Shown here in pieces: positions 1 to 64,000 of a stretch of 64,000 nucleotides of DNA (the stretch's first letter is position 1; the number at the start of each line of letters is the position of its first letter). The translations under genes were made by a program, and so were the position numbers. The notes beneath the pieces are model-generated. The model was not told where the DNA came from. It searched no databases and saw only the letters and a list, made by a program, of their open reading frames with translations. Source of the DNA: an uncultured Schlesneria sp. (lineage in GTDB: Bacteria; Planctomycetota; Planctomycetia; Planctomycetales; Planctomycetaceae); assembly GCA_903840265.1 (NCBI GenBank), contig CAIMFH010000163.1:1-64000 (forward strand). Reading direction: 5' to 3'.

Positions 1-19
1 CTGTTATTGTGGGTCCATC

Positions 20-130
20 GACATGCGCGGCTCGGCAGGAGCCTCGCCCGCCTCACCCTCCCAAATACCAACACTGTTTCGCGAACAGAATTCCGCACGG
101 CCATTTAACAGTCGCGGGTTTTTCGTTGGC
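20..130 (-). repeat. GEAPAEP-type interspersed repeat
   Basis: Read on the minus strand, this stretch encodes the peptide string GIWEGEAGEAPAEP. From memory, near-identical strings (WEGEAPAEP) recur in spurious hypothetical proteins of many planctomycete genomes, where they mark a dispersed intergenic repeat and not a real gene. Both strands are open here for about 65-70 codons, which suits a GC-rich repeat. No ribosome-binding site or domain supports a protein. The rest of positions 1-352 shows nothing else apart from the Shine-Dalgarno of the next gene. Confidence 0.5.
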
Positions 131-352
131 TTTCCTCTCGGCGGAGCGAGAGCGTTACCGATGAACTCCCACTCGATATCCGCAAGCCGGCCATGCTTTT
201 TTGACCAGTACATATACATGTGAATAATTGAAGAATTGAGAATAATTATTCATATGCAATCACGTTTGTAGACAGGTTCGAAGCAAGGTGCCTACTGTGG
301 CATGTGCAATGTGCATGTCGCACAACAAGACCTTGTTTTCGAAGGAGTCCCA

Positions 353-1261
353 ATGACACGTTCGCAGTGGATTTCGAAGCTGGCGTTGGTGTTCGCGCTT
401 TGTGGGGCCATCGCAGCAAGCGATAGGGCTTTGGCTGGTAATGTCACTCTCGTCCGACGTTCAACTGGAAATTCACAGAAAATCGGCGCGACGAGATTAA
501 CTGAATTTATATATCCTATTATCGAAATCGTCACAGTCGCTGATGAAGATGAAGCGGATATTCCCGATGGACTTCCCTCAGTGATTGCGCCACTCACGGC
601 AGATGGCGACAGTTCGACGACTCATGTTGATGGCTATTACCAAGGCCAACTGGCAGGAACCTTTGATCACCAGAACGTCATCGACCACACTGGGGAATCA
701 TTGTTTCATCAAGATCTCGAGTTGGAGTACGGAGATGGAGTCGTACTTACATCGAAGATTCAGCATAGCTGGGATCTTGCGAAGGGCGACCTTGATTTAA
801 CGATTGATGGTGATGGAGTCCAATTCATTAAGGTCACCTTTGAAATGGATTGGCAGGCTAGTGGAATCGTGACCGGTTCTACGGAATTCGATGGCGATGC
901 AGTCATCCAGGAGCGTTATGTTGAGATCTCAATCCTGCGTAATGGAGCTTTGGTCGCCAGTATCAATACAGACGATTACAGCCGTCTCAGTACTCGGACA
1001 GAAGACGGGATTTCGCATGGACTTGAAACCGACTCGCCTGCCAACAACGGAAACAATTCCTTTGGCAATGTGAGCACTGCTGACGATTTCGGTTTCTGGG
1101 CATCGAGTGGAGATCGCATAACATATTCCATCAGTACCGCTTACTCACACTCTGCTTACCTAGAGAATCTGGTCAATCCCCCCACTGATTTTGACGCAGG
1201 TTTTGTTGCCGATGGCCTTGTGAACTGGCGATTTGCGATGGAAGATTCGCATATCGATTAG
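353..1261 (+). CDS. Secreted protein of unknown function
   Basis: This is a 302-residue protein whose function I do not recognise. I chose the ATG at 353 because GAAGGAG lies six bases upstream and the first residues form a clear signal peptide: a basic start (MTRSQWISK), a hydrophobic stretch (LALVFALCGAIAA), and a likely cleavage near SDRALAG. The mature part is acidic, rich in Asp, Gly, Ser and Thr, and predicted mostly beta. It has no cysteine cluster and no C-terminal membrane segment. The composition resembles extracellular or cell-surface beta-sandwich proteins of planctomycetes, but no domain is certain. It stands alone, with no co-directional neighbour close by. Confidence 0.8.
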   Translation: MTRSQWISKLALVFALCGAIAASDRALAGNVTLVRRSTGNSQKIGATRLTEFIYPIIEIVTVADEDEADIPDGLPSVIAPLTADGDSSTTHVDGYYQGQLAGTFDHQNVIDHTGESLFHQDLELEYGDGVVLTSKIQHSWDLAKGDLDLTIDGDGVQFIKVTFEMDWQASGIVTGSTEFDGDAVIQERYVEISILRNGALVASINTDDYSRLSTRTEDGISHGLETDSPANNGNNSFGNVSTADDFGFWASSGDRITYSISTAYSHSAYLENLVNPPTDFDAGFVADGLVNWRFAMEDSHID

Positions 1262-1550
1262 CATCAACAGCAGAATCGGCTAAGTGACTAGTTGATGTCG
1301 AAGCAAGGCTGGGAATCTGTTCATCGCAGGTTACTGGCCTTGTTTGTTTTGATGCCTCTGTTATTTTTTGGAGTGGCACGACGGGGTGGCGGACGATGTC
1401 TTCCCTGCCAACTAACCGTAACCACCGCGATCTTTGCCGAGAGCCGCGAAGCTCGCCTGAAAGGCTTCGAAGACTCTCCTGCTCGCGGGCCTTAAAAGCC
1501 AACTGATGGCGACGAACTGCCGAGGTTCAGTAGCCCTCTCGCTCTATGAA
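1262..1550. other. Intergenic stretch without a supported gene
   Basis: Short open frames exist on both strands, but none has a convincing ribosome-binding site or recognisable protein. A GC-rich segment at about 1436-1496 contains small inverted repeats such as GCCTGAAAGGC, and may be a decayed dispersed repeat. Confidence 0.4.
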
Positions 1551-2016
1551 TTACATTCCCTCCGGCCAATGACGAGTCGCTTCCAGCGATTCGCCCCGTC
1601 TCCAGCAAGTTCTTCAAGCTCACCAGGATGTTCGGCCAGCCACTCGATAACACCATGTGATCAGTTTCGAATCTGGCCGGTCCATTTCGTGCGTGACAGT
1701 GAGTTTCACGACTTCGCCCTGCTCCTCCAGTTCATACGTCATGCGCGAGAACCCTTCCTCTCGCAACTCCGGCATGAATTGGTTTTGCCAGGAGAGCACC
1801 GGTCGCCGGTAGGGTTCGATCTCGAGGACTTCACCCGCATCGCCGACCCGCCCGTCGGGAATCATCAATTTTCCACGACGACCCCACGTTCCAATCGCAT
1901 TCCTGCGATGTCTCGCACCAATATTGGCGCGTGAACTCCGGATCGATCAACGCCTGCCAGAGCTTTTGTGGAGTGGTCCAGATGTAAGTCACGTAAACAA
2001 AATGCGAATCTGCCAT
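1551..2016 (-). pseudogene. SRPBCC / AHSA1-like protein, broken by three frameshifts
   Basis: Three reading frames together spell one SRPBCC-family protein of about 154 residues. It starts at ATG 2016 behind AGGAGCG with MADSHFVYVTYIWTTPQKLW, continues in a second frame with MIPDGRVGDAGEVLEIEP and WQNQFMPELREEG, then SSGWPNILVSLKNLLETG, and ends ESLEATRHWPEGM at TAA 1551. The frame changes fall at a 4-base A/T run (1869-1872), near 1652-1662, and at a 4-base C/G run (1594-1597). The net shift of +1 fits insertion, deletion, insertion. Family members bind small hydrophobic ligands and are often partnered with ArsR-type regulators, but none is adjacent here. It is either a recent pseudogene or a site of sequencing error. 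Confidence 0.8.
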
Positions 2017-2066
2017 TTGCTCGCTCCTGGTTTCGCTCAGCCCAACCTCGGGACTGAGCCCATTAT

Positions 2067-2082
2067 GCAACCATATGGTTGC
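2067..2082. promoter_or_regulatory. Perfect 16-bp palindrome, candidate operator
   Basis: GCAACCATATGGTTGC is a perfect inverted repeat 50 bases upstream of the broken SRPBCC gene's start, with another GGTTGCAT a few bases further out. Size and position suit a dimeric winged-helix repressor such as ArsR. The regulator itself is not in the window, so this is an inference. Confidence 0.45.
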
Positions 2083-2118
2083 CTGTCAAGGTGGTTGCAT
2101 TCGGTTGTTCTCCAAACG

Positions 2119-2156
2119 AAAACAGCCCCGCTAACCAAGTCTGGTTGCGGGGCTGC
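2119..2156 (-). terminator. Rho-independent terminator of the first DUF1559 gene
   Basis: On the minus strand a 9-bp GC stem (CAGCCCCGC pairing with GCGGGGCTG) is extended by an inner AACCA/TGGTT pairing and followed by TTTTCGTTT. It lies about 33 bases past the stop of the gene at 2189-3205. Confidence 0.85.
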
Positions 2157-2188
2157 GATAGAGTAGGCAATTGATCGAGAGGACTCGA

Positions 2189-3205
2189 TTAATAGTCACC
2201 GACGACTTCGCCATCCTTGGGATTGGCTAAACGACGAATCGTGTTGTAGTCGGTATTCTCCGAGATGAACTTGACAGCGCCGTCACCCATCAGAGCATGA
2301 CAACCGCCAACATGCAGACTGAACGGTTCGTCGTTCGGTCCGCAGTTGTTGGTCCCCCAAGGGCAACCGGCAGGACCACCGGTCGGGGTCTTATTGTTGT
2401 TGATGAACGCTCCGCGGTTGGCCGGTGGGCCAGAGATTCCACTGGCGCTATCTGGGTCGGCCCAGCGACCTGGAATCCCAAAGTTTCCACCGCCGGAGTA
2501 TGGCGTGGCGTTAGCGGACGATGCGAGTTGCGAGGCATCAAACGGATGGATGCCACCCAGAGGTCCGGCGCTCACGTCGTACGATCCACCGTTGTTGGTC
2601 GGCCGTCCAGCATCTTCGATGACCAGAAACGTGTTGCTCAAACCATCGGTGCAATACGCAATCGAATTGCAGAAGCCAAGCGCTCCCTTAACGTCAACTC
2701 CTTGAACGTTCTTTTGGCGAGTGCCGCTGCTGTCATAATCGACGTAGGCGATCGGCATGTAGTCGGTCAGTCCATAACCCAATGAGTCTGGCCCCGTGGT
2801 CCCGTTGCTGGGGCACAGGAATGCCGAGATCTTTGTTTTGCACAGCACTTGATTGGTGGTGAAGGTGTAGCTGTTTGCGAAATTGAAGGCATTGTACAAA
2901 GGTGCCTGATCCGTCAATGGCAGAATGGCAACGAACATCGAAACCGGGAAGAAGCGTCGAACGGTCGGATTTGTCGATTCGTCGGTCGATTCTCCCGAGC
3001 TGGGGAAAACCCTATAGGTGCTTTCATAGTTGTGGATCGCCAATCCCATCTGCTTCAGATTGTTTTTGCACTGCGTGCGGCGTGCCGCTTCGCGAGCTTG
3101 CTGCACGGCTGGCAACAGCAGTGCAATCAGAACGGCGATGATCGCGATCACGACCAGCAGTTCGATCAGTGTGAAACCCTTCTTGCGGACACTCACTTTG
3201 GACAT
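2189..3205 (-). CDS. DUF1559 prepilin-like protein (paralogue 1)
   Basis: A 338-residue member of the large planctomycete DUF1559 family. The N-terminus carries a type IV prepilin signal: a short basic leader ending in KKG, then [20 protein letters not shown] as hydrophobic helix, followed by [20 protein letters not shown]. Near the C-terminus is the family's H-x9-DG motif ([12 protein letters not shown]). Such proteins are thought to be pseudopilin-like surface or secretion components processed by a prepilin peptidase; the exact role is unknown. The next minus-strand gene is a close paralogue of nearly the same length. Each has its own leader and terminator, so they are probably transcribed separately. 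Confidence 0.93.
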
Positions 3206-3564
3206 TCAGACAGTTTCCTTAAATGTATTCGACCAGAACAGGGACACGACAATGTTGAACGAACCGCTTCTTGCGCTGACAATGACGCAAGATTTGGCGA
3301 CCCCGAATTCAACATTGAATGGCCCGAGGTCTGGTTTGGTCCTTCTGCTGTCAGCAGTTTGAATGAACTGCGAAGAACAGATGAACGAATTATGAATCAG
3401 ATTGTGAAGAAAAGATGAACGTTCCGTGAAAAACTCCCGCGGTGGATTTCGGAAATCCTGCAAGCCCCTCTCGAAGTGCCTCGAAACGAAAGCAGCCCCG
3501 AAAACCATGACTGGCTTGCGGGGCTGCGGTGTTTGTCGCCGAAACCTGAGCGAAACGGGTTCGC
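3206..3564. other. Spacer between DUF1559 genes with a shared leader
   Basis: There is no gene here. The part next to the 3205 start holds ACACGACAATGTTGAAC (3244-3260) and, at about 3306-3335, a longer block beginning AATTCAACATTGAATGG. Both recur at 4648-4664 and about 4756-4785 upstream of the second paralogue, so the 5' region was duplicated with the gene or is kept as promoter or leader. The other end holds the terminator of the second gene. Confidence 0.7.
3492..3527 (-). terminator. Rho-independent terminator of the second DUF1559 gene
   Basis: GCAGCCCCG pairs with CGGGGCTGC around an ACCA/TGG-containing loop, followed on the minus strand by CTTTCGTTTCG. Its layout mirrors the terminator after the first paralogue. 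Confidence 0.8.
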
Positions 3565-4608
3565 TTAGAAATCGCCGATGACTTCGCCATCCTTCGGATT
3601 GGCCAATCGACGAACAGTGTTGAAATCGACATTATCGGAAAGGAATCTCACGCTACCGTCACCCAGCAGCGCATGAACGCCACCTATGTGCAAGCTTGCG
3701 GGTTCATCGTTCGGACCGCAATTGTTGACACTCCACAAGCAACCGGCGGGACCGCCAGTCGGCGTCTTATTGTTGTTGATGAACTGACCGGTCATGTTCG
3801 GTGGGCCAGAAATTCCGCTGCCGCTATCTGGGTCGGCCCAACGACCAGGAACTCCAAATGTGCCCCCGGCGGCGTACGGGGTCTGGTTCTTCGAAGCGGC
3901 CAACTGTGTGCTGTCGTAAGCCTGGCTGCCACCCAAGGCCGCGCCGGCACTGCTGATATCGTACGAACCACCGTTGCTGGCGGGGCGACCCGAATCTTCG
4001 ATCACGAGTACAGTGTTACTCAGACCATCGGTGCAGGAAGAGATACCGTTGCAGAAGCCCAAAGCGCCAGCTTTGTCAACACCTTGGACGTTGGCCGTGT
4101 ACGAACCAGCCACTCCACCGCGAGCACCGTTGGCGGCAAAATCGACGTACGCCACTGGCATGTAGTCGGTCATTCCGTAGCCAAGTTGGTCCGGTCCGGT
4201 GACTCCATTGCTGGGGCATAACATCGAGGGCAGTTTCGATTTCGCCAAGCCGGCGTTCGCGGCATTGGTGTAGTGAACGCTAAAGTTCCATGCTTGGTAC
4301 AACGGAGCCTGATCGATGAACGGCAGGATCGCAGTTGCGGTGGAAACTGGGAAGAATCGGCGTGTCGTGGGACTGGTCGATTCGTCGGTTGATTCGCCCG
4401 AGCTGGGGAAAACTTTAAAAGTGCTCTCGTAATTATGGATTCCCAGTCCATAGTTCTTCAGATTGTTCTTGCATTGAGTACGGCGGGCAGCTTCGCGAGC
4501 CTGCTGTACTGCGGGCAGCAGTAGTGCAATCAGAACGGCGATGATCGCGATCACGACCAGCAGTTCGATCAGTGTAAAACCCTTCTTGCGGACAGTCATT
4601 TTCGGCAT
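3565..4608 (-). CDS. DUF1559 prepilin-like protein (paralogue 2)
   Basis: A 347-residue paralogue of the gene at 2189-3205, with the same prepilin leader (KKG then [20 protein letters not shown]), the same [16 protein letters not shown] block and an H-x9-DG motif ([12 protein letters not shown]) near the end. Identity is high through the N-terminal 100 residues and the C-terminal third ([24 protein letters not shown]). The middle differs by small insertions such as [11 protein letters not shown], which explains the extra nine residues. ATG 4608 is preferred, though MTVRKKG three codons in is possible. A tandem duplication is the simplest origin. It is probably an exported pseudopilin-like protein of unknown partner. 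Confidence 0.93.
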
Positions 4609-5142
4609 TCGAACAATTTCCTTTAGATGAACCTAACCAGGACAGAAACACGACAATGTTGAACAACTGCTTCCTGCTTGTACTTTTCTTCCCTGACTCA
4701 AATCGGCGACAAGAACGCACTACGCCATAGACGACGCCCTCCTGTTGGCTAGCCTAATTCAACACTGAAAGGCCCGAGGCCTGTCTGGTCGCTCTGTTGG
4801 GTGGTTAGTTTAGGCCGCGATGTGAACATTCGATGAACAGCGCGTGAAAACTCTCTTGCCTGAACAAAAGGGGCGCAGGTCTAACCAGCAATCATCGCCT
4901 TCGTTTTATGCAGCGCACGAACGGCGACCGTGTGCGACCCACGATTTGTGAGAATTCGGCGAGTAATCGATGAACCCAACTCGCGTCATGAAAAGGGATC
5001 CACCGTCGACCACTGGATGGTGAAGCTTTGGCGATTCGACGCACGCGGCTTCGGTTCGCCGCGCTGCACTGTCGCGCGCACCGTGTACGTCCCCGAGTTC
5101 GCAGGTAACCACCGTGAAAACCCCCACCACAAAAAACAAAAA
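4609..5142. other. Long intergenic region upstream of DUF1559 paralogue 2
   Basis: No supported gene. The first 170 bases hold leader elements also found upstream of the other paralogue. The remainder (about 4800-5130) contains only short overlapping open frames without ribosome-binding sites or recognisable products. Confidence 0.5.
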
Positions 5143-5165
5143 GCCGCGAGTGAATCACTCGCGGC
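5143..5165. terminator. Rho-independent terminator after the DUF309 gene
   Basis: A perfect 10-bp stem (GCCGCGAGTG pairing with CACTCGCGGC, loop AAT) is flanked by an A-rich tract on one side and TTTTC on the other. It can work in both directions, and on the minus strand it follows the DUF309 stop by about 28 bases. Confidence 0.88.
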
Positions 5166-5192
5166 TTTTCATTTCACAATTCGTGATGACAT

Positions 5193-5756
5193 CTATGCCA
5201 GCGGCATCGGTTCCGTCTGCAGAACAAACGGGAACACGCGCGACGGCTTGTGCGGCGAACTGATGCGTTCCTTGTAAGAAATCTGGGCGGCACGATCGGC
5301 GGCAAACTGCAGCAGAGTGAACTCCAGACCGCAGAAATATTCCGAACCGACTTCAGCCGCGACATCGGCAAAAACTTCGCCAGCCGAAGCCGCATGTCGA
5401 CGGACGCCGTGGATGCTGTTCTCGCGAACCTTCACGCCAGCGGCCGACAACTTCACCAGCCCCTTCAGAAACTTTCCTACGGCCGTATCGGGCCCAGAGG
5501 CGCGCCATAGCCGTTCCCACTCTTCATGAGCTTCCCAATAGAAGCCGTGATTAAAGAAATCCAGCGCCAGCAGGTAGTGACGGTTTTCGGCCCAATTGGT
5601 CGGCGTCAGCATGCGTGGCGGAGGTGATTTCCGTTGGTAGCTGTGGCCGCGTGGATCGCGAATAGGATGCGGGGTATCCGATCCTGGAACAAATGTATAA
5701 CCCGGCAAATCGGTTGACGGGAGGAGCCTGACGGCTTCGACGGTTGCTTCCATCAT
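5193..5756 (-). CDS. DUF309 domain protein
   Basis: About 187 residues. The DUF309 signature is clear in the middle: [20 protein letters not shown], the H-x-x-x-W/Y-E-A-H-E-x-W-E helix typical of the family, followed by [18 protein letters not shown]. The family is alpha-helical and of unknown biochemical role; the conserved His and Glu suggest a possible metal site. An N-terminal extension of about 55 residues, rich in Pro and including [15 protein letters not shown], precedes the domain. The frame opens at a GTG (5759), but the ATG at 5756 with GAAGGAA upstream is the likelier start. It stands alone with its own terminator. Confidence 0.85.
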
Positions 5757-6110
5757 CACTTTCTAGTTCCTTCACTCTAATTTGCGAGCCGAATTGGCTC
5801 GAAAATCTCCGCTTAGTCCCACTAAAACGAGTTAATCAAAAGGGTTCGATCAACTCGGTGTGTTGGCGGCCCGGATGCATTCTACGCAAACGAATTCCTG
5901 CGTTCTTGATTCCAACGAGGACTGGTAACTCGCTCGGCGCGACCGCAAAATCTTGAAACGCGGCAGAGAACCAATAGGGCGAGAACCAACTTCGACCGAG
6001 ATCATGGGCAGGACTCGCTGAGGCCCAAGTTCGGGTTATCAGAGAGATTAGGGACCTAGCATACCGCAGAAATTCGTAATTGGGAGAGGAATTTCTTAAT
6101 TTTCCTGAGT
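5757..6110. other. Intergenic region, nothing recognised
   Basis: About 350 bases between DUF309 and sufE. It presumably holds the DUF309 promoter and the 3' region of sufE. I see no hairpin with a T-run, no conserved open frame and no RNA gene. Confidence 0.5.
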
Positions 6111-6545
6111 TCAGGAAGGAACGGCCCCGTCCCCTTGGGCAACTCGTACTGCCTGCTTAAGCCGCGCAATCACCCCGCGAAACCCCTGCTGCCGCGTCAT
6201 TCCCAACGCCGAACCAAGCCCCAACGCGGAAATCAGGTCATCCGGCAGGCTCCGCACGGCCTCGACGGATTCTCCATCCAGGCCCACCACCACCAGTGCC
6301 ACCAATCCGCGAACTGTCGGCGATTTTTGCGGGACATCCGCCTCCAAATGCACCCGTCCCCGCTCGACATCGACCCACAGGTGTACCGGAGTCTGGCACT
6401 CCTGGACTCGACACGTCTCTGGAAACGGGACCGCGGCCCGGTTGCCCGAAATCGCCGGCAGTTGGTCGGCAAACTCAACCAGCCATTCCAGCTTCTCCGT
6501 ACTATCCAATTCGGCCAATTCGGCGGCCAACTCATCCAGCTTCAT
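6111..6545 (-). CDS. sufE: SufE-family cysteine desulfuration protein
   Basis: 144 residues, the usual SufE length. SufE accepts persulfide sulfur from the cysteine desulfurase SufS and passes it to the SufBCD scaffold for Fe-S cluster assembly in the cytoplasm. The N-terminal helix pair (LDSTEKLEWLVEFADQLPAI) and the segment CRVQECQTPVHLWVDVE match the family; the Cys of VQECQT is the expected sulfur acceptor. The C-terminus shows LGLGSALGMTRQQGFRGVIA, close to SufE's conserved xLSPxRxNG-like end. ATG 6545 is chosen behind GAGGGAG; an upstream extension in the same frame (to 6713) has no family similarity. No sufS or sufBCD is adjacent. Confidence 0.9.
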   Translation of the reverse strand: MKLDELAAELAELDSTEKLEWLVEFADQLPAISGNRAAVPFPETCRVQECQTPVHLWVDVERGRVHLEADVPQKSPTVRGLVALVVVGLDGESVEAVRSLPDDLISALGLGSALGMTRQQGFRGVIARLKQAVRVAQGDGAVPS

Positions 6546-6818
6546 AAACTCCCTCGTACAAAAAGCATTGTTTGAAAGAGTATAGCCGTTTCCAAATTTC
6601 AGATCATGCTGGCGTAGTATCGGGTCAGCCAGATTCTGCGCAACCAATCGCGCCAAGAGATTGGGCGAAGTCGATGTGCGACCAACGACTACACGAGTTG
6701 TGCCACTCAACACACGCTACCGTTTCCCTAAGCGAAGTTGAGTTGGTTACAATCATCCCTGCTCGCCCACAGGACGGGAGGTATTAAGGCCCAAGCCGAC
6801 AAAGAAAGATCTCTGGAA

Positions 6819-7997
6819 ATGAATGGTCTTCAAGTGACAGGCGCCGGCCACCGGATTAAGCGCGCCATGGCGGTCGGCCTGATTCTGATTTACGCAACAG
6901 GCACTTGTACTGCGGCGACGCTGGAGAAGAATATCGCTGCGATTCGGGCCGTGGGACCAGAAGGGCAGGGACACTCGGCTGCGATTGCTGCAATGAAAGA
7001 GCTATCGGTCGGCCCTGCAGATTCTTTATTTCCACTGCTCAATGCCTTCGACGACGCCAGTCCGCTCGCCATCAACTGGCTGCGCGGTGCCGTCGATGCC
7101 GTCGCCGATCGGGAGCTGAAGTCTACGGGCCACCTCCCTGCGGCGAAGCTGGAAGCGTTCATCAAGGATACCAGCCGCCGTGCGGAAGCGCGGCGACTGG
7201 CTTATGAGTGGCTGATCAAGGTGGATCCCGCCGCCGCCGACCGCCTGATCCCTGGCATGATCAAAGACGCCAGCCCGGAATTTCGTCGTGATGCCGTTCA
7301 GCGTCTCATCAAATTGGCTACCGGTGCCCAAGAAGAAAAGCAGCCGGAGCGAGCCCTGAAGCTTTACCACGAAGCGCTCGCCGGAGCGGTCGACGACGAT
7401 CAAGTCAAATCGATCGTCACACCGCTACGCGAGATGGGCCAGACCATCGACCTCCAGAAGCACTTTGGCTTCCTGACGGAGTGGTCCATCGCAGGTCCGT
7501 TCGACAACACCGGCCTGAAAGGCTTCGATACAGTCTACGCACCGGAAAAAGGAATCGACCTCGCCGCGACCTACGACGGGAAAGAGGGGCCAGTGACATG
7601 GAAGAAGGTTTCGACGGCAGATGAGTACGGAGTATTGAACATCGCCAAGCAGCTCTCTCCGTTCAAGGGGGCCGCGATGTATGCCACGACGACCTTCGAC
7701 TCGGACAAAGCTCGTCCCGTCGAATTCCGATTGGGTACTCCCAACGCCTGGAAGTTGTGGGTGAATGGCAAGCTGGTCTTTGCTCGCGACGAATATCATC
7801 GCGGCGTGCAACTGGACCAATACTCGGTGAAAACCGATCTCAAGAAGGGCCCGAACGTCATTCTGTTAAAGGTCTGCCAGAACGAGCAGACGGAAGAATG
7901 GGCTCAGGACTACAAGTATCAGATCCGCATCTGCGACTCGACAGGTGCCGCCATTCTGCCAAGTCCCGCCGCGGCCACATCTCAAGTCGTTCGTTGA
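6819..7997 (+). CDS. Secreted HEAT-like protein with a C-terminal beta domain
   Basis: About 392 residues from ATG 6819. A signal peptide lies at about residues 15-35 (RAMAVGLILIYATGTCTAA). Residues about 40-215 are alpha-helical, with repeats resembling HEAT or tetratricopeptide units (IAAIRAVGPEGQGHSAAIAA, SPEFRRDAVQRLIKLA, PERALKLYHEALAGAVDDD). From about 225 (FLTEWSIAGPFDN) a beta-sandwich follows, with AWKLWVNGKLVFARDEYHRG and GPNVILLKVCQNE. This is typical of galactose-binding-like domains that planctomycetes fuse to exported proteins. The role is unknown. A PQQ-propeller gene starts 56 bases downstream on the same strand, so the two are probably co-transcribed and act outside the cytoplasm. 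Confidence 0.82.
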   Translation: MNGLQVTGAGHRIKRAMAVGLILIYATGTCTAATLEKNIAAIRAVGPEGQGHSAAIAAMKELSVGPADSLFPLLNAFDDASPLAINWLRGAVDAVADRELKSTGHLPAAKLEAFIKDTSRRAEARRLAYEWLIKVDPAAADRLIPGMIKDASPEFRRDAVQRLIKLATGAQEEKQPERALKLYHEALAGAVDDDQVKSIVTPLREMGQTIDLQKHFGFLTEWSIAGPFDNTGLKGFDTVYAPEKGIDLAATYDGKEGPVTWKKVSTADEYGVLNIAKQLSPFKGAAMYATTTFDSDKARPVEFRLGTPNAWKLWVNGKLVFARDEYHRGVQLDQYSVKTDLKKGPNVILLKVCQNEQTEEWAQDYKYQIRICDSTGAAILPSPAAATSQVVR

Positions 7998-8053
7998 ACT
8001 CAGGCGACGTTAGAGCCTTCTTAATAGTCAATTATCTCCGTCTGGAGTCGTTT

Positions 8054-9262
8054 ATGCGTTTCTTCGTTTTGGTTTGGATGATTGGATTCAGTGCTGCCAC
8101 TCTTCAAGCGGGCGACTGGCGGCAGTTCCGAGGGACTAACGGAAGCTCGATCTCGACAGAAACCGGACTGCCGATCAAGTGGTCTGCGACAGAAAACATC
8201 GCTTGGAAGGTGAAGCTTCCCGGCCGCGGACTCAGTTCGCCCATCGTCGTAGGCGATCGGATTTTTGTGACATGCTCCAGCGGCTTCCGTCAGGATCGGT
8301 TGCACGTCGTCTGCTTAAACGCCACCGATGGCAGTGTGCGTTGGGATCGTCAGTTCACAGCCACTGGTCGAACGATGACCTTCCCTAAGATCTGCAATGC
8401 GACTCCGTCGCCAGCCAGCGATGGCCAGCGAGTGTTTGCCCTTTTCTCAAGCAACGACCTGATCTGCCTGGATCTGGATGGCAACCTGCAATGGTATCGC
8501 GGCCTGACCTATGATCATCCGAATGTCAGCAACAGTCTGGGCATGGCGTCGTCCCCGGTTGTCATCGGCGACACGGTGGTGGCGCAGGTGGAGAACGACA
8601 GTCAGTCGCTCGCAACGGGCATCGACGTGGCAACAGGTCTGTCGCGTTGGACGATAGAACGGCCCAAACGAGCCAACTGGACCTCGGCGGTCACGTTAAC
8701 GAAGGAAACCGGAGCTGACGACAATCTGGTTCTGTTGCAGTCGTCCGCGGGCATCGCGGCCATTGATCCAATCACAGGCAAATCAGCCTGGAACTATGAC
8801 GCCGGTGCCTCCACCATTCCATCTGCGGTCGTTTCCGAAGGCATCATCTACCTGCCATCTCAAGGGATCACCGCGTTGCAACCACCCAAAGGAAGCGCGA
8901 ACCCCGAGGTTCTCTGGAAAGGCAACAAGCTTGGGCCTGGGACAGCCAGCCCAATCGCCTACGACGGGCGGCTATATACCGTGAACGCTGCTGGAGTTCT
9001 GATTGCTGCCGACCTGAAGACCGGCGAAGAGAAATGGAAATTGCGTCTGGAAGGTCCCTTCAGCGGGACACCCATCGTCGCCGATGGACTGCTGTACATC
9101 TTTAACGAAAAAGGGGTCGGCCAAGTCATTAAACCCGGCGACACCAGTGGTGAAGTCGTCGGATCAAATGACTTGGGAGAAATGTTTCTCTGCACGCCCG
9201 CCGTGTCAGGCGGAGCCATCTATATCCGCAGCGATTCAACCTTGTGGAAGATTGCCAAATAG
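8054..9262 (+). CDS. Exported PQQ-like beta-propeller protein
   Basis: 402 residues from ATG 8054; the frame is open further upstream, but that part overlaps the preceding gene and lacks similarity. Signal peptide: MRFFVLVWMIGFSAATLQA, then GDWRQFRGTNGSS, the WxQFRGxxG opening of the planctomycete outer-membrane PQQ-repeat family. Blade repeats follow the GxxxALDxxTGxxxW scheme, for example CLNATDGSVRWDR, AIDPITGKSAWNYD and AADLKTGEEKWKL. Members resemble the BamB fold and PQQ dehydrogenases, but most have no cofactor and the role is unassigned. It is probably co-transcribed with the gene ending at 7997. Confidence 0.9.
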   Translation: MRFFVLVWMIGFSAATLQAGDWRQFRGTNGSSISTETGLPIKWSATENIAWKVKLPGRGLSSPIVVGDRIFVTCSSGFRQDRLHVVCLNATDGSVRWDRQFTATGRTMTFPKICNATPSPASDGQRVFALFSSNDLICLDLDGNLQWYRGLTYDHPNVSNSLGMASSPVVIGDTVVAQVENDSQSLATGIDVATGLSRWTIERPKRANWTSAVTLTKETGADDNLVLLQSSAGIAAIDPITGKSAWNYDAGASTIPSAVVSEGIIYLPSQGITALQPPKGSANPEVLWKGNKLGPGTASPIAYDGRLYTVNAAGVLIAADLKTGEEKWKLRLEGPFSGTPIVADGLLYIFNEKGVGQVIKPGDTSGEVVGSNDLGEMFLCTPAVSGGAIYIRSDSTLWKIAK

Positions 9263-9286
9263 CAGCCTTCCACCCGAGGCAACACC

Positions 9287-9988
9287 CTACACTTCGGCTG
9301 TCGCTTCACCCGTGAAGCGATAGCCGATTCCGCGAACCGTCTCGATCATCGCTTCGAACGTCCCCAGTTTTTGCCGGAGTGACCGGACATGGACGTCAAT
9401 CGTTCGCTCCAAAGCATTCGCATCTTCGCCTCGACAGCGGTCCATCAGCTCATTGCGACTGAAGGGGCGGCCTGGCGCTCGGACCAACGTCCAGAGCAAC
9501 CTGAACTCAGTGGGAGTCAAATCGAGGTCGGCACCACCCGCTTTGGCGGTGTGATGAACTCGATCGATTTCAATTCCACTCGCGACCACGACGTCTCGCG
9601 TCTGTTCGGACGCGGGCGTCCGGCGAAGCAAAGCTTTGATGCGGTGAATCAGCGGCTTAATCTTGAACGGCTTAGTAACGTAGTCGTCGGCCCCCATGTT
9701 GAAGCCGACAATTTCGTCAACTTCTTCGCTGCGCGCCGTCAGCATCAGGACGCGAGTCGCCTGAGTCCGAGGATCGCTGCGAATTTGCCGACACACTTCC
9801 AGTCCATCAATCACGGGAAGCATCAGATCGAGGATCACCAAGTCGGGCTGCATCGATTGCACGCGACGCAAGCCGTCGTGGCCATCAGCGGCCACGACCA
9901 CTTCGAATCCTTCCTTTTCCAAATTGTAGGTCAGGACTTCTTGCAGTGATCGCTCGTCTTCGATGATCAGTAGCTTCGGCTTCGTCAT
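9287..9988 (-). CDS. phoB: Phosphate regulon response regulator PhoB-like
   Basis: 233 residues from ATG 9988, the size of OmpR/PhoB regulators. The receiver domain (1-120) has the acidic pair ED near residues 10-11, phosphoacceptor Asp54 in LVILDLMLPVIDG, and Lys in DDYVTKPFKI. A winged helix (about 135-228) shows LTPTEFRLLWTLVRAPGRPF, RTIDVHVRSLRQKLG and IETVRGIGYRF. It would bind Pho boxes when phosphorylated by PhoR. It is the last gene of a minus-strand series that also has phoR, pstSCAB and phoU, which supports the phosphate role. The kinase gene is at the other end of the cluster, about 5 kb away. Confidence 0.92.
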   Translation of the reverse strand: MTKPKLLIIEDERSLQEVLTYNLEKEGFEVVVAADGHDGLRRVQSMQPDLVILDLMLPVIDGLEVCRQIRSDPRTQATRVLMLTARSEEVDEIVGFNMGADDYVTKPFKIKPLIHRIKALLRRTPASEQTRDVVVASGIEIDRVHHTAKAGGADLDLTPTEFRLLWTLVRAPGRPFSRNELMDRCRGEDANALERTIDVHVRSLRQKLGTFEAMIETVRGIGYRFTGEATAEV

Positions 9989-10119
9989 AAAGTCGACTCG
10001 CTGGAGTATGGGATGCGCGTTGTCAGTCGCCAAGGACTTCACGAACGAACCTGCGGCTCGTCGTCCGGCGCTATCAGTTGGTCATATTTGCAGCTGCGGA
10101 ATCCCGCAGCGAAACTTGT

Positions 10120-10818
10120 TTATGGAGCTGTTCCAGCCGGTCGTGATGCCGTCCCCGATTCCGCGCGATTTCGGTGACGGACAATCTCACCTTGAACCAG
10201 ATAAATCACATCTTCGGCGATGTTCGTCGCGTGATCGGCGATGCGTTCGATCTGGCGCGAGGCCGAGAACAAATGCATGGCCGGTTCCACCAGATCGGGC
10301 CGACGCTTCATCAGTTCGGTCAACTCTTCGATAATTTCGCGATTCAACTTATCGATAGCTTCGTCTTGCAGGCACACTTCTCGAGCCGTGCGAATGTCCA
10401 GATGAACATAGGCATCGATGCTGCGATGCAACATATCCAAGGCCTGTGCCGACATGTCTTTCATGTCGTCGGGAACAGTGATCTCAGGAGACCTCACAAT
10501 CCCACAGGCTCGTTCAGCGATGCTGACACCCAGGTCGGCCACACGTTCCAGTTCGGCACCAATTTTCAGGACCGTCGTGATGCGACGCAGGTCGATTGCC
10601 ACAGGCTGATGCAGAGCCAGCAGCTTCAGACATTCTTCTTCGATCTCGACATCCATTCGATCGACATCGTCATCCCAACGGATGATTTCCATCGCGCGTT
10701 CGTAGTCCGGCTTGTGCAAAGCGTCGACCGCCGCGTGAATCATCTCTTCGACGCGACCGCACATCGTCAGCACCGATCGATGCAGATGATCCAGATCTCG
10801 AATCAAATGGATTGACAT
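10120..10818 (-). CDS. phoU: Phosphate signalling protein PhoU
   Basis: 232 residues. PhoU links the Pst transporter to the PhoR kinase and represses phosphate-starvation signalling when phosphate is plentiful. The protein shows two three-helix halves with the PhoU metal-site pattern: EECLKLLALHQPVAIDLRRI and EISKR-like counterpart in FSASRQIERIADHATNIAED near the end (E/D-x-x-x-D). It opens with IRDLDHLHRSVLTMCGRVEE, as expected. Length slightly exceeds the common 220-240 range only at a polar tail (GTASRPAGTAP). It lies between pstB (70-base gap) and phoB (131-base gap). Confidence 0.94.
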   Translation of the reverse strand: MSIHLIRDLDHLHRSVLTMCGRVEEMIHAAVDALHKPDYERAMEIIRWDDDVDRMDVEIEEECLKLLALHQPVAIDLRRITTVLKIGAELERVADLGVSIAERACGIVRSPEITVPDDMKDMSAQALDMLHRSIDAYVHLDIRTAREVCLQDEAIDKLNREIIEELTELMKRRPDLVEPAMHLFSASRQIERIADHATNIAEDVIYLVQGEIVRHRNRAESGTASRPAGTAP

Positions 10819-10888
10819 AGCCCTGTTTCCCGAAGACTGATCTCAAGTGTTTAAGCTGTCATGTCGTGCTTGCAATGCAAGCGCCAGT

Positions 10889-11719
10889 TCAACCGAAACG
10901 TCCTGTGATGTAGTCTTCCGTCTCCTTTTGCGTCGGATTGGTGAACAGTTGCTTGGTCTGGCCAACCTCCACCAGTCGTCCTTGATAGAAAAATGCGGTG
11001 ACCTCGCTGATGCGGGCCGCCTGTTGCATGTTATGCGTCACGATCACGATCGTATAGTTTTGCTTCAATTCGAAGATCAGATCTTCGATTCGCGATGTCG
11101 ACGCCGGATCCAATGCGGATGCCGGTTCGTCCATCAACAGAATCTCTGGACTGGTCGCCAAGGCGCGAGCGATACACAACCGCTGTTGCTGGCCACCCGA
11201 CAACGCCATGGCCGATTCACGCATGCGATCTTTGACTTCGTTCCACAACGCCGCCTGCTGCAGCGATTTTTCGACGATCTCTGTGAGTTCCGCTCGATTG
11301 GTCAGCCCCGCAATGCGCGGTCCAAACGAAACATTGTCAAAGATCGATTTCGGGAATGGAGTCGACTTCTGAAACACCATGCCGACTCGCTTCCGCAGCG
11401 AGACGACATCGACTTCGCGAGCATAGATGTCTTCGCCGTCGAGCATCACCGATCCGGTGACACGCGTCCCTTCGATAATGTCATTCATCCGGTTCAGCGA
11501 GCGGAGATACGTGCTCTTGCCACAACCCGACGGACCGATCAGCGCCGTCACAGCCCGTTCGTTGATCTTCAGCGAAATATCCCGCAGCGCCTGATGCGTT
11601 CCGTAAAAGAACCCCATCTGCACGGTTTCGATTTTCGGCGGACGACGACTTTCGCCCACCGCAACGGCGGGGGGGTCGACAGGCTCGACGAACTGCGTAA
11701 ATGCTTTGACAAGTGCCAT
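10889..11719 (-). CDS. pstB: Phosphate ABC transporter ATPase PstB
   Basis: 276 residues from ATG 11719. This cytoplasmic ATPase powers phosphate uptake through PstCA. Walker [10 protein letters not shown] spans about residues 62-70, the signature is [15 protein letters not shown], and Walker B is [12 protein letters not shown], followed by the H-loop in [13 protein letters not shown]. The family-specific [12 protein letters not shown] and [14 protein letters not shown] are both present. A 30-residue polar N-terminal extension precedes the ATPase core; an upstream in-frame codon at 11773 would overlap pstA and is less likely. It lies 47 bases after pstA in the same transcription unit. Confidence 0.95.
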
Positions 11720-11766
11720 GATTGATATCAATAAGAGACGAGACAGTAACAGGCCGAGGCGACCCG

Positions 11767-12765
11767 CTACCACCGAATCTTTTTCTGAAACCTTTGACGA
11801 ATGAAGATTGCAGTTCCGTTCATCAGCAGCAAGACAATCAAGAGTACGATGATTCCCGCGGCAGCCACATGTTCGAAGGCTGCTTTCGGTTCATTGATCC
11901 AACCATAGATCTGCAACGGGATCGCGGTGAACTGATCGAATGGTGCCTGCAGGATTTTACTGGGGTGCTGCACCGCGTCGCCAATACTACGAATGCGACC
12001 AGGTGCAAAACTCAATTGAGCCGCCGCCCCCAGCACCGCCAGCGGAGCCGTTTCACCGATCGCTCGCGACAATGACAGAATCACGCCCGTCATAATACCG
12101 GGTAATGCAGCCGGTAAGACTTGATAGCGCACCGTTTGCCACTTGGTCGCACCGAGTGCGAGTGAGGCATGCCGAAGCGATGGCGGAACGGAACGCAGCG
12201 CTTCCTGCGCGGCGATAATCACGACAGGTAGACTCAGCAGCGTCAACGTGCAAGCACCAGAGAGGACGACTCGCCCAAGCGGCAGTTCGAAGCTGAACTG
12301 AGCAAACCCCAGCGAGCAGGTAAACCGCTCCGGTCGATCTCGCAAACCAAACATTCGCACGAAGACTGTGAAGCCAAGAATCCCGTAAACAATCGATGGC
12401 ACGCCAGCCAGATTGGAAATATTGAGCTGAATGAACTTTGTCAGCCTTGATGGCTTGGCATACTCCTCTAAGTAGACGGCTGCCCCAACGCCCATCGGGA
12501 CGGACATAATCGCGGTCAGGCCGACCAGCCAAAGACTGCCGATCAGCCCAGCCATGATTCCCGCTTGATCGGCTTCGTACGAATTACTGCGTGTCAAAAA
12601 TCCCCAACCAAGCCAGCCAAACGCCTGCCTGCCAATCGAAAACAACAGCACGGCCAGAATGCCGAGCGACAGGAACGTCGCGATCCGACAGACCCACTCG
12701 AAGATCAAACCAATCCGGTGACGCCAGACCAGCCGACGTTCGTATATCTTGCCGTGAAGGCTCAT
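11767..12765 (-). CDS. pstA: Phosphate ABC transporter permease PstA
   Basis: 332 residues, about six membrane segments in a binding-protein-dependent transport fold. The EAA-type loop reads [28 protein letters not shown], and it ends with [51 protein letters not shown] is the typical PstA stretch before the loop. With PstC it forms the inner-membrane phosphate channel. Its ATG overlaps the end of pstC by four bases (12762-12765), a sign of translational coupling. Confidence 0.95.
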
Positions 12766-13742
12766 TGGTAGACCTCGCGATAGCGGCTCAGGACCATTTG
12801 CGAGATCAGATTCATCACCAGCGTAATCACGAACAAGACCAGGGCGACGGCATACAAACTCTTTTCCAATGTCGAACCCGCCACAACTTCGCCCTGCATG
12901 ACGTTGACGATGAACGCGGTCATCGTCTGCACTGACGAAAAGGGATTGAGAGTCAGATTCGGTGAGTTACCAGCACAGATCGCCACAGCCATCGTTTCAC
13001 CGATACTGCGAGAAAGAGCCAGAAGGAAAGACGCCAATATCCCTGACAATGCCGACGGCACGACGATCCGTGCGCTGACATCAAATTTCGTAGCGCCGAG
13101 CGCATATCCCGATTCACGCAAGCTATTCGGAACAGCCCGCATCACATCTTCGGACAGTGAGGCCACCATCGGGATAATCATGATCCCCACGACGATGCCG
13201 CCACAAAGCGCGTTGAAGCCATAGACCGAAAAGCCCATGGATTTGAAGAGTGGCATAATCATGTACGGCGTGACAAACCGCAGACCAAAGTAGCCATAAA
13301 CGACCGTGGGAACACCGGCCAGAATTTCCAGTGCCGGCTTGCAGATGGATCGGGCTCGGGGGCTCGCATATTCACTCAGATAGATCGCAATCATCAAGCC
13401 CACGGGCAACCCGATCAGGCCCGATATACCCGTAATCAGAAACGTGCCGCAGACTAGTGGCATGACCCCATAATGCTGCTGTGAACCACTGAACTGCGGT
13501 GCCCATTCCGTGCTGAAAAAGAATTCGCTGAAGCTGACATCCTGGAAGAATGCCGTATGAGGCGGGATGCCGACCAGAGACTCTGTCACCAGGACGAAGA
13601 TGATCGCGACTGTGGTCAAGACTGACAGCAGTGCGCAACCGAACAGCAGGAAGCGAATGGCTTCCTCCTGCAATCGCTGCCACGAGAAAACTCGTCGCAG
13701 AGATGATTGATTGTCACGTCGGATTGGTCCGGTACTGGACAC
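12762..13742 (-). CDS. pstC: Phosphate ABC transporter permease PstC
   Basis: 326 residues beginning with GTG at 13742; no better start was found. Six membrane segments are visible, beginning [21 protein letters not shown]. The PstC hallmark [20 protein letters not shown] is followed by [13 protein letters not shown], and the ATPase-contact loop reads [29 protein letters not shown] long periplasmic loop (about residues 55-90, [11 protein letters not shown]) is usual for PstC. It precedes pstA with a 4-base overlap and follows pstS by 66 bases. Confidence 0.95.
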
Positions 13743-13808
13743 TCAACTCAGCCCAAAAGTATTGGTCTTCGAAAGCACCCCTTATGGGCGCACAGTTCAA
13801 TCTCGTCG

Positions 13809-14831
13809 TTATTTTGAAGCCGTTTTCAATGCCGCTTCCAGCCGAGTTTCCATCTCTTTACGCTTCTCATCTGGAATTCGTACGAATCCGCGCTTCGCGA
13901 CCAGCGGTTGCGATTCTTCGGACACTGTGAACTTCAAGAACTCGGCAATCTCCGGGCGTTTCAGTGTTTCCACGTTGGCATAGACAAACAGCGGCCGAGC
14001 CAGCGGCTTGTACTCACCGCTGAGAATCGTCTCGACCGTGGGCTCAACAGCGGGCGCTGCAGTTTCGCCGGCATCGATTGTGGGCGAAACCTTGATCACT
14101 TTGATCTTGTCTTTGTTCTCCACGCAATAACCGTAGGGAATGTAGCCTAATGCATACTTACTTCCCGCGACGCCCTGAATCAGCACATTGTCGTCACTGG
14201 CCGCTTGGTACTTCGTGCGACTGGAATTCTTCTTGCCGACAATCACTTCGGTGAAGTATTCAAATGTGCCGGAATCGGTGTCGGCACCATAGAGTTCCAT
14301 GGGTTGATCGGGCCACTTGGGGTCCAGATCGCTCCACTTATTGATGGTGCTGTCTGGTTCCCAAATCTTGCGCAACTGACCAACAGTCAATTCCGTACAC
14401 CAATCGTTCTGGGGATGGACCGCAACCGAAATACCATCAATACCGACTTCCAGTTCCAGCCATTCGATCCCTTTTTCCTTCAACTCGGCCTTTTCTTTTT
14501 CGGCGATCGGTCGGGAGGCATTCCACAGGTCGCATTGGCGAAGGACGAATTTCTTATAACCGCCACCCGTCCCCGATCGACCAACACTGACTTTGTAGGA
14601 CGATTTCTTTTCGAACTCGTTGGCCATTGCCTGAGAGATCAAGAAGACTGTGCTGGAACCTTCGATGTTCACGGTCGACAGATGATCAGGTTCTGTAGAG
14701 GACGAAATCGTTCCCTTTGCAGGATCAACTTTCGAATCGGATTGAATGCAACCACCGCAGATTGCGGCGATCCCAAGCATGCTGGCGACCGCAACGGCGC
14801 TAAATCCACAAATTGTTCTATCGAACTGCAT
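13809..14831 (-). CDS. pstS: Phosphate-binding protein PstS
   Basis: About 340 residues. It captures phosphate outside the inner membrane and hands it to PstCA. From ATG 14831 the leader (MQFDRTICGFSAVAVASMLG) ends in a probable lipoprotein cysteine near residue 28 (AICGGC), though the lipobox is not ideal. Phosphate-loop motifs are clear: IEGSSTVFLISQAMANEF, VGRSGTGGGYKKFV and ADTDSGTFEYFTE. The domain EVGIDGISVAVHPQNDW is also PstS-like. It is the first transporter gene after phoR, and a candidate Pho box lies about 110-145 bases upstream. Confidence 0.94.
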   Translation of the reverse strand: MQFDRTICGFSAVAVASMLGIAAICGGCIQSDSKVDPAKGTISSSTEPDHLSTVNIEGSSTVFLISQAMANEFEKKSSYKVSVGRSGTGGGYKKFVLRQCDLWNASRPIAEKEKAELKEKGIEWLELEVGIDGISVAVHPQNDWCTELTVGQLRKIWEPDSTINKWSDLDPKWPDQPMELYGADTDSGTFEYFTEVIVGKKNSSRTKYQAASDDNVLIQGVAGSKYALGYIPYGYCVENKDKIKVIKVSPTIDAGETAAPAVEPTVETILSGEYKPLARPLFVYANVETLKRPEIAEFLKFTVSEESQPLVAKRGFVRIPDEKRKEMETRLEAALKTASK

Positions 14832-14940
14832 TCGCAATTTCTCCGACCGAATAAAAACACTGTGTCCGACTTCACATCGCTTCCCGTGATTCAGGCGCGA
14901 GCAGCTTAGACCGGGGACTGCAAGTTTGCGACGAACCGTG

Positions 14941-14975
14941 TGTTAAGAATGTGTGAAGAGGGCGGAATTGTGAAG
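14941..14975 (-). promoter_or_regulatory. Candidate Pho box upstream of pstS
   Basis: On the minus strand the 7-mers CTTCACA and CTTAACA occur with a 4-base spacer (positions 14958-14941), so their starts are 11 bases apart. A second exact CTTCACA lies 17 bases further upstream (14975-14969). Tandem 7-base repeats at 11-base period are how PhoB/PhoP regulators bind in other phyla. The planctomycete consensus is unknown to me, so this rests on layout and position between phoR and pstS. Confidence 0.4.
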
Positions 14976-15006
14976 ATGCGGTAGATCCATTCAACTGCGC
15001 GCACCT

Positions 15007-16437
15007 TCAATTTGCAACCGGGGTCGCAGCCGGCAATCGCACGCTGAACGTACTTCCTTGCCCCAGACGACTTTGCACCTTAATATCGCCACCGAACACG
15101 TGGCACAAATGCTTCACGATCGACAGCCCCAAGCCGGTGCCACCTACCTCACGCGAGCGAGCCCGATCGACCCGGAAAAAACGCTCGAAGATGCGACCCT
15201 GATGCTCTTTAGCGATTCCCACTCCGGTATCAACGACATCGATACAGACCCATTCTTCCACCAGCGACCAGCGAACGGTCACCGATCCTCCCGCCGGAGT
15301 GTAATTGATGGCATTATCCATCAGATTATCGATGATGGTTCGCAGTCCCCCAGGATCGCCGAGCGTCCAGACGGATTCCGATTGAGGAACCCCTGTTAAT
15401 GTCAGGTTCTTCGACTCTGCAATATTCAAGTGTTCGTTGATGCTTGCTTGCAACGCGGCCCCCACGTTCACCGGTTCTAGTTCGAAAGCGTGATCGTCAG
15501 TCTCCACGCGAGCCAGTTCGAGCAAGTCGATAATCAACGTGTTCAGACGTTCGGACTGTTCCTCGATCCGACTGACAAAACCCCGATTGATGGCCGGATC
15601 GTCGAGTGCTCCGTCGAGCAACGTCTCGGTGTAGGCCGAAATCGCCGCGAGGGGCGTCTTTAGTTCATGCGATACATTGGAGACGAATTCTCGACGCAAA
15701 TTCTCCAGCCGACGCAGATCGGTGACATCATGCAGCACGATCACCGCACCGGGACAAGGAGTTCCGGGCAACCGCGACACGACTGCAACCACGGTCGATT
15801 GCGTCCGCGGCACCGCAAACTCCAGACTATGGGTTTCTGCTCCCGCGATTGATTCTTTCACCAGGTCCTGCAACCGGGGAAGGCGAACCGACTCCAGCGG
15901 ATGGTCTGCGATGCGGCCGACCTTCAAATCGAGAAGTCGAAGTGCCGCTTTGTTCGCCCATAAGATTCGTTGATCACGATCGACTGAAATCACGCCCTCA
16001 ACCATCGCTTCCAGCACGACCGCCAGCCGATCGTGGCTTTCTTCCAGCCGATGTTGCTCGGTTCGCAAATTGACCAGTCGGGCGGCAACTTGCTGACCCA
16101 CGCTTCGCAGATTACCCGCGGATGACTCTTCGTTTTCGCGCGGGCCGGTCGTGAGTTCGAGTGAAGGATCGACCTCGGCCAGATCCCTGGTGAATTTATT
16201 AATGGCCCACAGTGGCTCAGTCAGAGGGCGAACAAGCACACGTGACACGACGAGCGCCGATGCCAAAGTCACCATGACCATAATCGAGCATCGCAGTCGC
16301 CATCCCAGCAATGCGGTGAGCTCGTTCTCCATCGGTGGCGAACCGCAAACGATCCCCCAGGCCAGAACCGACACCAGTGTGAAAGTCGTCAGACTCAATG
16401 ACAGTCGCCAGAAGACTTGCGATGTCGGCATGCTCAT
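15007..16437 (-). CDS. phoR: Phosphate regulon sensor kinase PhoR-like
   Basis: 476 residues from ATG 16437. Two membrane segments (about 13-32 and 50-67) flank a short external loop, as in PhoR kinases that sense through the Pst complex and not through a large sensor domain. A linker and a PAS domain (about 135-240, VLEAMVEGVISVDRDQRILW) follow, then HisKA with His257 (FVSNVSHELKTPLAAI) and HATPase_c with N-box DNLMDNAINYTP, VDTGVGIAKEHQ and GGTGLGLSIVKHL. It heads the pst-phoU-phoB series, 175 bases before pstS, which identifies the cognate regulator. It is transcribed divergently from the peroxiredoxin gene. Confidence 0.92.
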   Translation of the reverse strand: MSMPTSQVFWRLSLSLTTFTLVSVLAWGIVCGSPPMENELTALLGWRLRCSIMVMVTLASALVVSRVLVRPLTEPLWAINKFTRDLAEVDPSLELTTGPRENEESSAGNLRSVGQQVAARLVNLRTEQHRLEESHDRLAVVLEAMVEGVISVDRDQRILWANKAALRLLDLKVGRIADHPLESVRLPRLQDLVKESIAGAETHSLEFAVPRTQSTVVAVVSRLPGTPCPGAVIVLHDVTDLRRLENLRREFVSNVSHELKTPLAAISAYTETLLDGALDDPAINRGFVSRIEEQSERLNTLIIDLLELARVETDDHAFELEPVNVGAALQASINEHLNIAESKNLTLTGVPQSESVWTLGDPGGLRTIIDNLMDNAINYTPAGGSVTVRWSLVEEWVCIDVVDTGVGIAKEHQGRIFERFFRVDRARSREVGGTGLGLSIVKHLCHVFGGDIKVQSRLGQGSTFSVRLPAATPVAN

Positions 16438-16649
16438 ATCCGAGTGTGTAATGAACCGAAGGCCGCCATATGCTACTCGCCATCCCCGGCACAGCAATCA
16501 AGCCACCAGAATCTGTGCCGCAACAGTGGTTGAGGTTCCATGAACTCGCTCTTATGCTATTTGAAGCTTGTCGCACCGATGACTGAGCGAGGGCCACTTC
16601 CCCGTTTGATGGATCTTAGGTTTCGATGATCAACAGGAGATGAACGCTG

Positions 16650-17237
16650 ATGAAGATGATGAAGAAAATTAGCTCGTGTCTGATGACCGCTCTGGCACTG
16701 TCACTCGGTACCGTCCGCGCAGCGGACGCGGCGGATCTCAAGGTGGGCGATGCGGCCCCGACGTTCCATGCCAAAGACGATACCGGTGCCGACTGGAAGT
16801 CGGCCGATCACATCGGAAAGAAGATCGTGGTGGTTTACTTCTATCCGGCCGATTTCACTGGCGGATGCACCAAGCAGGCCTGTGGCTTTCGGGATGATAT
16901 GGCCAAGCTGGCGGGTAAGGACGTGGAAGTCGTTGGTGTGAGCGGCGATTCAGTCGAGACCCATCAGAAATTCAAGAAACACCATGAACTGAACTTCGCG
17001 CTGCTCGCAGACGCGGATGGCAAAGTGGCTGAGAAGTTTGGCGTTCCCGTCACTGTCGGCGAAGCGACTGCCAAGGTGAAAGTCGACGACAAGGACGAAG
17101 CCTTCGTCCGAACCGCCACAATTAAGCGCTGGACATTCGTGATCGACAAGAACGGAAAGATCGCTTCGAAGGATACCGAAGTGAAGGCTGCCGACGACAG
17201 CAAGGCCATTCTGCAAGTCATCGAAAAACTGAAGTAA
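16650..17237 (+). CDS. Exported peroxiredoxin (Bcp/PrxQ type)
   Basis: 195 residues. Peroxiredoxins reduce hydroperoxides using thiol reductants. The catalytic stretch VVYFYPADFTGGCTKQACGF has peroxidatic Cys73 and a likely resolving Cys78 five residues on, the arrangement of atypical 2-Cys PrxQ/Bcp proteins. Unlike cytoplasmic Bcp, it carries a signal peptide (residues 1-25, SSCLMTALALSLGTVRAADA), so it probably acts in the periplasm. A 25-residue insertion around TVGEATAKVKVDDKDEAFVR separates the C-terminal strands. AGGAG lies 9-10 bases before the ATG. A strong terminator follows, and the gene stands alone. Confidence 0.92.
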   Translation: MKMMKKISSCLMTALALSLGTVRAADAADLKVGDAAPTFHAKDDTGADWKSADHIGKKIVVVYFYPADFTGGCTKQACGFRDDMAKLAGKDVEVVGVSGDSVETHQKFKKHHELNFALLADADGKVAEKFGVPVTVGEATAKVKVDDKDEAFVRTATIKRWTFVIDKNGKIASKDTEVKAADDSKAILQVIEKLK

Positions 17238-17247
17238 CAACAAGCAA

Positions 17248-17291
17248 ACGGCCGGTGTTCCCACGGAACATCGGCCGTCTTTTTTTTTTTG
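17248..17291 (+). terminator. Rho-independent terminator of the peroxiredoxin gene
   Basis: ACGGCCG pairs with CGGCCGT, with an inner TGTTCC/GGAACA pairing, and is followed by about a dozen T residues (17280-17291). It sits between convergent genes and is clearly directed to the plus strand. Confidence 0.93.
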
Positions 17292-17298
17292 AGTGGGC

Positions 17299-19698
17299 CT
17301 ACTTCAAATATCGCGACAGGTTCCCGTACCGCTCATCGTGCATCACAGCCAGGAATGCGGGTACGATGACGGGGCGGATGACAAACGTATCCAGCAAGAC
17401 ACCGAACGCGAGAGCAAAGCCGAGTTGCTGCATCCGCGCCAGAGTGCCAATACTCAGCGAGGCGAACGTTCCGGCCATGATGAATCCGCAACTGGTGATG
17501 ATGCTGCCTGTCTTGGCCAGCGCGACAGTGATCCCCTTCTTCGGACCGTGCACTTTTTGCTCTTCGTGGATCCGAGTGACGAGGAAGATGTTGTAGTCCT
17601 CTCCGACGGCGATCAGCACCACGAACAAGAACAGCGGAACTGTCCAATCGAGTCCAATGAAGCCCGTGGGATCAAGTCCGTAGAAGACCAGCCACGTCGC
17701 TCCCAACGTCGCCAGATAACTGAGAAGCACGGTCAACATCAGGTAGACAGACAGCGTGAATGACCGCAGCAGGACCACAAGGATCGCGAACACGCAAATC
17801 ACAACCAGCAGATAAATCCGCTGCTGGTCACTCTGCGAAATCGTGTTCACGTCGCGGACGCTCGCCGTCGGTCCCACGAATGCCACGCTCGTTATAGCTG
17901 ACTGGTCGGGTGGCAGGGCCGCATTGATCGCCGCACTCAGGCGGTCTAGTGATCGCACACTGTCAATTGAAAATGGATTCGTGGACAGTACGACTTCCAT
18001 CTCTGTCACATGGCCGTCCAGATCCGTAGCGCTTGTGACATAGTGCTCAACACTGCGATCACGTTTTGCCTTCCTGGTCAACAGGCTCTGAAACGAAGAT
18101 TCCGATTCTGATTCCCCCGTGGAGTCAGAGTCATGGGCCGCGCCAAGCGGTTTTGAGACACTGCGAATGTCAGCAATCTGCAGTCCCTCGCGATCTTTCA
18201 TCAGCTTCTCGACAAGATCGTCGATCAGCGCAATGCCAGCAGAATCGCGGTAATCGACTGACGAATTCTGGATCAGTACGCTCACCGGCCCCGTGATCCC
18301 GGCGGGGAAATGTTTCCCCAATTCTCGAGCCCCCGCTGCGCTCGTCGCCGCTTTCGGGAGCGATTCCAGAAGTCCATAATTGACCTTGCCATAGACCGCA
18401 GCCCCCAACACCACAAATGGCATCATCCCCGCGATCGTCAGCAACAATAGCCGCATCGGATGTCGTTCAATCACGCCCGACATGAAGTTCCACAACGGCC
18501 GAAACAGATCTTCCTGAACGGCATGCTCACCGGGTTCGGCCCCTTGATCTTTGTTCTCACTGCAACGAACGCCGGGCTTGGGCCAGAAAGCCCAGTGCCC
18601 CACTAAGAACAGCAAAGCAGGAGTCAGCGTCAGCGTCGCGACTAGCGTAATTGCCAGCGTCACGCTAATTCCGATGCCGGCTTGGTGGAACTTACCAAAC
18701 TGCGCGAACGTCAGCATCCCGATACCGCACGTCACCGTGGCAGCACTGGCCAGAATCGCGGCCCCGACTTGTCCGATCGCATCCTGCAGAGCTTTTTTCG
18801 GCGACGAGCATGATTCGAGATTTTCTTCATAACGAGCGATCAGAAATAGGCAATAGTCGATACCGGGACCATATGTGATGACGGTGGTGTATTCCTTCAA
18901 TCCCTTGAACAGCGGGACATACCCCGCTTGGGCCAGCACCGTTAACAAATGCAGCGAGATGTCGACGGCAATGAACAGTGTCAGCAAAGGAACCAACGCG
19001 ATCAGCGGGGCGCGGTAGATCACCGCCAACAAGACGACCACCAGCCCAATCGTGAGCGTTCCCGTGTTTCGAGCACTCGCCGCCTCTGCGGTGGAAAGAT
19101 CGCGTCCTAATGTGGCACTTCCCGTCAACGCCAACTCCAACCCTTTTGGCAACTTGTCACCACGCTGGAATGTTCCCAATAAATCGGAGATTTGTTGCAC
19201 CGGAAGCCAGTTGCTGGTGTCTTGAAAATCAATTGGCAACTCGATCGTGACCAAGGTTGCTTTCCCATCGTCACTGATCAGCAGGTTGCCAATCCCGGTA
19301 TCGGAAAAGGTGTGGATCTGCCCAAGTACAATTGAGGGTTTGTCCCCACGCTGTTGCGCTTCGGGTGACAATGAGTTGACCTTGTCGCGAATTCCTTCCA
19401 ATGCAGGTCGCAAAGTTTCATCAATGAAGCTGCGATCGTCATCAGTCAGTCCCCCTTCGACATCGCGACTGGCGACGATCACGATATTGCTCGATGTCTG
19501 GTGTCCCGGGAAGGCCTTGTTCATCAGCGCCTCTCCCTGACGACTAGGCATCGTTTCCGGAAGAAAGACGAACTCACCTTCCTTTGCCAGATCATTAAAT
19601 GGTGGGGCGATGATGTGCAGCCACATGAATGTGACCAACCAGCAACCAATAACGACGTACCACCACTTGGAGAGGAAATCGCCTAACCGTTGAAACAT
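17299..19698 (-). CDS. MMPL/RND-family membrane exporter
   Basis: 799 residues from ATG 19698 behind GGGAGCG. Two MMPL halves are evident: each has one N-terminal membrane segment (WWYVVIGCWLVTFMWL; LLLLTIAGMMPFVVLGAAVYG), a large external domain, and five further segments. The first half holds TYGPGIDYCLFLIARYEENL and the second AVGEDYNIFLVTRIHEEQ, the conserved acidic G-x-D-Y/E-D-Y sites in the membrane used for proton coupling. Homologues export lipids or hydrophobic compounds in mycobacteria and other bacteria. The substrate here is unknown. It follows a Rieske-FAD oxidoreductase gene by 20 bases and is probably co-transcribed with it. Confidence 0.92.
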   Translation of the reverse strand: MFQRLGDFLSKWWYVVIGCWLVTFMWLHIIAPPFNDLAKEGEFVFLPETMPSRQGEALMNKAFPGHQTSSNIVIVASRDVEGGLTDDDRSFIDETLRPALEGIRDKVNSLSPEAQQRGDKPSIVLGQIHTFSDTGIGNLLISDDGKATLVTIELPIDFQDTSNWLPVQQISDLLGTFQRGDKLPKGLELALTGSATLGRDLSTAEAASARNTGTLTIGLVVVLLAVIYRAPLIALVPLLTLFIAVDISLHLLTVLAQAGYVPLFKGLKEYTTVITYGPGIDYCLFLIARYEENLESCSSPKKALQDAIGQVGAAILASAATVTCGIGMLTFAQFGKFHQAGIGISVTLAITLVATLTLTPALLFLVGHWAFWPKPGVRCSENKDQGAEPGEHAVQEDLFRPLWNFMSGVIERHPMRLLLLTIAGMMPFVVLGAAVYGKVNYGLLESLPKAATSAAGARELGKHFPAGITGPVSVLIQNSSVDYRDSAGIALIDDLVEKLMKDREGLQIADIRSVSKPLGAAHDSDSTGESESESSFQSLLTRKAKRDRSVEHYVTSATDLDGHVTEMEVVLSTNPFSIDSVRSLDRLSAAINAALPPDQSAITSVAFVGPTASVRDVNTISQSDQQRIYLLVVICVFAILVVLLRSFTLSVYLMLTVLLSYLATLGATWLVFYGLDPTGFIGLDWTVPLFLFVVLIAVGEDYNIFLVTRIHEEQKVHGPKKGITVALAKTGSIITSCGFIMAGTFASLSIGTLARMQQLGFALAFGVLLDTFVIRPVIVPAFLAVMHDERYGNLSRYLK

Positions 19699-19718
19699 GT
19701 TCGCTCCCTCCCTACACA

Positions 19719-21260
19719 TCATTTCTCAGGTGCGGGCAGTGGCTTGAGTGGTGAAATGGCAGGGCCGCAACAGACTTTTCCGTCCGCGTCGAATCGCGAC
19801 CCATGACACGGACAATCCCAAACTTTTTCCAGATTGTTCCAATGCACGATGCACCCCAGGTGTGGGCAGACGGCTGAATGTTCGTGCAGGTTTCCCTTTG
19901 AATTCCGATAGATGGCCACCATCTGAAATCCGCGGCGCACGACGGTTCCCTGATCATTCTCCAAATCCTCGACATCAGGACGATCGCCGAAGCTGGTCCA
20001 ATCCTTCACATACTCCCAGCCAACGTTCATGTTTTCGGACACGAACTTGCGGATTGCCTTTCCGGCAATTGGCTTCCGTGACGGATCGTAAAACGACGAC
20101 CAGGAATTTTCGCGACCACAGATTAAATCGGTCAGCAATAGGCCTGCGATGGTGCCGTGGGTCATCCCCATCCCGGAATCGCCAGTCGCGATGTAAACGT
20201 TTTTCTCGCCCGGATTCTTACCGATGAATGCCCCGCCATCGGTCGTCTCCATCACCATTCCGGACCAGCGATATTTCACGGGTTCCATCGTCGGGAACCG
20301 TTCGCGAGCCCAGGCTTCCAGGCGATCATGTCGAGTCACCTGATCATCGGCCTGACCTGCCTTGTGATCTTCGCCACCGACAATTAACAGGTCTTGGTTT
20401 TCATTCAGTGGCTGCGTTCGAACGTAGTGATACGGCGATTCGGTGTCCCACATGAGTGCCGAGGGAAGTGCCCCTTTTGCGATGGGGCTGCCAATGGCAT
20501 ACGTCAGATAGGGAGCCTGTTTCGTGTGGATGGCGTACATGTCATTCACGGGCGTATTTGTCGCGATCACAGCAGTATTGGCGGTGATCTTCGGTCCGTT
20601 TTCAGTCGCGATGGTGACTCGATCGCCGTCCTTGACCTGCTTGATCGCGGTACCCGTATAGATCTTGCCGCCTGCGGCTTCGATGATTTCAGCGAGACGC
20701 GTGAGATACTTCAGTGGATGAAACTCGCCTTGGTTCGGATACCGCAGCGCCTTGCCAGTGTCGAATGAGGCTAAGGGGACGCGACCGACAATTTCCAAAC
20801 CGGTGATGCCAGCGCGGGTCGCCGCGTCGAGCTCTTTGTCGAGGATGTCACCGGACTGACCTGGCGGACAAAAGAGGTAACCCGGAATCCTTCGGAAATC
20901 ACAGTCAATCTGCTCGTCCTGCACGATTCTCTCGATCCGAGCGATCGCGGCGGTGTGGCTCTCTGCAGCGACTCGAATGCCAGCCTCGCCGTACATTTTC
21001 TCGATCTCGCTGTAGAAGTCATCATGAGCATTGACGAGATGCGCGGTCGTTCGTTGAGTTTGGCCGGCCCCGATATGGCGGCTCTCAATGACAACGACCT
21101 GGCGGCCTTCTTTCAGCAACAGGTAGGCTGTCGTGAGGCCCGCGATGCCAGCACCGACAACGCAGACATCGGTCTCAATGTCCTCGGTCAGTCCGCCGTA
21201 GGCGGGTGGTTCGCAAGTAGCCATCCAAGCTGATACGGTCTTTTCCATTTGCTTTCTCAT
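19719..21260 (-). CDS. FAD-dependent oxidoreductase with C-terminal Rieske domain
   Basis: 513 residues from ATG 21260. The N-terminal DAO-type flavin domain begins DVCVVGAGIAGLTTAYLLL (GxGxxG) with the acidic ESR after the second strand, and the late flavin contact GDSGMGMTHGTIAG. The C-terminal ~75 residues form a Rieske [2Fe-2S] domain: CPHLGCIVHW, then CPCHGSRFDADG, giving C-x-H and C-x-x-H ligands. This fusion is common in bacteria, but its substrate is unknown; an amine or amino acid is the usual guess. The pairing with an MMPL exporter suggests modification and export of the same compound, or simply a shared stress regulon. Confidence 0.92.
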   Translation of the reverse strand: MRKQMEKTVSAWMATCEPPAYGGLTEDIETDVCVVGAGIAGLTTAYLLLKEGRQVVVIESRHIGAGQTQRTTAHLVNAHDDFYSEIEKMYGEAGIRVAAESHTAAIARIERIVQDEQIDCDFRRIPGYLFCPPGQSGDILDKELDAATRAGITGLEIVGRVPLASFDTGKALRYPNQGEFHPLKYLTRLAEIIEAAGGKIYTGTAIKQVKDGDRVTIATENGPKITANTAVIATNTPVNDMYAIHTKQAPYLTYAIGSPIAKGALPSALMWDTESPYHYVRTQPLNENQDLLIVGGEDHKAGQADDQVTRHDRLEAWARERFPTMEPVKYRWSGMVMETTDGGAFIGKNPGEKNVYIATGDSGMGMTHGTIAGLLLTDLICGRENSWSSFYDPSRKPIAGKAIRKFVSENMNVGWEYVKDWTSFGDRPDVEDLENDQGTVVRRGFQMVAIYRNSKGNLHEHSAVCPHLGCIVHWNNLEKVWDCPCHGSRFDADGKVCCGPAISPLKPLPAPEK

Positions 21261-21524
21261 GATGCCATTCACCTCGCTTGTTGTGATCGCCGCGGTTCTC
21301 AGCAGAGCCCCTTTCGCAAACGATATGCCAGTGAGGGAGCGCTGGAAGCAGCACAACCAAGACCTCAATTAGCCCATTTTTGAAGAGATGCGGTCGATCA
21401 ATGGACGCGTCGGTATTTGCGAGATCACTGCGCCACGCCATCGGGGCCTAGCTTGCCGACTCTCACGGGATTGAGAAGAATCTTTGTCCAGAGCCCTTCT
21501 ACCAATCTATGCTGACTATCGAAT
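21261..21524. promoter_or_regulatory. Divergent promoter region
   Basis: 264 bases between the divergently transcribed oxidoreductase and DNA glycosylase genes. It must hold promoters for both, but I could not pick out clear -35/-10 elements or operators. Confidence 0.35.
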
Positions 21525-22049
21525 ATGACGATGTCTTCGACCGTAATAAGCTTCCCTCCGATCTCGACCCCTGCAGCAACAGTTTTGATTCTGGGCAGCA
21601 TGCCGGGCGAGCGATCGCTGCGCGACAGCCAGTATTACGCTCATCCCCAGAATGCATTCTGGAAGGTCATGGGGCAGATTATCGGTCTCGATCCGTTGGC
21701 TCCGTATGCCGACCGAATTTTGAAGATGAACAAGGCTGGAGTCGCGCTCTGGGATGTCATTCGTCGCTGCGAGAGGCCCGGCAGTCTCGATGGAGATATT
21801 CTGAAAAGCTCCATTGAGCCCAACGATTTTGCGTCCTTCTTCCAAGACCACCCGCAAATCAAACTGGTCTGTTTCAATGGCGGCACCGCTGCCCAAAGCT
21901 TTCAGCGTCATGTGGTGCCGAATTTAGGCCCTCTGGAGCTGAAATACCTGCGAATGCCGTCCACAAGTCCGGCTCATACGATGTCGTTCACAAACAAAGT
22001 CGAAGCGTGGGCCGCGATCTCTACCCACCGCCGAGACTCCGAACGCTGA
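21525..22049 (+). CDS. DNA-deoxyinosine / uracil-DNA glycosylase family protein
   Basis: 174 residues. The uracil-DNA glycosylase fold is visible as ATVLILGSMPGERSLRDSQYYAHPQNAFW, where GSMPG replaces the G-Q-D-P-Y of classical enzymes, and as LRMPSTSPAH near the C-terminus, the counterpart of the HPS-P loop. The combination of GSMPG, YYAHPxNxFW and PSTSPA is typical of the hypoxanthine-DNA glycosylase group (family 6), which removes deaminated adenine. An internal ATG at 21531 is also possible. It is a stand-alone repair gene of usual length. Confidence 0.88.
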   Translation: MTMSSTVISFPPISTPAATVLILGSMPGERSLRDSQYYAHPQNAFWKVMGQIIGLDPLAPYADRILKMNKAGVALWDVIRRCERPGSLDGDILKSSIEPNDFASFFQDHPQIKLVCFNGGTAAQSFQRHVVPNLGPLELKYLRMPSTSPAHTMSFTNKVEAWAAISTHRRDSER

Positions 22050-22148
22050 ACAAAGTGAGGATATTTTTGCAGGGGTGAGATGCTTCGCGTCTTCTGTTGA
22101 ACGACCCGATTGTATTGAATACCGCGCGGTGAGGTAGACAAACCACCG

Positions 22149-22682
22149 TCACACTGATGCGCTCTTCTTGGGAGACGTGCATTCGACGCTTTCGATAATC
22201 TGGCGAATGATCGAATCTGGATTGGCAGTCCCTTCCAACGCATGCATTTCGGAATTGTTGACACGAATCCCAGCATGCTCGCAGAGCAACTGCAATAGGC
22301 GAAGTTGCTCGGTGTTTTCCTGCTCCGCCAGCAGGTTGATCTGCAGATCCAGATGATTGCGTCGCTCGTCCAGACGCGACTGTCGATTCTCGCTCATTAA
22401 GATGATCGGAGTAGCGAAGGCGGCCTGAAACGACAGCACGAGGTTCAGCAACACGAATGGATAGGGATCCCAGTGGTTGATCCAGCCGAAAATATTAAGC
22501 ATCATCCAAATGACGAGCATGACCGATTGAACGATCAGGAATGTCCAGCTCCCGACCCATTTGACGGCGAGGTCTGCCACTCGTTCTCCGTAGGTGCGGC
22601 TCTTCGCCGCAGCGTCCTGCATCGCCGCAATTGTAGCGACGTTTCGTCGAGTGATATCCTCAATGGTTCTGCGTCTGGACAT
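22149..22682 (-). CDS. DUF1003 membrane protein
   Basis: 177 residues from ATG 22682 behind GGAGGAG. DUF1003 proteins have two membrane helices near the middle: WTFLIVQSVMLVIWMMLNIF and YPFVLLNLVLSFQAAFATPI, followed by the family signature ILMSENRQSRLDERRNHLDLQINLLAEQENT. A cytoplasmic helical tail follows (LRLLQLLCEHAGIRVNNSE). Function is unknown. Its start lies inside the 3' end of the ABC transporter gene (23-base overlap), so translation is probably coupled. Confidence 0.92.
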   Translation of the reverse strand: MSRRRTIEDITRRNVATIAAMQDAAAKSRTYGERVADLAVKWVGSWTFLIVQSVMLVIWMMLNIFGWINHWDPYPFVLLNLVLSFQAAFATPIILMSENRQSRLDERRNHLDLQINLLAEQENTEQLRLLQLLCEHAGIRVNNSEMHALEGTANPDSIIRQIIESVECTSPKKSASV

Positions 22683-24441
22683 CCTTGACTCCTCCGGTAT
22701 CGACGGCCGAATATTGAACCTCCCCAACTGGTTCCAGGCTGCTTTCAGCGGCGTATTCAGTAGCCGTCTGCAATTGCCACGTATCGCTGTCAATCAGCAC
22801 CAGCACGTGCGAATGATATTTGGCGACTTGCGGACGATGACTGACACTGATCACCGTCGTCCCCGTCGCTTGCAAGGCGGCGTACAGTTCGGCTTCATTC
22901 TTTTCGTCTAGGGCACTGGTGGCTTCATCAAGAATGACGTACTTCTTCTCGGTCAGCAGGACTCGCGCGAACGCCAGCCGCTGCTGCTCGCCAAGTGACA
23001 GTGTCTTGCCCCAATCCGCTTCGACATCTAATCCACCGCAGCGTTCAATCAAATGCGGCAGGTTGACCTTCTCCAGAACCTGCTGGAATTCTTCGTCCGT
23101 GACTTTCTTGTTGTTGTCGGGATACAGTAGTTGCTCGCGCAGGCTGCCAATGATCATGTACGGCCGCTGGGGCAGAAACAGCATCTCCTCCAGAGGAGGA
23201 CGGATCACAGAACCTGTCCCGGCATTCCATAGTCCAGCGACCGCACGCAGCAGCGAACTCTTGCCACCACCGCTCGCCCCGACGATGAGCAGGCCGCCAC
23301 CCGCCTCCAATTCCATCGACAGGTCTGTCACCAGCTTTCGTTTGTAATCCGGAGTATTCAGGCTGAGTTGTTCCAGTGCGATGCGTGGTTCTTCGAGCGT
23401 TTGGATCCGTTCGCGATCATCGCCGGGAGGAGCCGTCGCCGAGTCCAGTGACTTGGCGAAGCGATCCAGTCGGTTCACACCAGCAGCGAACAGACTGAGA
23501 TTGTCGAACTTGTCCACCACGACATTGAGCGCTGCGAAGATCGCCGCGAATGCCCCAGTCGCCTGCACGACACTGCCGATTTCCAGATCGCCGGACATCA
23601 CTTGAGGTGCTAGCAGTATGCCAGGAATAATCAGTGTGGCCGACTTGTAGGTGTATTCGAACAAGTTCAAAAACAGTTGCCAGTTCACCAGCCGATTGAA
23701 GTTGGCGAACACCTCCGCAAACCGATTGCCGACATATTTCGATTCACGTTCTTCGCCACGGTAAAATGCGATCGACTCGGCGTTTTCGCGGATTCGAACC
23801 AAGCTGAACCGGAAGTCAGCTTCGCGTCGCAATTGAAAGAAGTTCAAGCCGACCAGAGGGCGACCGAAGAGAAACACCGTGACCAACGTTCCACTGGCAG
23901 CGTAGACCAATATGAAGAAGACCAGCCCTCGGGAGATCGACCACAGCACGCCGCAAAAGGCGATCAGTTGCAGCAGCATCTCGGTAAAGATCAACAGAAA
24001 ATAGATCGATTGCCGTGTGAACGAGTTGATGTCTTCTGCAAGTCGCTGATCGGGATTGTCGATATCAGCCGAGAACGCCAGCTTGTAGTAGGCGGTGTTG
24101 TTGAAGTATTGCTCCAGATAGTGCGTGGTCATCCACCGCCGCCAGTAGATCGTCAGCTTGTCTCGCACATAGTAGTAAAAGCCATACACGGGGACGGCGA
24201 TCACAACCAAGCCGATCGTGAAGTAAATCGATCGCCAGTAACGATCCGATTCTCGAGCCGCCAGCGCAGACGAGAATTCACCCGCCTGCTGATTAAGTAA
24301 AACCGTCGCGGCTGTGTTGGCCAGCATCAGCACGACAAGCAGCGTTAGTAACCCTCGCGCACGCCACTTTTCTTCCGACACCAAGTAAGGCTTGGACAGC
24401 ACGAGGAACCGCGGAATGAGACGACCTCTAAACCTCGACAT
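22660..24441 (-). CDS. SbmA/ABCD-like ABC transporter (fused permease-ATPase)
   Basis: 593 residues. The N-terminal membrane domain (about 25-330, with segments such as GLLTLLVVLMLANTAATVLL and SIYFTIGLVVIAVPVYGFYYY) carries RWMTTHYLEQYFNNTAYYKL and NPDQRLAEDINSF, diagnostic of the COG4178 group related to SbmA/BacA and peroxisomal ABCD transporters. The ATPase domain has Walker A GASGGGKSS, signature LSLGEQQRLAFARVL, with LSLGE replacing LSGGE as usual in this group, and Walker B YVILDEATSALDE. Members import peptides, cobalamin or fatty acyl compounds. The substrate here is not determinable. It overlaps the DUF1003 gene downstream. Confidence 0.9.
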   Translation of the reverse strand: MSRFRGRLIPRFLVLSKPYLVSEEKWRARGLLTLLVVLMLANTAATVLLNQQAGEFSSALAARESDRYWRSIYFTIGLVVIAVPVYGFYYYVRDKLTIYWRRWMTTHYLEQYFNNTAYYKLAFSADIDNPDQRLAEDINSFTRQSIYFLLIFTEMLLQLIAFCGVLWSISRGLVFFILVYAASGTLVTVFLFGRPLVGLNFFQLRREADFRFSLVRIRENAESIAFYRGEERESKYVGNRFAEVFANFNRLVNWQLFLNLFEYTYKSATLIIPGILLAPQVMSGDLEIGSVVQATGAFAAIFAALNVVVDKFDNLSLFAAGVNRLDRFAKSLDSATAPPGDDRERIQTLEEPRIALEQLSLNTPDYKRKLVTDLSMELEAGGGLLIVGASGGGKSSLLRAVAGLWNAGTGSVIRPPLEEMLFLPQRPYMIIGSLREQLLYPDNNKKVTDEEFQQVLEKVNLPHLIERCGGLDVEADWGKTLSLGEQQRLAFARVLLTEKKYVILDEATSALDEKNEAELYAALQATGTTVISVSHRPQVAKYHSHVLVLIDSDTWQLQTATEYAAESSLEPVGEVQYSAVDTGGVKDVQTQNH

Positions 24442-24663
24442 TTGATGTGGACCCGTTAAATGAAAGCTTCAAGTTGTGACATCTGGATCAGTTGAGCCAA
24501 GCATTTCCGGTGCCGCATGGTCATTTCGCTTGTGAAAAGCAGGATGCGGTTTGGTCGCGGGCCACTCTTGCCAATCCGCCGATCACACTGACACAAAATG
24601 ACTCAGAATTAGTCATCGCGGGGGGGCTAGCAGTGATGCTGGCCAACGAAAAGCGACAAACGA

Positions 24664-26046
24664 TCAGGCAGAATGATGTGAATCGATCGCCTCGGGCTTG
24701 ATCACGAGAGCCTGCAGCATCGTTTGCGAATCCGCAGCCGATGGAAGCGGGGCTGGCAGCGGAAGAATGCCAGCCTTCTGGTAGATCGGGCGAACAAGGG
24801 TTCGGAGGTACGGTAAGCGAATCGCGAAAAACACTCCGGCCACAATCATGATCGTTCCCGAAACACGCACCGATCCCGAAGCACCGATGCGATTGGCCAA
24901 AGTCCCCCCGAACAAGCTGCCAATCGGACCTACCCCTAGAAATGCCATCGAGTACAGGCTCATCACTCGTCCACGTTTGTCATCTTCCACAATGGTCTGC
25001 AACAGGGTGTTGCTCGACGCCATCAGCAACATCATGCAGCAACCTGTTGTCGTCAAGATCGGCAACGAGATTAATAGGCTGGGCGAATAAGAGAACGCAA
25101 TCTGGGCGATTCCCAGGACAATCGCCGCACGAACGATGATGCGTCCCAGACCAAGCACGGATTTTCGCGAAGCCAGGTAGATCGCCGCCCCCAGTGCACC
25201 CAATCCGCTGGCCCCGATCAGAAAGCCTTGCGTCCCCGCGTTGCCATGCAGGACATCCTTCGCAAAGACGGGCATTAGCACATTCATCGACATCGACACG
25301 AAGCTGGCGACCGAAAGCATCAGCAAAATCGTTCGCAATGGGGCAAACCCAAACCCGTACGCAAAGCCTTCTCTGAGGTGATCACGGATTCGAGCAGCGG
25401 GTCGGGCCACCTGTGGAGGCAGGTTTCGCATCGCCAGGATTGCGAACAGGACGGCCACATAGCTTGCGGCATTCAAGATGAAGCAGGCGAGTTCACCCCA
25501 AGTTGCAATGATCAACCCCGCCAACGAGGGACCGACCAATCGAGCCCCATTCACGATGGACGAATTCAGAGCGATGGCATTTCCCAAGTGATCTTTATTG
25601 GGAACCATCTGGACCAGAAACGCTTGCCGAATCGGCATGTCAAACGCATTGATCACACCCAGCAGGAATTCCAGTGCAATCAATGGCCATACAATAGTCC
25701 CTTCAACACTGATGACCACAATCAACAGAATCGCCTGTGCCATCGCGCAGCATTGTGTGACCAGCAGCGACCGATGCAGATTGCAACGATCGGCGATCAC
25801 TCCCCCCAGTGGCGACAAGAACAAACTGGGAATCTGGCTTGAAAAGCCAATGAGACCGAGCAGCAAGGGCGACCCAGTCAGCCGATACAGCAACCACGCG
25901 GTGGCGACCTGCTGCATCCATGTGCCAATCAGCGAGATGCTCTGCCCCAACAGAAATAGTCGATAGTTGCGATGGCTAAGAGCCCGCCCAAATGCGCCAC
26001 CTGCCATAGTCATCGGTATCCCCGGAAACGACAGAATCCATCTCAT
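24664..26046 (-). CDS. MFS exporter (EntS-like group)
   Basis: 460 residues from ATG 26046; an ATG at 26013 is also possible, and upstream in-frame codons lack family similarity. Twelve membrane segments are likely. FGRALSHRNYRLFLLGQSIS and GTWMQQVATAWLLYRLTGSPLLLG are typical of the enterobactin-exporter-like MFS group, and the A-motif-like loop reads GGVIADRCNLHRSL. Homologues export siderophores or drugs, but many are uncharacterised. The 220 bases between it and the following ABC transporter gene show nothing definite. Confidence 0.88.
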   Translation of the reverse strand: MRWILSFPGIPMTMAGGAFGRALSHRNYRLFLLGQSISLIGTWMQQVATAWLLYRLTGSPLLLGLIGFSSQIPSLFLSPLGGVIADRCNLHRSLLVTQCCAMAQAILLIVVISVEGTIVWPLIALEFLLGVINAFDMPIRQAFLVQMVPNKDHLGNAIALNSSIVNGARLVGPSLAGLIIATWGELACFILNAASYVAVLFAILAMRNLPPQVARPAARIRDHLREGFAYGFGFAPLRTILLMLSVASFVSMSMNVLMPVFAKDVLHGNAGTQGFLIGASGLGALGAAIYLASRKSVLGLGRIIVRAAIVLGIAQIAFSYSPSLLISLPILTTTGCCMMLLMASSNTLLQTIVEDDKRGRVMSLYSMAFLGVGPIGSLFGGTLANRIGASGSVRVSGTIMIVAGVFFAIRLPYLRTLVRPIYQKAGILPLPAPLPSAADSQTMLQALVIKPEAIDSHHSA

Positions 26047-26507
26047 CAACCCGCTGCTCCTGCACGAAGCGGTTTCGTGACGGCTACGGGACCACCCTAA
26101 CGACTGGTTCAATCGTTTCGTAGCACGAAAACGATTGCATTTCATGCGCCGACTTTGATTCTCGACTGTTCGCTGCGCCATGTGAGATGGCAGACTTGAA
26201 CCCTCAGTAACCGCTAGTCGTAGCTCTTGCGTAGCTCGGCCCTCGTTGATGTTACGGGAAAGTCAAGTGGTCGGTTTTCTTTCAATCAGGTTGCCAATTG
26301 TCCATCTTTCCGCGTGCATTGACGATTCGCTGCGGGAGAAGATCGGACGTAAACCGGCGTTAACCACTTTGCTCGCAAATTCGTTACGGTATGTGAATTG
26401 CGTCTGAAAAACACTGCAATGACACGCGTAATCTCTGATGTTCGGTTCAGCGCCAGCATGAATGGGATTGCGATCAGGAAGCTGGGCCACCTAGAGGAGG
26501 CGAACAA
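26047..26507. other. Intergenic region between MFS and DUF2934 genes
   Basis: No gene is supported across about 460 bases. It should contain the divergent promoters of both neighbours. AGAGGAGG at about 26492-26499 is the strong ribosome-binding site of the small gene that follows. Confidence 0.45.
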
Positions 26508-26756
26508 ATGGTCATGAACGAAGACGTGGTACGGGACGCCGCTTATCGCAAATGGCAAGAAGCAGGTGAACCAGCAGGCGATGGAGTGCAGTACTGGCTT
26601 GAGGCCGAGCAAGAATGCGGCTGCAGTGCCCCGGAATGCACAGAAGAAGAGGCATTTGACGAAGCGTCCGAAGAATCGTTTCCTGCCAGCGATCCACCAG
26701 CACGAAGTTCACCATCATCCGGAATGGGGAAGTCACAGCATCGCCGCAAGAAATGA
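26508..26756 (+). CDS. Small DUF2934 protein
   Basis: 82 residues with an excellent AGAGGAGG before the ATG. The first half (DVVRDAAYRKWQEAGEPAGD then VQYWLEAEQE) matches DUF2934, a short helical motif of unknown function often found in soil bacteria. The second half holds EEAFDEASEESFPASDPPA, an acidic motif that I recall as recurring in small, possibly stress-linked proteins. The tail is basic (GKSQHRRKK). No membrane segment is present. It lies 190 bases before the type III polyketide synthase. Confidence 0.75.
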   Translation: MVMNEDVVRDAAYRKWQEAGEPAGDGVQYWLEAEQECGCSAPECTEEEAFDEASEESFPASDPPARSSPSSGMGKSQHRRKK

Positions 26757-26945
26757 CTCTCTTTCGGATCGTGCCAGCGACCAGCCGAATTTTCATCGCG
26801 GACACGGCAATTGGCGAAATATAGAATTGAAGATTACAGGCTGGCCGGATTGACTGGTCCCGTACAATAACTTTCGTCTGCTCTCTCTCGACGTGGCGAT
26901 TCATGAGAGTTCATCCGGGGTGATAGTTCCTTAAGGAAAATTGAG

Positions 26946-28058
26946 ATGTCTATGATCGTGACGGGAATCGGAACCGCATCACCGCAAATTAGTGTCACTC
27001 AGACAGCCACCTACGAGACGACTCAGGAGCTATGCTGCGAGTCCGATGAGCATCGTCGTGTGATGCAGCTCATCTATCAGGGAGCTGGAGTTCAACAACG
27101 AGGCACGGTGCTGCTGGATACGCCCGTCGAGCAAGTGAACGACGACACTGCGTTCTTCAAGGCCCGCCGCGATCTGGATGATTTCGGCCCGACAACGGGC
27201 GAACGCATGCAGAAGTATGAAGAGCATGCACTGATTCTCGCGCTGAAGTCGTGCGAAGACGCACTGTCACAGGCCGACCAGGATGTGGCCGAAATCACGC
27301 ATCTGGTGACAGTTTCGTGCAGCGGATTCAGCGCACCGGGCTTCGATATTGGTCTGATCCAGGAACTGGGGCTCTCGCCAGAGACCTCACGCACGCACCT
27401 TGGTTTCATGGGATGTCATGGCTCATTTAACGCTTTGCGAGTTGCCAAAGCTTATGTCGATGCCGATCCGAAAGCGGTCGTGCTGGTCTGCTCGGTCGAA
27501 CTCTGCAGTCTGCACCATCACTACGGGTGGTCCACCGAAAAGGTGATCGCGAACGCCCTCTTCGCCGACGGATCCGCAGCCGTGGTTTGCCGCAATGCTC
27601 CAAGCGGTCAGATCCCAGCCCATTCGAAATATGAAGTGATTCGCAGCGGATCGCACGTCCTGCCAAAGACGCTGGGCGCGATGAGCTGGCGGATCCGCGA
27701 TCATGGATTCGAAATGACCCTGTCGCAGAAGGTGCCTGCCCTCATCGAGCAAAACCTGAAAGCGTGGATGGTCGATTTCCTCGCCAAAGACGGGCTGACA
27801 ATTCAGGACATCAGCGGTTGGGCCATCCATCCCGGAGGCCCACGCATCCTGGACGCCTGCGTCACTGCCCTGTCCATCTCGACCGATGACGTCATGCCTT
27901 CGCGGGAAGTTCTGGCTCGATACGGCAACATGTCGTCCGCGACTGTGCTGTTTTTACTGAAGCATATGAAGCAGCAACCGCTGGTGGGACCAGTTGTCGC
28001 GCTCGGATTCGGCCCTGGCCTGACAATTGAAGCCATGTTGCTGAACTCGGAGTCATAA
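26946..28058 (+). CDS. Type III polyketide synthase (chalcone synthase-like)
   Basis: 370 residues, the family's usual size. Type III synthases are homodimers that condense malonyl-CoA onto a starter acyl-CoA without acyl carrier protein. The catalytic triad is complete: Cys157 in LGFMGCHGSFNAL, His295 in GWAIHPGGPRILD, and Asn328 in RYGNMSSATVLFLL. The C-terminal GFGPGLTIE loop is also present. Substrate cannot be read from the sequence; bacterial relatives make alkylresorcinols, alkylpyrones or tetrahydroxynaphthalene. The thiamine-dependent enzyme 36 bases downstream may share its transcript, although a biosynthetic link is not established. Confidence 0.94.
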   Translation: MSMIVTGIGTASPQISVTQTATYETTQELCCESDEHRRVMQLIYQGAGVQQRGTVLLDTPVEQVNDDTAFFKARRDLDDFGPTTGERMQKYEEHALILALKSCEDALSQADQDVAEITHLVTVSCSGFSAPGFDIGLIQELGLSPETSRTHLGFMGCHGSFNALRVAKAYVDADPKAVVLVCSVELCSLHHHYGWSTEKVIANALFADGSAAVVCRNAPSGQIPAHSKYEVIRSGSHVLPKTLGAMSWRIRDHGFEMTLSQKVPALIEQNLKAWMVDFLAKDGLTIQDISGWAIHPGGPRILDACVTALSISTDDVMPSREVLARYGNMSSATVLFLLKHMKQQPLVGPVVALGFGPGLTIEAMLLNSES

Positions 28059-28094
28059 ACAGTCCAGTCTCTCCCATCGCACGGAGGCGGTCGC

Positions 28095-29843
28095 ATGTCA
28101 ACAGTCGGAGACGCGATGGTTCAGATGTTCGCCTCCGCCGGAGTCGAACGAATCTATGGGCTGGCGGGCGATTCGTTGAACGGCATCACCGATGCCGTTC
28201 GGCGCCATGAGACGATCGAATGGATGCATGTTCGTCATGAAGAAGCCGCCGCCTTCGCAGCGGGAGCCGAGGCGCACCTTACGGGGCGCCTCGCTGTCTG
28301 CGCGGGGAGCTGCGGACCGGGTAATCTGCATCTGATCAACGGCTTGTACGACTGCCATCGTAGTCGTGTTCCCGTCGTTGCCATCGCTTCGCAGATTCCC
28401 AGTCAAGAATTGGGAACTGGCTACTTCCAGGAGACGCACCCCGAGCACATCTTCGCTCAATGCAGTCATTTCTGCGAAGTGGTCTCCAGCGCCGATCAAG
28501 TACCACGTCTGTTGAACATCGCAATGCAGACCGCACTCTCGAAGCGCGGGGTAGCGGTGATCATTCTGCCGGGCAACCTGGTGATGCAGAAATTGACGTC
28601 CAAGATCCCACCGGGCCGTTTCCCCGAACCAAAGCCCAGTCTTTCACCGTCCGAGTTTGAATTGGACGAGTTGGCCGGGCTGCTGAATGGTGCGAAGGAC
28701 GTGACCATTCTGGCCGGCGCCGGTTGCGCGGGGGCTCATACCGAGTTGATCGACTTGGCTGCTCGATTGAAAGCACCCATTGTCCATGCGATGCGCGGCA
28801 AGGAGCACATCGAGTATGACAATCCGTATGACGTTGGCATGACCGGACTGCTGGGCTTTGCATCCGGTTATCATGCGATGATGAATTGCAGCATGCTGTT
28901 GATGCTGGGAACAGATTTCCCATATCCGCAATTCTACCCGACGGGTGCCACGATCGTGCAGATCGATGCTCGCGGCGAACAGTTGGGCAGACGTACCCAC
29001 GTTAACTATGGTTATGTCGGTGACACCAAGACCACGCTGCGACAGTTGCTGCCCCGCTTGCAACAACACCAGGACGAAGAGCATTTGAACGGCTCCAAGG
29101 CCGATTATGCCAAGGCTCGCCAGAGCTTAAACGACCTAGCCGTTGAAGACGCAGACGAGTCCATCATTCATCCGCAGTATGTGACGCGAGTCCTGGATGA
29201 ACTCGCCGCACGCGATGCGATCTTTACCTGCGATGTCGGGACACCGACAGTCTGGGCTGCCAGATACCTGACGATGAACGGTCAGCGACGACTGATTGGT
29301 TCGTTCAATCACGGCTCGATGGCAAACGCTCTGCCTCAGGCCATCGGTGCCTCAGCCAGTCACAAGGGGCGGCAGGTAATCGCCATGTCGGGCGACGGCG
29401 GAATCGCCATGATGCTGGGCGATCTGTTGACGCTGCAGCAATTGAATCTGCCCGTCAAAATCATCGTCTTCAAGAATGATTCGCTGGGTTTTGTCGAACT
29501 GGAAATGAAAGCGGCGGGAATACTCGACTTCGGAACAGACTTAAAGAATCCTGATTTCGCCAAGATCGCCGATGCCTCTGGATTGCTGGGGCTCACCGTC
29601 GAGAAATCGTCAGATGTGCGTCCCAAGATTGCACAGGCATTGGCACACGACGGTCCGGCACTGGTCGAAATCGCGGTCACGCGACAAGAACTGTCGATGC
29701 CACCCACGATCACACTTGATCAAATCAGTGGTCTGGGTTTATTCATGATTAAGGCGGTTCTCAGTGGGCGAGGTACCGAAGTGATCGACCTCGCCAAAGT
29801 GAACTTGTTACGCAACATTGCCGGCGTGATGGGTCTTAAGTAG
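28095..29843 (+). CDS. Thiamine-diphosphate enzyme, PoxB-like pyruvate oxidase
   Basis: 582 residues, close to E. coli PoxB (572). The Pyr domain carries Glu49 in VRHEEAAAF, which activates thiamine diphosphate. The central domain should bind FAD in oxidases (TDFPYPQFYPTGATIVQID). The PP domain has GDGGIAMMLGDLLTLQQLNL and the NDS motif in FKNDSLGFVELE. Unlike acetolactate synthases, it has a C-terminal extension past PPTITLDQISG that could be the membrane-activation helix of PoxB (LFMIKAVLSGRGTEVIDLAK). It probably decarboxylates pyruvate to acetate with quinone as acceptor. ACGGAGG precedes the ATG. Confidence 0.85.
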   Translation: MSTVGDAMVQMFASAGVERIYGLAGDSLNGITDAVRRHETIEWMHVRHEEAAAFAAGAEAHLTGRLAVCAGSCGPGNLHLINGLYDCHRSRVPVVAIASQIPSQELGTGYFQETHPEHIFAQCSHFCEVVSSADQVPRLLNIAMQTALSKRGVAVIILPGNLVMQKLTSKIPPGRFPEPKPSLSPSEFELDELAGLLNGAKDVTILAGAGCAGAHTELIDLAARLKAPIVHAMRGKEHIEYDNPYDVGMTGLLGFASGYHAMMNCSMLLMLGTDFPYPQFYPTGATIVQIDARGEQLGRRTHVNYGYVGDTKTTLRQLLPRLQQHQDEEHLNGSKADYAKARQSLNDLAVEDADESIIHPQYVTRVLDELAARDAIFTCDVGTPTVWAARYLTMNGQRRLIGSFNHGSMANALPQAIGASASHKGRQVIAMSGDGGIAMMLGDLLTLQQLNLPVKIIVFKNDSLGFVELEMKAAGILDFGTDLKNPDFAKIADASGLLGLTVEKSSDVRPKIAQALAHDGPALVEIAVTRQELSMPPTITLDQISGLGLFMIKAVLSGRGTEVIDLAKVNLLRNIAGVMGLK

Positions 29844-29885
29844 GACGCGACGACAAGTGCCCTCCATTCTGGTATCTTCGGCGTT

Positions 29886-30827
29886 ATGAACGGATTGACT
29901 GTCTCACATTTGCGGAAGTGCTACGGCGACCTGACTGCCGTTGAGGATTTGGACCTGCAAGTTAGGCGGGGGGAAATCTTCGGCTTGATCGGACCCAACG
30001 GCGCCGGCAAGTCCACCAGCATGATGATGATCATCGGATTGCTGAAGCCAGACTCCGGAACGATCTCCTTTGATGATCAGCCGTTTGATATCCGCAGTTC
30101 AGAAATGCGATCCCGGTTCGGTCTGGTTCCTCAAAACCTGGCGATTTACCCGGAATTGACGGCGATTCAGAATCTCAGGTTCTTCGGCCGCCTGAACGGA
30201 TTATCCGGTCAAAAGCTGAACGAGCGAATTGATTTTGTCTTGCACATCACGGGGCTTCAGGACAAAGCCAATCATAAGGTCGACACATTTTCCGGAGGGA
30301 TGGCACGACGCCTTAATTTCGGCGTCGCGCTGGTCCATGAACCCGAATTTGTCGTTCTGGACGAACCGACTGTCGGAATCGATCCACAGTCGAGAACCAA
30401 CTTGCTGGACGGAATTCGAGAGCTCAAAAAGCGGGGCGCGGGCGTCCTTTATGCGTCGCACTACATGGAAGAAGTCGAAGCGATCTGCGATCGCGTTGCG
30501 ATCATGGATCACGGTCGGCTTCTAAAAGAAGGAACGCTCGACGAACTGCTTGACCGAAACCAGGCCGAACTCGCCATCGATGTGGAATCGCTGCCGGACG
30601 ACGTTGCAACCAAACTACGTGAGATCGCAGAAATCGAGACCAATCCCGCGGGGAAGATTCGCATCCAGGTCAGCCATTCATTACATCACCGAGACGACTC
30701 CAATCATCTTCGCAGCGTCTTTGAGATTTTGGACCAGGCAGGCATCCCGCTGGAGAATGTGACTTCGCAACAAACGAGTCTCGAAACGCTCTTCCTCAAA
30801 CTGACTGGCAGAAAGTTGAGGGATTGA
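29886..30827 (+). CDS. ABC-2 type exporter, ATP-binding subunit
   Basis: 313 residues. Walker A GPNGAGKSTSM, signature FSGGMARRLN and Walker B FVVLDEPTVGIDPQSR identify the ATPase; the H-loop lies in YASHYMEEVEAICDR. The DRI/multidrug-type C-terminal tail (from about 220) ends ENVTSQQTSLETLFLKLTGR, as in ABC-2 exporters such as YhhJ- or CcmA-like systems. Its stop overlaps the permease start by one base (TGATG), so subunits are translationally coupled. Substrate is unknown. Confidence 0.92.
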   Translation: MNGLTVSHLRKCYGDLTAVEDLDLQVRRGEIFGLIGPNGAGKSTSMMMIIGLLKPDSGTISFDDQPFDIRSSEMRSRFGLVPQNLAIYPELTAIQNLRFFGRLNGLSGQKLNERIDFVLHITGLQDKANHKVDTFSGGMARRLNFGVALVHEPEFVVLDEPTVGIDPQSRTNLLDGIRELKKRGAGVLYASHYMEEVEAICDRVAIMDHGRLLKEGTLDELLDRNQAELAIDVESLPDDVATKLREIAEIETNPAGKIRIQVSHSLHHRDDSNHLRSVFEILDQAGIPLENVTSQQTSLETLFLKLTGRKLRD

Positions 30828-32059
30828 TGGGTGCCTGGGTCATCACTCTGAAAGATCTCCGCCTGATCGCTCAAGATCGCGGCGCGCTCTTTACGCTGCT
30901 CGCATTGCCGATCGTGTTCATCGCCATCCTGGGGATGTCGACGGGCCAGATGCTCTCGCAACGCGACGATGTCAAGCTGATCAATATCGGTTTCGTCGAC
31001 GAAGATCAGACCGAACTGTCTGAAGCGATCTTTGATAATTTGCATTCGATCGGCGGCCTGAAAGTATCCAAGGTTCGAAATCACGTCGAGGCGTTGCGAG
31101 AACTGCAGGACGGTCGCAATGGTTTGGCAATTACCGTTGGCAAAGACTTCCACAATCGAGTCGAAGACCTGGATATGGGGGACGTGCTCGACGCCCGGCA
31201 CGGCAAGCTGGAACATGGCCTCTCGTCACTCGACATTCAAGTCGATTGCGGTGCTGCCTATGTCAGCGTCGAAGACATGGTGAAGTACGTCGCGTTTGCA
31301 GCAGTCATGCAGTCGGTCGCCCCGGCCGTCACGCGTCGATCGTCTTTGTTTTCTCGCGTCGTCGATCAGATGCTTGAGCGACACAAGCAGGAAGCCAGCG
31401 AGGGAGGCAACGCCAATCCGGGTACGGCCGAACCCGTGAGACGGACCACCAACATCATCTATCAAACGCTGGTCCCGGCGTTCATGGTGCTATTCGCTTT
31501 CTTCCTCGTGAATATCATGGCCAGTTCCTTCATTGGTGAGCGCGATCGCGGCACGCTGCGACGCATGCAGGCGACCCGAGTCACCCCCGTCCAGTTGCTG
31601 ACAGGCAAAACGCTGCCGTTCTTGCTGGTGTCGGTCGTGCAAAGCGTCCTGTTGTTCCTCTCGGGCAAACTCATGTTCGGCATGTCCTGGGGTACTCACC
31701 CCGCAATGCTGTTACCCGTAATCCTGACCACCTCGTTCGCCGCCACGGGACTGGGATTGCTCGTCGCGACATTCGTTCGGACCGAATCTCAAGTCTCCTC
31801 CTACTCCACCTTCCTGGTCGTGGTACTGGCAGGGATCAGCGGTTGCTACATGCCGCGCGATTGGTTGCCCGAAATCATGAAAAACATCAGCCTCGCCACG
31901 CCTCATGCCTGGGCGTTGATCGGATATCAGGAGCTACTTACGCGTGAACAGCCAAATCTGCAACTGGTCGCGAAATGTTGCGGTATTCTAACAGCCATGG
32001 GCGGGGCCTGCTTTGCGTTCGGTTGCGTCCGATTCCGCAGATTCGAGTACCCTGTCTAA
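30827..32059 (+). CDS. ABC-2 type exporter, permease subunit
   Basis: 410 residues from ATG 30827. The architecture is that of ABC-2 permeases: one membrane segment (TLLALPIVFIAILGMS), a large extracytoplasmic domain of about 200 residues, and five or so C-terminal segments beginning LVPAFMVLFAFFLVNIMASS. The motif SSFIGERDRGTLRRMQATRVTP before the next helix is typical of the family. The last part contains GISGCYMPRDWLPEIMKNIS and PHAWALIGYQELL. It works with the upstream ATPase. Confidence 0.92.
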   Translation: MGAWVITLKDLRLIAQDRGALFTLLALPIVFIAILGMSTGQMLSQRDDVKLINIGFVDEDQTELSEAIFDNLHSIGGLKVSKVRNHVEALRELQDGRNGLAITVGKDFHNRVEDLDMGDVLDARHGKLEHGLSSLDIQVDCGAAYVSVEDMVKYVAFAAVMQSVAPAVTRRSSLFSRVVDQMLERHKQEASEGGNANPGTAEPVRRTTNIIYQTLVPAFMVLFAFFLVNIMASSFIGERDRGTLRRMQATRVTPVQLLTGKTLPFLLVSVVQSVLLFLSGKLMFGMSWGTHPAMLLPVILTTSFAATGLGLLVATFVRTESQVSSYSTFLVVVLAGISGCYMPRDWLPEIMKNISLATPHAWALIGYQELLTREQPNLQLVAKCCGILTAMGGACFAFGCVRFRRFEYPV

Positions 32060-32322
32060 GCCTAGATGGCATGAATAGCAGGCCAGCCACCAAGTATCGC
32101 TGCGTGCAGATTTTGCGGCCGTGAATGTCTAAATTACATTCACTCTCTTGGCTAGCTCCTTCGTGTCCAATTAATTCCCTCATTCAGCGCATTTCCTTGC
32201 TGTCGAAGTAGCTTAGGGTGTGGCACGCGCTCATAATGCGCGTTCACAACGCAATTCAACTCAAAAATCCATCGCCGAGCTTCGTTGGCGAAGTCGTCAG
32301 CACGAATAACCAGGGAACAGAC
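32060..32322. promoter_or_regulatory. Leader region of the stressosome block
   Basis: About 260 bases without a supported gene, before six closely packed genes. It presumably carries their promoter. No sigma-B-like element can be claimed by eye. Confidence 0.35.
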
Positions 32323-33183
32323 ATGCCGAAAAACAAATCGCGAATCGCAGAGATTCTCAAAGCACATCAGGACGATCTTGCCGCGGAATGGGTCAAGAAT
32401 CTGCAGGCGACCGGAACTGGTAAGGATTCACGAATCAGTGAATCTCAACTGCGAGAGCAGACGAAAGAATTCCTGGTCCTGCTGAGTGAAGCCGCCGCCG
32501 TAGGTGGTGATGTGCACAGCCAAGCGTGGAACGCGACGGTCGACTTCCTGGAGGACGTGTCACGCTCACGAGTCCAGCAGGGCTTTACCTCCGAAGAAAC
32601 GGCTCGATTTATCTTCTCGTTCAAGCAGCCGTTGTTTGCTCGATTGCGAGCGGAACTGGCAAAAGACCACGAAGCATTCGCTGAAGAGACCTGGGCAGCC
32701 ACCGAACTGCTCGACAAGATGGGATTGATCACCATCGCGGCGTTTCAGAAGACCCGCGAAGATCTGATCAACCGGCAACAGCAAGAGATGCTGGAACTCT
32801 CGACCCCCGTCGTCAAGATGTGGGATGGGATTTTGGCCCTGCCCATGATCGGCACGCTCGACAGTGCTCGTACTCAGATCGTGATGGAATCGTTACTGCA
32901 GCGAATAGTTGATACCGGAGCGGAACTGGCGATCATTGATATCACCGGCGTTCCGACGGTGGATACGCTGGTCGCCCAACATCTCCTCAAGACCGTTACG
33001 GCGATCCGCCTGATGGGTGCCGACTGCATCATCTCCGGCGTCCGACCACAGATCGCTCAGACCATCGTCCACTTGGGTGTCGATCTGCAAGGGGTCACCA
33101 CGAAGGCCAATCTGGCCGATGCACTCAGCCTGGCTCTCAAGAAGTTGGGGTTTGCTGTCACTCGAACCAAAGCAGCAAACTAG
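32323..33183 (+). CDS. RsbR-like stressosome protein (RsbRD-type N-terminus, STAS)
   Basis: 286 residues from ATG 32323; the longer frame from 32218 has no similarity. The N-terminal half (about 1-150, ILKAHQDDLAAEWVKNLQ) resembles the RsbRD sensory domain and not the globin domain of RsbRA. The C-terminal STAS domain (about 160-278) has ELAIIDITGVPTVDTLVAQH and GADCIISGVRPQIAQTIVHL. Thr215 in PTVDT aligns with a kinase target site in Bacillus RsbR. The second site is Ser238 (IISGVRP) where Bacillus has Thr. With RsbS it should build the stressosome shell that holds RsbT. Confidence 0.9.
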   Translation: MPKNKSRIAEILKAHQDDLAAEWVKNLQATGTGKDSRISESQLREQTKEFLVLLSEAAAVGGDVHSQAWNATVDFLEDVSRSRVQQGFTSEETARFIFSFKQPLFARLRAELAKDHEAFAEETWAATELLDKMGLITIAAFQKTREDLINRQQQEMLELSTPVVKMWDGILALPMIGTLDSARTQIVMESLLQRIVDTGAELAIIDITGVPTVDTLVAQHLLKTVTAIRLMGADCIISGVRPQIAQTIVHLGVDLQGVTTKANLADALSLALKKLGFAVTRTKAAN

Positions 33184-33196
33184 TTGAAGGAACGCA

Positions 33197-33628
33197 ATGG
33201 ACCGGATTCCAATTCTTCGCATGGGCGAATTTCTGCTCGTGTCGATCCAAGTCGATATGCATGATCAGTTGGCGATGACCCTGCAGGACGATCTTACGTC
33301 CATGATTGAACGCACGGGTGCCCGCGGCGTCCTGATCGATATTTCCGCTCTGGAAATGGTCGACTCCTTCATCGGACGCATGATCGCCAATATCTCGGGG
33401 ATGTCTCGCATTCTCGACGCCCATACCGTCGTCGTCGGTATGCAACCTGCAGTGGCCATCACACTGGTGGAACTCGGTTTGTCTTTGCCCGGTGTGAAAA
33501 TGGCGCTCAATATCGAAAAAGGAATGGCATATTTGCGAGCCCAGCGGGCTGCGGAAGAAGGCGATGGCCCCAATGACTTGCGCTATTCGGATGATGGGGG
33601 GGCAGGTTATGGCACTCGTCAAGAGTGA
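33197..33628 (+). CDS. rsbS: RsbS-like stressosome scaffold (STAS)
   Basis: 143 residues, essentially a single STAS domain. RsbS binds and inactivates the RsbT kinase until phosphorylated. RIPILRMGEFLLVSIQVDMHD is the expected opening, and GVLIDISALEMVDSFIGRMI contains Ser57, which I align with the Ser59 phosphorylation site of Bacillus RsbS. VVVGMQPAVAITLVELGLSL is the second family motif. It has a 20-residue C-terminal extension beyond Bacillus RsbS. It lies 13 bases after rsbR and overlaps rsbT by 20 bases. Confidence 0.92.
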   Translation: MDRIPILRMGEFLLVSIQVDMHDQLAMTLQDDLTSMIERTGARGVLIDISALEMVDSFIGRMIANISGMSRILDAHTVVVGMQPAVAITLVELGLSLPGVKMALNIEKGMAYLRAQRAAEEGDGPNDLRYSDDGGAGYGTRQE

Positions 33629-34013
33629 GGAACTACCCGTTCGAATTGAACAAGATGTCGTGATGGCGCGTCAAGCAGTCCGTCGGCTGTCGGTCGAATT
33701 GAAGTTCAGCCTGGTCGATCAAACGAAGATGGTGACAGCCGCCAGCGAACTGGCACGTAACACCGTCGTTTATGGCGGCGGCGGCACCATGCGCTGCGAA
33801 GTCCTCATCGACGGCGGTAAATCTGGACTAAGGCTGACTTTTGAGGATCAAGGGCCCGGTATTCCTGACATGAGCCTGGCCATGAAAGACGGCTGGACCA
33901 GCGGCGGCGGCATGGGGATGGGACTTTCCGGAGCCAAACGTCTGGTCAACGATTTTGAGATTGTCAGCGAAGTCGGCAAAGGGACGCGGGTGACCATTAC
34001 CCGTTGGAAGTAA
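33609..34013 (+). CDS. rsbT: RsbT-like serine/threonine kinase
   Basis: 134 residues from ATG 33609 (inside the end of rsbS). RsbT is a GHKL-fold kinase that phosphorylates RsbR and RsbS and, once free, activates a downstream partner. The N-box AASELARNTVVYGGGG, G1 FEDQGPGIPDMSLAMKDG and glycine lid SGGGMGMGLSGAKRLVNDF are all intact. The match to Bacillus RsbT length (133) is close. The usual partner there is RsbU phosphatase; here the next gene is a kinase-phosphatase fusion. Confidence 0.93.
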   Translation: MALVKSEELPVRIEQDVVMARQAVRRLSVELKFSLVDQTKMVTAASELARNTVVYGGGGTMRCEVLIDGGKSGLRLTFEDQGPGIPDMSLAMKDGWTSGGGMGMGLSGAKRLVNDFEIVSEVGKGTRVTITRWK

Positions 34014-34016
34014 TTC

Positions 34017-35045
34017 ATGGCGGCGATGCATTTAAAGGTCCCTGTGCGGGAGCAAAGCCAGATCGGCGATGCGCGACGGCAAGCCACGAAGATCGCCGAC
34101 GAGCACGGCTTGGACGAAACGTGCCGGGGCCGCATCGCCTTGGTCGTCACCGAACTGGCCACGAATCTGGTTCGCTACGGCAAAGAGGGAGAAATTCTCG
34201 TTCGCGCCGACATCGTCAATGATCAAAAGTTACTCGAAGTGATCGCGATCGATCGCGGTCCTGGAATCGCCAACATTCAGAGATGCCTGGTCGATGGTTA
34301 CTCCACGGGAGGGACACCCGGTAATGGAATGGGTGCCATCCAGCGGCTGAGCCTGACTTTTGAGATCTATTCAGCCGTCCCGGCGGGCACTGTGATCTAC
34401 TGCCAAGTCGGTGAACAGGAAACCGCGCGTCCACCCAAACTCCATAGCACATGGAGTGCGATCAACATTCCGGCTCTTCACGAGATGGTTAGCGGCGACA
34501 CGTGGCGCGTGTGCGAACGCGATCATCAGCTCTCCGTGTTGGTTGTCGACGGGTTGGGACATGGACCTGAAGCGGCGATTGCTGCCGAGGCGGGTGCCGA
34601 GGCATTTGATCGTGATCCATTCCTTCCGCTGGTGTCAATGATTGAGAATCTGCACGTCAGGATGCGAGGAACTCGAGGCGCGGCCTTGGCCGTGGCACAG
34701 ATCGATACGAAGAGCCAGCAGGTGAAATATGCTGGTGTTGGTAATATCTCGGCATCGATTAGGGAGTCTGGCGGTGGCACGGGGCGCGGGCTATTCTCGC
34801 ACAATGGCATCGTCGGCGTGCAGTTCCGTAAAGCACAAGAGTTCGATTACCCATGTCCGCCAGGTGCTTTGCTGATTCTGCACTCGGATGGACTGCAGAC
34901 GCGTTGGTCGTTAGATAACTATCCGGGATTACAGCAACGACATCCCGGCCTGATCGCCGCCGTACTCTATCGTGACTTTTGTCGCGGTCGAGATGATGTG
35001 ACTGTCGTTGTGATTCGCCTGCCTGCCACAGGATCGAGGGCTTGA
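34017..35045 (+). CDS. Fused RsbT-like GHKL domain and PP2C/SpoIIE phosphatase
   Basis: 342 residues. Residues about 1-135 are a second GHKL kinase domain, with LVVTELATNLVRYGKEGEIL, AIDRGPGIANIQRCLVDGYS and the glycine lid GGTPGNGMGAIQRLS. Residues about 150-340 are a PP2C-like phosphatase resembling RsbX, with LSVLVVDGLGHGPEAAIAAE carrying the D-G metal motif, ALAVAQID, VGNIS and ILHSDGLQTRW near the end, and DFCRGRDDVTVVVIRL. In Bacillus RsbX resets the stressosome by dephosphorylating RsbR and RsbS. The fusion could give both activities to one protein. It starts three bases after rsbT. Confidence 0.88.
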   Translation: MAAMHLKVPVREQSQIGDARRQATKIADEHGLDETCRGRIALVVTELATNLVRYGKEGEILVRADIVNDQKLLEVIAIDRGPGIANIQRCLVDGYSTGGTPGNGMGAIQRLSLTFEIYSAVPAGTVIYCQVGEQETARPPKLHSTWSAINIPALHEMVSGDTWRVCERDHQLSVLVVDGLGHGPEAAIAAEAGAEAFDRDPFLPLVSMIENLHVRMRGTRGAALAVAQIDTKSQQVKYAGVGNISASIRESGGGTGRGLFSHNGIVGVQFRKAQEFDYPCPPGALLILHSDGLQTRWSLDNYPGLQQRHPGLIAAVLYRDFCRGRDDVTVVVIRLPATGSRA

Positions 35046-35980
35046 TGACGACCGAGACCTCGAACACCCCCTGTCCTGAACAAGAGAACGCGTCACTGCG
35101 GGCTCAGATTCAGTCGCTGGAGCAGCAGGTCAACATCCTGAACGGTGAGCTCGCCGAGACCAACCAAGGTGTCGTGGCTCTCTATGCAGAACTCGACAAC
35201 AACGCGATTGCGCTTCGCGAAGCGTCCGAATTGAAGAGTCGCTTCCTGTCCTACATGAGCCACGAGTTCCGCACGCCACTGGGATCAATCCGCAGCATTG
35301 CGCGAATTCTGCTTGACCAGATGGACGGCCCCCTCACCGGCGAACAGACCAGGCAGGTCAAGTTCATCCAGCAAGCGGCCGTCGAACTGAATGAGACCGT
35401 GAATGATTTGCTCGACCTTGCCAAGATCGAAGCGGGCCGTATCAGCATCTCGCCTGCCTGGTTTGAACTGGTCGACCTCTTCGAAGCCATCCGCGGCATG
35501 TTCAAACCACTGCTCGTCAATGACGCCGTCTCCCTGATTTTGGAAGAACCTGGCGAGATGCCACGCGTCTATACCGACGACAAGAAGCTTTCGCAAATCC
35601 TGCGAAACTTCATCTCCAATTCGTTGAAGTTCACCAACGCCGGCGAGATTCGCGTTTCCGCTCGCCGCACGGGCGAGAATGAGGTGACATTCGCTGTCTC
35701 TGATACCGGAATTGGGATCGCCCCGGAATATCATCAGGCGATCTTCAAAGACTTCGTGCAGATCGATTCGCCGACGCAGCGGAAGTGGCGCGGCACCGGA
35801 TTGGGGTTGTCGCTTAGCAAGAAGTTCGCGGAACTGCTCGGGGGCAGTGTCGCCTTGCAGAGTGAGCTAAACGTCGGCTCGACGTTTTCAGTAACGGTTC
35901 CTCTGCGTTACGATGGGGCGGAAAATCTAGGAACGAACGATAGAACAGGCGACGGGAGGACGCCGTGGTATGTTAAATAG
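35045..35980 (+). CDS. Soluble sensor histidine kinase in the stressosome block
   Basis: 311 residues from ATG 35045 (TGATG overlap with the preceding stop). No membrane segment is present. Residues about 12-62 form a coiled coil (ENASLRAQIQSLEQQVNILN). HisKA follows, with His73 in FLSYMSHEFRTPLGSI, and HATPase_c has N-box LRNFISNSLKFTNAG, SDTGIGIAPEYHQ and GTGLGLSLSKKFAELLGG. It has no sensor domain of its own, so input must come through the coiled coil or a partner. In stressosome modules lacking sigma-B, such kinases are proposed targets of freed RsbT; this is inference here. Confidence 0.92.
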   Translation: MTTETSNTPCPEQENASLRAQIQSLEQQVNILNGELAETNQGVVALYAELDNNAIALREASELKSRFLSYMSHEFRTPLGSIRSIARILLDQMDGPLTGEQTRQVKFIQQAAVELNETVNDLLDLAKIEAGRISISPAWFELVDLFEAIRGMFKPLLVNDAVSLILEEPGEMPRVYTDDKKLSQILRNFISNSLKFTNAGEIRVSARRTGENEVTFAVSDTGIGIAPEYHQAIFKDFVQIDSPTQRKWRGTGLGLSLSKKFAELLGGSVALQSELNVGSTFSVTVPLRYDGAENLGTNDRTGDGRTPWYVK

Positions 35981-37913
35981 CAGTCCGACCATTCTCGTCG
36001 TCGATGACAATCCAGGCACCCGCTACTCGACCTCGCGTATTCTGCAAAGCGCGGGTTGGACGGTGACCGAAGCGGGAACCGGCACCGAAGCGCTGGCGAA
36101 GGCGAAAGATCGCGTCGACATGGTCGTGCTGGATGTTAACCTTCCAGACATTGACGGTTTCACGGTTTGCCGCATGCTGCGCGAACGAGAAGTGACGTCC
36201 CGAGTTCCGATCCTGCACCTGTCAGCCAGCTTCGTCAGCAGCGAAAGCAAGGTTACCGGACTGGACGCTGGTGCCGATGGCTACTTAACTCATCCCGTTG
36301 AGCCCCCCGTCCTCATCGCGACTGTCAGATCGTTCCTCAGATCACGGCAGTTCGAGATTGAACTTCGTCAAAGTGAAGCGAGATTCAAAGCGGTCTTCGA
36401 CAACGCGCTCACCGGTGTTTCGCTGCTCGACGAGCAGCTCGTCTACGTCGACGTGAATCCGAGGATGTGCGAACTACTCGGCATGGGCCGCGACCAGATT
36501 CTGGGCAAAAATATCGAAGAGTTGGTCGCCCTCGAAAATCGTTCGGCTGTCGAAGAAATCTTACGCAGCCTCCTCGAACAACCTGCCTGGCAAGGCGACC
36601 TGCCGCTCCACCGTGCCGATGGAAATCGCGTCCACCTTGAATGGCATGTCTCTAAACATGCCGATCCGAATTTGCGACTGGCGATCGTCAGCGATATCTC
36701 CGGCCGCTTGCGATACGAGTCCGAACGAGAATCGTTACTCCTGAGCGAACGTGCCGCACGAGCGGAAGCGGAACGAGCCAACCGTCTGAAAGACGACTTT
36801 CTGGCGACGTTGTCGCATGAACTGCGGACACCCCTCAATGCGATTGTCGGCTGGTCGCAAGTCTTGCGTCTGGGAAACCTGCCGCCAGCCGACATCGAAG
36901 AAGGCCTGGAAGCCATCGAGCGAAACAGCCGCGCCCAAGCCCAGATGATTGCCGACCTGCTCGATATCTCGCGCATCACCTCCGGCAAGCTGCGGTTGGA
37001 TATGGAGCGGCTGGATTTGGCACCTGTCATCGATGCGGCTCTCAAAGCAATCCAGCACACAGCGAATGAAAAATCGATCCGCGTGACCAGGACGCTGCAG
37101 CCCGATTGCTGCCTGATTCCAGGCGATCCGTCGCGCATTCAGCAGATTTTGTGGAATCTGGTGAATAACGCCGTGAAATTCACGCCCCACGGCGGCAACA
37201 TCAATGTCAGCCTGCAGCAAGTCGGCGACTACGTCGAGATCCGCGTTGCCGATAGCGGCCAGGGGATCTCTTCCGAATTGGTCTCGAAAATCTTCGAGCG
37301 ATTTCAACAGGGCGACTCCAGCAGTACCCGCGAACACGGTGGCCTGGGGCTTGGCCTCGCCATCGTCCGCCAACTTGTCGATCTGCATGGGGGACAAGTC
37401 ACTGTCGAAAGCGATGGCCTGGGACAAGGGTCAACCTTCATCGTCACGCTACCGACCGAATTCGCGCCGCACCTCGAACAACCCAGCACATCTGAACCAC
37501 AAGCCCATCTGAGTAGCTTGGCTGATCTCACTGGAACGCGCGTCTTGATTGTCGAAGACGACCCGGATTCGCGGAAACTCACCAAGCGCATTTTGACGGA
37601 AAGTCACGCCGAAGTCCGCGAAGCGAGCGATGTTCAGCAAGCCTTGGCTCAACTCGACCAATTCCAACCGCATGTGCTGGTCAGCGACCTGGGCCTGCCG
37701 GGTCGAGACGGGTTTGAACTAATGCGGGAAGTCCGCCAACGAGGTTATACCTCCAAGTCCCTCCCCGCCATCGCCCTCACCGCGTTCGTCCAACCCGAAG
37801 ACCGCCGCCGCGCATTGCAGTCCGGCTTCCAAGTCCACATGGCGAAGCCCATCGACCCGCACCACTTGGTCTCTACGATCGCCTCACTCGTCGGCACCGC
37901 GGCAGCGAAATAG
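35970..37913 (+). CDS. Hybrid histidine kinase (REC-PAS-HisKA-HATPase-REC)
   Basis: 647 residues; the ATG lies inside the last codons of the preceding kinase (11-base overlap). Domains in order: receiver with Asp55 (MVVLDVNLPDIDG), though the usual Lys of the K-P motif is replaced (GYLTHPVEPP); PAS (about 135-250, FKAVFDNALTGVSLLDEQLV); HisKA (FLATLSHELRTPLNAIVGWS); HATPase_c (LWNLVNNAVKFTPHGG, ADSGQGISSELVSK, GGLGLGLAIVRQLVDLHGG); and a second receiver (from about 525, LVSDLGLPGRDGFEL, HMAKPIDP). No DNA-binding output is present. It probably ends the stressosome transcript and passes the signal to an unlinked regulator. Confidence 0.92.
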   Translation: MLNSSPTILVVDDNPGTRYSTSRILQSAGWTVTEAGTGTEALAKAKDRVDMVVLDVNLPDIDGFTVCRMLREREVTSRVPILHLSASFVSSESKVTGLDAGADGYLTHPVEPPVLIATVRSFLRSRQFEIELRQSEARFKAVFDNALTGVSLLDEQLVYVDVNPRMCELLGMGRDQILGKNIEELVALENRSAVEEILRSLLEQPAWQGDLPLHRADGNRVHLEWHVSKHADPNLRLAIVSDISGRLRYESERESLLLSERAARAEAERANRLKDDFLATLSHELRTPLNAIVGWSQVLRLGNLPPADIEEGLEAIERNSRAQAQMIADLLDISRITSGKLRLDMERLDLAPVIDAALKAIQHTANEKSIRVTRTLQPDCCLIPGDPSRIQQILWNLVNNAVKFTPHGGNINVSLQQVGDYVEIRVADSGQGISSELVSKIFERFQQGDSSSTREHGGLGLGLAIVRQLVDLHGGQVTVESDGLGQGSTFIVTLPTEFAPHLEQPSTSEPQAHLSSLADLTGTRVLIVEDDPDSRKLTKRILTESHAEVREASDVQQALAQLDQFQPHVLVSDLGLPGRDGFELMREVRQRGYTSKSLPAIALTAFVQPEDRRRALQSGFQVHMAKPIDPHHLVSTIASLVGTAAAK

Positions 37914-38804
37914 CTATAGCGGCCTCGGCGTATTCCCAATCACAAATTGAGATTTGAGATCGCTTCTCATCAGCCTCGCAGCACTTTTCAGTGCCGACCT
38001 CTGCAGTCGCGAATCAATTGTCAGTAAACATGCACTTTTTTGAGGAAAACCGCCAAAAACAGGGCCGTTTTGTCCCCCAATGTCAAAAACTGTCCTGGGG
38101 TGTCAAAATCTGTCAGTGAAATCTTTGAAGAAAGATCCCAAGTTTTCCAAACACCATCTTGATCAGCGCACCACAAACCGGACAATCATCTTCACGACGA
38201 TCGTCACAGGTGCACCGTAACCAACGGACACGCCTCTGGGCCGCTCTCTTAGCGGAAGATCAGAGGTTCCGGTTCCTTAGTTGATAACGATCAAGACCGC
38301 GCTGTCCCCACGCTCTTCCCTGAGCGGCGGGCGTAAGCCCCCTGGCCCAACAACACACAAACCCTATTGCCACACGAGTTCGCAATACGACTACATGAAA
38401 GCACCTTCGCGCAGCTCAACGGCCGCGTCGACCCTTACTGTTTGGTACTGACTGCCCCCAGAAAGAAGAACGTGACCACATGACGACCCACTTGTCACAC
38501 CCCAAACAAGGCCCAATCGCCAGATTGGCCTCGAGCGCTAATGTCAGCGATCTGTCACTTTTCTGTCCGCAACTTCACGTTTCCGTGTGAAAAAATCGTC
38601 ACCCCCCCGAAAACCCTGCCATGGACTGACAAATTCTGCCAAATCGTAAGGAAACAGAACCCAACGATGTTCCGGATCCTCTTCTGCCCTCAATTGACCA
38701 CCACTCGAGGACTGCGCCCTCCAACGGTCGCATTTCAATGACGCCGGGTCTAAAGTGTAAAAAGTGGACCTGTTTTCGACTGGCAGCAAGCTTTTTGAGT
38801 GGCG
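37914..38804. other. Long non-coding stretch with decayed sequence
   Basis: About 890 bases without a supported gene. On the minus strand 38113-38259 encodes some 48 codons between stops, including RCTCDDRREDDCPVCGALIK, a CxC/CxxC zinc-ribbon-like string ending in FLQRFH. That could be the tail of a degenerate mobile-element or other gene. Around 38320-38345 sits a short hairpin-like GAGCGGCGGGCGTAAGCCCCC, of a kind I recall recurring between genes in planctomycetes. The motif TGTCA is frequent near both ends. Nothing else is recognisable. Confidence 0.4.
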
Positions 38805-40265
38805 ATGGTCGACTCGCCTGAAGGAATTTTTGACGTGGATCACGACGTTTACGACAACCCGCTGATTGGCCGATATGCTTCGACCGAAATGTCCCGTTTG
38901 TGGTCTCCGCAAACGAAACATTCGACATGGCGGAAGTTGTGGATCGCATTGGCCGAAGCCGAGCGTGAGTTGGGGCTGGATATTTCGCAGGCCCAGATCG
39001 AGGAATTGAAGTCACACGTTGATGACATCGACTTCAAGAATGCGGCCAAGCACGAAAAAATCCTGCGTCACGATGTGATGGCTCACGTGCATGCCTATGG
39101 CGATATCTGTCCGACCGCGAAGCCGATCATTCACCTGGGTGCCACCAGTTGCTACGTCACCGATAACACCGACCTCATCCTGATGCGCCGCGGCCTGGAA
39201 ATGCTGCGATCCAAGCTGGTCTCGACGATCGACCGCCTCGCCAAATTCGCCGAGGAATACCGCGCGCTGCCCTGCCTCGGCTTCACGCACCTTCAGCCCG
39301 CTCAACCCGTCACCGTCGGCAAGCGAGCGACCTTGTGGTGTTATGATCTGGTGCTCGATCTGGAAGAGTTGGAACATCGCATCGAATCCCTGCGCATGCG
39401 CGGTGCCAAGGGCACGACGGGGACCCAGGCAACGTTCTTGTCGCTGTTCAACGGCGATCACAAGATTGTCGAAGAACTCGACCGACGAGTCTGCCAGAAG
39501 ATGGGCTTTGACCGAGCCTACGCCGTGACCGGACAGACTTATTCTCGCAAGGTCGATGCCCAAGTAATCGACGTGCTGGGGGGGGTGTCGCAGTCGGCTC
39601 ATAAGGCAGGCTCAGACCTGCGATTGCTGCAGAGTCGCAAGGAAGTCGAAGAGCCGATCGAAAAGAATCAGATCGGGTCGTCGGCGATGGCCTACAAACG
39701 CAATCCCATGCGAGCGGAACGGATGTGCGGCCTGGCGCGGTTCGTGATGAGCCTGGCATCATCGGCCGCTCAGACCACTGCCACTCAGTGGATGGAGCGA
39801 ACTCTGGATGACAGCGCCAATCGTCGGCTGACGATTCCACAGGCGTTTCTGGCGACCGACGCGATCCTGATCCTATATCGAAACGTGGTGGATGGGCTGG
39901 TCGTTTATCCCAAGGTCATCGCTCGACATCTCGATGAAGAGTTGCCGTTCATGGCGACAGAAGAAATCCTGATGGCCGGTGTTCGCGAAGGGGGCGATCG
40001 TCAAGATCTGCACGAGCAGATTCGCATACATAGCTTGGAAGCGGCGAAGGTGGTAAAGCAACAGGGCCTGCCCAATGACTTGATAGCCCGTCTGAAGACC
40101 GACCCCAGCTTCGCGAAGGTTGATCTCAGTTCGGCATTGGACGCCAAGCGGTTTGTGGGTCGAGCACCTGAACAGGTCGATGCATTTATCACCGACGTGA
40201 TCCAGCCCATTCGGCAGCGCTATGCCGCAGACCTGGATCAATCCGCCGATGAATTGCGTGTGTGA
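38805..40265 (+). CDS. purB: Adenylosuccinate lyase
   Basis: 486 residues from ATG 38805 (a GTG lies two codons upstream). PurB splits fumarate from SAICAR and adenylosuccinate in purine synthesis. [10 protein letters not shown] then [21 protein letters not shown] is the usual planctomycete and animal-type start. Catalytic regions are present: [29 protein letters not shown], and the fumarase-superfamily signature [21 protein letters not shown]. The protein follows the longer PurB type (about 480 residues), like vertebrate enzymes. A PfkB kinase gene follows 43 bases later. Confidence 0.94.
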
Positions 40266-40308
40266 TGCGTTTCTGAGTCTGCCATCTGAGTCGCTGAAAG
40301 AAACACGC

Positions 40309-41274
40309 ATGCCTGTATCGCTCGATTGTTTGTGTGCCGGAATCATCGTTGCCGATTCGGTCTGCCAGCCGATTGCCCGGATGCCGGCGCCTGGCAGTCT
40401 GGCACGGACCGACCGAATCGAATTCACGATCGGCGGCTGTGCCTCGAATGTCGCGGTCGACATGGCGCGACTAGGGCTGCGGGTCGGGGTTTCGGGTCGA
40501 GTTGGCGAAGACGTGTTTGGTCGCGAAGTTCGAGAGCGACTACTGGCGGCTGATGTCGATTGTTCGGGCCTGGTGATGAGCCAGACGGCACCAACAAGCA
40601 GCACATTTGTGCTGAACGTGACGGGTGAGGATCGGCGGTTCATCCACTGCGTGGGAGCGAATGCCGAGTACGACGGGAGCCAGTTGACACACAACGACAT
40701 CGCGGCAACCAAAGTGCTATACGTAGGTGGCTTCGGGTTACTTGAAGGCCTATCGCCTGAAAAAGTGATCCGCATGTTTCGCATGGCGCGTGAGTCGAAA
40801 GTGACGACCGTACTGGATGTCGTCATGCCCGAGTCTGGCGATCACCTGTTGGAATGGATCCGCGAAGTTTTGCCTTGGACGGATTATTTCTTTCCAAACA
40901 ACGATGAATCCACGCAGTTGTTGAATGGAATCTGTGATGTCGTCACACAGACGGAGCGTTTTCGTGAGTTCGGTGCCGGCACCGTGGCGATCACCTGCGG
41001 CAGTCGCGGAGCAGTCCTCAATTCACCGACACAGCGGCTGAAGTCGGGTGTCTATCCGGTCGAACCAGTTGACGCCACGGGAACGGGCGACGCGTTCGTA
41101 GCCGGCTTTATCTCCGGACTGCTGAGCGGTGTCGATTTGGAGAAGTGCCTGGAACTAGGGACCGCCATGGGGGCGAGTTGCGTCCGTTGCATGGGAGCCA
41201 CGACGGGAGTCTTTAACTCGCGTGAATTGCAGCAGTTTGTTTCGGCGCATCCGCTGAGCGTTCAATCATGGTGA
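40309..41274 (+). CDS. PfkB-family carbohydrate kinase
   Basis: 321 residues from ATG 40309; the longer frame overlapping purB has no similarity. The ribokinase fold is shown by the N-terminal GGCASNVAVDMARLGLRVGV with SGRVGEDVFGREVRERL, and by the C-terminal signature DATGTGDAFVAGFISG with catalytic Asp261. The FFPNNDESTQLL segment is the usual N-x-x-E element. It phosphorylates a sugar or nucleoside; the substrate cannot be named from sequence. Its place after purB might hint at nucleoside or ribose metabolism, which is weak evidence. Confidence 0.9.
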   Translation: MPVSLDCLCAGIIVADSVCQPIARMPAPGSLARTDRIEFTIGGCASNVAVDMARLGLRVGVSGRVGEDVFGREVRERLLAADVDCSGLVMSQTAPTSSTFVLNVTGEDRRFIHCVGANAEYDGSQLTHNDIAATKVLYVGGFGLLEGLSPEKVIRMFRMARESKVTTVLDVVMPESGDHLLEWIREVLPWTDYFFPNNDESTQLLNGICDVVTQTERFREFGAGTVAITCGSRGAVLNSPTQRLKSGVYPVEPVDATGTGDAFVAGFISGLLSGVDLEKCLELGTAMGASCVRCMGATTGVFNSRELQQFVSAHPLSVQSW

Positions 41275-41326
41275 TTGTGATGTCAAGCGGATCAAGTTGT
41301 GTCGTTCATAACCAGGGGCGTTACTC

Positions 41327-42691
41327 GTGACCACAGGTGCAGTCGCCACTCGCCCCACATCGAAAGGCCGCCCTCCGGGTCCACGCGGGCATTGGTTGTG
41401 GGGGAACCTCGCCACGTTTCAAGCGGATCGCCTCGGGTTCCTGCGAGACATCGCGAAACAGTACGGCGGGGTCGTTTACCTGCGGTTTGGCTATCGCCAG
41501 ATCTGGATCGTCACCGAGCCCTCCGTGATTGAACAGGTGCTGGTGACTCAAGCGAAACAGTTTCGCAAGCACTTCGCGTTACGACTGAATCCGATTGTCC
41601 TGGGCAACGGTTTGCTGACGAGCGAAGGTGACTTTTGGCTGCAGCAGCGCCGGTTGGCTCAGCCTGCGTTCGCGAAAGGGCAGATCGCTCAATATGTGCC
41701 GACGTTTGTCGAACATACCGAACGGATGCTCAATCGCTGGCAGGCCGGTGAAAACCGCGATGTGTTGCATGAAATGATGGCGTTGACGCTGGGGATCGCG
41801 TCCAAAACGCTGTTCGGTGCCGATGGAGATGAGCATGCAGAACTGGTTCGAACAGCGCTGAATGTCACTCAAGAAGAGTTCGTCCGCCGACTCGCGCAAC
41901 CGATTCAACTGCCGTTGTGGTTTCCGACAGCGGGGAACCGACGACTGGTGCGGGCCGCACGCGACCTGGACGAGATCGTGTACGGGTTCATTAGACAACG
42001 ACGAGCATCAGGTGAACAACGGGTGGACTTGTTGTCGCGCCTGCTGGCCGCGCGCGGTGAGGGAAACGCGGGCGGAATGTCGGACAAGCAGCTTCGTGAC
42101 GAATGCCTGACAATCTTTCTGGCGGGACAGGAAACGACAGCGCTGGCTTTATCGTGGACTTGGTACTTGCTCGGGCAAAGCCCAGAGGCCGCAAAGCGCG
42201 TCTATGCAGAAGTCGACACGGTCCTGCAGGGCCGCACACCGACGATGGACGACTTACCGCAACTCAAAGAGACCGAATCGATGCTGCTGGAGTCGATGCG
42301 GCTGTATCCCCCGGCATTCATTGTCGGACGCGAAGCACTCGTCGATACCGAAGTGGCTGGTTATCCTTGTCGGCGTGGAACAACAATCTTGATGCCGGAA
42401 ACGGTCGTTCATCGGGATCCTCGCTACTTCGATAGGCCGGATGATTTTGTTCCCGAGCGCTGGCGGAATGACTTTGAAAAGTCACTGCCGCACTGTGCCT
42501 ATTTCCCCTTTGGCGCGGGGCCGCGGATTTGCATCGGTAACACGTTTGCGATGATGGAAATGACTCTGGCGCTGGCGATGATCGCTCAACGGTTTCAATT
42601 CACGCTGGATCCGGGTCAAAACATCACGATGGGGGTTCAATTCACGCTGAGGCCGAAGCCCGGTGTGATGACGACTTTGACACCGAGATGA
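41327..42691 (+). CDS. Cytochrome P450
   Basis: 454 residues from a GTG at 41327 with AGGGGCG upstream. P450s insert oxygen into organic substrates. All hallmarks are present: I-helix FLAGQETTALALSWTW, K-helix E-x-x-R in LLESMRLYPP, PERW in the meander, and the heme loop FPFGAGPRICIGN with ligand Cys402. There is no membrane anchor and no fused reductase. The long form with PPGPRGHWLWGN resembles CYP4/CYP102-like fatty acid or isoprenoid hydroxylases more than short soluble bacterial types. It lies just before squalene-hopene cyclase on the same strand (about 140 bases), suggesting a triterpenoid link that is unproven. Confidence 0.94.
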   Translation: MTTGAVATRPTSKGRPPGPRGHWLWGNLATFQADRLGFLRDIAKQYGGVVYLRFGYRQIWIVTEPSVIEQVLVTQAKQFRKHFALRLNPIVLGNGLLTSEGDFWLQQRRLAQPAFAKGQIAQYVPTFVEHTERMLNRWQAGENRDVLHEMMALTLGIASKTLFGADGDEHAELVRTALNVTQEEFVRRLAQPIQLPLWFPTAGNRRLVRAARDLDEIVYGFIRQRRASGEQRVDLLSRLLAARGEGNAGGMSDKQLRDECLTIFLAGQETTALALSWTWYLLGQSPEAAKRVYAEVDTVLQGRTPTMDDLPQLKETESMLLESMRLYPPAFIVGREALVDTEVAGYPCRRGTTILMPETVVHRDPRYFDRPDDFVPERWRNDFEKSLPHCAYFPFGAGPRICIGNTFAMMEMTLALAMIAQRFQFTLDPGQNITMGVQFTLRPKPGVMTTLTPR

Positions 42692-42834
42692 GAAAAGGAA
42701 GAGGTGACTCAGTGCGAGTGCGCCTGCGGTTGCACGAAGTCACTTTGACGCTTAGCATCTAGCCGATTGTTGAATTGAACCGCACGGGTTCAGCTCCAAT
42801 GGGCTCAGGGATTCGAGTAAGGAACAGACCTGAA

Positions 42835-44976
42835 ATGAGTTCGGGTGACATGAGATCTTTCGGAAACAGCGGCGCAGCGGTGACCTCGGCCAACGGGCAC
42901 GTTGTCGACTTGGCATTGCTCGCAACGCGCCTGACGCCAGCGATTGAGCGAACTCGCGATCATCTGCTGAGCCTGCAACAGGCGGATGGGCACTGGTGTG
43001 CGGAGCTTCAGGGGGACACGATCCTGGAGTCCGAGTATATCCTGCTCCTTTCGTTCCTGGGGCAAGGGCAATCGCAAAAGGCGCGGGAATGTGCCGCCTA
43101 CATGCTGGATCAGCAATGTGACCACGGCGGGTGGGCGATGTTTCCGGGTGGGCCGATTGAAATCAGCGGATCGGTCAAAGCGTATCTGGCTCTGAAGATC
43201 ACGGGCCACGATCCCAAAGCGGACTACATGGGGCGTGCGCGCGAAGCAATCATTCGAGCGGGCGGAATGGAGCAGGTCAACAGCTTCACTCGCTTCTATC
43301 TGGCGATGTTGGGGATCATCCCCTATGACCTGTGTCCTGCGGTCCCGCCCGAAATGATCCTGCTGCCGAAGTGGGCACCGTTCAACATCTATGAGATGTC
43401 GTCCTGGTCGCGGACGATTATTGTGCCGCTCAGCCTTCTTTGGGCCTGCCAGCCGAAGACCACGCTGCCGCCAGAACATCAGATTGACGAGCTCTACGCG
43501 ACTCCGGCAAAGACTCTGCCACGCACCATCGGCGGTGTGAATCACGAAGGATCTCGCGGCTGGTTGAACTGGACGAAGTTTTTTCAAAAGGTCGACAGCG
43601 CAATCAAGCTGGGCGAAGGCTTGGGAATCAAACCACTGCGTAAGCGAGCGATCAAGCTGTGCGAGCAGTGGATTCTAGATCGCCTGAAGATGAGCGACGG
43701 ACTGGGCGCGATTTTTCCGCCGATCGTCTGGACGATCATCGGGCTGCGTTGCTTGGGCTATAGAGACGACTCAGAAGTCATCGTTCAACAAATGCTGGAG
43801 TTGGATAAACTTTGCATTCGCGAGAATGAGCAGGTCCGGTTGCAGCCCTGCTTTTCGCCGGTCTGGGATACGATCATCTCGATGATCGCGTTGCGTGATG
43901 CAGGTGTGTCACGGCACGATCCCGCGATCCGGAAGGCGATTGATTGGATCCTATCCAAAGAAGTGCGACATCCCGGTGACTGGTCGCTGTCGCACCCCAA
44001 CGTTGAACCCGGCGGGTGGTACTTCGAATACAACAACGAGTTCTACCCCGACATTGATGACACTTGCATGGCACTGATTGCTCTTGGCAAATGCTTGCCG
44101 GAAGGAGCAGGCCGCGAATGGACTATGGAAGTCTTCGACGAACCGAAGACTGGCGGCTCGGTTCCGCAGAACTCTGAGAGTCCCGTCGTGTTCAGCGGTC
44201 GCTCGTCCAACGCGGAAAAGGCAATTGCCGAGTTGGAAGCAGCCGCACCGATGGTCAACGCGATTCGTCGCGGCGTGCGCTGGCTGAAGTCGATGCAAAG
44301 CAGCGACGGCGGTTGGGGAGCCTTCGATGCGGATAACACCCGAGAAGTCCTGACGAAGGTTCCGTTCGCCGATCATAATGCGATGATCGACCCGAGTACG
44401 TCGGATATCACCGCGCGTGTCTTGGAGTCATTCGCAGGCTTGGGCATTCCTGCAGACGGCAGCATTCACAAGCGAGCCTTCGATTTCATCTGGAACGATC
44501 AACAGCCGGATCATTGCTGGTATGGTCGCTGGGGCGTGAACTACCTGTACGGAACCTGGCAAGTCCTGGTGGGTCTGGTGGCAAACGGGATCCCGACCAG
44601 TGATCCGCGACTGCAGAAGGCGGTCGAATGGTTGAAGGCGAAGCAGCAATCGTGCGGTGGCTGGGGCGAGACCGCTCGCAGCTATGATGATCCCAGCTTG
44701 CGAGGGACCGGCATTCCAACCGCCTCACAAACGGCGTGGGCTCTGCTGGGTTTGATCGCGGCTGGCGAAGCCGATTCCGTCGCCGTTCAACGGGGTGTCG
44801 ATTACCTGCTGACGACACAGCAGCCGAACGGGACATGGACGGAAACAGAATTTACAGGGACTGGCTTTCCGCGAGTCTTCTACCTGCGATATCACTATTA
44901 CTGCCTGTATTTCCCCCTGATGGCACTGGCGCGATACGCCAAAGCAACGACGAGCACAGTGTCAGCGCGGCAGTAA
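42835..44976 (+). CDS. shc: Squalene-hopene cyclase
   Basis: About 713 residues from ATG 42835. The open frame starts at a TTG (42775), and other ATGs (42799, 42850) are possible; the N-terminus is uncertain. The enzyme cyclises squalene to hopene on the membrane. QW repeats are seen throughout, for example HLLSLQQADGHWCAELQGD, SMQSSDGGWGAFDADNT and LLTTQQPNGTWTETEFTG. The protonating motif DIDDTC spans residues 406-411, against DxDDTA in most cyclases, with Cys in place of Ala after the three essential Asp. WYGRWGVNYLYGTWQVL is typical near the end. The stop lies within the mtdB gene on the other strand (15-base convergent overlap). Confidence 0.92.
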   Translation: MSSGDMRSFGNSGAAVTSANGHVVDLALLATRLTPAIERTRDHLLSLQQADGHWCAELQGDTILESEYILLLSFLGQGQSQKARECAAYMLDQQCDHGGWAMFPGGPIEISGSVKAYLALKITGHDPKADYMGRAREAIIRAGGMEQVNSFTRFYLAMLGIIPYDLCPAVPPEMILLPKWAPFNIYEMSSWSRTIIVPLSLLWACQPKTTLPPEHQIDELYATPAKTLPRTIGGVNHEGSRGWLNWTKFFQKVDSAIKLGEGLGIKPLRKRAIKLCEQWILDRLKMSDGLGAIFPPIVWTIIGLRCLGYRDDSEVIVQQMLELDKLCIRENEQVRLQPCFSPVWDTIISMIALRDAGVSRHDPAIRKAIDWILSKEVRHPGDWSLSHPNVEPGGWYFEYNNEFYPDIDDTCMALIALGKCLPEGAGREWTMEVFDEPKTGGSVPQNSESPVVFSGRSSNAEKAIAELEAAAPMVNAIRRGVRWLKSMQSSDGGWGAFDADNTREVLTKVPFADHNAMIDPSTSDITARVLESFAGLGIPADGSIHKRAFDFIWNDQQPDHCWYGRWGVNYLYGTWQVLVGLVANGIPTSDPRLQKAVEWLKAKQQSCGGWGETARSYDDPSLRGTGIPTASQTAWALLGLIAAGEADSVAVQRGVDYLLTTQQPNGTWTETEFTGTGFPRVFYLRYHYYCLYFPLMALARYAKATTSTVSARQ

Positions 44977-45828
44977 ATGGTGCCCCAGTTCGAACAGTGC
45001 TGTGGTATCGAAGTGACGGTCGTTTGATTCGAAGAGTCTGCGAACGGCGGCATGATGAATTTTCATCTTGGTGCCGCCGACTCCGATGGCCCCGTAGGTC
45101 ATGACGCCGTGGCGTTCCGTCGCTTTGTCCATCACTTCCACACTGCCGATCCCGGCCGGCGCAACGGCATTCAAATCGATAGCCAGCTTCAGGCCGGCCA
45201 CCGATCGCCATTGATCTTCGGCGATTAATTCCGCACCGGCAGCGCCGGCGGCGACGATTAATTGGACACCTTTTGTCGCGGCATCCAGACCAGCGACAGT
45301 TGACGATTCGCAAGGAGTCACTTTCGCAGAATCGCAGATCTTTGCGAGGCGATCGCGAGCCGCTTTGGAACGGTCCAATGACCGCGACGCCAGCGAGACA
45401 CGAGCCCCCTGACTCAGCAACAATTGTGCAACGCGGAACCCAACCGGACCTGTCCCAGCCAAGACGAGCGCCGAAGTTTCGGCCAGATCAAGGTGGTGCA
45501 TGGCACAGAGGACCGTCGCAGCGGCCGTCGTATTGGACCCGTTCGAATCCATCATGATCGACACCGAGAACGGACCAAACAACGTTTTCTTCACACGCTC
45601 GTAAACGGCCTCCCCCGCGGCGACATTGCTACCACCGATGAAGATGGCAGTATGCATCAAGTCCGACGGACTACGAGTGAAGATGGCGCCGTGAACCAAT
45701 GGTTCGACGTTTTCCGGCGTGATACCGCCATAGCTGAAGATTTCATCCGCCCCCGCATCCAAGGCGACGACTCGATCGAACGTACTCGCTAGCGAATCCG
45801 TATCAAACTGGATGAGAATCTTCTTCAT
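44962..45828 (-). CDS. mtdB: Methylene-tetrahydromethanopterin dehydrogenase (MtdB-like)
   Basis: 288 residues, the MtdA/MtdB size. The enzyme oxidises methylene-H4MPT to methenyl-H4MPT with NAD(P). The N-terminal domain has DAGADEIFSYGGITPENVEP and AIFIGGSNVAAGEAVYERVK, plus FGPFSVSIMMDSNGSNTTAAATV, all characteristic. A Rossmann domain follows: ALVLAGTGPVGFRVAQLLLSQGARVSLASRS. The C-terminal GAIGVGGTKMKIHHAAVRRLF is also a family block. The neighbour fae encodes the enzyme that makes its substrate from formaldehyde, although a terminator separates them. The end overlaps the convergent cyclase gene. Confidence 0.94.
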   Translation of the reverse strand: MKKILIQFDTDSLASTFDRVVALDAGADEIFSYGGITPENVEPLVHGAIFTRSPSDLMHTAIFIGGSNVAAGEAVYERVKKTLFGPFSVSIMMDSNGSNTTAAATVLCAMHHLDLAETSALVLAGTGPVGFRVAQLLLSQGARVSLASRSLDRSKAARDRLAKICDSAKVTPCESSTVAGLDAATKGVQLIVAAGAAGAELIAEDQWRSVAGLKLAIDLNAVAPAGIGSVEVMDKATERHGVMTYGAIGVGGTKMKIHHAAVRRLFESNDRHFDTTALFELGHHLLPR

Positions 45829-45861
45829 GTGGCGGCGCTTCAGTCAGAGTGCAAAGAAAAA

Positions 45862-45886
45862 CCCACGGGATCTGGCTTCCCGTGGG
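45862..45886 (-). terminator. Rho-independent terminator between fae and mtdB
   Basis: A perfect 9-bp stem (CCCACGGGA with TCCCGTGGG, 7-base loop) is followed on the minus strand by GTTTTTC. It lies 30 bases past the fae stop and 34 before the mtdB start, so fae can be made at much higher level than mtdB. Confidence 0.9.
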
Positions 45887-45916
45887 CTAGTTCGTCTATC
45901 GCGCTGCGGGAACGAC

Positions 45917-46417
45917 TTATTCGAGACCCGAGAATGGGTGCTTCGCGGTGTCCTTCTTCGCCAGCATCTCGTCGACGCTGGGTGCATTCTTCATCGCGCT
46001 GGCGATGGCCATCTTGGTGGCTTCGTAGTTGTATTGGAAGATCTTCTTGTCGTCGTTGGCTTCCCAATGAATGAAGACGCCACAGACGATGACCAGCTTC
46101 TCGGCTTGATCCTTGGGAATCACGCCAGCTTCGACTGAATCGGCGACAGCCTTGGCAACGGCATATTGAGCGGGGCCGAACATTTGAACGGCTTGCTTGG
46201 CACCCTTGATCGTGACCTTGGTGATCATGACAGTCGAAGGCTTGACGGCCAGGTTTGGCGTCAAAACGGCGAGCAGGTTGCTGTGTCCAGCCTTTTGATC
46301 GGCTAGCGCGTTGGCGAATGCGACCCCGACCGGACCGGACTTGTCGCCAATCAGCAAATCGATGTGCGCAATCTCGTTACCTTCGCCGGCGAGGGCTTCC
46401 CCAACATAAAACGACAT
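45917..46417 (-). CDS. fae: Formaldehyde-activating enzyme
   Basis: 166 residues, the standard Fae length. Fae joins formaldehyde to tetrahydromethanopterin, giving methylene-H4MPT. The family sequence is clear throughout: [20 protein letters not shown] with the catalytic His of [47 protein letters not shown], and [20 protein letters not shown]. It ends with [18 protein letters not shown]. Known planctomycete genomes carry these genes, probably for formaldehyde detoxification, since they lack a methanol dehydrogenase in many cases. It has a dedicated terminator and probably its own promoter. Confidence 0.96.
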
Positions 46418-46676
46418 GGTGTAATCCTGTTCAATAAATCTCGAAGTCGGCCCTCACCCTTGATAGAAAGGGGAGTCCGGTCGCGTGACCGTCGCCGCTA
46501 GACGCAGCAAGTCATACCAATCACAACACCAGTTTTCCAGCGGTAGGACCATCAAACAGGACTTTCGCCGCTCAGATTCGATGGTCAGAAAAGTAGTCGC
46601 CGCTCAGATTGGGTTTGAACGATCGGGTAACTGAAATGAATTGCCCTGTTTCTCCATTTTCAGGACGTTGACTTCG
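46418..46676. promoter_or_regulatory. Divergent spacer between fae and an ATP-grasp gene
   Basis: 258 bases holding the promoters for both divergent genes. A 14-base direct repeat, TCGCCGCTCAGATT, occurs at 46565-46578 and 46597-46610 (period 32 bases). It might be a regulator binding site or a local duplication. Confidence 0.4.
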
Positions 46677-47810
46677 ATGAAACGGGTATTGGTCGTCGGG
46701 GGCAGCACGCGAGCCGCCGCATGGTCAGCTCGCCGAGCGGGCCTGCAGCCTGTTTGTGCGGATTTGTTTGCGGATCTGGATACGCGACAAATCGCGGAAG
46801 TGGTCCACGTCCGAGACTATCCTTGCAGCCTTCCCCAGGATGTCGCCCACATCAACGCGGACGGCTGGTTCTACACCGGCGGGATCGAGAACCACCCCGA
46901 CCTGGTCGAACAAATGGATCGACCGGACGCTTCGTACGGACCACTGCTGGGGACATCTGCCGCTGCGCTACGATTGATCCGTGATCCCTTCTGGCTGAGT
47001 CGAACCCTGGCGCAGGGGGCGATCCCAGCACTAAGTGTCCTTCCAGGAACGGCCATTCCGCCGCAGGATGGAACGTGGATCAGGAAGCCAATCTCCAGTG
47101 CCGGTGGACGTGCCGTCTCTGTCTGGGATCAGTCCAGTCCTCAATTTAGCGAGTCAGAACCGTTTTTTTTTCAATCCCGAATCCACGGGGTCACCCATTC
47201 CGCGGCATTCCACAGCGACGATGACGCCGTTGAATTCCTTGGCGTGACCCAACAACTGGAGAACCCCGCGCTTTCAAATGCGCCAGATCCCTATGTCTAC
47301 TGCGGATCGATCGGCCCCCTGCAAGACGCGGGAGTTGAGAGGTTCCGGATTTCCTTGACTGCGGCTGCAGAACTTCTGGTTTCGAAATGCGACTTGCGAG
47401 GGATTTTTGGAATCGACTTCATCCCGGATTCGAATGGAACGCCTTGGATCTTGGAGGTGAATCCGCGCTACACGGCGTCTGTGGAAATCCTCGAACTGGC
47501 TTGGCAGCGATCATTTTTAGCAGGAATTCAGGGCCTGCGCGGTCAGAAGCAAAATTCCACTGCTGCTCCTGTTCTGGCCAAACTGATTCTTTACGCCGGA
47601 AATTCTCTGGTGGCTCCTGCATTCAGCGAATCCGCCGATTCTCGATCGGAGTGGGAATTACCGACAATCGCCGATGTTCCGGTTCCAGGCACACGGATCG
47701 ATGCCAAATGGCCAATTTGCAGCGTGATGGCCACGGGCGCGACGCGCGAAACCTGTATGCAATCGCTCGGGCAACGAGCGAAAAATGTCCGTGATCAACT
47801 GAAACAGTAG
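46677..47810 (+). CDS. ATP-grasp protein near the C1 genes
   Basis: 377 residues from ATG 46677. The N-terminal part (MKRVLVVGGSTRAAAWSARR) resembles the pre-ATP-grasp nucleotide fold, and the core has RKPISSAGGRAVSVWD (ATP-binding lysine loop) and GIFGIDFIPDSNGTPWILEVNPRYTASVEI, the metal-binding E-x-N-P-R segment. ATP-grasp enzymes join carboxylates to amines or similar groups. Uncharacterised ATP-grasp proteins are a regular part of H4MPT-linked C1 gene clusters in proteobacteria and planctomycetes, and I infer a role in making H4MPT or a related cofactor. It is divergent from fae. Confidence 0.85.
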   Translation: MKRVLVVGGSTRAAAWSARRAGLQPVCADLFADLDTRQIAEVVHVRDYPCSLPQDVAHINADGWFYTGGIENHPDLVEQMDRPDASYGPLLGTSAAALRLIRDPFWLSRTLAQGAIPALSVLPGTAIPPQDGTWIRKPISSAGGRAVSVWDQSSPQFSESEPFFFQSRIHGVTHSAAFHSDDDAVEFLGVTQQLENPALSNAPDPYVYCGSIGPLQDAGVERFRISLTAAAELLVSKCDLRGIFGIDFIPDSNGTPWILEVNPRYTASVEILELAWQRSFLAGIQGLRGQKQNSTAAPVLAKLILYAGNSLVAPAFSESADSRSEWELPTIADVPVPGTRIDAKWPICSVMATGATRETCMQSLGQRAKNVRDQLKQ

Positions 47811-48020
47811 GACCGAAACGAGCAAGCGTCGCAGTTTGAGAGTTTCTGAAATGATCCGCTCCGGCCAAAAATTGCAATAGCAGAAGACGCCCCAAAGATT
47901 TAGAGTCGTCCGGCAACCCGTTCCGTTCTTGATCGGCTGGACCGCCCCCGATAAGATCAGCCTCGAACTTGGTCGCCAATTTCTGTCGCCCAACTAACTC
48001 TAATTCCTCTTTAGAAGACC

Positions 48021-49376
48021 ATGACGAAAGCGACCGACATTCGCATTCGCAGTGCAACCTGCGCCTTCGAGTCCGTGACGTTTCGGACTCCCATCAAGTT
48101 CGGCGGACGAGTTCAGTCCAAGTCGTTTCTGATCAACGTCGATGTGGAGGTCGAATCGCGGGATGGCAAGCGCCATGCCAGCGGCTTCGGCAGCATGCCC
48201 ATCGGCAACGTCTGGGCCTGGCCCAGCGATAAGGTCACGACAGAGCAGGCTGAAAACGCGGTCAAGCAATTTGCTGAAGCCGTTGTCGAGCTGGGATACG
48301 GCTGCAACGAGACGGGACATCCGCTCGAGCTGTCGTATCACTTGTCCGCCGAGTACGAACATCTTGGCAAGACGCTATCCAACCGGCTGAAGCTGGCAGA
48401 GCCGATTCCCAAGCTGGCACTGGCTGTCGCCGCCAGTCCGTTTGATGCCGCCCTGCATGATGCCTATGGGCGATTGCACGGCGTGAACAGCTACAACACA
48501 TTGTCTTCCAAGTTCATGTCGTACGATTTGGAAGAGTATCTGGATGATCAGTTTGCGGGCGAATACCTCGACAAGTACACGCTGAGAGAGCCCAAAGAGC
48601 GAATGCCGCTCTATCATCTCGTTGGCGCCCTTGATCCGCTGACCGATGGCGATGTGGAAAAGAAGGTCGGCGACGGCCTTCCTGAGACGTTGGGTCAATG
48701 GATCGCGTTTAACGGGCTGACCCACATGAAGATCAAGTTGTCGGGGGACAACTTTGATTGGGATATTGAACGAACGCTCTCGGTGAATCGAGTTGCCGAA
48801 CAAGCACAGGCTGCTCGCGGTTGCCAGCAATGGTTCTACTCGTTGGACTTCAACGAAAAGTGCCCGAATCCGGAGTACGTCATCGCTTTCCTGAACAAGG
48901 TGCGCGAACAATCCGCCATCACCTTTGACCGCATCCAGTACATCGAACAACCGACGAACCGAGATCTGAAGGCTCACCCCGACGACAAGATGCACGAAGC
49001 GGCGAAATTGAAGCCCGTCGTCATCGACGAGTCGCTGACGGATTACGATTCGTTGCTGCTGGCCAGGGACATGGGATACACCGGTGTGGCGTTGAAAGCC
49101 TGCAAAGGACACACCGAGTCATTACTGTTGGGTGCTGCAGCTCAGAAGTTCGGAATGTTCCTGTGCGTGCAGGATCTGACCTGCCCCGGCTATTCGTTCC
49201 TGCATTCGGCCAGCCTGGCCGCCCGGATCCCGACTGTCGCCGCGATTGAGGGGAATGGCCGACAATATTGCCCCGCGGCGAATAAGCCCTGGGTCAAGGG
49301 CTTCCCGGCCATGTTCGAGATTACCGATGGGACCGTTGGCACATTTGAATTGAACGGACCTGGCTTGGGGTTCTGA
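48021..49376 (+). CDS. Enolase-superfamily enzyme (muconate cycloisomerase-like)
   Basis: 451 residues. The barrel domain has a K-x-K pair (Lys237 and Lys239 in THMKIKLSG), candidate metal ligands Asp276 (YSLDFNEKC), Glu309 (YIEQPTNRD) and Asp336 (VVIDESLTDYDS), and GVALKACKGHTESLL. These place it in the MLE-type branch, which abstracts a proton next to a carboxylate. Substrate is unknown; dipeptide, muconate or succinylbenzoate types are possible. The N-terminal capping domain is longer than usual, with about 60 residues around KLAEPIPKLALAVAAS. The MoaD-like gene starts two bases after the stop, so these are co-translated. Confidence 0.88.
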   Translation: MTKATDIRIRSATCAFESVTFRTPIKFGGRVQSKSFLINVDVEVESRDGKRHASGFGSMPIGNVWAWPSDKVTTEQAENAVKQFAEAVVELGYGCNETGHPLELSYHLSAEYEHLGKTLSNRLKLAEPIPKLALAVAASPFDAALHDAYGRLHGVNSYNTLSSKFMSYDLEEYLDDQFAGEYLDKYTLREPKERMPLYHLVGALDPLTDGDVEKKVGDGLPETLGQWIAFNGLTHMKIKLSGDNFDWDIERTLSVNRVAEQAQAARGCQQWFYSLDFNEKCPNPEYVIAFLNKVREQSAITFDRIQYIEQPTNRDLKAHPDDKMHEAAKLKPVVIDESLTDYDSLLLARDMGYTGVALKACKGHTESLLLGAAAQKFGMFLCVQDLTCPGYSFLHSASLAARIPTVAAIEGNGRQYCPAANKPWVKGFPAMFEITDGTVGTFELNGPGLGF

Positions 49377-49377
49377 G

Positions 49378-49647
49378 ATGCCTCACGTGGTGTTCACAGA
49401 CAACATCCAGCGACACGTCGCCTGTCCGCCCAGCACGGTGGGCGGCGGAACGGTGCGCGAGGTTCTTGACGAAGTATTCTCGACGAATGAACGAGCACGT
49501 GGTTATGTGCTCGATGAACATGGTGCTGTCCGCAAGCATATGATTGTTTTCATTAACGGTGCGATGATTCGCGACCGGCAATCGTTAAGTGACCCAGTCT
49601 TGCCTGATGCCGAAGTCTACGTGATGCAGGCATTGTCCGGCGGTTAA
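49378..49647 (+). CDS. MoaD/ThiS-like ubiquitin-fold protein
   Basis: 89 residues ending in GG, as needed for adenylation and thiocarboxylation by an E1-like enzyme. The beta-grasp fold is consistent with HVVFTDNIQRHV, GTVREVLDEVF, IVFINGAMIRD and DAEVYVMQALSGG. Classical MoaD and ThiS act as sulfur carriers for molybdopterin and thiamine. No moaE, thiG or E1 gene is next to it, so the pathway is open. It is wedged between an enolase-superfamily gene (one base gap) and an Asp-box propeller gene (30 bases). Pairing of such MoaD-like proteins with sialidase-like propellers is something I recall in other genomes. Confidence 0.85.
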   Translation: MPHVVFTDNIQRHVACPPSTVGGGTVREVLDEVFSTNERARGYVLDEHGAVRKHMIVFINGAMIRDRQSLSDPVLPDAEVYVMQALSGG

Positions 49648-49677
49648 ATGACCTGCCCCTGATCAAGAGAACTTTCC

Positions 49678-50802
49678 ATGAGCGACCGTCTGTTAGCAGC
49701 GACGCGGAAGGGCTTGTTCCTGATCGAGCGGACGGGGCGGAAAAGCGTTCCGTGGGAGATCACCAGAACATCGTTTCTGGCAGAGCACGTCATTATCACC
49801 TTGCCCGATCGACGTGACGGATCGATCTATGCATCGTTGTATCACGGCCATTTTGGATCGAAGCTGCATCGTTCCACCGACCAAGGGAACACCTGGATCG
49901 AGATTGCCGTCCCCACTTATCCGAAGCAACCGGAAGGGGAAGTCCAAAAGGACATGTGGGGACGGACGATCGAATGGAAACTGGATCGAATCTGGGCTCT
50001 TGAAGCAGGTGGACGGGACGAACCGGGAGTGCTGTGGTGCGGCACGCTGCCAGGAGGCCTGTTCAAGTCCACCGATCACGGAAGCTCGTGGAGCCTTGTG
50101 GAAGCATTGTGGAATGATCCGCGGCGCATGGAATGGATGGGTGGCGGAGCGGATTTGCCTGGCATACATTCAGTCTGCGTTGATCCGCGCGATTCGCGAC
50201 GAGTAACGATCGGCGTCTCGTGTGGAGGCGTGTGGGTGACGAATGATGGCGGAGCCACTTGGAACTGCCAAGCTGATGGAATCTGGTCAGCTTACACTCC
50301 CCCCGAACAGAAAGAGAATCCGAACGTCCAAGACGTACATCGCGTCGTGCAGTGTCAATCGAATCCCGATGCCCTGTGGGCTCAGCATCACAACGGCATC
50401 TTCCGCTCGACGGACCGATGCGCATCGTGGCAGGATGTTTCTCATTTGAAGAGCCTGTCACCGACATCGTTTGGATTCGCCGTCGCGGTTCATCCGGGCG
50501 AAGCAAACACTGCATGGTTCGTTCCCGGCGTTAAAGATGAGCATCGATTGCCAGCGGATGGGAAAGTTGTCGTGGCCAGGACTAGAGACGGCGGCGCAAC
50601 CTACGATATTTTACGAAACGGCTTGCCCCAGGATCATGCCTACGATCTGACCTATCGGCATGGGTTGGATATCGATGAGTCGGGAGATCGACTCGCATTC
50701 GGCTCGACCACGGGTTCGTTGTGGGTCACAGAGGATCAGGGCGATTCGTGGCAGACGGTATCTCAACATCTGCCGCCGATCTATTGCGTTCGATTTGTGT
50801 GA
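49678..50802 (+). CDS. Asp-box (BNR) beta-propeller, sialidase/VPS10-like
   Basis: 374 residues with no signal peptide, so probably cytoplasmic. Six Asp-box repeats (S-x-D-x-G-x-T-W) are visible: HRSTDQGNTW, FKSTDHGSSW, WVTNDGGATW, FRSTDRCASW (Gly replaced by Cys), ARTRDGGATY and WVTEDQGDSW. These shape propeller blades in sialidases and sortilin-type proteins. The sialidase active-site arginine triad cannot be recognised, so glycosidase activity is doubtful. It opens with DRLLAATRKGLFLIER, common to the bacterial cytoplasmic members. It follows the MoaD-like gene in one apparent operon. Confidence 0.85.
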   Translation: MSDRLLAATRKGLFLIERTGRKSVPWEITRTSFLAEHVIITLPDRRDGSIYASLYHGHFGSKLHRSTDQGNTWIEIAVPTYPKQPEGEVQKDMWGRTIEWKLDRIWALEAGGRDEPGVLWCGTLPGGLFKSTDHGSSWSLVEALWNDPRRMEWMGGGADLPGIHSVCVDPRDSRRVTIGVSCGGVWVTNDGGATWNCQADGIWSAYTPPEQKENPNVQDVHRVVQCQSNPDALWAQHHNGIFRSTDRCASWQDVSHLKSLSPTSFGFAVAVHPGEANTAWFVPGVKDEHRLPADGKVVVARTRDGGATYDILRNGLPQDHAYDLTYRHGLDIDESGDRLAFGSTTGSLWVTEDQGDSWQTVSQHLPPIYCVRFV

Positions 50803-50847
50803 GCGGCTCCTGGCATCTCTTTTTGGGTGAAAGACAGGACCCTGCCC

Positions 50848-52080
50848 CTAAAACTCCGCGCGAGGGCGTATCAGCAGTACGAGCACGATCGAGAAAATTG
50901 CCGCTCCGGCAAACAAGCTGAAGATCATGTTCAGTGGCACTTTTGAATCGCGCAAGGCACCGAACCCCCAGTCCGCGAATCCGCCACAACTGATGCTGAC
51001 CATGTTCATCAGGCCATAGCCGGTTGCTCGAAGTTCGGGCCGGACGATCTGCGATAGAATTGGCATGTTGTTGCAGTCGAAGAATCCCCATCCCAGGCCG
51101 AACAGGATGAGGAAGGCGACCGCCATCGTCAGCGAACTCGCGTTTCCAACGCCGAAGATGGCTGGTACGATCAAAGTCATTCCAATCGCGCTGACGTAGA
51201 TTCGGCCGCGGACATTAGTCTGCATCCAACGATCCGCCATCAATCCGCCGAGGAATGCCCCGAGGATGGCAGCGACTTGCCAATAGAACGTGGCGGCGAC
51301 ACCCGCTTGCCCCTGGCCGATTTGAAACTGGGCTTTCAGAATTGAGGGCATCCAGTCGCGCACGACCCATCCCGCCAGCGCGGGGAGAGTGAAATACAAC
51401 ACTAACAGAACGAACGAGAAATTCGAACATAACTCGCGGGCCGCACGAAGCGGAGAAGGCTTGGGCTGGTCAACAACATGAGATTTGGGAGCGTCGCGCA
51501 ACAATGCGACCAGAGGAATCGCGTACACCATTCCAGACAGTCCGCACATCTCAAAGGCATACCGCCAGCCGATGTCCGGGGATGCGGCAAGATAGCCGCC
51601 GAAGCCTCCGCAGATGACTCCCCCGTAGATCGCCACCTGGTGCAAACCGACCGCCCGTGATCGAGTCGTGCCCGTATGATAGTCGGCGATCAGTGCCAGG
51701 CCGGCGGGAATATAGAACGCCTCGCTGATTCCCATGAGTGATCGCGCGAGCAGCAACTGATCAAAGCTGGTGACCTGTCCCGTCCACCAGGTCACCGCTG
51801 ACCAGACAAACAAACTACCGCAAATGGTCAGCCGGCGACTGAAGCGATCTGCGACATAGCCGCCAACCGGGCTGAGAAAAGCGTAGACCCATTTGAATTG
51901 CCCGAGCATGAAGCCCCAGTTTTTTTCGGAACCGATGCTGGGAATGTCGGACATCACCGAGGCTTGCATCGATGCCAACATCTGTCGATCAAGATAGTTC
52001 AGTAGCGCCACTGGCATTAACAGCGCAACGACAAGCCAGGCGGTGCGGTACCCGGTGGCAGGATTCAATCGAAGCGACAC
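50848..52080 (-). CDS. MFS transporter (anion:cation symporter-like)
   Basis: 410 residues from a GTG at 52080 behind GAGGG; a TTG at 52170 would add 30 polar residues. Twelve membrane segments are expected. The opening LVVALLMPVALLNYLDRQML and GYVADRFSRRLT (A motif) match the hexuronate/phthalate ACS family, as does RSLMGISEAFYIPAGLALIADYHTGTTRSRAVGLHQVAIYGG. The substrate is probably an organic anion such as a sugar acid. It converges with the propeller gene, 45 bases between the stops. Confidence 0.88.
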   Translation of the reverse strand: MSLRLNPATGYRTAWLVVALLMPVALLNYLDRQMLASMQASVMSDIPSIGSEKNWGFMLGQFKWVYAFLSPVGGYVADRFSRRLTICGSLFVWSAVTWWTGQVTSFDQLLLARSLMGISEAFYIPAGLALIADYHTGTTRSRAVGLHQVAIYGGVICGGFGGYLAASPDIGWRYAFEMCGLSGMVYAIPLVALLRDAPKSHVVDQPKPSPLRAARELCSNFSFVLLVLYFTLPALAGWVVRDWMPSILKAQFQIGQGQAGVAATFYWQVAAILGAFLGGLMADRWMQTNVRGRIYVSAIGMTLIVPAIFGVGNASSLTMAVAFLILFGLGWGFFDCNNMPILSQIVRPELRATGYGLMNMVSISCGGFADWGFGALRDSKVPLNMIFSLFAGAAIFSIVLVLLIRPRAEF

Positions 52081-52206
52081 GTGAGATCGTCCCTCGGTCT
52101 TGTTGGCGTTAGTGTTAGCCGAATTCTGGCAACGTTCCTGACTATGTGAGCATCGAGTACAATTTGGCAACCCGGCGAATGTGATTTCTTCCCTCGAGCA
52201 TTCCTG

Positions 52207-53211
52207 ATGCTAACGCGTATCCGATCAGCAACGAAATGGGTACGCCGACATCCGTGGCTGGCGACCGTGATCCTCCTTTGTGTCTGCTTAGTCAGCGTGA
52301 ATGCCCTCGCCTATCAGCATGCACGAGCGATGCTCTGGTTCGCTCGGGACGGTTCGCGGACTCTGCGACCTGATCAGCTTTCGACGCTCGGAAAAATCGC
52401 GGTGCTGGCGACAGGGGTCAGGGTTCCCCGCCCGGAGAACGATCGAACACCGTTGGACAACGGGCTCGATTTCTATACAAGGCGAATTGAAGTCGTATCC
52501 GATATCGTGCTGGAAGTTTGGGTGTTGCCCGCAGACCCATCGCAAGGAACCGTGCTCTTACTCCACGGTTATGCGGGCGCGAAATGTGATCTTCTGGCAG
52601 AAGCAAAGGTATTTCATGAGTTGGGGTATGTCGTTTGGCTCGTCGACTTTCGAGGGAGCGGCGGATCGAGCGAGAACTACACAACGATTGGATACAGCGA
52701 AGCTGAAGATGTGGCGGCAACGATCACCCGTATCCGCGAAGACTCGGAAGATCAGCCCCTGATTGTCTACGCGCGATCAATGGGTGCGGCTGCGATTTTA
52801 CGCGCCGTGCATATTCACAAATCCAAGGTCGATGGGGTGATCTTAGAATCGGTGTTCGATCGGCTGCAGACAACGGTGGGGAACCGATTCAGACTGATGA
52901 GCTTGCCGGCCTATCCCGCAGCGAATTTGCTGATCTTCTGGGGCGGAATCTGTACCGGGTTCAACGGCGTCGAACACAATCCAGTCGAGTACGCTCCCAG
53001 TTGCCACTGCCCGACCTTATTCCTGCACGGCGAAATCGATCCGAACGCAACGCTGCTGGAAGCAAGAAACGTGCAGACACAATTGGGTGATCGCGATTCT
53101 GAGTTCGTCGTGGTTGAGAAGACAGGTCACACGCCGACAATCGCGGCCGATTCCGTCCGCTGGAAGGGAGCGGCATCTCGGCTTCTAGCACGCATCCGTC
53201 GTGTCCCGTGA
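52207..53211 (+). CDS. Alpha/beta hydrolase
   Basis: 334 residues. A membrane anchor or uncleaved signal (about 15-35, LATVILLCVCLVSVNALAY) is followed by an alpha/beta-hydrolase core. The oxyanion segment is VLLLHGYAGAKCDL, the nucleophile elbow is IVYARSMGAAAI, giving A-R-S-M-G rather than G-x-S-x-G, the acid is Asp in FLHGEIDPNA, and the His is in EKTGHTPTI. The family includes YqkD/BEM46-like serine hydrolases. The substrate is unknown. The stop lies two bases from that of the convergent response-regulator gene. Confidence 0.9.
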   Translation: MLTRIRSATKWVRRHPWLATVILLCVCLVSVNALAYQHARAMLWFARDGSRTLRPDQLSTLGKIAVLATGVRVPRPENDRTPLDNGLDFYTRRIEVVSDIVLEVWVLPADPSQGTVLLLHGYAGAKCDLLAEAKVFHELGYVVWLVDFRGSGGSSENYTTIGYSEAEDVAATITRIREDSEDQPLIVYARSMGAAAILRAVHIHKSKVDGVILESVFDRLQTTVGNRFRLMSLPAYPAANLLIFWGGICTGFNGVEHNPVEYAPSCHCPTLFLHGEIDPNATLLEARNVQTQLGDRDSEFVVVEKTGHTPTIAADSVRWKGAASRLLARIRRVP

Positions 53212-53213
53212 AC

Positions 53214-53876
53214 TTACTCGCGCAACAGGCTTGCGGCTACCGACTGCGGTGATCCACCCTCTTCCGCGAGCTCTTCAAGTCGAACAGCAAATCGAATCAG
53301 ATCCACGACGGAAGTTGCGCCAATCTTGGCCATCAGTCGTCGTCGTCGATCTTCAATCGTTCTCAAAGGGACGTTGATCTCGTACGCGATCTCTTTGTTC
53401 AATTTTCCGTGGGAAACCAGTTCGAGGATTTGCCGTTCCTCGGTGTTGATCGATTTCCAGACTAATTGAATGCGTTCACGCTCGGCCTTCTTCGCCAGCA
53501 GTTGATAGCTCAGTTTCAAGGCGTGCGTGATGGCATCGCAGATCTTTTGAGTCGGTGCCGTTTTTTCCAGGAAGGTCACCGCGCCAGCTTGCATCGCATC
53601 GACAGCGATCGGCGTTTCGGCGTAACCGGTCACGATCACCGTCGGAATGACCCGGCCTTCCGCTTTGAGATGCCGAAGCAGATCAAGTCCGCTCATTCCG
53701 CGCATTCTGAGATCAGTGATCAAGCACGACGGATGATCCTCGGTATACCCGTTGAGGAAGTCCTCAGCGTTGGCACACTCTACGGCATTGAGCTGCATCG
53801 ATGCGACAACGACAGCAAGAGCTCGGCGAGCTCCAGGATCGTCATCGACGATATAGACTTCCGGGTGCTGGTCCAT
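53214..53876 (-). CDS. FixJ/NarL-type response regulator
   Basis: 220 residues from ATG 53876. The receiver domain (1-120) begins EVYIVDDDPGARRALAVVV with phosphoacceptor Asp55 (CLITDLRMRGMSG), Thr in PTVIVTGYAE and Lys in TFLEKTAPTQ. A LuxR-type HTH follows, RQILELVSHGKLNKEIAYE and VPLRTIEDRRRRLMAKIG, with unusual replacement of the canonical TVKxHRxRVMEKL pattern. It ends with about 25 extra residues. No kinase is adjacent on the same strand except the partial phosphorelay protein at 54017-54664. Confidence 0.9.
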   Translation of the reverse strand: MDQHPEVYIVDDDPGARRALAVVVASMQLNAVECANAEDFLNGYTEDHPSCLITDLRMRGMSGLDLLRHLKAEGRVIPTVIVTGYAETPIAVDAMQAGAVTFLEKTAPTQKICDAITHALKLSYQLLAKKAERERIQLVWKSINTEERQILELVSHGKLNKEIAYEINVPLRTIEDRRRRLMAKIGATSVVDLIRFAVRLEELAEEGGSPQSVAASLLRE

Positions 53877-54016
53877 TCTGAACCCTTTCGACACCACGAG
53901 GTCGGCGACACTGCCAGTTCGCGAAAACGGTATATTGATCACATTGCATCATCCACAGTCAAGCCGTGGTCTACCACGGAACAGATGGGAGGGGGTCGTG
54001 GTGTGTTTTAATACAT

Positions 54017-54664
54017 TCATTTATCGAGGATTTCCCGAATCTTCAATAGCAGTTCTGGCATTCGAAAAGGTTTTTGGACGAATGCATCAAGCGCGCTTGG
54101 TTGCGTCGACAAGTCCGCGCTACCGTCGAGACCGCTCAAGTATAGCACGCGTAGGTTCGGAACATCTGTTCTAAGGGCGTCCGCCAGCTCACGGCCGGTC
54201 ATCTCTGGCATGACCATGTCGGTCACTAGCAGATTGATCAATCCGCGATGCCGCAAGGCCACAGCAATGGCTGCGGGACCGTGCCGCGCTTCAAGCACAT
54301 GATACCCACCACGAATGAGTGCCGCTTTAATGAATTGACGAACTTGTGGATCATCATCAACAACGAGGACGGTTTCTTCAGTTCCCTTTTGCGTGACCTC
54401 GCCGGCAAGGTGGGGACGCGGTGCAGCGGTCGATGGAGGTCCACCCAAATGCGTTCGCAGGCGAGCGGTTATCTCGGCGATTCGCTCAGTTGCCTCGCCA
54501 ATGCTGACAACCGTGTCCCTTCCCAAGTCGTTTGCCGGAATTTTCTCCAGCAATTTACTGCTTGAGCAAGAGATTACCAGCAGCAAATTATTGATGTCAT
54601 GAATTGCTGTACCAACCGCTTGCTGGAGCGTGTCGACGGACGATTGCGGATCGCAAGGTGTCAT
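54017..54664 (-). CDS. Phosphoacceptor-receiver fusion lacking an ATPase
   Basis: 215 residues. Residues 1-72 form a HisKA-like helix pair with His22 in TAIHDINNLLLVI, equal to the HDFNNLL phosphoacceptor of hybrid kinases. After a short linker comes a full receiver domain (about 97-213) with TVLVVDDDPQVRQFI, Asp149 in LLVTDMVMPEMTG and Lys in AFVQKPFRMP. The HATPase domain that normally lies between these is missing. It could be a phosphotransfer relay that another kinase phosphorylates, or a deletion product. The FixJ-type gene 140 bases downstream on the same strand is a natural partner. Confidence 0.85.
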   Translation of the reverse strand: MTPCDPQSSVDTLQQAVGTAIHDINNLLLVISCSSSKLLEKIPANDLGRDTVVSIGEATERIAEITARLRTHLGGPPSTAAPRPHLAGEVTQKGTEETVLVVDDDPQVRQFIKAALIRGGYHVLEARHGPAAIAVALRHRGLINLLVTDMVMPEMTGRELADALRTDVPNLRVLYLSGLDGSADLSTQPSALDAFVQKPFRMPELLLKIREILDK

Positions 54665-54780
54665 CGCGGCGAATTCCTGTGCGTGTAGACGTTAGAACCG
54701 CGGCGCGTAGCACGCCAAGTGAAATTCACGAGCCAGCAATATAAATGCCAACAACGAATATTACCAAGGTCGTAAGAATG

Positions 54781-54820
54781 ACTCAAAGCCCGCTCCTCGA
54801 GCTGAGGACGGGCTTTGAGT
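54781..54820. terminator. Long hairpin downstream of the Cys-rich lipoprotein gene
   Basis: ACTCAAAGCCCG pairs with CGGGCTTTGAGT (12 bp), with an inner TCCTC/GAGGA pairing. It follows the lipoprotein gene on the minus strand by about 65 bases. No long T-run follows, so it may be a weaker terminator or an RNA-stabilising structure. Confidence 0.6.
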
Positions 54821-54887
54821 GCCTTTGAGGCGTCGCAAGTTTTAATCAGAATGCCGCGGCGATCTGCCGGGTTTCTCGCCACACGGA

Positions 54888-55457
54888 CTATTTCATGAAG
54901 AAGTCTGAGGGGCCTTTGTGGACATAGTAAGGATACTGGACCATGGCTGGTGGCATATCGTTTGACGGATAGACCATGTTTTGCGGCCAGTTGAATTGGT
55001 ACGTCTGGTAGTGTTGAGGACAACCGCCGGGGCCGCAACCTGCATTGCAACCGCAGTGGGGACATCCGCTCGGTGGGCAACCACGTCCATACTCGCAAGC
55101 AGGGCATCCACCAGCGGTCCCTGTACTACCAGCGGAACCGGCTCGATAAGTTCGATCACGGTCGGTGTAGTACCCTTGTGGGCCAGCATAATAGCCGCCC
55201 TCGTAACCGAAATTATTGTCGTGGGTTCGGTTAAACACGCGGAAGTCATGGCCACCGTGCCCGGTATACGACGGATGTGCCTGTTCGGCATAGCCGGGAG
55301 CGGATCCAATGATCGGGCCCTCTGCGTCAGCAGGATTGGCGATGGCTGGGCTGGTAGTAGGAGACTGTCCGCGAACCAAAGGTCTTGACTGCCCGCAGCC
55401 GACCAGTGCTGTGGCGGCCAGCAGAACGGTCAATCCCCAGCTTGCTTTGATACTCAT
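54888..55457 (-). CDS. Cysteine-rich lipoprotein of unknown function
   Basis: 189 residues. A lipoprotein signal, MSIKASWGLTVLLAATALVG, ends at Cys21 (LVGC). The mature protein is rich in Gly, Tyr, Pro and His (for example NNFGYEGGYYAGPQGYY). A striking cluster holds eight cysteines between residues 118 and 146 with spacings C-x2-C, C-x4-C-x2-C-x-C, separated by Gly and Pro. This could bind metal or form disulfides at the cell surface, or crosslink as in planctomycete wall or coat proteins rich in cysteine. I recognise no family. It stands alone with a hairpin after it. Confidence 0.8.
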   Translation of the reverse strand: MSIKASWGLTVLLAATALVGCGQSRPLVRGQSPTTSPAIANPADAEGPIIGSAPGYAEQAHPSYTGHGGHDFRVFNRTHDNNFGYEGGYYAGPQGYYTDRDRTYRAGSAGSTGTAGGCPACEYGRGCPPSGCPHCGCNAGCGPGGCPQHYQTYQFNWPQNMVYPSNDMPPAMVQYPYYVHKGPSDFFMK

Positions 55458-55726
55458 GAAACTTCCCCTGAGAACTGTTCGGCCGAAAGAACGGCGGACG
55501 GCAACTCGGCTATTCCGATCGCTTGCCGTCTCTTATCGGCGGTTTCACCGTCAGAACACGAATATTCCGCATCTCAATTACAATCCTCCCGCCGGGAACA
55601 ACTATCGGTTCTTGCAGAATCTGCCCAATCGGATTAACTTACCAACGGTCGTGGGCGACCCAGGCGGCAACCTTCGCGAGAATCCGCCTCAATTGAATGC
55701 GATGCGTCCATCAAGGGAGTGTGGGA
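55458..55726. promoter_or_regulatory. Divergent promoter region
   Basis: About 270 bases between the lipoprotein gene and the isomerase gene, read in opposite directions. AGGGAG at 55714-55719 is the ribosome-binding site used to place the start at GTG 55727. Nothing else is clear. Confidence 0.35.
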
Positions 55727-56470
55727 GTGTTTGTCGCAGCGTCATCACGTTGTTTTGAAGATCTCAGCTTGGCTGAGGCATGCACACAGATCTCGGATCT
55801 TGGTTACGACAAGATCGAAATCTGGATGGACGAAAAGACGGAACATATGAAGCCGTCATATGTTGCCGCCAGTCCGGAACGCTTTTTTACGCAGTTCCGC
55901 GAGTGGACTCGCCTGACGCCAATCGCGATCTGTGTGGAGAACGATGTTCCTGCAGCGACCTTCGAGGCACTTTGCCGCTTGGCAAAGATGCAGAAAATCA
56001 CTCAAATTACGATTCCCGCGGCACCGTTGGGAACACCATTCAACGAGGAAATCGACCGCCTCCGCAGCCGCCTGGCAGCGGCCAATTTCTCCGGAATCCG
56101 AGTTTCGCTCAAGACGAAGGCGGGATTTCTGACGGAAGACCCACAGACAGCGGTCGAACTTTGCCAAGCTGTCCCTGGACTGGGTTTGACCTTGGATCCC
56201 AGCTACTACATGACTGGACGCTACGCCAACCAGTCGCATGACCAAGTCTATCCGTACGTCTATCACACACACTTGCGTGATACGTCACCGACCGAAATCC
56301 AAGTGTCAGTGGGACTGGGCGAAGTCGATTACAGCCGCATCATTAGTCAGCTGCGTCGCTACAACTACACGCGAGCGCTCGCCGTCGAGATTCTTCCTGC
56401 CCTGTTGAAAGACCAGGATCGGGCGCTGGAGCTACGTAAAATCCGAATGCTGCTTGAGACCCTTCTGTAA
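55727..56470 (+). CDS. Sugar phosphate isomerase/epimerase-like protein (TIM barrel)
   Basis: About 247 residues, starting at GTG 55727 with AGGGAG at ideal spacing; an ATG at 55697 would add ten unlike residues. The family (xylose isomerase-like barrel, AP endonuclease 2 fold) typically opens with xxxSTRCFxxLSLxEA, and here FVAASSRCFEDLSLAEACTQ matches. Later elements are IWMDEKTEHMK, GLTLDPSYYMTG, YVYHTHLRDTSP with a likely metal-binding His pair, and GLGEVDYSRII. Substrate is unknown. Planctomycetes have many such paralogues. Confidence 0.88.
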   Translation: MFVAASSRCFEDLSLAEACTQISDLGYDKIEIWMDEKTEHMKPSYVAASPERFFTQFREWTRLTPIAICVENDVPAATFEALCRLAKMQKITQITIPAAPLGTPFNEEIDRLRSRLAAANFSGIRVSLKTKAGFLTEDPQTAVELCQAVPGLGLTLDPSYYMTGRYANQSHDQVYPYVYHTHLRDTSPTEIQVSVGLGEVDYSRIISQLRRYNYTRALAVEILPALLKDQDRALELRKIRMLLETLL

Positions 56471-56608
56471 GCGGATCGGCGAACTGAGTGGCCGTGCGCG
56501 CTTCTGCTCACTGAAATCACGGGCGGGGTACCACGGCGCCGAACGCCTCGACGTTGAGTCCGTGGCACCGGAACTAAATCCAAAACAGCCATCGTCGCGC
56601 ACGGTCGT

Positions 56609-57541
56609 TTAGCGGATTCGACTATTTTTTCGCAGGGCTTGCGCCTTGCCGACTGGTCGCCGCGTGATTTCTTGCCAATGGCGGATATCAATTTCATAGG
56701 GACCGCTGGGACGATCGAATCCACCATATTCGGCAAGATACTTCTCTAGACGGCCCAATTTTTGAGCCGGTGTTAATTCGCCAGGATGGTCGCTGCCCGG
56801 CGCTCGGCCCCAAATAATGGTCGATCCGCTTTTCGACTGGAGTTGAATCTGCAAGTCGGATGGTTCCACTCCCCCCGCCACTCGCGGTAGCTCGATCGCT
56901 TCGAGATCCAGGTGAGACCATGAAGGGGCGAGCAATTCTGCGATGCGGCCCGCGCCGATCAATCCCGCCTGGTTAATTCGGCCGCCATCGCGCGACAGGT
57001 TCCCTGCCCCGGCCATGCGGATCGTCGGGAATCGCGAAACATCTGCAACCGTGAAATCTTCGCTGGGCAATACAAAACCGAAGGCGTCGATTGGGATTCG
57101 CCCTCCCTTCACTTGCACCATTGCCACTGGGCGTCGAAATTCGAGCTCGACAACCACTTCCGCGGGAAACGACTGGCGCACAGAGATCACTCGTGCCACC
57201 CAGGGGTGATTCGCAAAAGCGTCGCCGACCGTCTTGCAGAGCTTGGGGTCCAGTAATGACAACTCGTGCGGCAACTCGCTTTGTCGGCGCACCTGTTCAA
57301 TCAGGTCCATGGGAACAGGACGTTCGATGGCCGGCTTGAGCTGAATCTTCGTGGTTTCAAGCCGATATTCCGCACGCGATGCCAGATTTGGAATATGCGG
57401 AATGAGATACGGGATAAAGACGCTAAGGCCGACCAGGCAGGCAAACTTCGCCAATCGGACCGGTCGAAAAAAACGAGCGGCAAATGGAGGCGGCTTGGCT
57501 GCGCCACTATCGTCACTGAGTGATGAAGAAGGGTGAGACAT
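56609..57541 (-). CDS. ftsQ: FtsQ/DivIB-like cell division protein
   Basis: 310 residues from ATG 57541 (a TTG lies one codon upstream). A cytoplasmic proline-rich N-terminus precedes one membrane segment (about residues 34-52, FACLVGLSVFIPYLIPHI). A POTRA-like domain follows, with HPWVARVISVRQSFPAEVVV and LEFRRPVAMVQVKGGRIPID, then a beta domain with AFGFVLPSEDF and SKSGSTIIWGRAPG. Order and topology fit FtsQ, which bridges divisome proteins. Its place after murC-murB-ddl is the classical dcw position. No ftsA or ftsZ follows. Similarity is moderate and rests partly on context. Confidence 0.75.
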   Translation of the reverse strand: MSHPSSSLSDDSGAAKPPPFAARFFRPVRLAKFACLVGLSVFIPYLIPHIPNLASRAEYRLETTKIQLKPAIERPVPMDLIEQVRRQSELPHELSLLDPKLCKTVGDAFANHPWVARVISVRQSFPAEVVVELEFRRPVAMVQVKGGRIPIDAFGFVLPSEDFTVADVSRFPTIRMAGAGNLSRDGGRINQAGLIGAGRIAELLAPSWSHLDLEAIELPRVAGGVEPSDLQIQLQSKSGSTIIWGRAPGSDHPGELTPAQKLGRLEKYLAEYGGFDRPSGPYEIDIRHWQEITRRPVGKAQALRKNSRIR

Positions 57542-57660
57542 CAACGATTCTTGCCGACGAGCGATCGAGAGGGGATCGACTTGCGGCGAGCACTCACCGC
57601 CAATAGATCTTCAATCGACCATTCGCCCTTCGGCAATTCACGCCGAATCAACAGCGTCAC

Positions 57661-58650
57661 CTAGTTGTCGTTCGCAGTACGTCGAACGGAAGTTCTCGGT
57701 AAGATATGCGGATGAGGTGGTTCCTTCCGCAAGCACGATTCGATGGAGCGTTCGCAAAGTTCACCGAATTCAATGCCCATGCGAGCAGCTGCCTTGGGGA
57801 CAAGGCTATGGCTGGTGTAACCGGGAATCGTATTCACCTCGAGAAGCCATGGATTGAGTTGCTCATCGACTCGCAAGTCGACGCGGACCATGCCGCGGGT
57901 TCCCAGCGCACGACAGGCGTTCTTCGCCACATCCGCTATGCGATCCAAGACGTGTGAAGGGAACGATGAATCAAACAGATACCGCGTATCATCGTCTTCG
58001 TACTTGGCCTGCCAATCGAAGAACTCGCGATCCGTTTCGATCAGAATCGGTGGCAGAACCAAGTCATCCAGCAATCCAACGGTCCATTCGGTCCCGATGA
58101 TTGCTCGCTCAACGACAGCAAAGCCATCGAAGTGGAAGCAATGCTTTAGCGCTGCAGAAACGGCGTCTGGAGACTTGACGATGGTGATCCCCAAGCTCGA
58201 ACCCTGGCAATCCGGTTTGATCACCAGTGGGTAGCCGATCTCGCGGGTGATGCGTTCGATACGCGACAAGTCGTCCGTGTAGTGCAACAGCGAATACTCG
58301 GGAGTGGGTACGCCAAACTGCAGGAATCGCTCCTTGGCGGCCGACTTGCTGAACGCGAGTCGCGACGCCGTGGCGTCGCTTCCTGTATAGGGGATGCCGG
58401 CATCCTCGAGAATACGCTGGACTTGACCGTCCTCTCCAAACTGGCCGTGCAAGGCCAGGAATGCGACATCGAATTGGCGCCAATCAACCCCCTTTACGTC
58501 GACGACCGAGGGATCCAGATGCAGGGTGAAATGGCCTCTCGCCGAAAGTGCTTGCTGAACGGCGGCACCACTCTGCAGGCTGATTTCGCGCTCATCAGAA
58601 TCGCCGCCTGCTAAGACCGCGATACGCCAGGGATGTTTTGTATCAGCCAT
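57661..58650 (-). CDS. ddl: D-alanine-D-alanine ligase
   Basis: 329 residues. Ddl joins two D-alanines for the peptidoglycan stem peptide. The N-terminal block RIAVLAGGDSDEREISLQSG, the FLALHGQFGEDGQVQRILED stretch with YTGSD, the lysine loop VIKPDCQGSSLGITIVKS, and the metal site WLLEVNTIPGYTSHSLVPKAA are complete. It belongs to a minus-strand cell-wall series, after an STN-domain gene (76-base gap) and before the FtsQ-like gene (about 119 bases). It supports presence of peptidoglycan in this planctomycete. Confidence 0.96.
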   Translation of the reverse strand: MADTKHPWRIAVLAGGDSDEREISLQSGAAVQQALSARGHFTLHLDPSVVDVKGVDWRQFDVAFLALHGQFGEDGQVQRILEDAGIPYTGSDATASRLAFSKSAAKERFLQFGVPTPEYSLLHYTDDLSRIERITREIGYPLVIKPDCQGSSLGITIVKSPDAVSAALKHCFHFDGFAVVERAIIGTEWTVGLLDDLVLPPILIETDREFFDWQAKYEDDDTRYLFDSSFPSHVLDRIADVAKNACRALGTRGMVRVDLRVDEQLNPWLLEVNTIPGYTSHSLVPKAAARMGIEFGELCERSIESCLRKEPPHPHILPRTSVRRTANDN

Positions 58651-58726
58651 TTCGACGTCCTTGTCTACTGCGTGAAACGTTGCTGGCCCCCAAGGTACTT
58701 TGTCCGAGAATCAGGTCAGGGGGAAG

Positions 58727-59623
58727 TTACTCGGTAATCCTCATCGGCGGATCCCGGCGAATTTTATCGAGGAATCTTTCGATCGCGGCATGACCGGTCG
58801 CCGTTTGTCGCACGACGACAGACGACGTGGAATTAAATGATCGAATCGACGCGGCCGCCTGTTTGCGATCCCAGGACGCGGGCATGACGGTCGCTTTGAT
58901 CCGTTCAATCAGCGGCACCAAATCCGGGATCTCATCATCATCGTCAGCGTTCTTCACCAGATCCGCTACGTGATAAGTCTTGATGCTGAAATCCTCAGGC
59001 AACGGCACCAGTTTCTCGGCCGCGGCAATGAGCACCACGTCATGCCTGACGGTGTATTCCAGCTTCAGTGGCTCGATCACTTGATCAAGGATCGATGCAA
59101 TTGCCTCATCTTTGACTTTGATGTCGATGGGGACTTCCATCCCCGCCAGAATTTCGCGACTGCTCTCTGGATCGATTGCGAAACTAACGCCCGCTCGCTT
59201 GGAGATCTCGCGCAGAACGTATTTGCGAGGTTGCCGCGACAGGCTCAAGTCGATCTTTTGATCCAGCTTCTTGATGACCCCATCGGTCGGATTACCTACC
59301 GATTTCGCGGGAATCAGTTCATCGTTGGACCCAAGTCGATCCGTCAGCTTCATCGTGAATTCGAATCGACGCCCGTCTGCGTGATCGATTGAAAGGCCGG
59401 CGTTGCCGCCTGTCGTCTGCAATTTCGGTTCGCCGAGCACAGTCTCGCGCCCTTGCTCGTCGACTTCGATCAGCTTCACCTGAACCAGATAGTGCCTGGC
59501 CTTCTTCACCGCAGGCATGGCGTCGGGTGTGGACTTCAGACGCGGCGGAATGGCGATAGGTTCATCAGCACCGAGCGCGGTCGCCAGTATCAGGCAAGCT
59601 CCATGCACAACCGACAATAACAT
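58727..59623 (-). CDS. Secreted protein with STN-like domain in the wall cluster
   Basis: 298 residues with GGAGGAG before the ATG and a signal peptide (MLLSVVHGACLILATALGA). The middle (about 125-205) has RKYVLREISKRAGVSFAIDP and ILDQVIEPLKLEYTVRHDVV, the layout of the secretin/TonB N-terminal (STN) short domain. The C-terminal part (SIKTYHVADLV then LIERIKATVMPASWD and VVVRQTATGHAAIERFLDKI) resembles the secretin N-domain repeats found in many planctomycete proteins. It has no secretin pore. Why it sits between murB and ddl is unclear; a wall-linked or protein-interaction role is possible. Confidence 0.8.
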   Translation of the reverse strand: MLLSVVHGACLILATALGADEPIAIPPRLKSTPDAMPAVKKARHYLVQVKLIEVDEQGRETVLGEPKLQTTGGNAGLSIDHADGRRFEFTMKLTDRLGSNDELIPAKSVGNPTDGVIKKLDQKIDLSLSRQPRKYVLREISKRAGVSFAIDPESSREILAGMEVPIDIKVKDEAIASILDQVIEPLKLEYTVRHDVVLIAAAEKLVPLPEDFSIKTYHVADLVKNADDDDEIPDLVPLIERIKATVMPASWDRKQAAASIRSFNSTSSVVVRQTATGHAAIERFLDKIRRDPPMRITE

Positions 59624-59704
59624 CCCATCTCCTCCATGAGTTGAGACGAATCTAAATTCGTATCTGCGATTTCCATCCGTGAAACGCGAGCGCTGAGTTG
59701 GAAC

Positions 59705-60583
59705 TTACCAAATCTTGACTTCGGGCTCCAGATGGACTGCGAACTGGTCGGCCACTTTAGATCGGACCAGATCCATTAGTCGCAAAACGTCACTGGATGA
59801 AGCGCCGTCATGAGTTACGATGAAATTGGCGTGGCGATCGTTGATTTCGGCTCCGCCGATCCGCGTTCCCTTTAGTCCCGCTTGCTCGATCAGCTGGCCA
59901 GCGCGCTGACCGCGTGGGTTCTTGAAGACGCAACCGGCAGTTTGTGAACTGAGCGGCTGGGAGGCTTTCTTCGTGATCCAGATCTTACGGAGACGCTGCA
60001 GAATTTCGTCCTGCGCATCGGGTTGCAACTCGAATTCGGCGTCCAGAATCAGCAACTCATCGAAGTTGCTCTGGCGATAGTCGAACAGCAACTCGTCTTC
60101 GGATCGAACCAGCTTCTCACCGCTGGCCGTCAGTACCGTAACCTTGCGCACGTACTGAGAAATCTCACCGTGGCGACCGCCGGCGTTTCCATGCAGAGCA
60201 CCGCCAATGGTCCCGGGGATCCCAGCCAGATTCTCCAGTCCCGCCAATCCGGCGCGAACGGTCTCGGAAATCACATGCGAGAGCAACGCGCCGCCACCGG
60301 CCACGGCACGATTTCCCTCAATATGAACTTCCGCGAAGCACGGGTGGCTTAGCCGCAGCACGGCCCCGCTGACCCCCTCGTCGCGTACAATCAGGTTCGA
60401 TCCGCCACCTAAGACGCGGACGGGAATAGCCTGATCGCAGCAGACACGGACGACACGGACCAGTTCGTCCACGTCGCGCGGTTCAATAAAGTATTGAGCC
60501 GGGCCGCCTAATTTCAGCCAGGTATAAGGTGCGAGCGATTCGTCTCGCTTAACGATTTCAGCAAACTGATCGAGTGAACTCAT
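59705..60583 (-). CDS. murB: UDP-N-acetylenolpyruvoylglucosamine reductase
   Basis: 292 residues from ATG 60583. MurB reduces the enolpyruvyl group to give UDP-MurNAc using FAD and NADPH. The FAD domain has [20 protein letters not shown] and [41 protein letters not shown] binds flavin phosphate. The proton-donor position is Cys in [16 protein letters not shown], where the best-known enzymes have Ser, a replacement seen in other type II-like MurBs. The final Glu lies in LEPEVKIW. The start overlaps the murC end by about 26 bases, which suggests coupling. Confidence 0.95.
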
Positions 60584-61976
60584 GATTAATCCGGTCAATG
60601 TCTCCAGCCCCCATGGCGATTAACACATCGCCGGGTCGCGCCGCATCGTCTACAGTTGTCATGATCTGGTCAAGTGACTCGACAAAACGCGCGGCCAGCC
60701 CTGTACTTGCGATCCTCCGAGCCAGCTCTTGCGAGACCCGAATCGGCTCGTCGGTCACGTGCTCTCGTGCCGCAAATACAGGCACAATCAAGACTTCGTC
60801 TGCATCACAAAAACTGGCCACAAAACCATCCATCAAGGCCGTTGTGCGTGAAACCTGATGCGGCTGAAAGACGCACCAGATCTTGCGGGAACCATAGACC
60901 TGCCGAGCCGTTTCCAGGGTCGCGCGAACCGCCGTCGGATGGTGAGCATAGTCACCAATCAAAACCACACCATTTCTTTCGCCGATCGTTTCGAACCGGC
61001 GTCTAATACCACCGAAGGAACGTAGAGCCGCGATGATGTCTTCTCGTGAAACGCCAATTTCAGCGCACAGGGCCGCCGCGGCGAGGGCGTTTTGAGCATT
61101 GTGCCTGCCGTGTAGCTGCAGGTTGATCTGCCCCCATGACTGTCCTCGACTCACGACGCTGAAGCGTACTCCTGACGTATCGTCGACGAGGCGCTCGCCA
61201 CACCAGTCGGCGGATGGTTGCGTCCCGAATGTGACTCGTTTGGCGGATGCTTTTTGAACAGCTTGCATGGCCGCAGCCGAGTCGCTATTCACGACTAACA
61301 CGCCGTCTTTGGGGACTCGACCGGAAAACTGGCGGAATGCTTCGATCATGGATGCCAGGTCGGTGTAATAGTCGAAGTGATCCGTTTCCACGTTCAAGAT
61401 CGCGGCATGCTTGGGCTGGAAGTCGAGGAAGCTATGGTTGAACTCACAGCTCTCGGCGACTAAGAGGTCGCTGCGACCCGCTCGACCGCTTTGGCCGCTG
61501 TCGCAGAGTTCCGCACCAACTAGAACAGCCGGATCCCTGCCAGCGACGCTAAGGATCCAACCGACCATGGCTGTCGTGGTGCTTTTGCCATGCGTCCCCG
61601 CGATACAGATCCCGGTCCGCGGCTTCATCAACTCGCCAATCATCTGGCTGTATGACCAACTAGGGATTCCGCGCCGTGTGGCTTCCTGACGCTCCGGATT
61701 GGTGGCGAGAACGGCCGGACTATAAATCAGGCACTGCGCATCCGGCGGAACGTTGCTGGCGGCGTGACCTTGGAAGAACTTCATCCCATGTAACGCGAGC
61801 GACTCGATCGAGGAATTCGCGGGCTGCAAGTCGGAACCAGAGAGTCGCCAGCTGTAGCCGTCCAGCAGTTCGGCCAGTGCCTTCATCCCGGCACCGCAGA
61901 TCCCTACGAGGTGCGCGGACGGCAGATTTGGCTCGCACTTTGAAGGCATTACTGCTACTCGCCCTTTCATTGGCAT
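60558..61976 (-). CDS. murC: UDP-N-acetylmuramate-L-alanine ligase
   Basis: 472 residues from ATG 61976, with AGGA five bases upstream; ATGs at 61970 and 61949 are alternatives. MurC adds the first L-alanine to UDP-MurNAc. The Rossmann start is [21 protein letters not shown], the ATP loop is [20 protein letters not shown], and [31 protein letters not shown] and [16 protein letters not shown] are the remaining Mur-ligase blocks. It overlaps murB and starts 20 bases after the membrane-protein gene, all in one direction, which makes a compact cell-wall operon. Confidence 0.96.
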
Positions 61977-61996
61977 TCGTCCTATACGTTCCAACG

Positions 61997-64000
61997 TTAG
62001 GCTACCGCATCCGTGGATGCGGCCACGCCCCTGCGACCCGCCAGCCACGTCTCGGCGAGTAACAGTGCGATCGCGATCAAGATCCCCCAACGCCAGAGTT
62101 TCTGGGACTGCTCTAACTCTTCGACCTGCAACTGCCGTTCGCGTTCTTTAGCCCGACGGACTTGCTCGGCCGTCTCCACGGCCCCCAGTTTGATACCCAA
62201 TGCTTCCAGTTGCTCAATCGGTAGCGGTGCGGTGCGACTTTCGTCGGCCGACAAATTGATCGCCGCGATATCATTCCGGTCGCCCGTTCCGAGGGTATAG
62301 AGCCCCGGAATCGAAGTCCCTTCGAACGGCGAATCTGTCGCCACATCCTTGATGATATTCCCATCTGGAAGGCGTACTTCTCCTTTAGTCGTCGAACCCG
62401 CTTGATTGTGCCATGGGATCCCGCTGCCGACGGCAAGGTTCTGTGATTGCGAAGTGACTCCAGAGGCTTGTTCCAGCATGCGATACATCAATGGCGGGAA
62501 TTTTGAAGATCGCGCCAACTGGCTGTCAGCAGGATTCCAGCCTCCGGTGAGCAACCAGACATGTCCCCGGCCAATCTTAAATTCGACGAAGGCAGCGTCC
62601 CCGTCATCAAAACGAGCCAGCACATGTCCCGAATGCGGTGCGGGATCGGTTTTTTCTTTTGCTGGGAGCGAAAATCCGGCCAAATGCCGGTGCTTCCAGA
62701 ATCGAATCCCAGTGAAGTCGCTGAACTGGGATTCGGCGAACGGCGCGAACAAGGGATGCTCGAAATCAATGTCTCCGAGCATCGCATCGCGTTTCACGGC
62801 CGCTTCGGTCATTTCCAGATCACCCAGGCCACACTGATTGAGTGACACTAGGCCGGACTCTTTTGAGCGGGCGGCAACCAGGACGGTTCCCCCTTGCGCC
62901 AGGTAAGACTTCACAAAGTCTGCCGCATCGGCATCGGGATCAGCAAGCACCACGAAGGCAGGTCGATCTGTCTTTGCAGCCGACAACGCATCCTTCCAAC
63001 CGACCACCTGGATCTTGTAGCGTTGCGAGGCGGCGTACACCCCTTCCAGGTAGAAACGCAAACCCGCGATATCATCCGCCAGGTCGTTTCCACAATAGAC
63101 AACCAGCCGAGACTCTTCCTTTATCGGAGCAATATAGATCGTGTTATCAAACTCGTTGTCGTCCCCCGTCAGCACAAGCGCTGTACCGGCGGCATCCTTG
63201 GGTCTCTTCGGAGGCGTCACGACCCGACTCTGTCCTGGCGGAACGTACACCGATTGTTCGACCGAATCTTCTCCGGCCCATTTCAATCGAAATTGGTCCT
63301 TTCGGGCGTCGGCAGCGTTACTGACTCGAACTCGCAGGACGTCGTCTGGCAAATCCAGGTTTCGTTCCACCCATTGCAAGGCAGCATTCGAATGCGATTT
63401 CGGTTGGGCCGTCAGAATCTCCAGCCGAAGGTCACTTGGCCATTCAAAACTATTCAATCCCTCCAGCTTCGATCCCACCTGCAGATCACTCGCTAACAGG
63501 ATCCGCAGCTTCACCGGAACCGATCGGTCAGTTTGAATTTCTTGCAGCGACGAAGCGGTGCGCACCAGTGCTTCCCCAAGCTTGGTTCCACCCCAGGTTG
63601 GCTTCAGTTCCCCTAGCCGTGACTTGATCAGCTCAGTTCGAGCGGCCGGTTCCAGTGGTTTCAACTCCGCAAAGTCGGCAATTGGTGACCAGCGATCGTC
63701 AAAGCGAAACAGACCGACGGCGGTTGTCGTCGGCAATTGCGAAACGTGACTATTTACTTGGCGAATCAGATCCGGCCAGGCCCCATCGCGCCGCAAACTG
63801 GCACTCGTGTCGATCAGCACGGCAACCAATTCGTCTGCTGTCGGTTTTTCCGGTCCAGTGATCGCCGCTCGCCATAATGGGCGAGAAAACGCCAGGGCCA
63901 GCAGACACAATGCCGCACCGCGCAGCAGCAGCAACAGCCAGTGCTCGATCCGGCTGCGCGAGGTGACTCGCGGCGGAGAAGGCGTCAAAAACATCAACGT
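61997..64000 (-). CDS. BatA/VWA-domain membrane protein (5' end outside window)
   Basis: At least 667 residues; the start lies beyond position 64000. The visible N-terminus (FLTPSPPRVTSRSRIEHWLLLLLRGAALCLLALAFSRPLW) corresponds to the second half of an aerotolerance-BatA domain. A von Willebrand factor A domain follows with the MIDAS-like VLIDTSASLRRDG (DxSxS). A glutamine-amidotransferase-like domain appears in the centre (VVLADPDADAADFVKSYLAQ, GRGHVWLLTGGWN), and one C-terminal membrane segment (LWRWGILIAIALLLAETWLA) ends the protein. Planctomycetes encode many such proteins near MoxR ATPases. The role in the envelope is unknown. Confidence 0.88.
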   Translation of the reverse strand, partial: TLMFLTPSPPRVTSRSRIEHWLLLLLRGAALCLLALAFSRPLWRAAITGPEKPTADELVAVLIDTSASLRRDGAWPDLIRQVNSHVSQLPTTTAVGLFRFDDRWSPIADFAELKPLEPAARTELIKSRLGELKPTWGGTKLGEALVRTASSLQEIQTDRSVPVKLRILLASDLQVGSKLEGLNSFEWPSDLRLEILTAQPKSHSNAALQWVERNLDLPDDVLRVRVSNAADARKDQFRLKWAGEDSVEQSVYVPPGQSRVVTPPKRPKDAAGTALVLTGDDNEFDNTIYIAPIKEESRLVVYCGNDLADDIAGLRFYLEGVYAASQRYKIQVVGWKDALSAAKTDRPAFVVLADPDADAADFVKSYLAQGGTVLVAARSKESGLVSLNQCGLGDLEMTEAAVKRDAMLGDIDFEHPLFAPFAESQFSDFTGIRFWKHRHLAGFSLPAKEKTDPAPHSGHVLARFDDGDAAFVEFKIGRGHVWLLTGGWNPADSQLARSSKFPPLMYRMLEQASGVTSQSQNLAVGSGIPWHNQAGSTTKGEVRLPDGNIIKDVATDSPFEGTSIPGLYTLGTGDRNDIAAINLSADESRTAPLPIEQLEALGIKLGAVETAEQVRRAKERERQLQVEELEQSQKLWRWGILIAIALLLAETWLAGRRGVAASTDAVA

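Follow-up and report, generated by a model that had tools for sequence, protein, structure and literature searches.

A planctomycete stressosome operon with two histidine kinases, and a short conserved kinase helix as its likely connection to a phosphorelay

Introduction

The stressosome-RsbU-SigB pathway of Bacillus subtilis contains RsbR, RsbS, RsbT and the phosphatase RsbX. RsbT activates RsbU by ordering its coiled-coil linker, and coiled-coil linkers have been proposed to be exchangeable between kinases and phosphatases (PMC12143880). Stressosome genes adjoining two-component genes have already been published for other bacteria (PMC9237108 and PMC10014275). In rsbRSTX-VvD1-VvD2 of Vibrio vulnificus and other Gram-negative HisKA/REC types, as described in PMC9237108, R-S-T-X is directly followed by a sensor kinase and receiver proteins, with no SigB cascade. 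The same paper reports that most downstream proteins were without a detected RsbU_N domain, and that an attempt to detect binding of RsbT to the downstream kinase in V. vulnificus failed. The helix motif described below bears on the signal output of stressosomes without RsbU_N targets.

Here we analyse a six-gene stress-sensing operon from a soil planctomycete, an uncultured Schlesneria sp., located in a 64,000-nucleotide stretch of contig CAIMFH010000163.1 (hereafter, the window). An earlier note on this DNA considered a planctomycete version with this gene set to be little studied; since neighbourhoods of stressosome and two-component genes are published for other bacteria, the wiring is of a known kind, while the clue to a link between RsbT and the first kinase may be new. 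Among the literature matches listed, no publication pairing a stressosome with a planctomycete was found.

Results

The six genes occupy positions 32323-37913 of the window. The earlier note had described them as adjoining or overlapping on the plus strand, which reading frames, junction letters and Pfam matches confirmed: neighbouring genes overlap, touch, or are separated by 3-13 bases. They encode RsbR, RsbS, RsbT and three proteins termed X, HK and HY.

32323..33183, plus strand: rsbR, RsbRD_N sensor and STAS domain, phospho-sites Thr215 and Ser238 (Pfam; RsbR matches in the PDB)
33197..33628, plus strand: rsbS, STAS scaffold with Ser57 (Pfam; PDB RsbS match, E 2.7e-30; Ser57 conservation)
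33609..34013, plus strand: rsbT, GHKL switch kinase with all ATP-site residues kept (Pfam; open frame from 33564)
34017..35045, plus strand: X, N-terminal GHKL and C-terminal RsbX-like PP2C domain (Pfam; alignment; structure model; Foldseek)
35045..35980, plus strand: HK, sensorless HisKA-HATPase kinase with His73 (Pfam; helix in the model; open frame from TTG 35042)
35156..35194, plus strand: ETNxGVxALYAEL segment in the HK helix (letters here ETNQGVVALYAEL), a putative site of input from the stressosome (alignments; plasmid search)
35970..37913, plus strand: HY, REC-PAS-HisKA-HATPase-REC hybrid kinase with Asp55, His283 and Asp573 (Pfam; site conservation)

Pfam assigned RsbRD_N and STAS to RsbR, STAS to RsbS, and HATPase_c / HATPase_c_2 to RsbT. 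The phosphorylatable residues of the two STAS proteins are conserved, with Ser57 of RsbS invariant (77/77 aligned rows), Thr215 of RsbR invariant (76/76) and Ser238 present in 73 of 76 rows. Together with the PDB matches and the intact ATP site of the GHKL kinase RsbT, this supports the assignment of RsbR, RsbS and RsbT as a stressosome set. At E<=0.001, the PDB matches of RsbT were solely anti-sigma F chains. Translation of rsbT probably starts at 33609 rather than 33564; the resulting protein of about 134 aa matches most relatives in length.

X comprises HATPase_c_2 and SpoIIE (PP2C) domains, and both of its catalytic sites are conserved in an alignment of 32 sequences. Its structure model (pLDDT 91.6) matched 3zt9 (TM 0.90) and RsbX 3w40 (TM 0.82) in Foldseek, by target length, and the PP2C half is closest to a Moorella stressosome phosphatase and RsbX. 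X resembles RsbX in its SpoIIE/PP2C domain, in the Asp residues that bind metal and in the position of its gene next to rsbR, rsbS and rsbT; RsbX has a single PP2C domain, whereas Pfam and the model place an additional GHKL domain at the N-terminus of X, which is therefore RsbX-like and not plain RsbX. The earlier note had named this fusion as a likely target of RsbT; from the kinship of the PP2C half, we infer instead that X is an RsbX-type reset phosphatase.

HK consists of HisKA and HATPase_c domains without a sensor domain. It probably starts at ATG 35045, in a TGATG junction with X, and the acceptor is therefore His73, as the earlier note had stated; this His is conserved in 81/81 rows. 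HY contains two Response_reg domains with PAS, HisKA and HATPase_c, and its Asp55 and His283 are present in 77/77 rows and Asp573 in 76/77, with one gap. Thus, both kinases carry the conserved His/Asp phospho-acceptors of two-component proteins. No conserved gene was found downstream of HY, the largest shared group covering 9/73 loci.

The earlier note reported no RsbU, RsbV, RsbW or sigma factor, and this is true of the block itself. RsbU_N (PF08673) had zero matches in the whole genome (among 14 control genomes, B. subtilis alone was matched), so that an RsbU-like target was set aside, and none of 17 matches to the SigB/F/G profiles exceeded the curated cut-off. Neither part of an RsbU-SigB partner switch, an RsbU_N target or a SigB-type sigma factor, was thus detected, in contrast to the B. 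subtilis pathway, with which the window shares RsbR, RsbS, RsbT and an RsbX-like phosphatase. However, neighbouring STAS/HATPase_c_2 genes resembling RsbV/RsbW pairs are present on contigs C138 and C166, and SpoIIE gave nine genome matches. The search was not exhaustive, as the HATPase_c_2 profile missed the RsbT of the window itself.

Relatives were taken as the best 80 of 449 genome matches, ranked by HK similarity. All six genes occur in order in 76 of these 80 loci, nearly all from Betaproteobacteria and Gammaproteobacteria and mostly from Pseudomonas; such conservation is more than chance. Three of the four exceptions lie at contig starts (L035, L036 and L043), and in the fourth (L058) rsbR is split over two frames. 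Variovorax, Ramlibacter, Pseudomonas and Xanthomonas have operons with this gene set in this order. HK is 57-70% identical to that of the window in the 79 loci (best 80 of 449) other than L029, a sister MAG, and HY of the Pseudomonas six-gene operons is about 28-36% identical to the window HY. In Planctomycetota, HK was found at E<=1e-62 in 6/392 genomes. The earlier note's "planctomycete version" is accordingly a gene order typical of many Proteobacteria and rare in Planctomycetota. The window differs from the V. vulnificus type, as described in the text of PMC9237108 (its Fig. 3 may depict comparable arrangements), in the extra GHKL domain of X (single-domain PP2C there), in RsbRD_N instead of globin in RsbR, and in an output formed by a sensorless HK and a REC-PAS-HK-REC hybrid.

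In the structure model, one helix spans residues 12-91 of the 312-aa HK frame. Ten of the 13 columns of the ETNxGVxALYAEL segment in this helix are invariant across 81 HK rows, and every column ahead of residue 36 varies in a 15-row alignment. The motif was found at 71 of 139 HisKA sites, 64 of them in loci with rsbS; since loci were chosen by HK similarity, counts among the best 80 of 449 are biased. The remaining seven sites are the window itself, L035, L036, L043, L161, L162 and L164, six of which are cut by contig ends. A fairer test of the association is the plasmid search, in which 24 of 72,556 plasmid records, from 10 distinct organisms (15/24 being D. radiodurans strains), matched the 54-aa HK helix segment once each, always 1.6-2.6 kb from an rsbS match. 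A matching 54-aa stretch of HY had zero plasmid matches; this weak control indicates no more than that conservation of such stretches is not a given. Four of four kinases from other contexts (L171-L174) are without the motif.

We analysed 17 related effectors with an N-terminal RsbT-like domain, of which 14 were seen beside rsbS and three (L161, L162 and L164) begin at contig ends. The motif occurs in 12 of the 17, including a Streptomyces PP2C, with the RsbT-like domain preceding the helix. Because the other five (L167, L168, L169, L199 and L201) lack it, RsbT-like domain and motif are separable. The kinases of Deinococcus (L165/L170), Sphingomonas (L166) and planctomycetes (L023/L024/L163) share a homologous helix with the window HK and, in most cases, a homologous HisKA core; they differ from it in carrying the RsbT-like domain in cis. 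Most ATP-site residues are gone from the fused domain in 5/17 effectors, compared with 0/28 stand-alone RsbTs, which suggests a docking role. A tree with other kinases as outgroup places the kinases free of the RsbT-like domain in one clade (99/97) inside the domain-bearing ones, so that loss in that lineage is the simplest reading; in an AU test, the fused kinases as a clade were not rejected (p 0.129), and loss is therefore not proven.

Discussion

The alignments and the plasmid search indicate that a short conserved helix of HK likely connects the stressosome to a phosphorelay. We propose, at somewhat better than even confidence, that RsbR, RsbS and RsbT form a stressosome with X as reset phosphatase, that RsbT docks on the HK helix, and that the output is a two-kinase phosphorelay. 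Judging from the protein families, RsbT would phosphorylate RsbR and RsbS under stress and then leave the complex. Released RsbT would dock in trans on the ETNxGVxALYAEL segment of the bare N-terminal HK helix and alter HK activity, in a manner resembling its ordering of the coiled-coil linker in RsbU. Phosphate would move from HK to the receiver at the N-terminus of HY, and from there to an output protein encoded elsewhere, and X, by analogy with RsbX, would dephosphorylate RsbR and RsbS to reset the complex. That the downstream kinases are the targets, the part of the earlier proposal that gained support, is consistent with the RST set, the lack of RsbU/SigB, the conservation of both kinases (76/80) and the RsbT-like domain before an HK-type helix in relatives.

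Several observations speak against this model. VvRsbT and VvD1 of V. vulnificus gave no positive interaction (PMC9237108), and X, whose GHKL domain could be the partner, sits between rsbT and HK. The five fusions free of the motif, the AU result and the predominance of D. radiodurans strains (15/24) among the plasmid matches also weigh on this side.

It is possible, though unlikely, that the GHKL half of X rather than RsbT docks on the HK helix, with X as a two-way switch that reads stressosome phosphorylation and holds or frees HK. X directly precedes HK in the conserved order, and 6-8 of its 8 GHKL site residues are kept (28 rows). X and HK also form one frame in L029, but one extra base in the MAG underlies this fusion, which may be a sequencing error, and we set it aside as proof of contact. 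Moreover, the GHKL half persists in operons whose HK bears an RsbT-like domain itself, so X is not a substitute for that domain. The stand-alone RsbT HMM scores most fused domains at 59-110 bits (two at 31 and 44-47, three actinobacterial ones not at all), above most X halves (37-71 bits; L196, 147).

Less probable still is control of HK by RsbT or X through Ser/Thr phosphorylation, for example of the motif Thr. That residue is invariant in 81 rows and Heinz et al. are cited in favour, but among the 17 RsbT-like domains joined to this helix, five have lost the ATP site. Mere co-transcription of both kinases with the stressosome, each sensing its own signal, for example through the PAS domain of HY, is very improbable, given an HK without a sensor, a gene order kept in 76/80 loci (best 80 of 449), plasmid motif matches confined to rsbS neighbourhoods, and HK relatives fused to RsbT-like domains.

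Returning to docking of RsbT, the motif together with the RsbT-like fusions points to a dozen residues as a site open to testing, fits the proposed exchange of coiled-coil linkers between kinases and phosphatases (PMC12143880), and offers a means of recognising effectors under stressosome control in genome data. More tentatively, and with rather less than even confidence, ETNxGVxALYAEL may be a portable stressosome-input helix, served by an RsbT-like domain in cis or by RsbT in trans (Schlesneria and the six-gene Proteobacteria) and joined to different outputs (HisKA kinases, a Streptomyces PP2C) in several phyla without RsbU_N.

The G+C content is 0.571 for the operon and 0.556 for the remaining window, a difference uninformative on transfer. 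Horizontal transfer was considered and set aside, with no donor found and no help from G+C. In a FastTree tree of 82 joined operons, which gave long-branch warnings, the window and L029 stand apart from the Betaproteobacteria clade and Pseudomonas. The operon is present in 2/15 Schlesneria genomes. At purB, nine relatives are without the operon and also without its four upstream genes, a comparison that did not include the other four same-genus genomes without an HK orthologue (G004, G009, G013 and G014). This patchy presence suggests either gain of the operon here or loss elsewhere in the genus.

Identity of the six-gene operon

The block of six plus-strand genes described in the earlier note was confirmed by Pfam domain content:

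RsbR: within 32323-37913, +, RsbRD_N-STAS
RsbS: within 32323-37913, +, STAS
RsbT: within 32323-37913, +, GHKL
X: within 32323-37913, +, GHKL-PP2C
HK: within 32323-37913, +, HisKA-HATPase, without a sensor
HY: within 32323-37913, +, REC-PAS-HisKA-HATPase-REC

PDB searches matched the window RsbS to the solved stressosome RsbS 6qcm (E 2.7e-30) and RsbR to RsbR chains (best 7o0i, E 3.5e-34), while anti-sigma F factors were the only matches to RsbT (E 1.8e-6). Ser57 of RsbS was kept in 77/77 aligned rows, the RsbR phospho-sites Thr215 and Ser238 in 76/76 and 73/76, and Glu62, Asn66 and Asp95 of RsbT each in 77/77. The six-gene block is a genuine, well conserved stressosome-phosphorelay operon of a kind already published. 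The genome (7.49 Mb, 204 contigs) also carries adjacent RsbV/RsbW-like STAS and HATPase_c_2 genes away from the operon, on contigs C138 and C166.

X had been proposed as a likely RsbT target, which our structural comparison does not support. In its confident predicted model (pLDDT 91.6), the PP2C half was nearest to the Moorella stressosome phosphatase 3zt9 (Foldseek, TM 0.90 by target length) and also matched B. subtilis RsbX (3w40, TM 0.82 by target length); the GHKL and PP2C motifs were both invariant across 32 aligned rows. X is an RsbX-like phosphatase with an extra GHKL domain, and therefore a reset enzyme is a likelier role than RsbT target. In the sister metagenome-assembled genome (MAG; L029, 7969-9924), one extra base relative to the window places X and HK in a single 651-aa frame, which may reflect a genuine gene fusion or an error in the MAG.

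A conserved helix and RsbT-like fusions

The part deserving follow-up is a helix motif of HK together with RsbT-like fusions, of which we found no description in the literature searched, a body that includes the text of PMC9237108 but not its figures or the main reviews. The predicted HK model (overall pLDDT 78) has a single helix, residues 12-91, continuing into HisKA. Its 13-residue segment ETNxGVxALYAEL has 10 invariant columns over 81 HK rows and is absent from four kinases of other contexts (40-42% identical to HK). A 54-aa helix query, stopping short of the HisKA His, matched 24 places in 72,556 plasmid records (10 distinct organisms; 15/24 are D. radiodurans), every one with an rsbS match 1.6-2.6 kb away, the Nonomuraea place being confirmed separately. 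Conversely, only 24/96 rsbS-bearing plasmid records contained the helix at E<=0.01; 58 Phaeobacter, eight Streptomyces and two Listeria records are among those without it. As a weak control, an equivalent HY segment gave zero plasmid matches. At L196 (G311, 4839-6629, - strand), a planctomycete stressosome set is followed by a PAS-HK-REC protein with a diverged ADTNREVLALTLEMD stretch in its N-terminal helix.

With an HMM made from stand-alone RsbTs, effectors of Deinococcus, Sphingomonas, Paraburkholderia, Caballeronia, Phaeobacter, Salipiger and several planctomycetes proved to carry an RsbT-like domain at the N-terminus; the HMM misses the degenerate domain of actinobacterial L197, L198 and L201, recognized by eye and alignment. 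Fourteen of the 17 fusions analysed adjoin rsbS and the remaining three lie at contig ends. The motif occurs in 12/17, being absent from L167, L168, L169, L199 and L201. Outputs are HisKA kinases, HisKA_2 kinases (L168 and L199, both without the motif) and a single PP2C, that of Streptomyces L197, which does bear the motif. Outside these counts, inspection by eye of a second Nonomuraea locus (L202) shows the domain in degenerate form and the motif twice.

The GHKL tree separates stand-alone, X and fused domains; support is modest (87 for the fused domains and 88 for X, neither starred). The fused domain has lost ATP-site residues in 5/17 cases; fewer than six of eight such residues were seen in 0/28 stand-alone RsbTs and 0/28 X halves. 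Domain-less kinases form one clade (99/97) nested within domain-bearing kinases in the HK-core tree, with an alternative topology not rejected (p 0.129). Plasmid MP1 of D. radiodurans R1, a laboratory strain, encodes (L165, 3134-8938) RsbR, RsbS, RsbT and X (R-S-T-X), a kinase with an RsbT-like domain and a REC kinase; an excerpt of PMC7143949 names DR_B0026 as RsbT, among proteins altered under oxidative stress.

Proposed mechanism and output

The simplest reading of these sequences is that RsbT-type domains would act at the helix, in cis in relatives and in trans in the window operon. Such action would parallel the ordering of the RsbU linker by RsbT (excerpt of PMC12143880) but, unlike RsbU, would proceed without an RsbU_N domain. 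Of 11 operons in which a HisKA kinase with an RsbT-like domain accompanies R-S-T-X, seven (L023, L024, L028, L163, L165, L170 and L198) have a downstream protein that starts with a receiver, which fits HK-to-receiver phosphotransfer. In V. vulnificus, RsbT was tested against the downstream kinase with a negative outcome, according to the text of PMC9237108. After a planctomycete R-S-T-PP2C set (L188, G101, - strand), ORF 5751-7721 encodes an apparent sigma-54 activator (GESGTGKE, read by eye), possibly a different stressosome output.

Distribution and flanks

A single HK search of genome contigs gave 449 relatives, and among the best 80, retained for locus comparison, 76 had all six genes in identical order. 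Variovorax paradoxus and Xanthomonas vasicola have the same set on plasmids. HK occurred in 6/392 Planctomycetota genomes (E<=1e-62) and RsbS in 12/392 (E<=1e-16); the view of the set as a planctomycete version was thus not upheld. Among 14 genus relatives, only the sister genome G012 (MAG, Schlesneria sp. RYN_441) carries an HK orthologue, or 2/15 counting the window's own genome. Because the other planctomycete copies (L023, L024 and L163) cluster with Caballeronia L028 in the operon tree, apart from the window, separate histories are suggested.

About 810 bases (37914-38723) separating HY from purB are missing at the same position in L029. The window shares with G012 the genes at 26946-32059 beside purB (chalcone-synthase-like and TPP-enzyme, both named by eye, and ABC-transporter); nine further Schlesneria genomes yielded none of them at purB.
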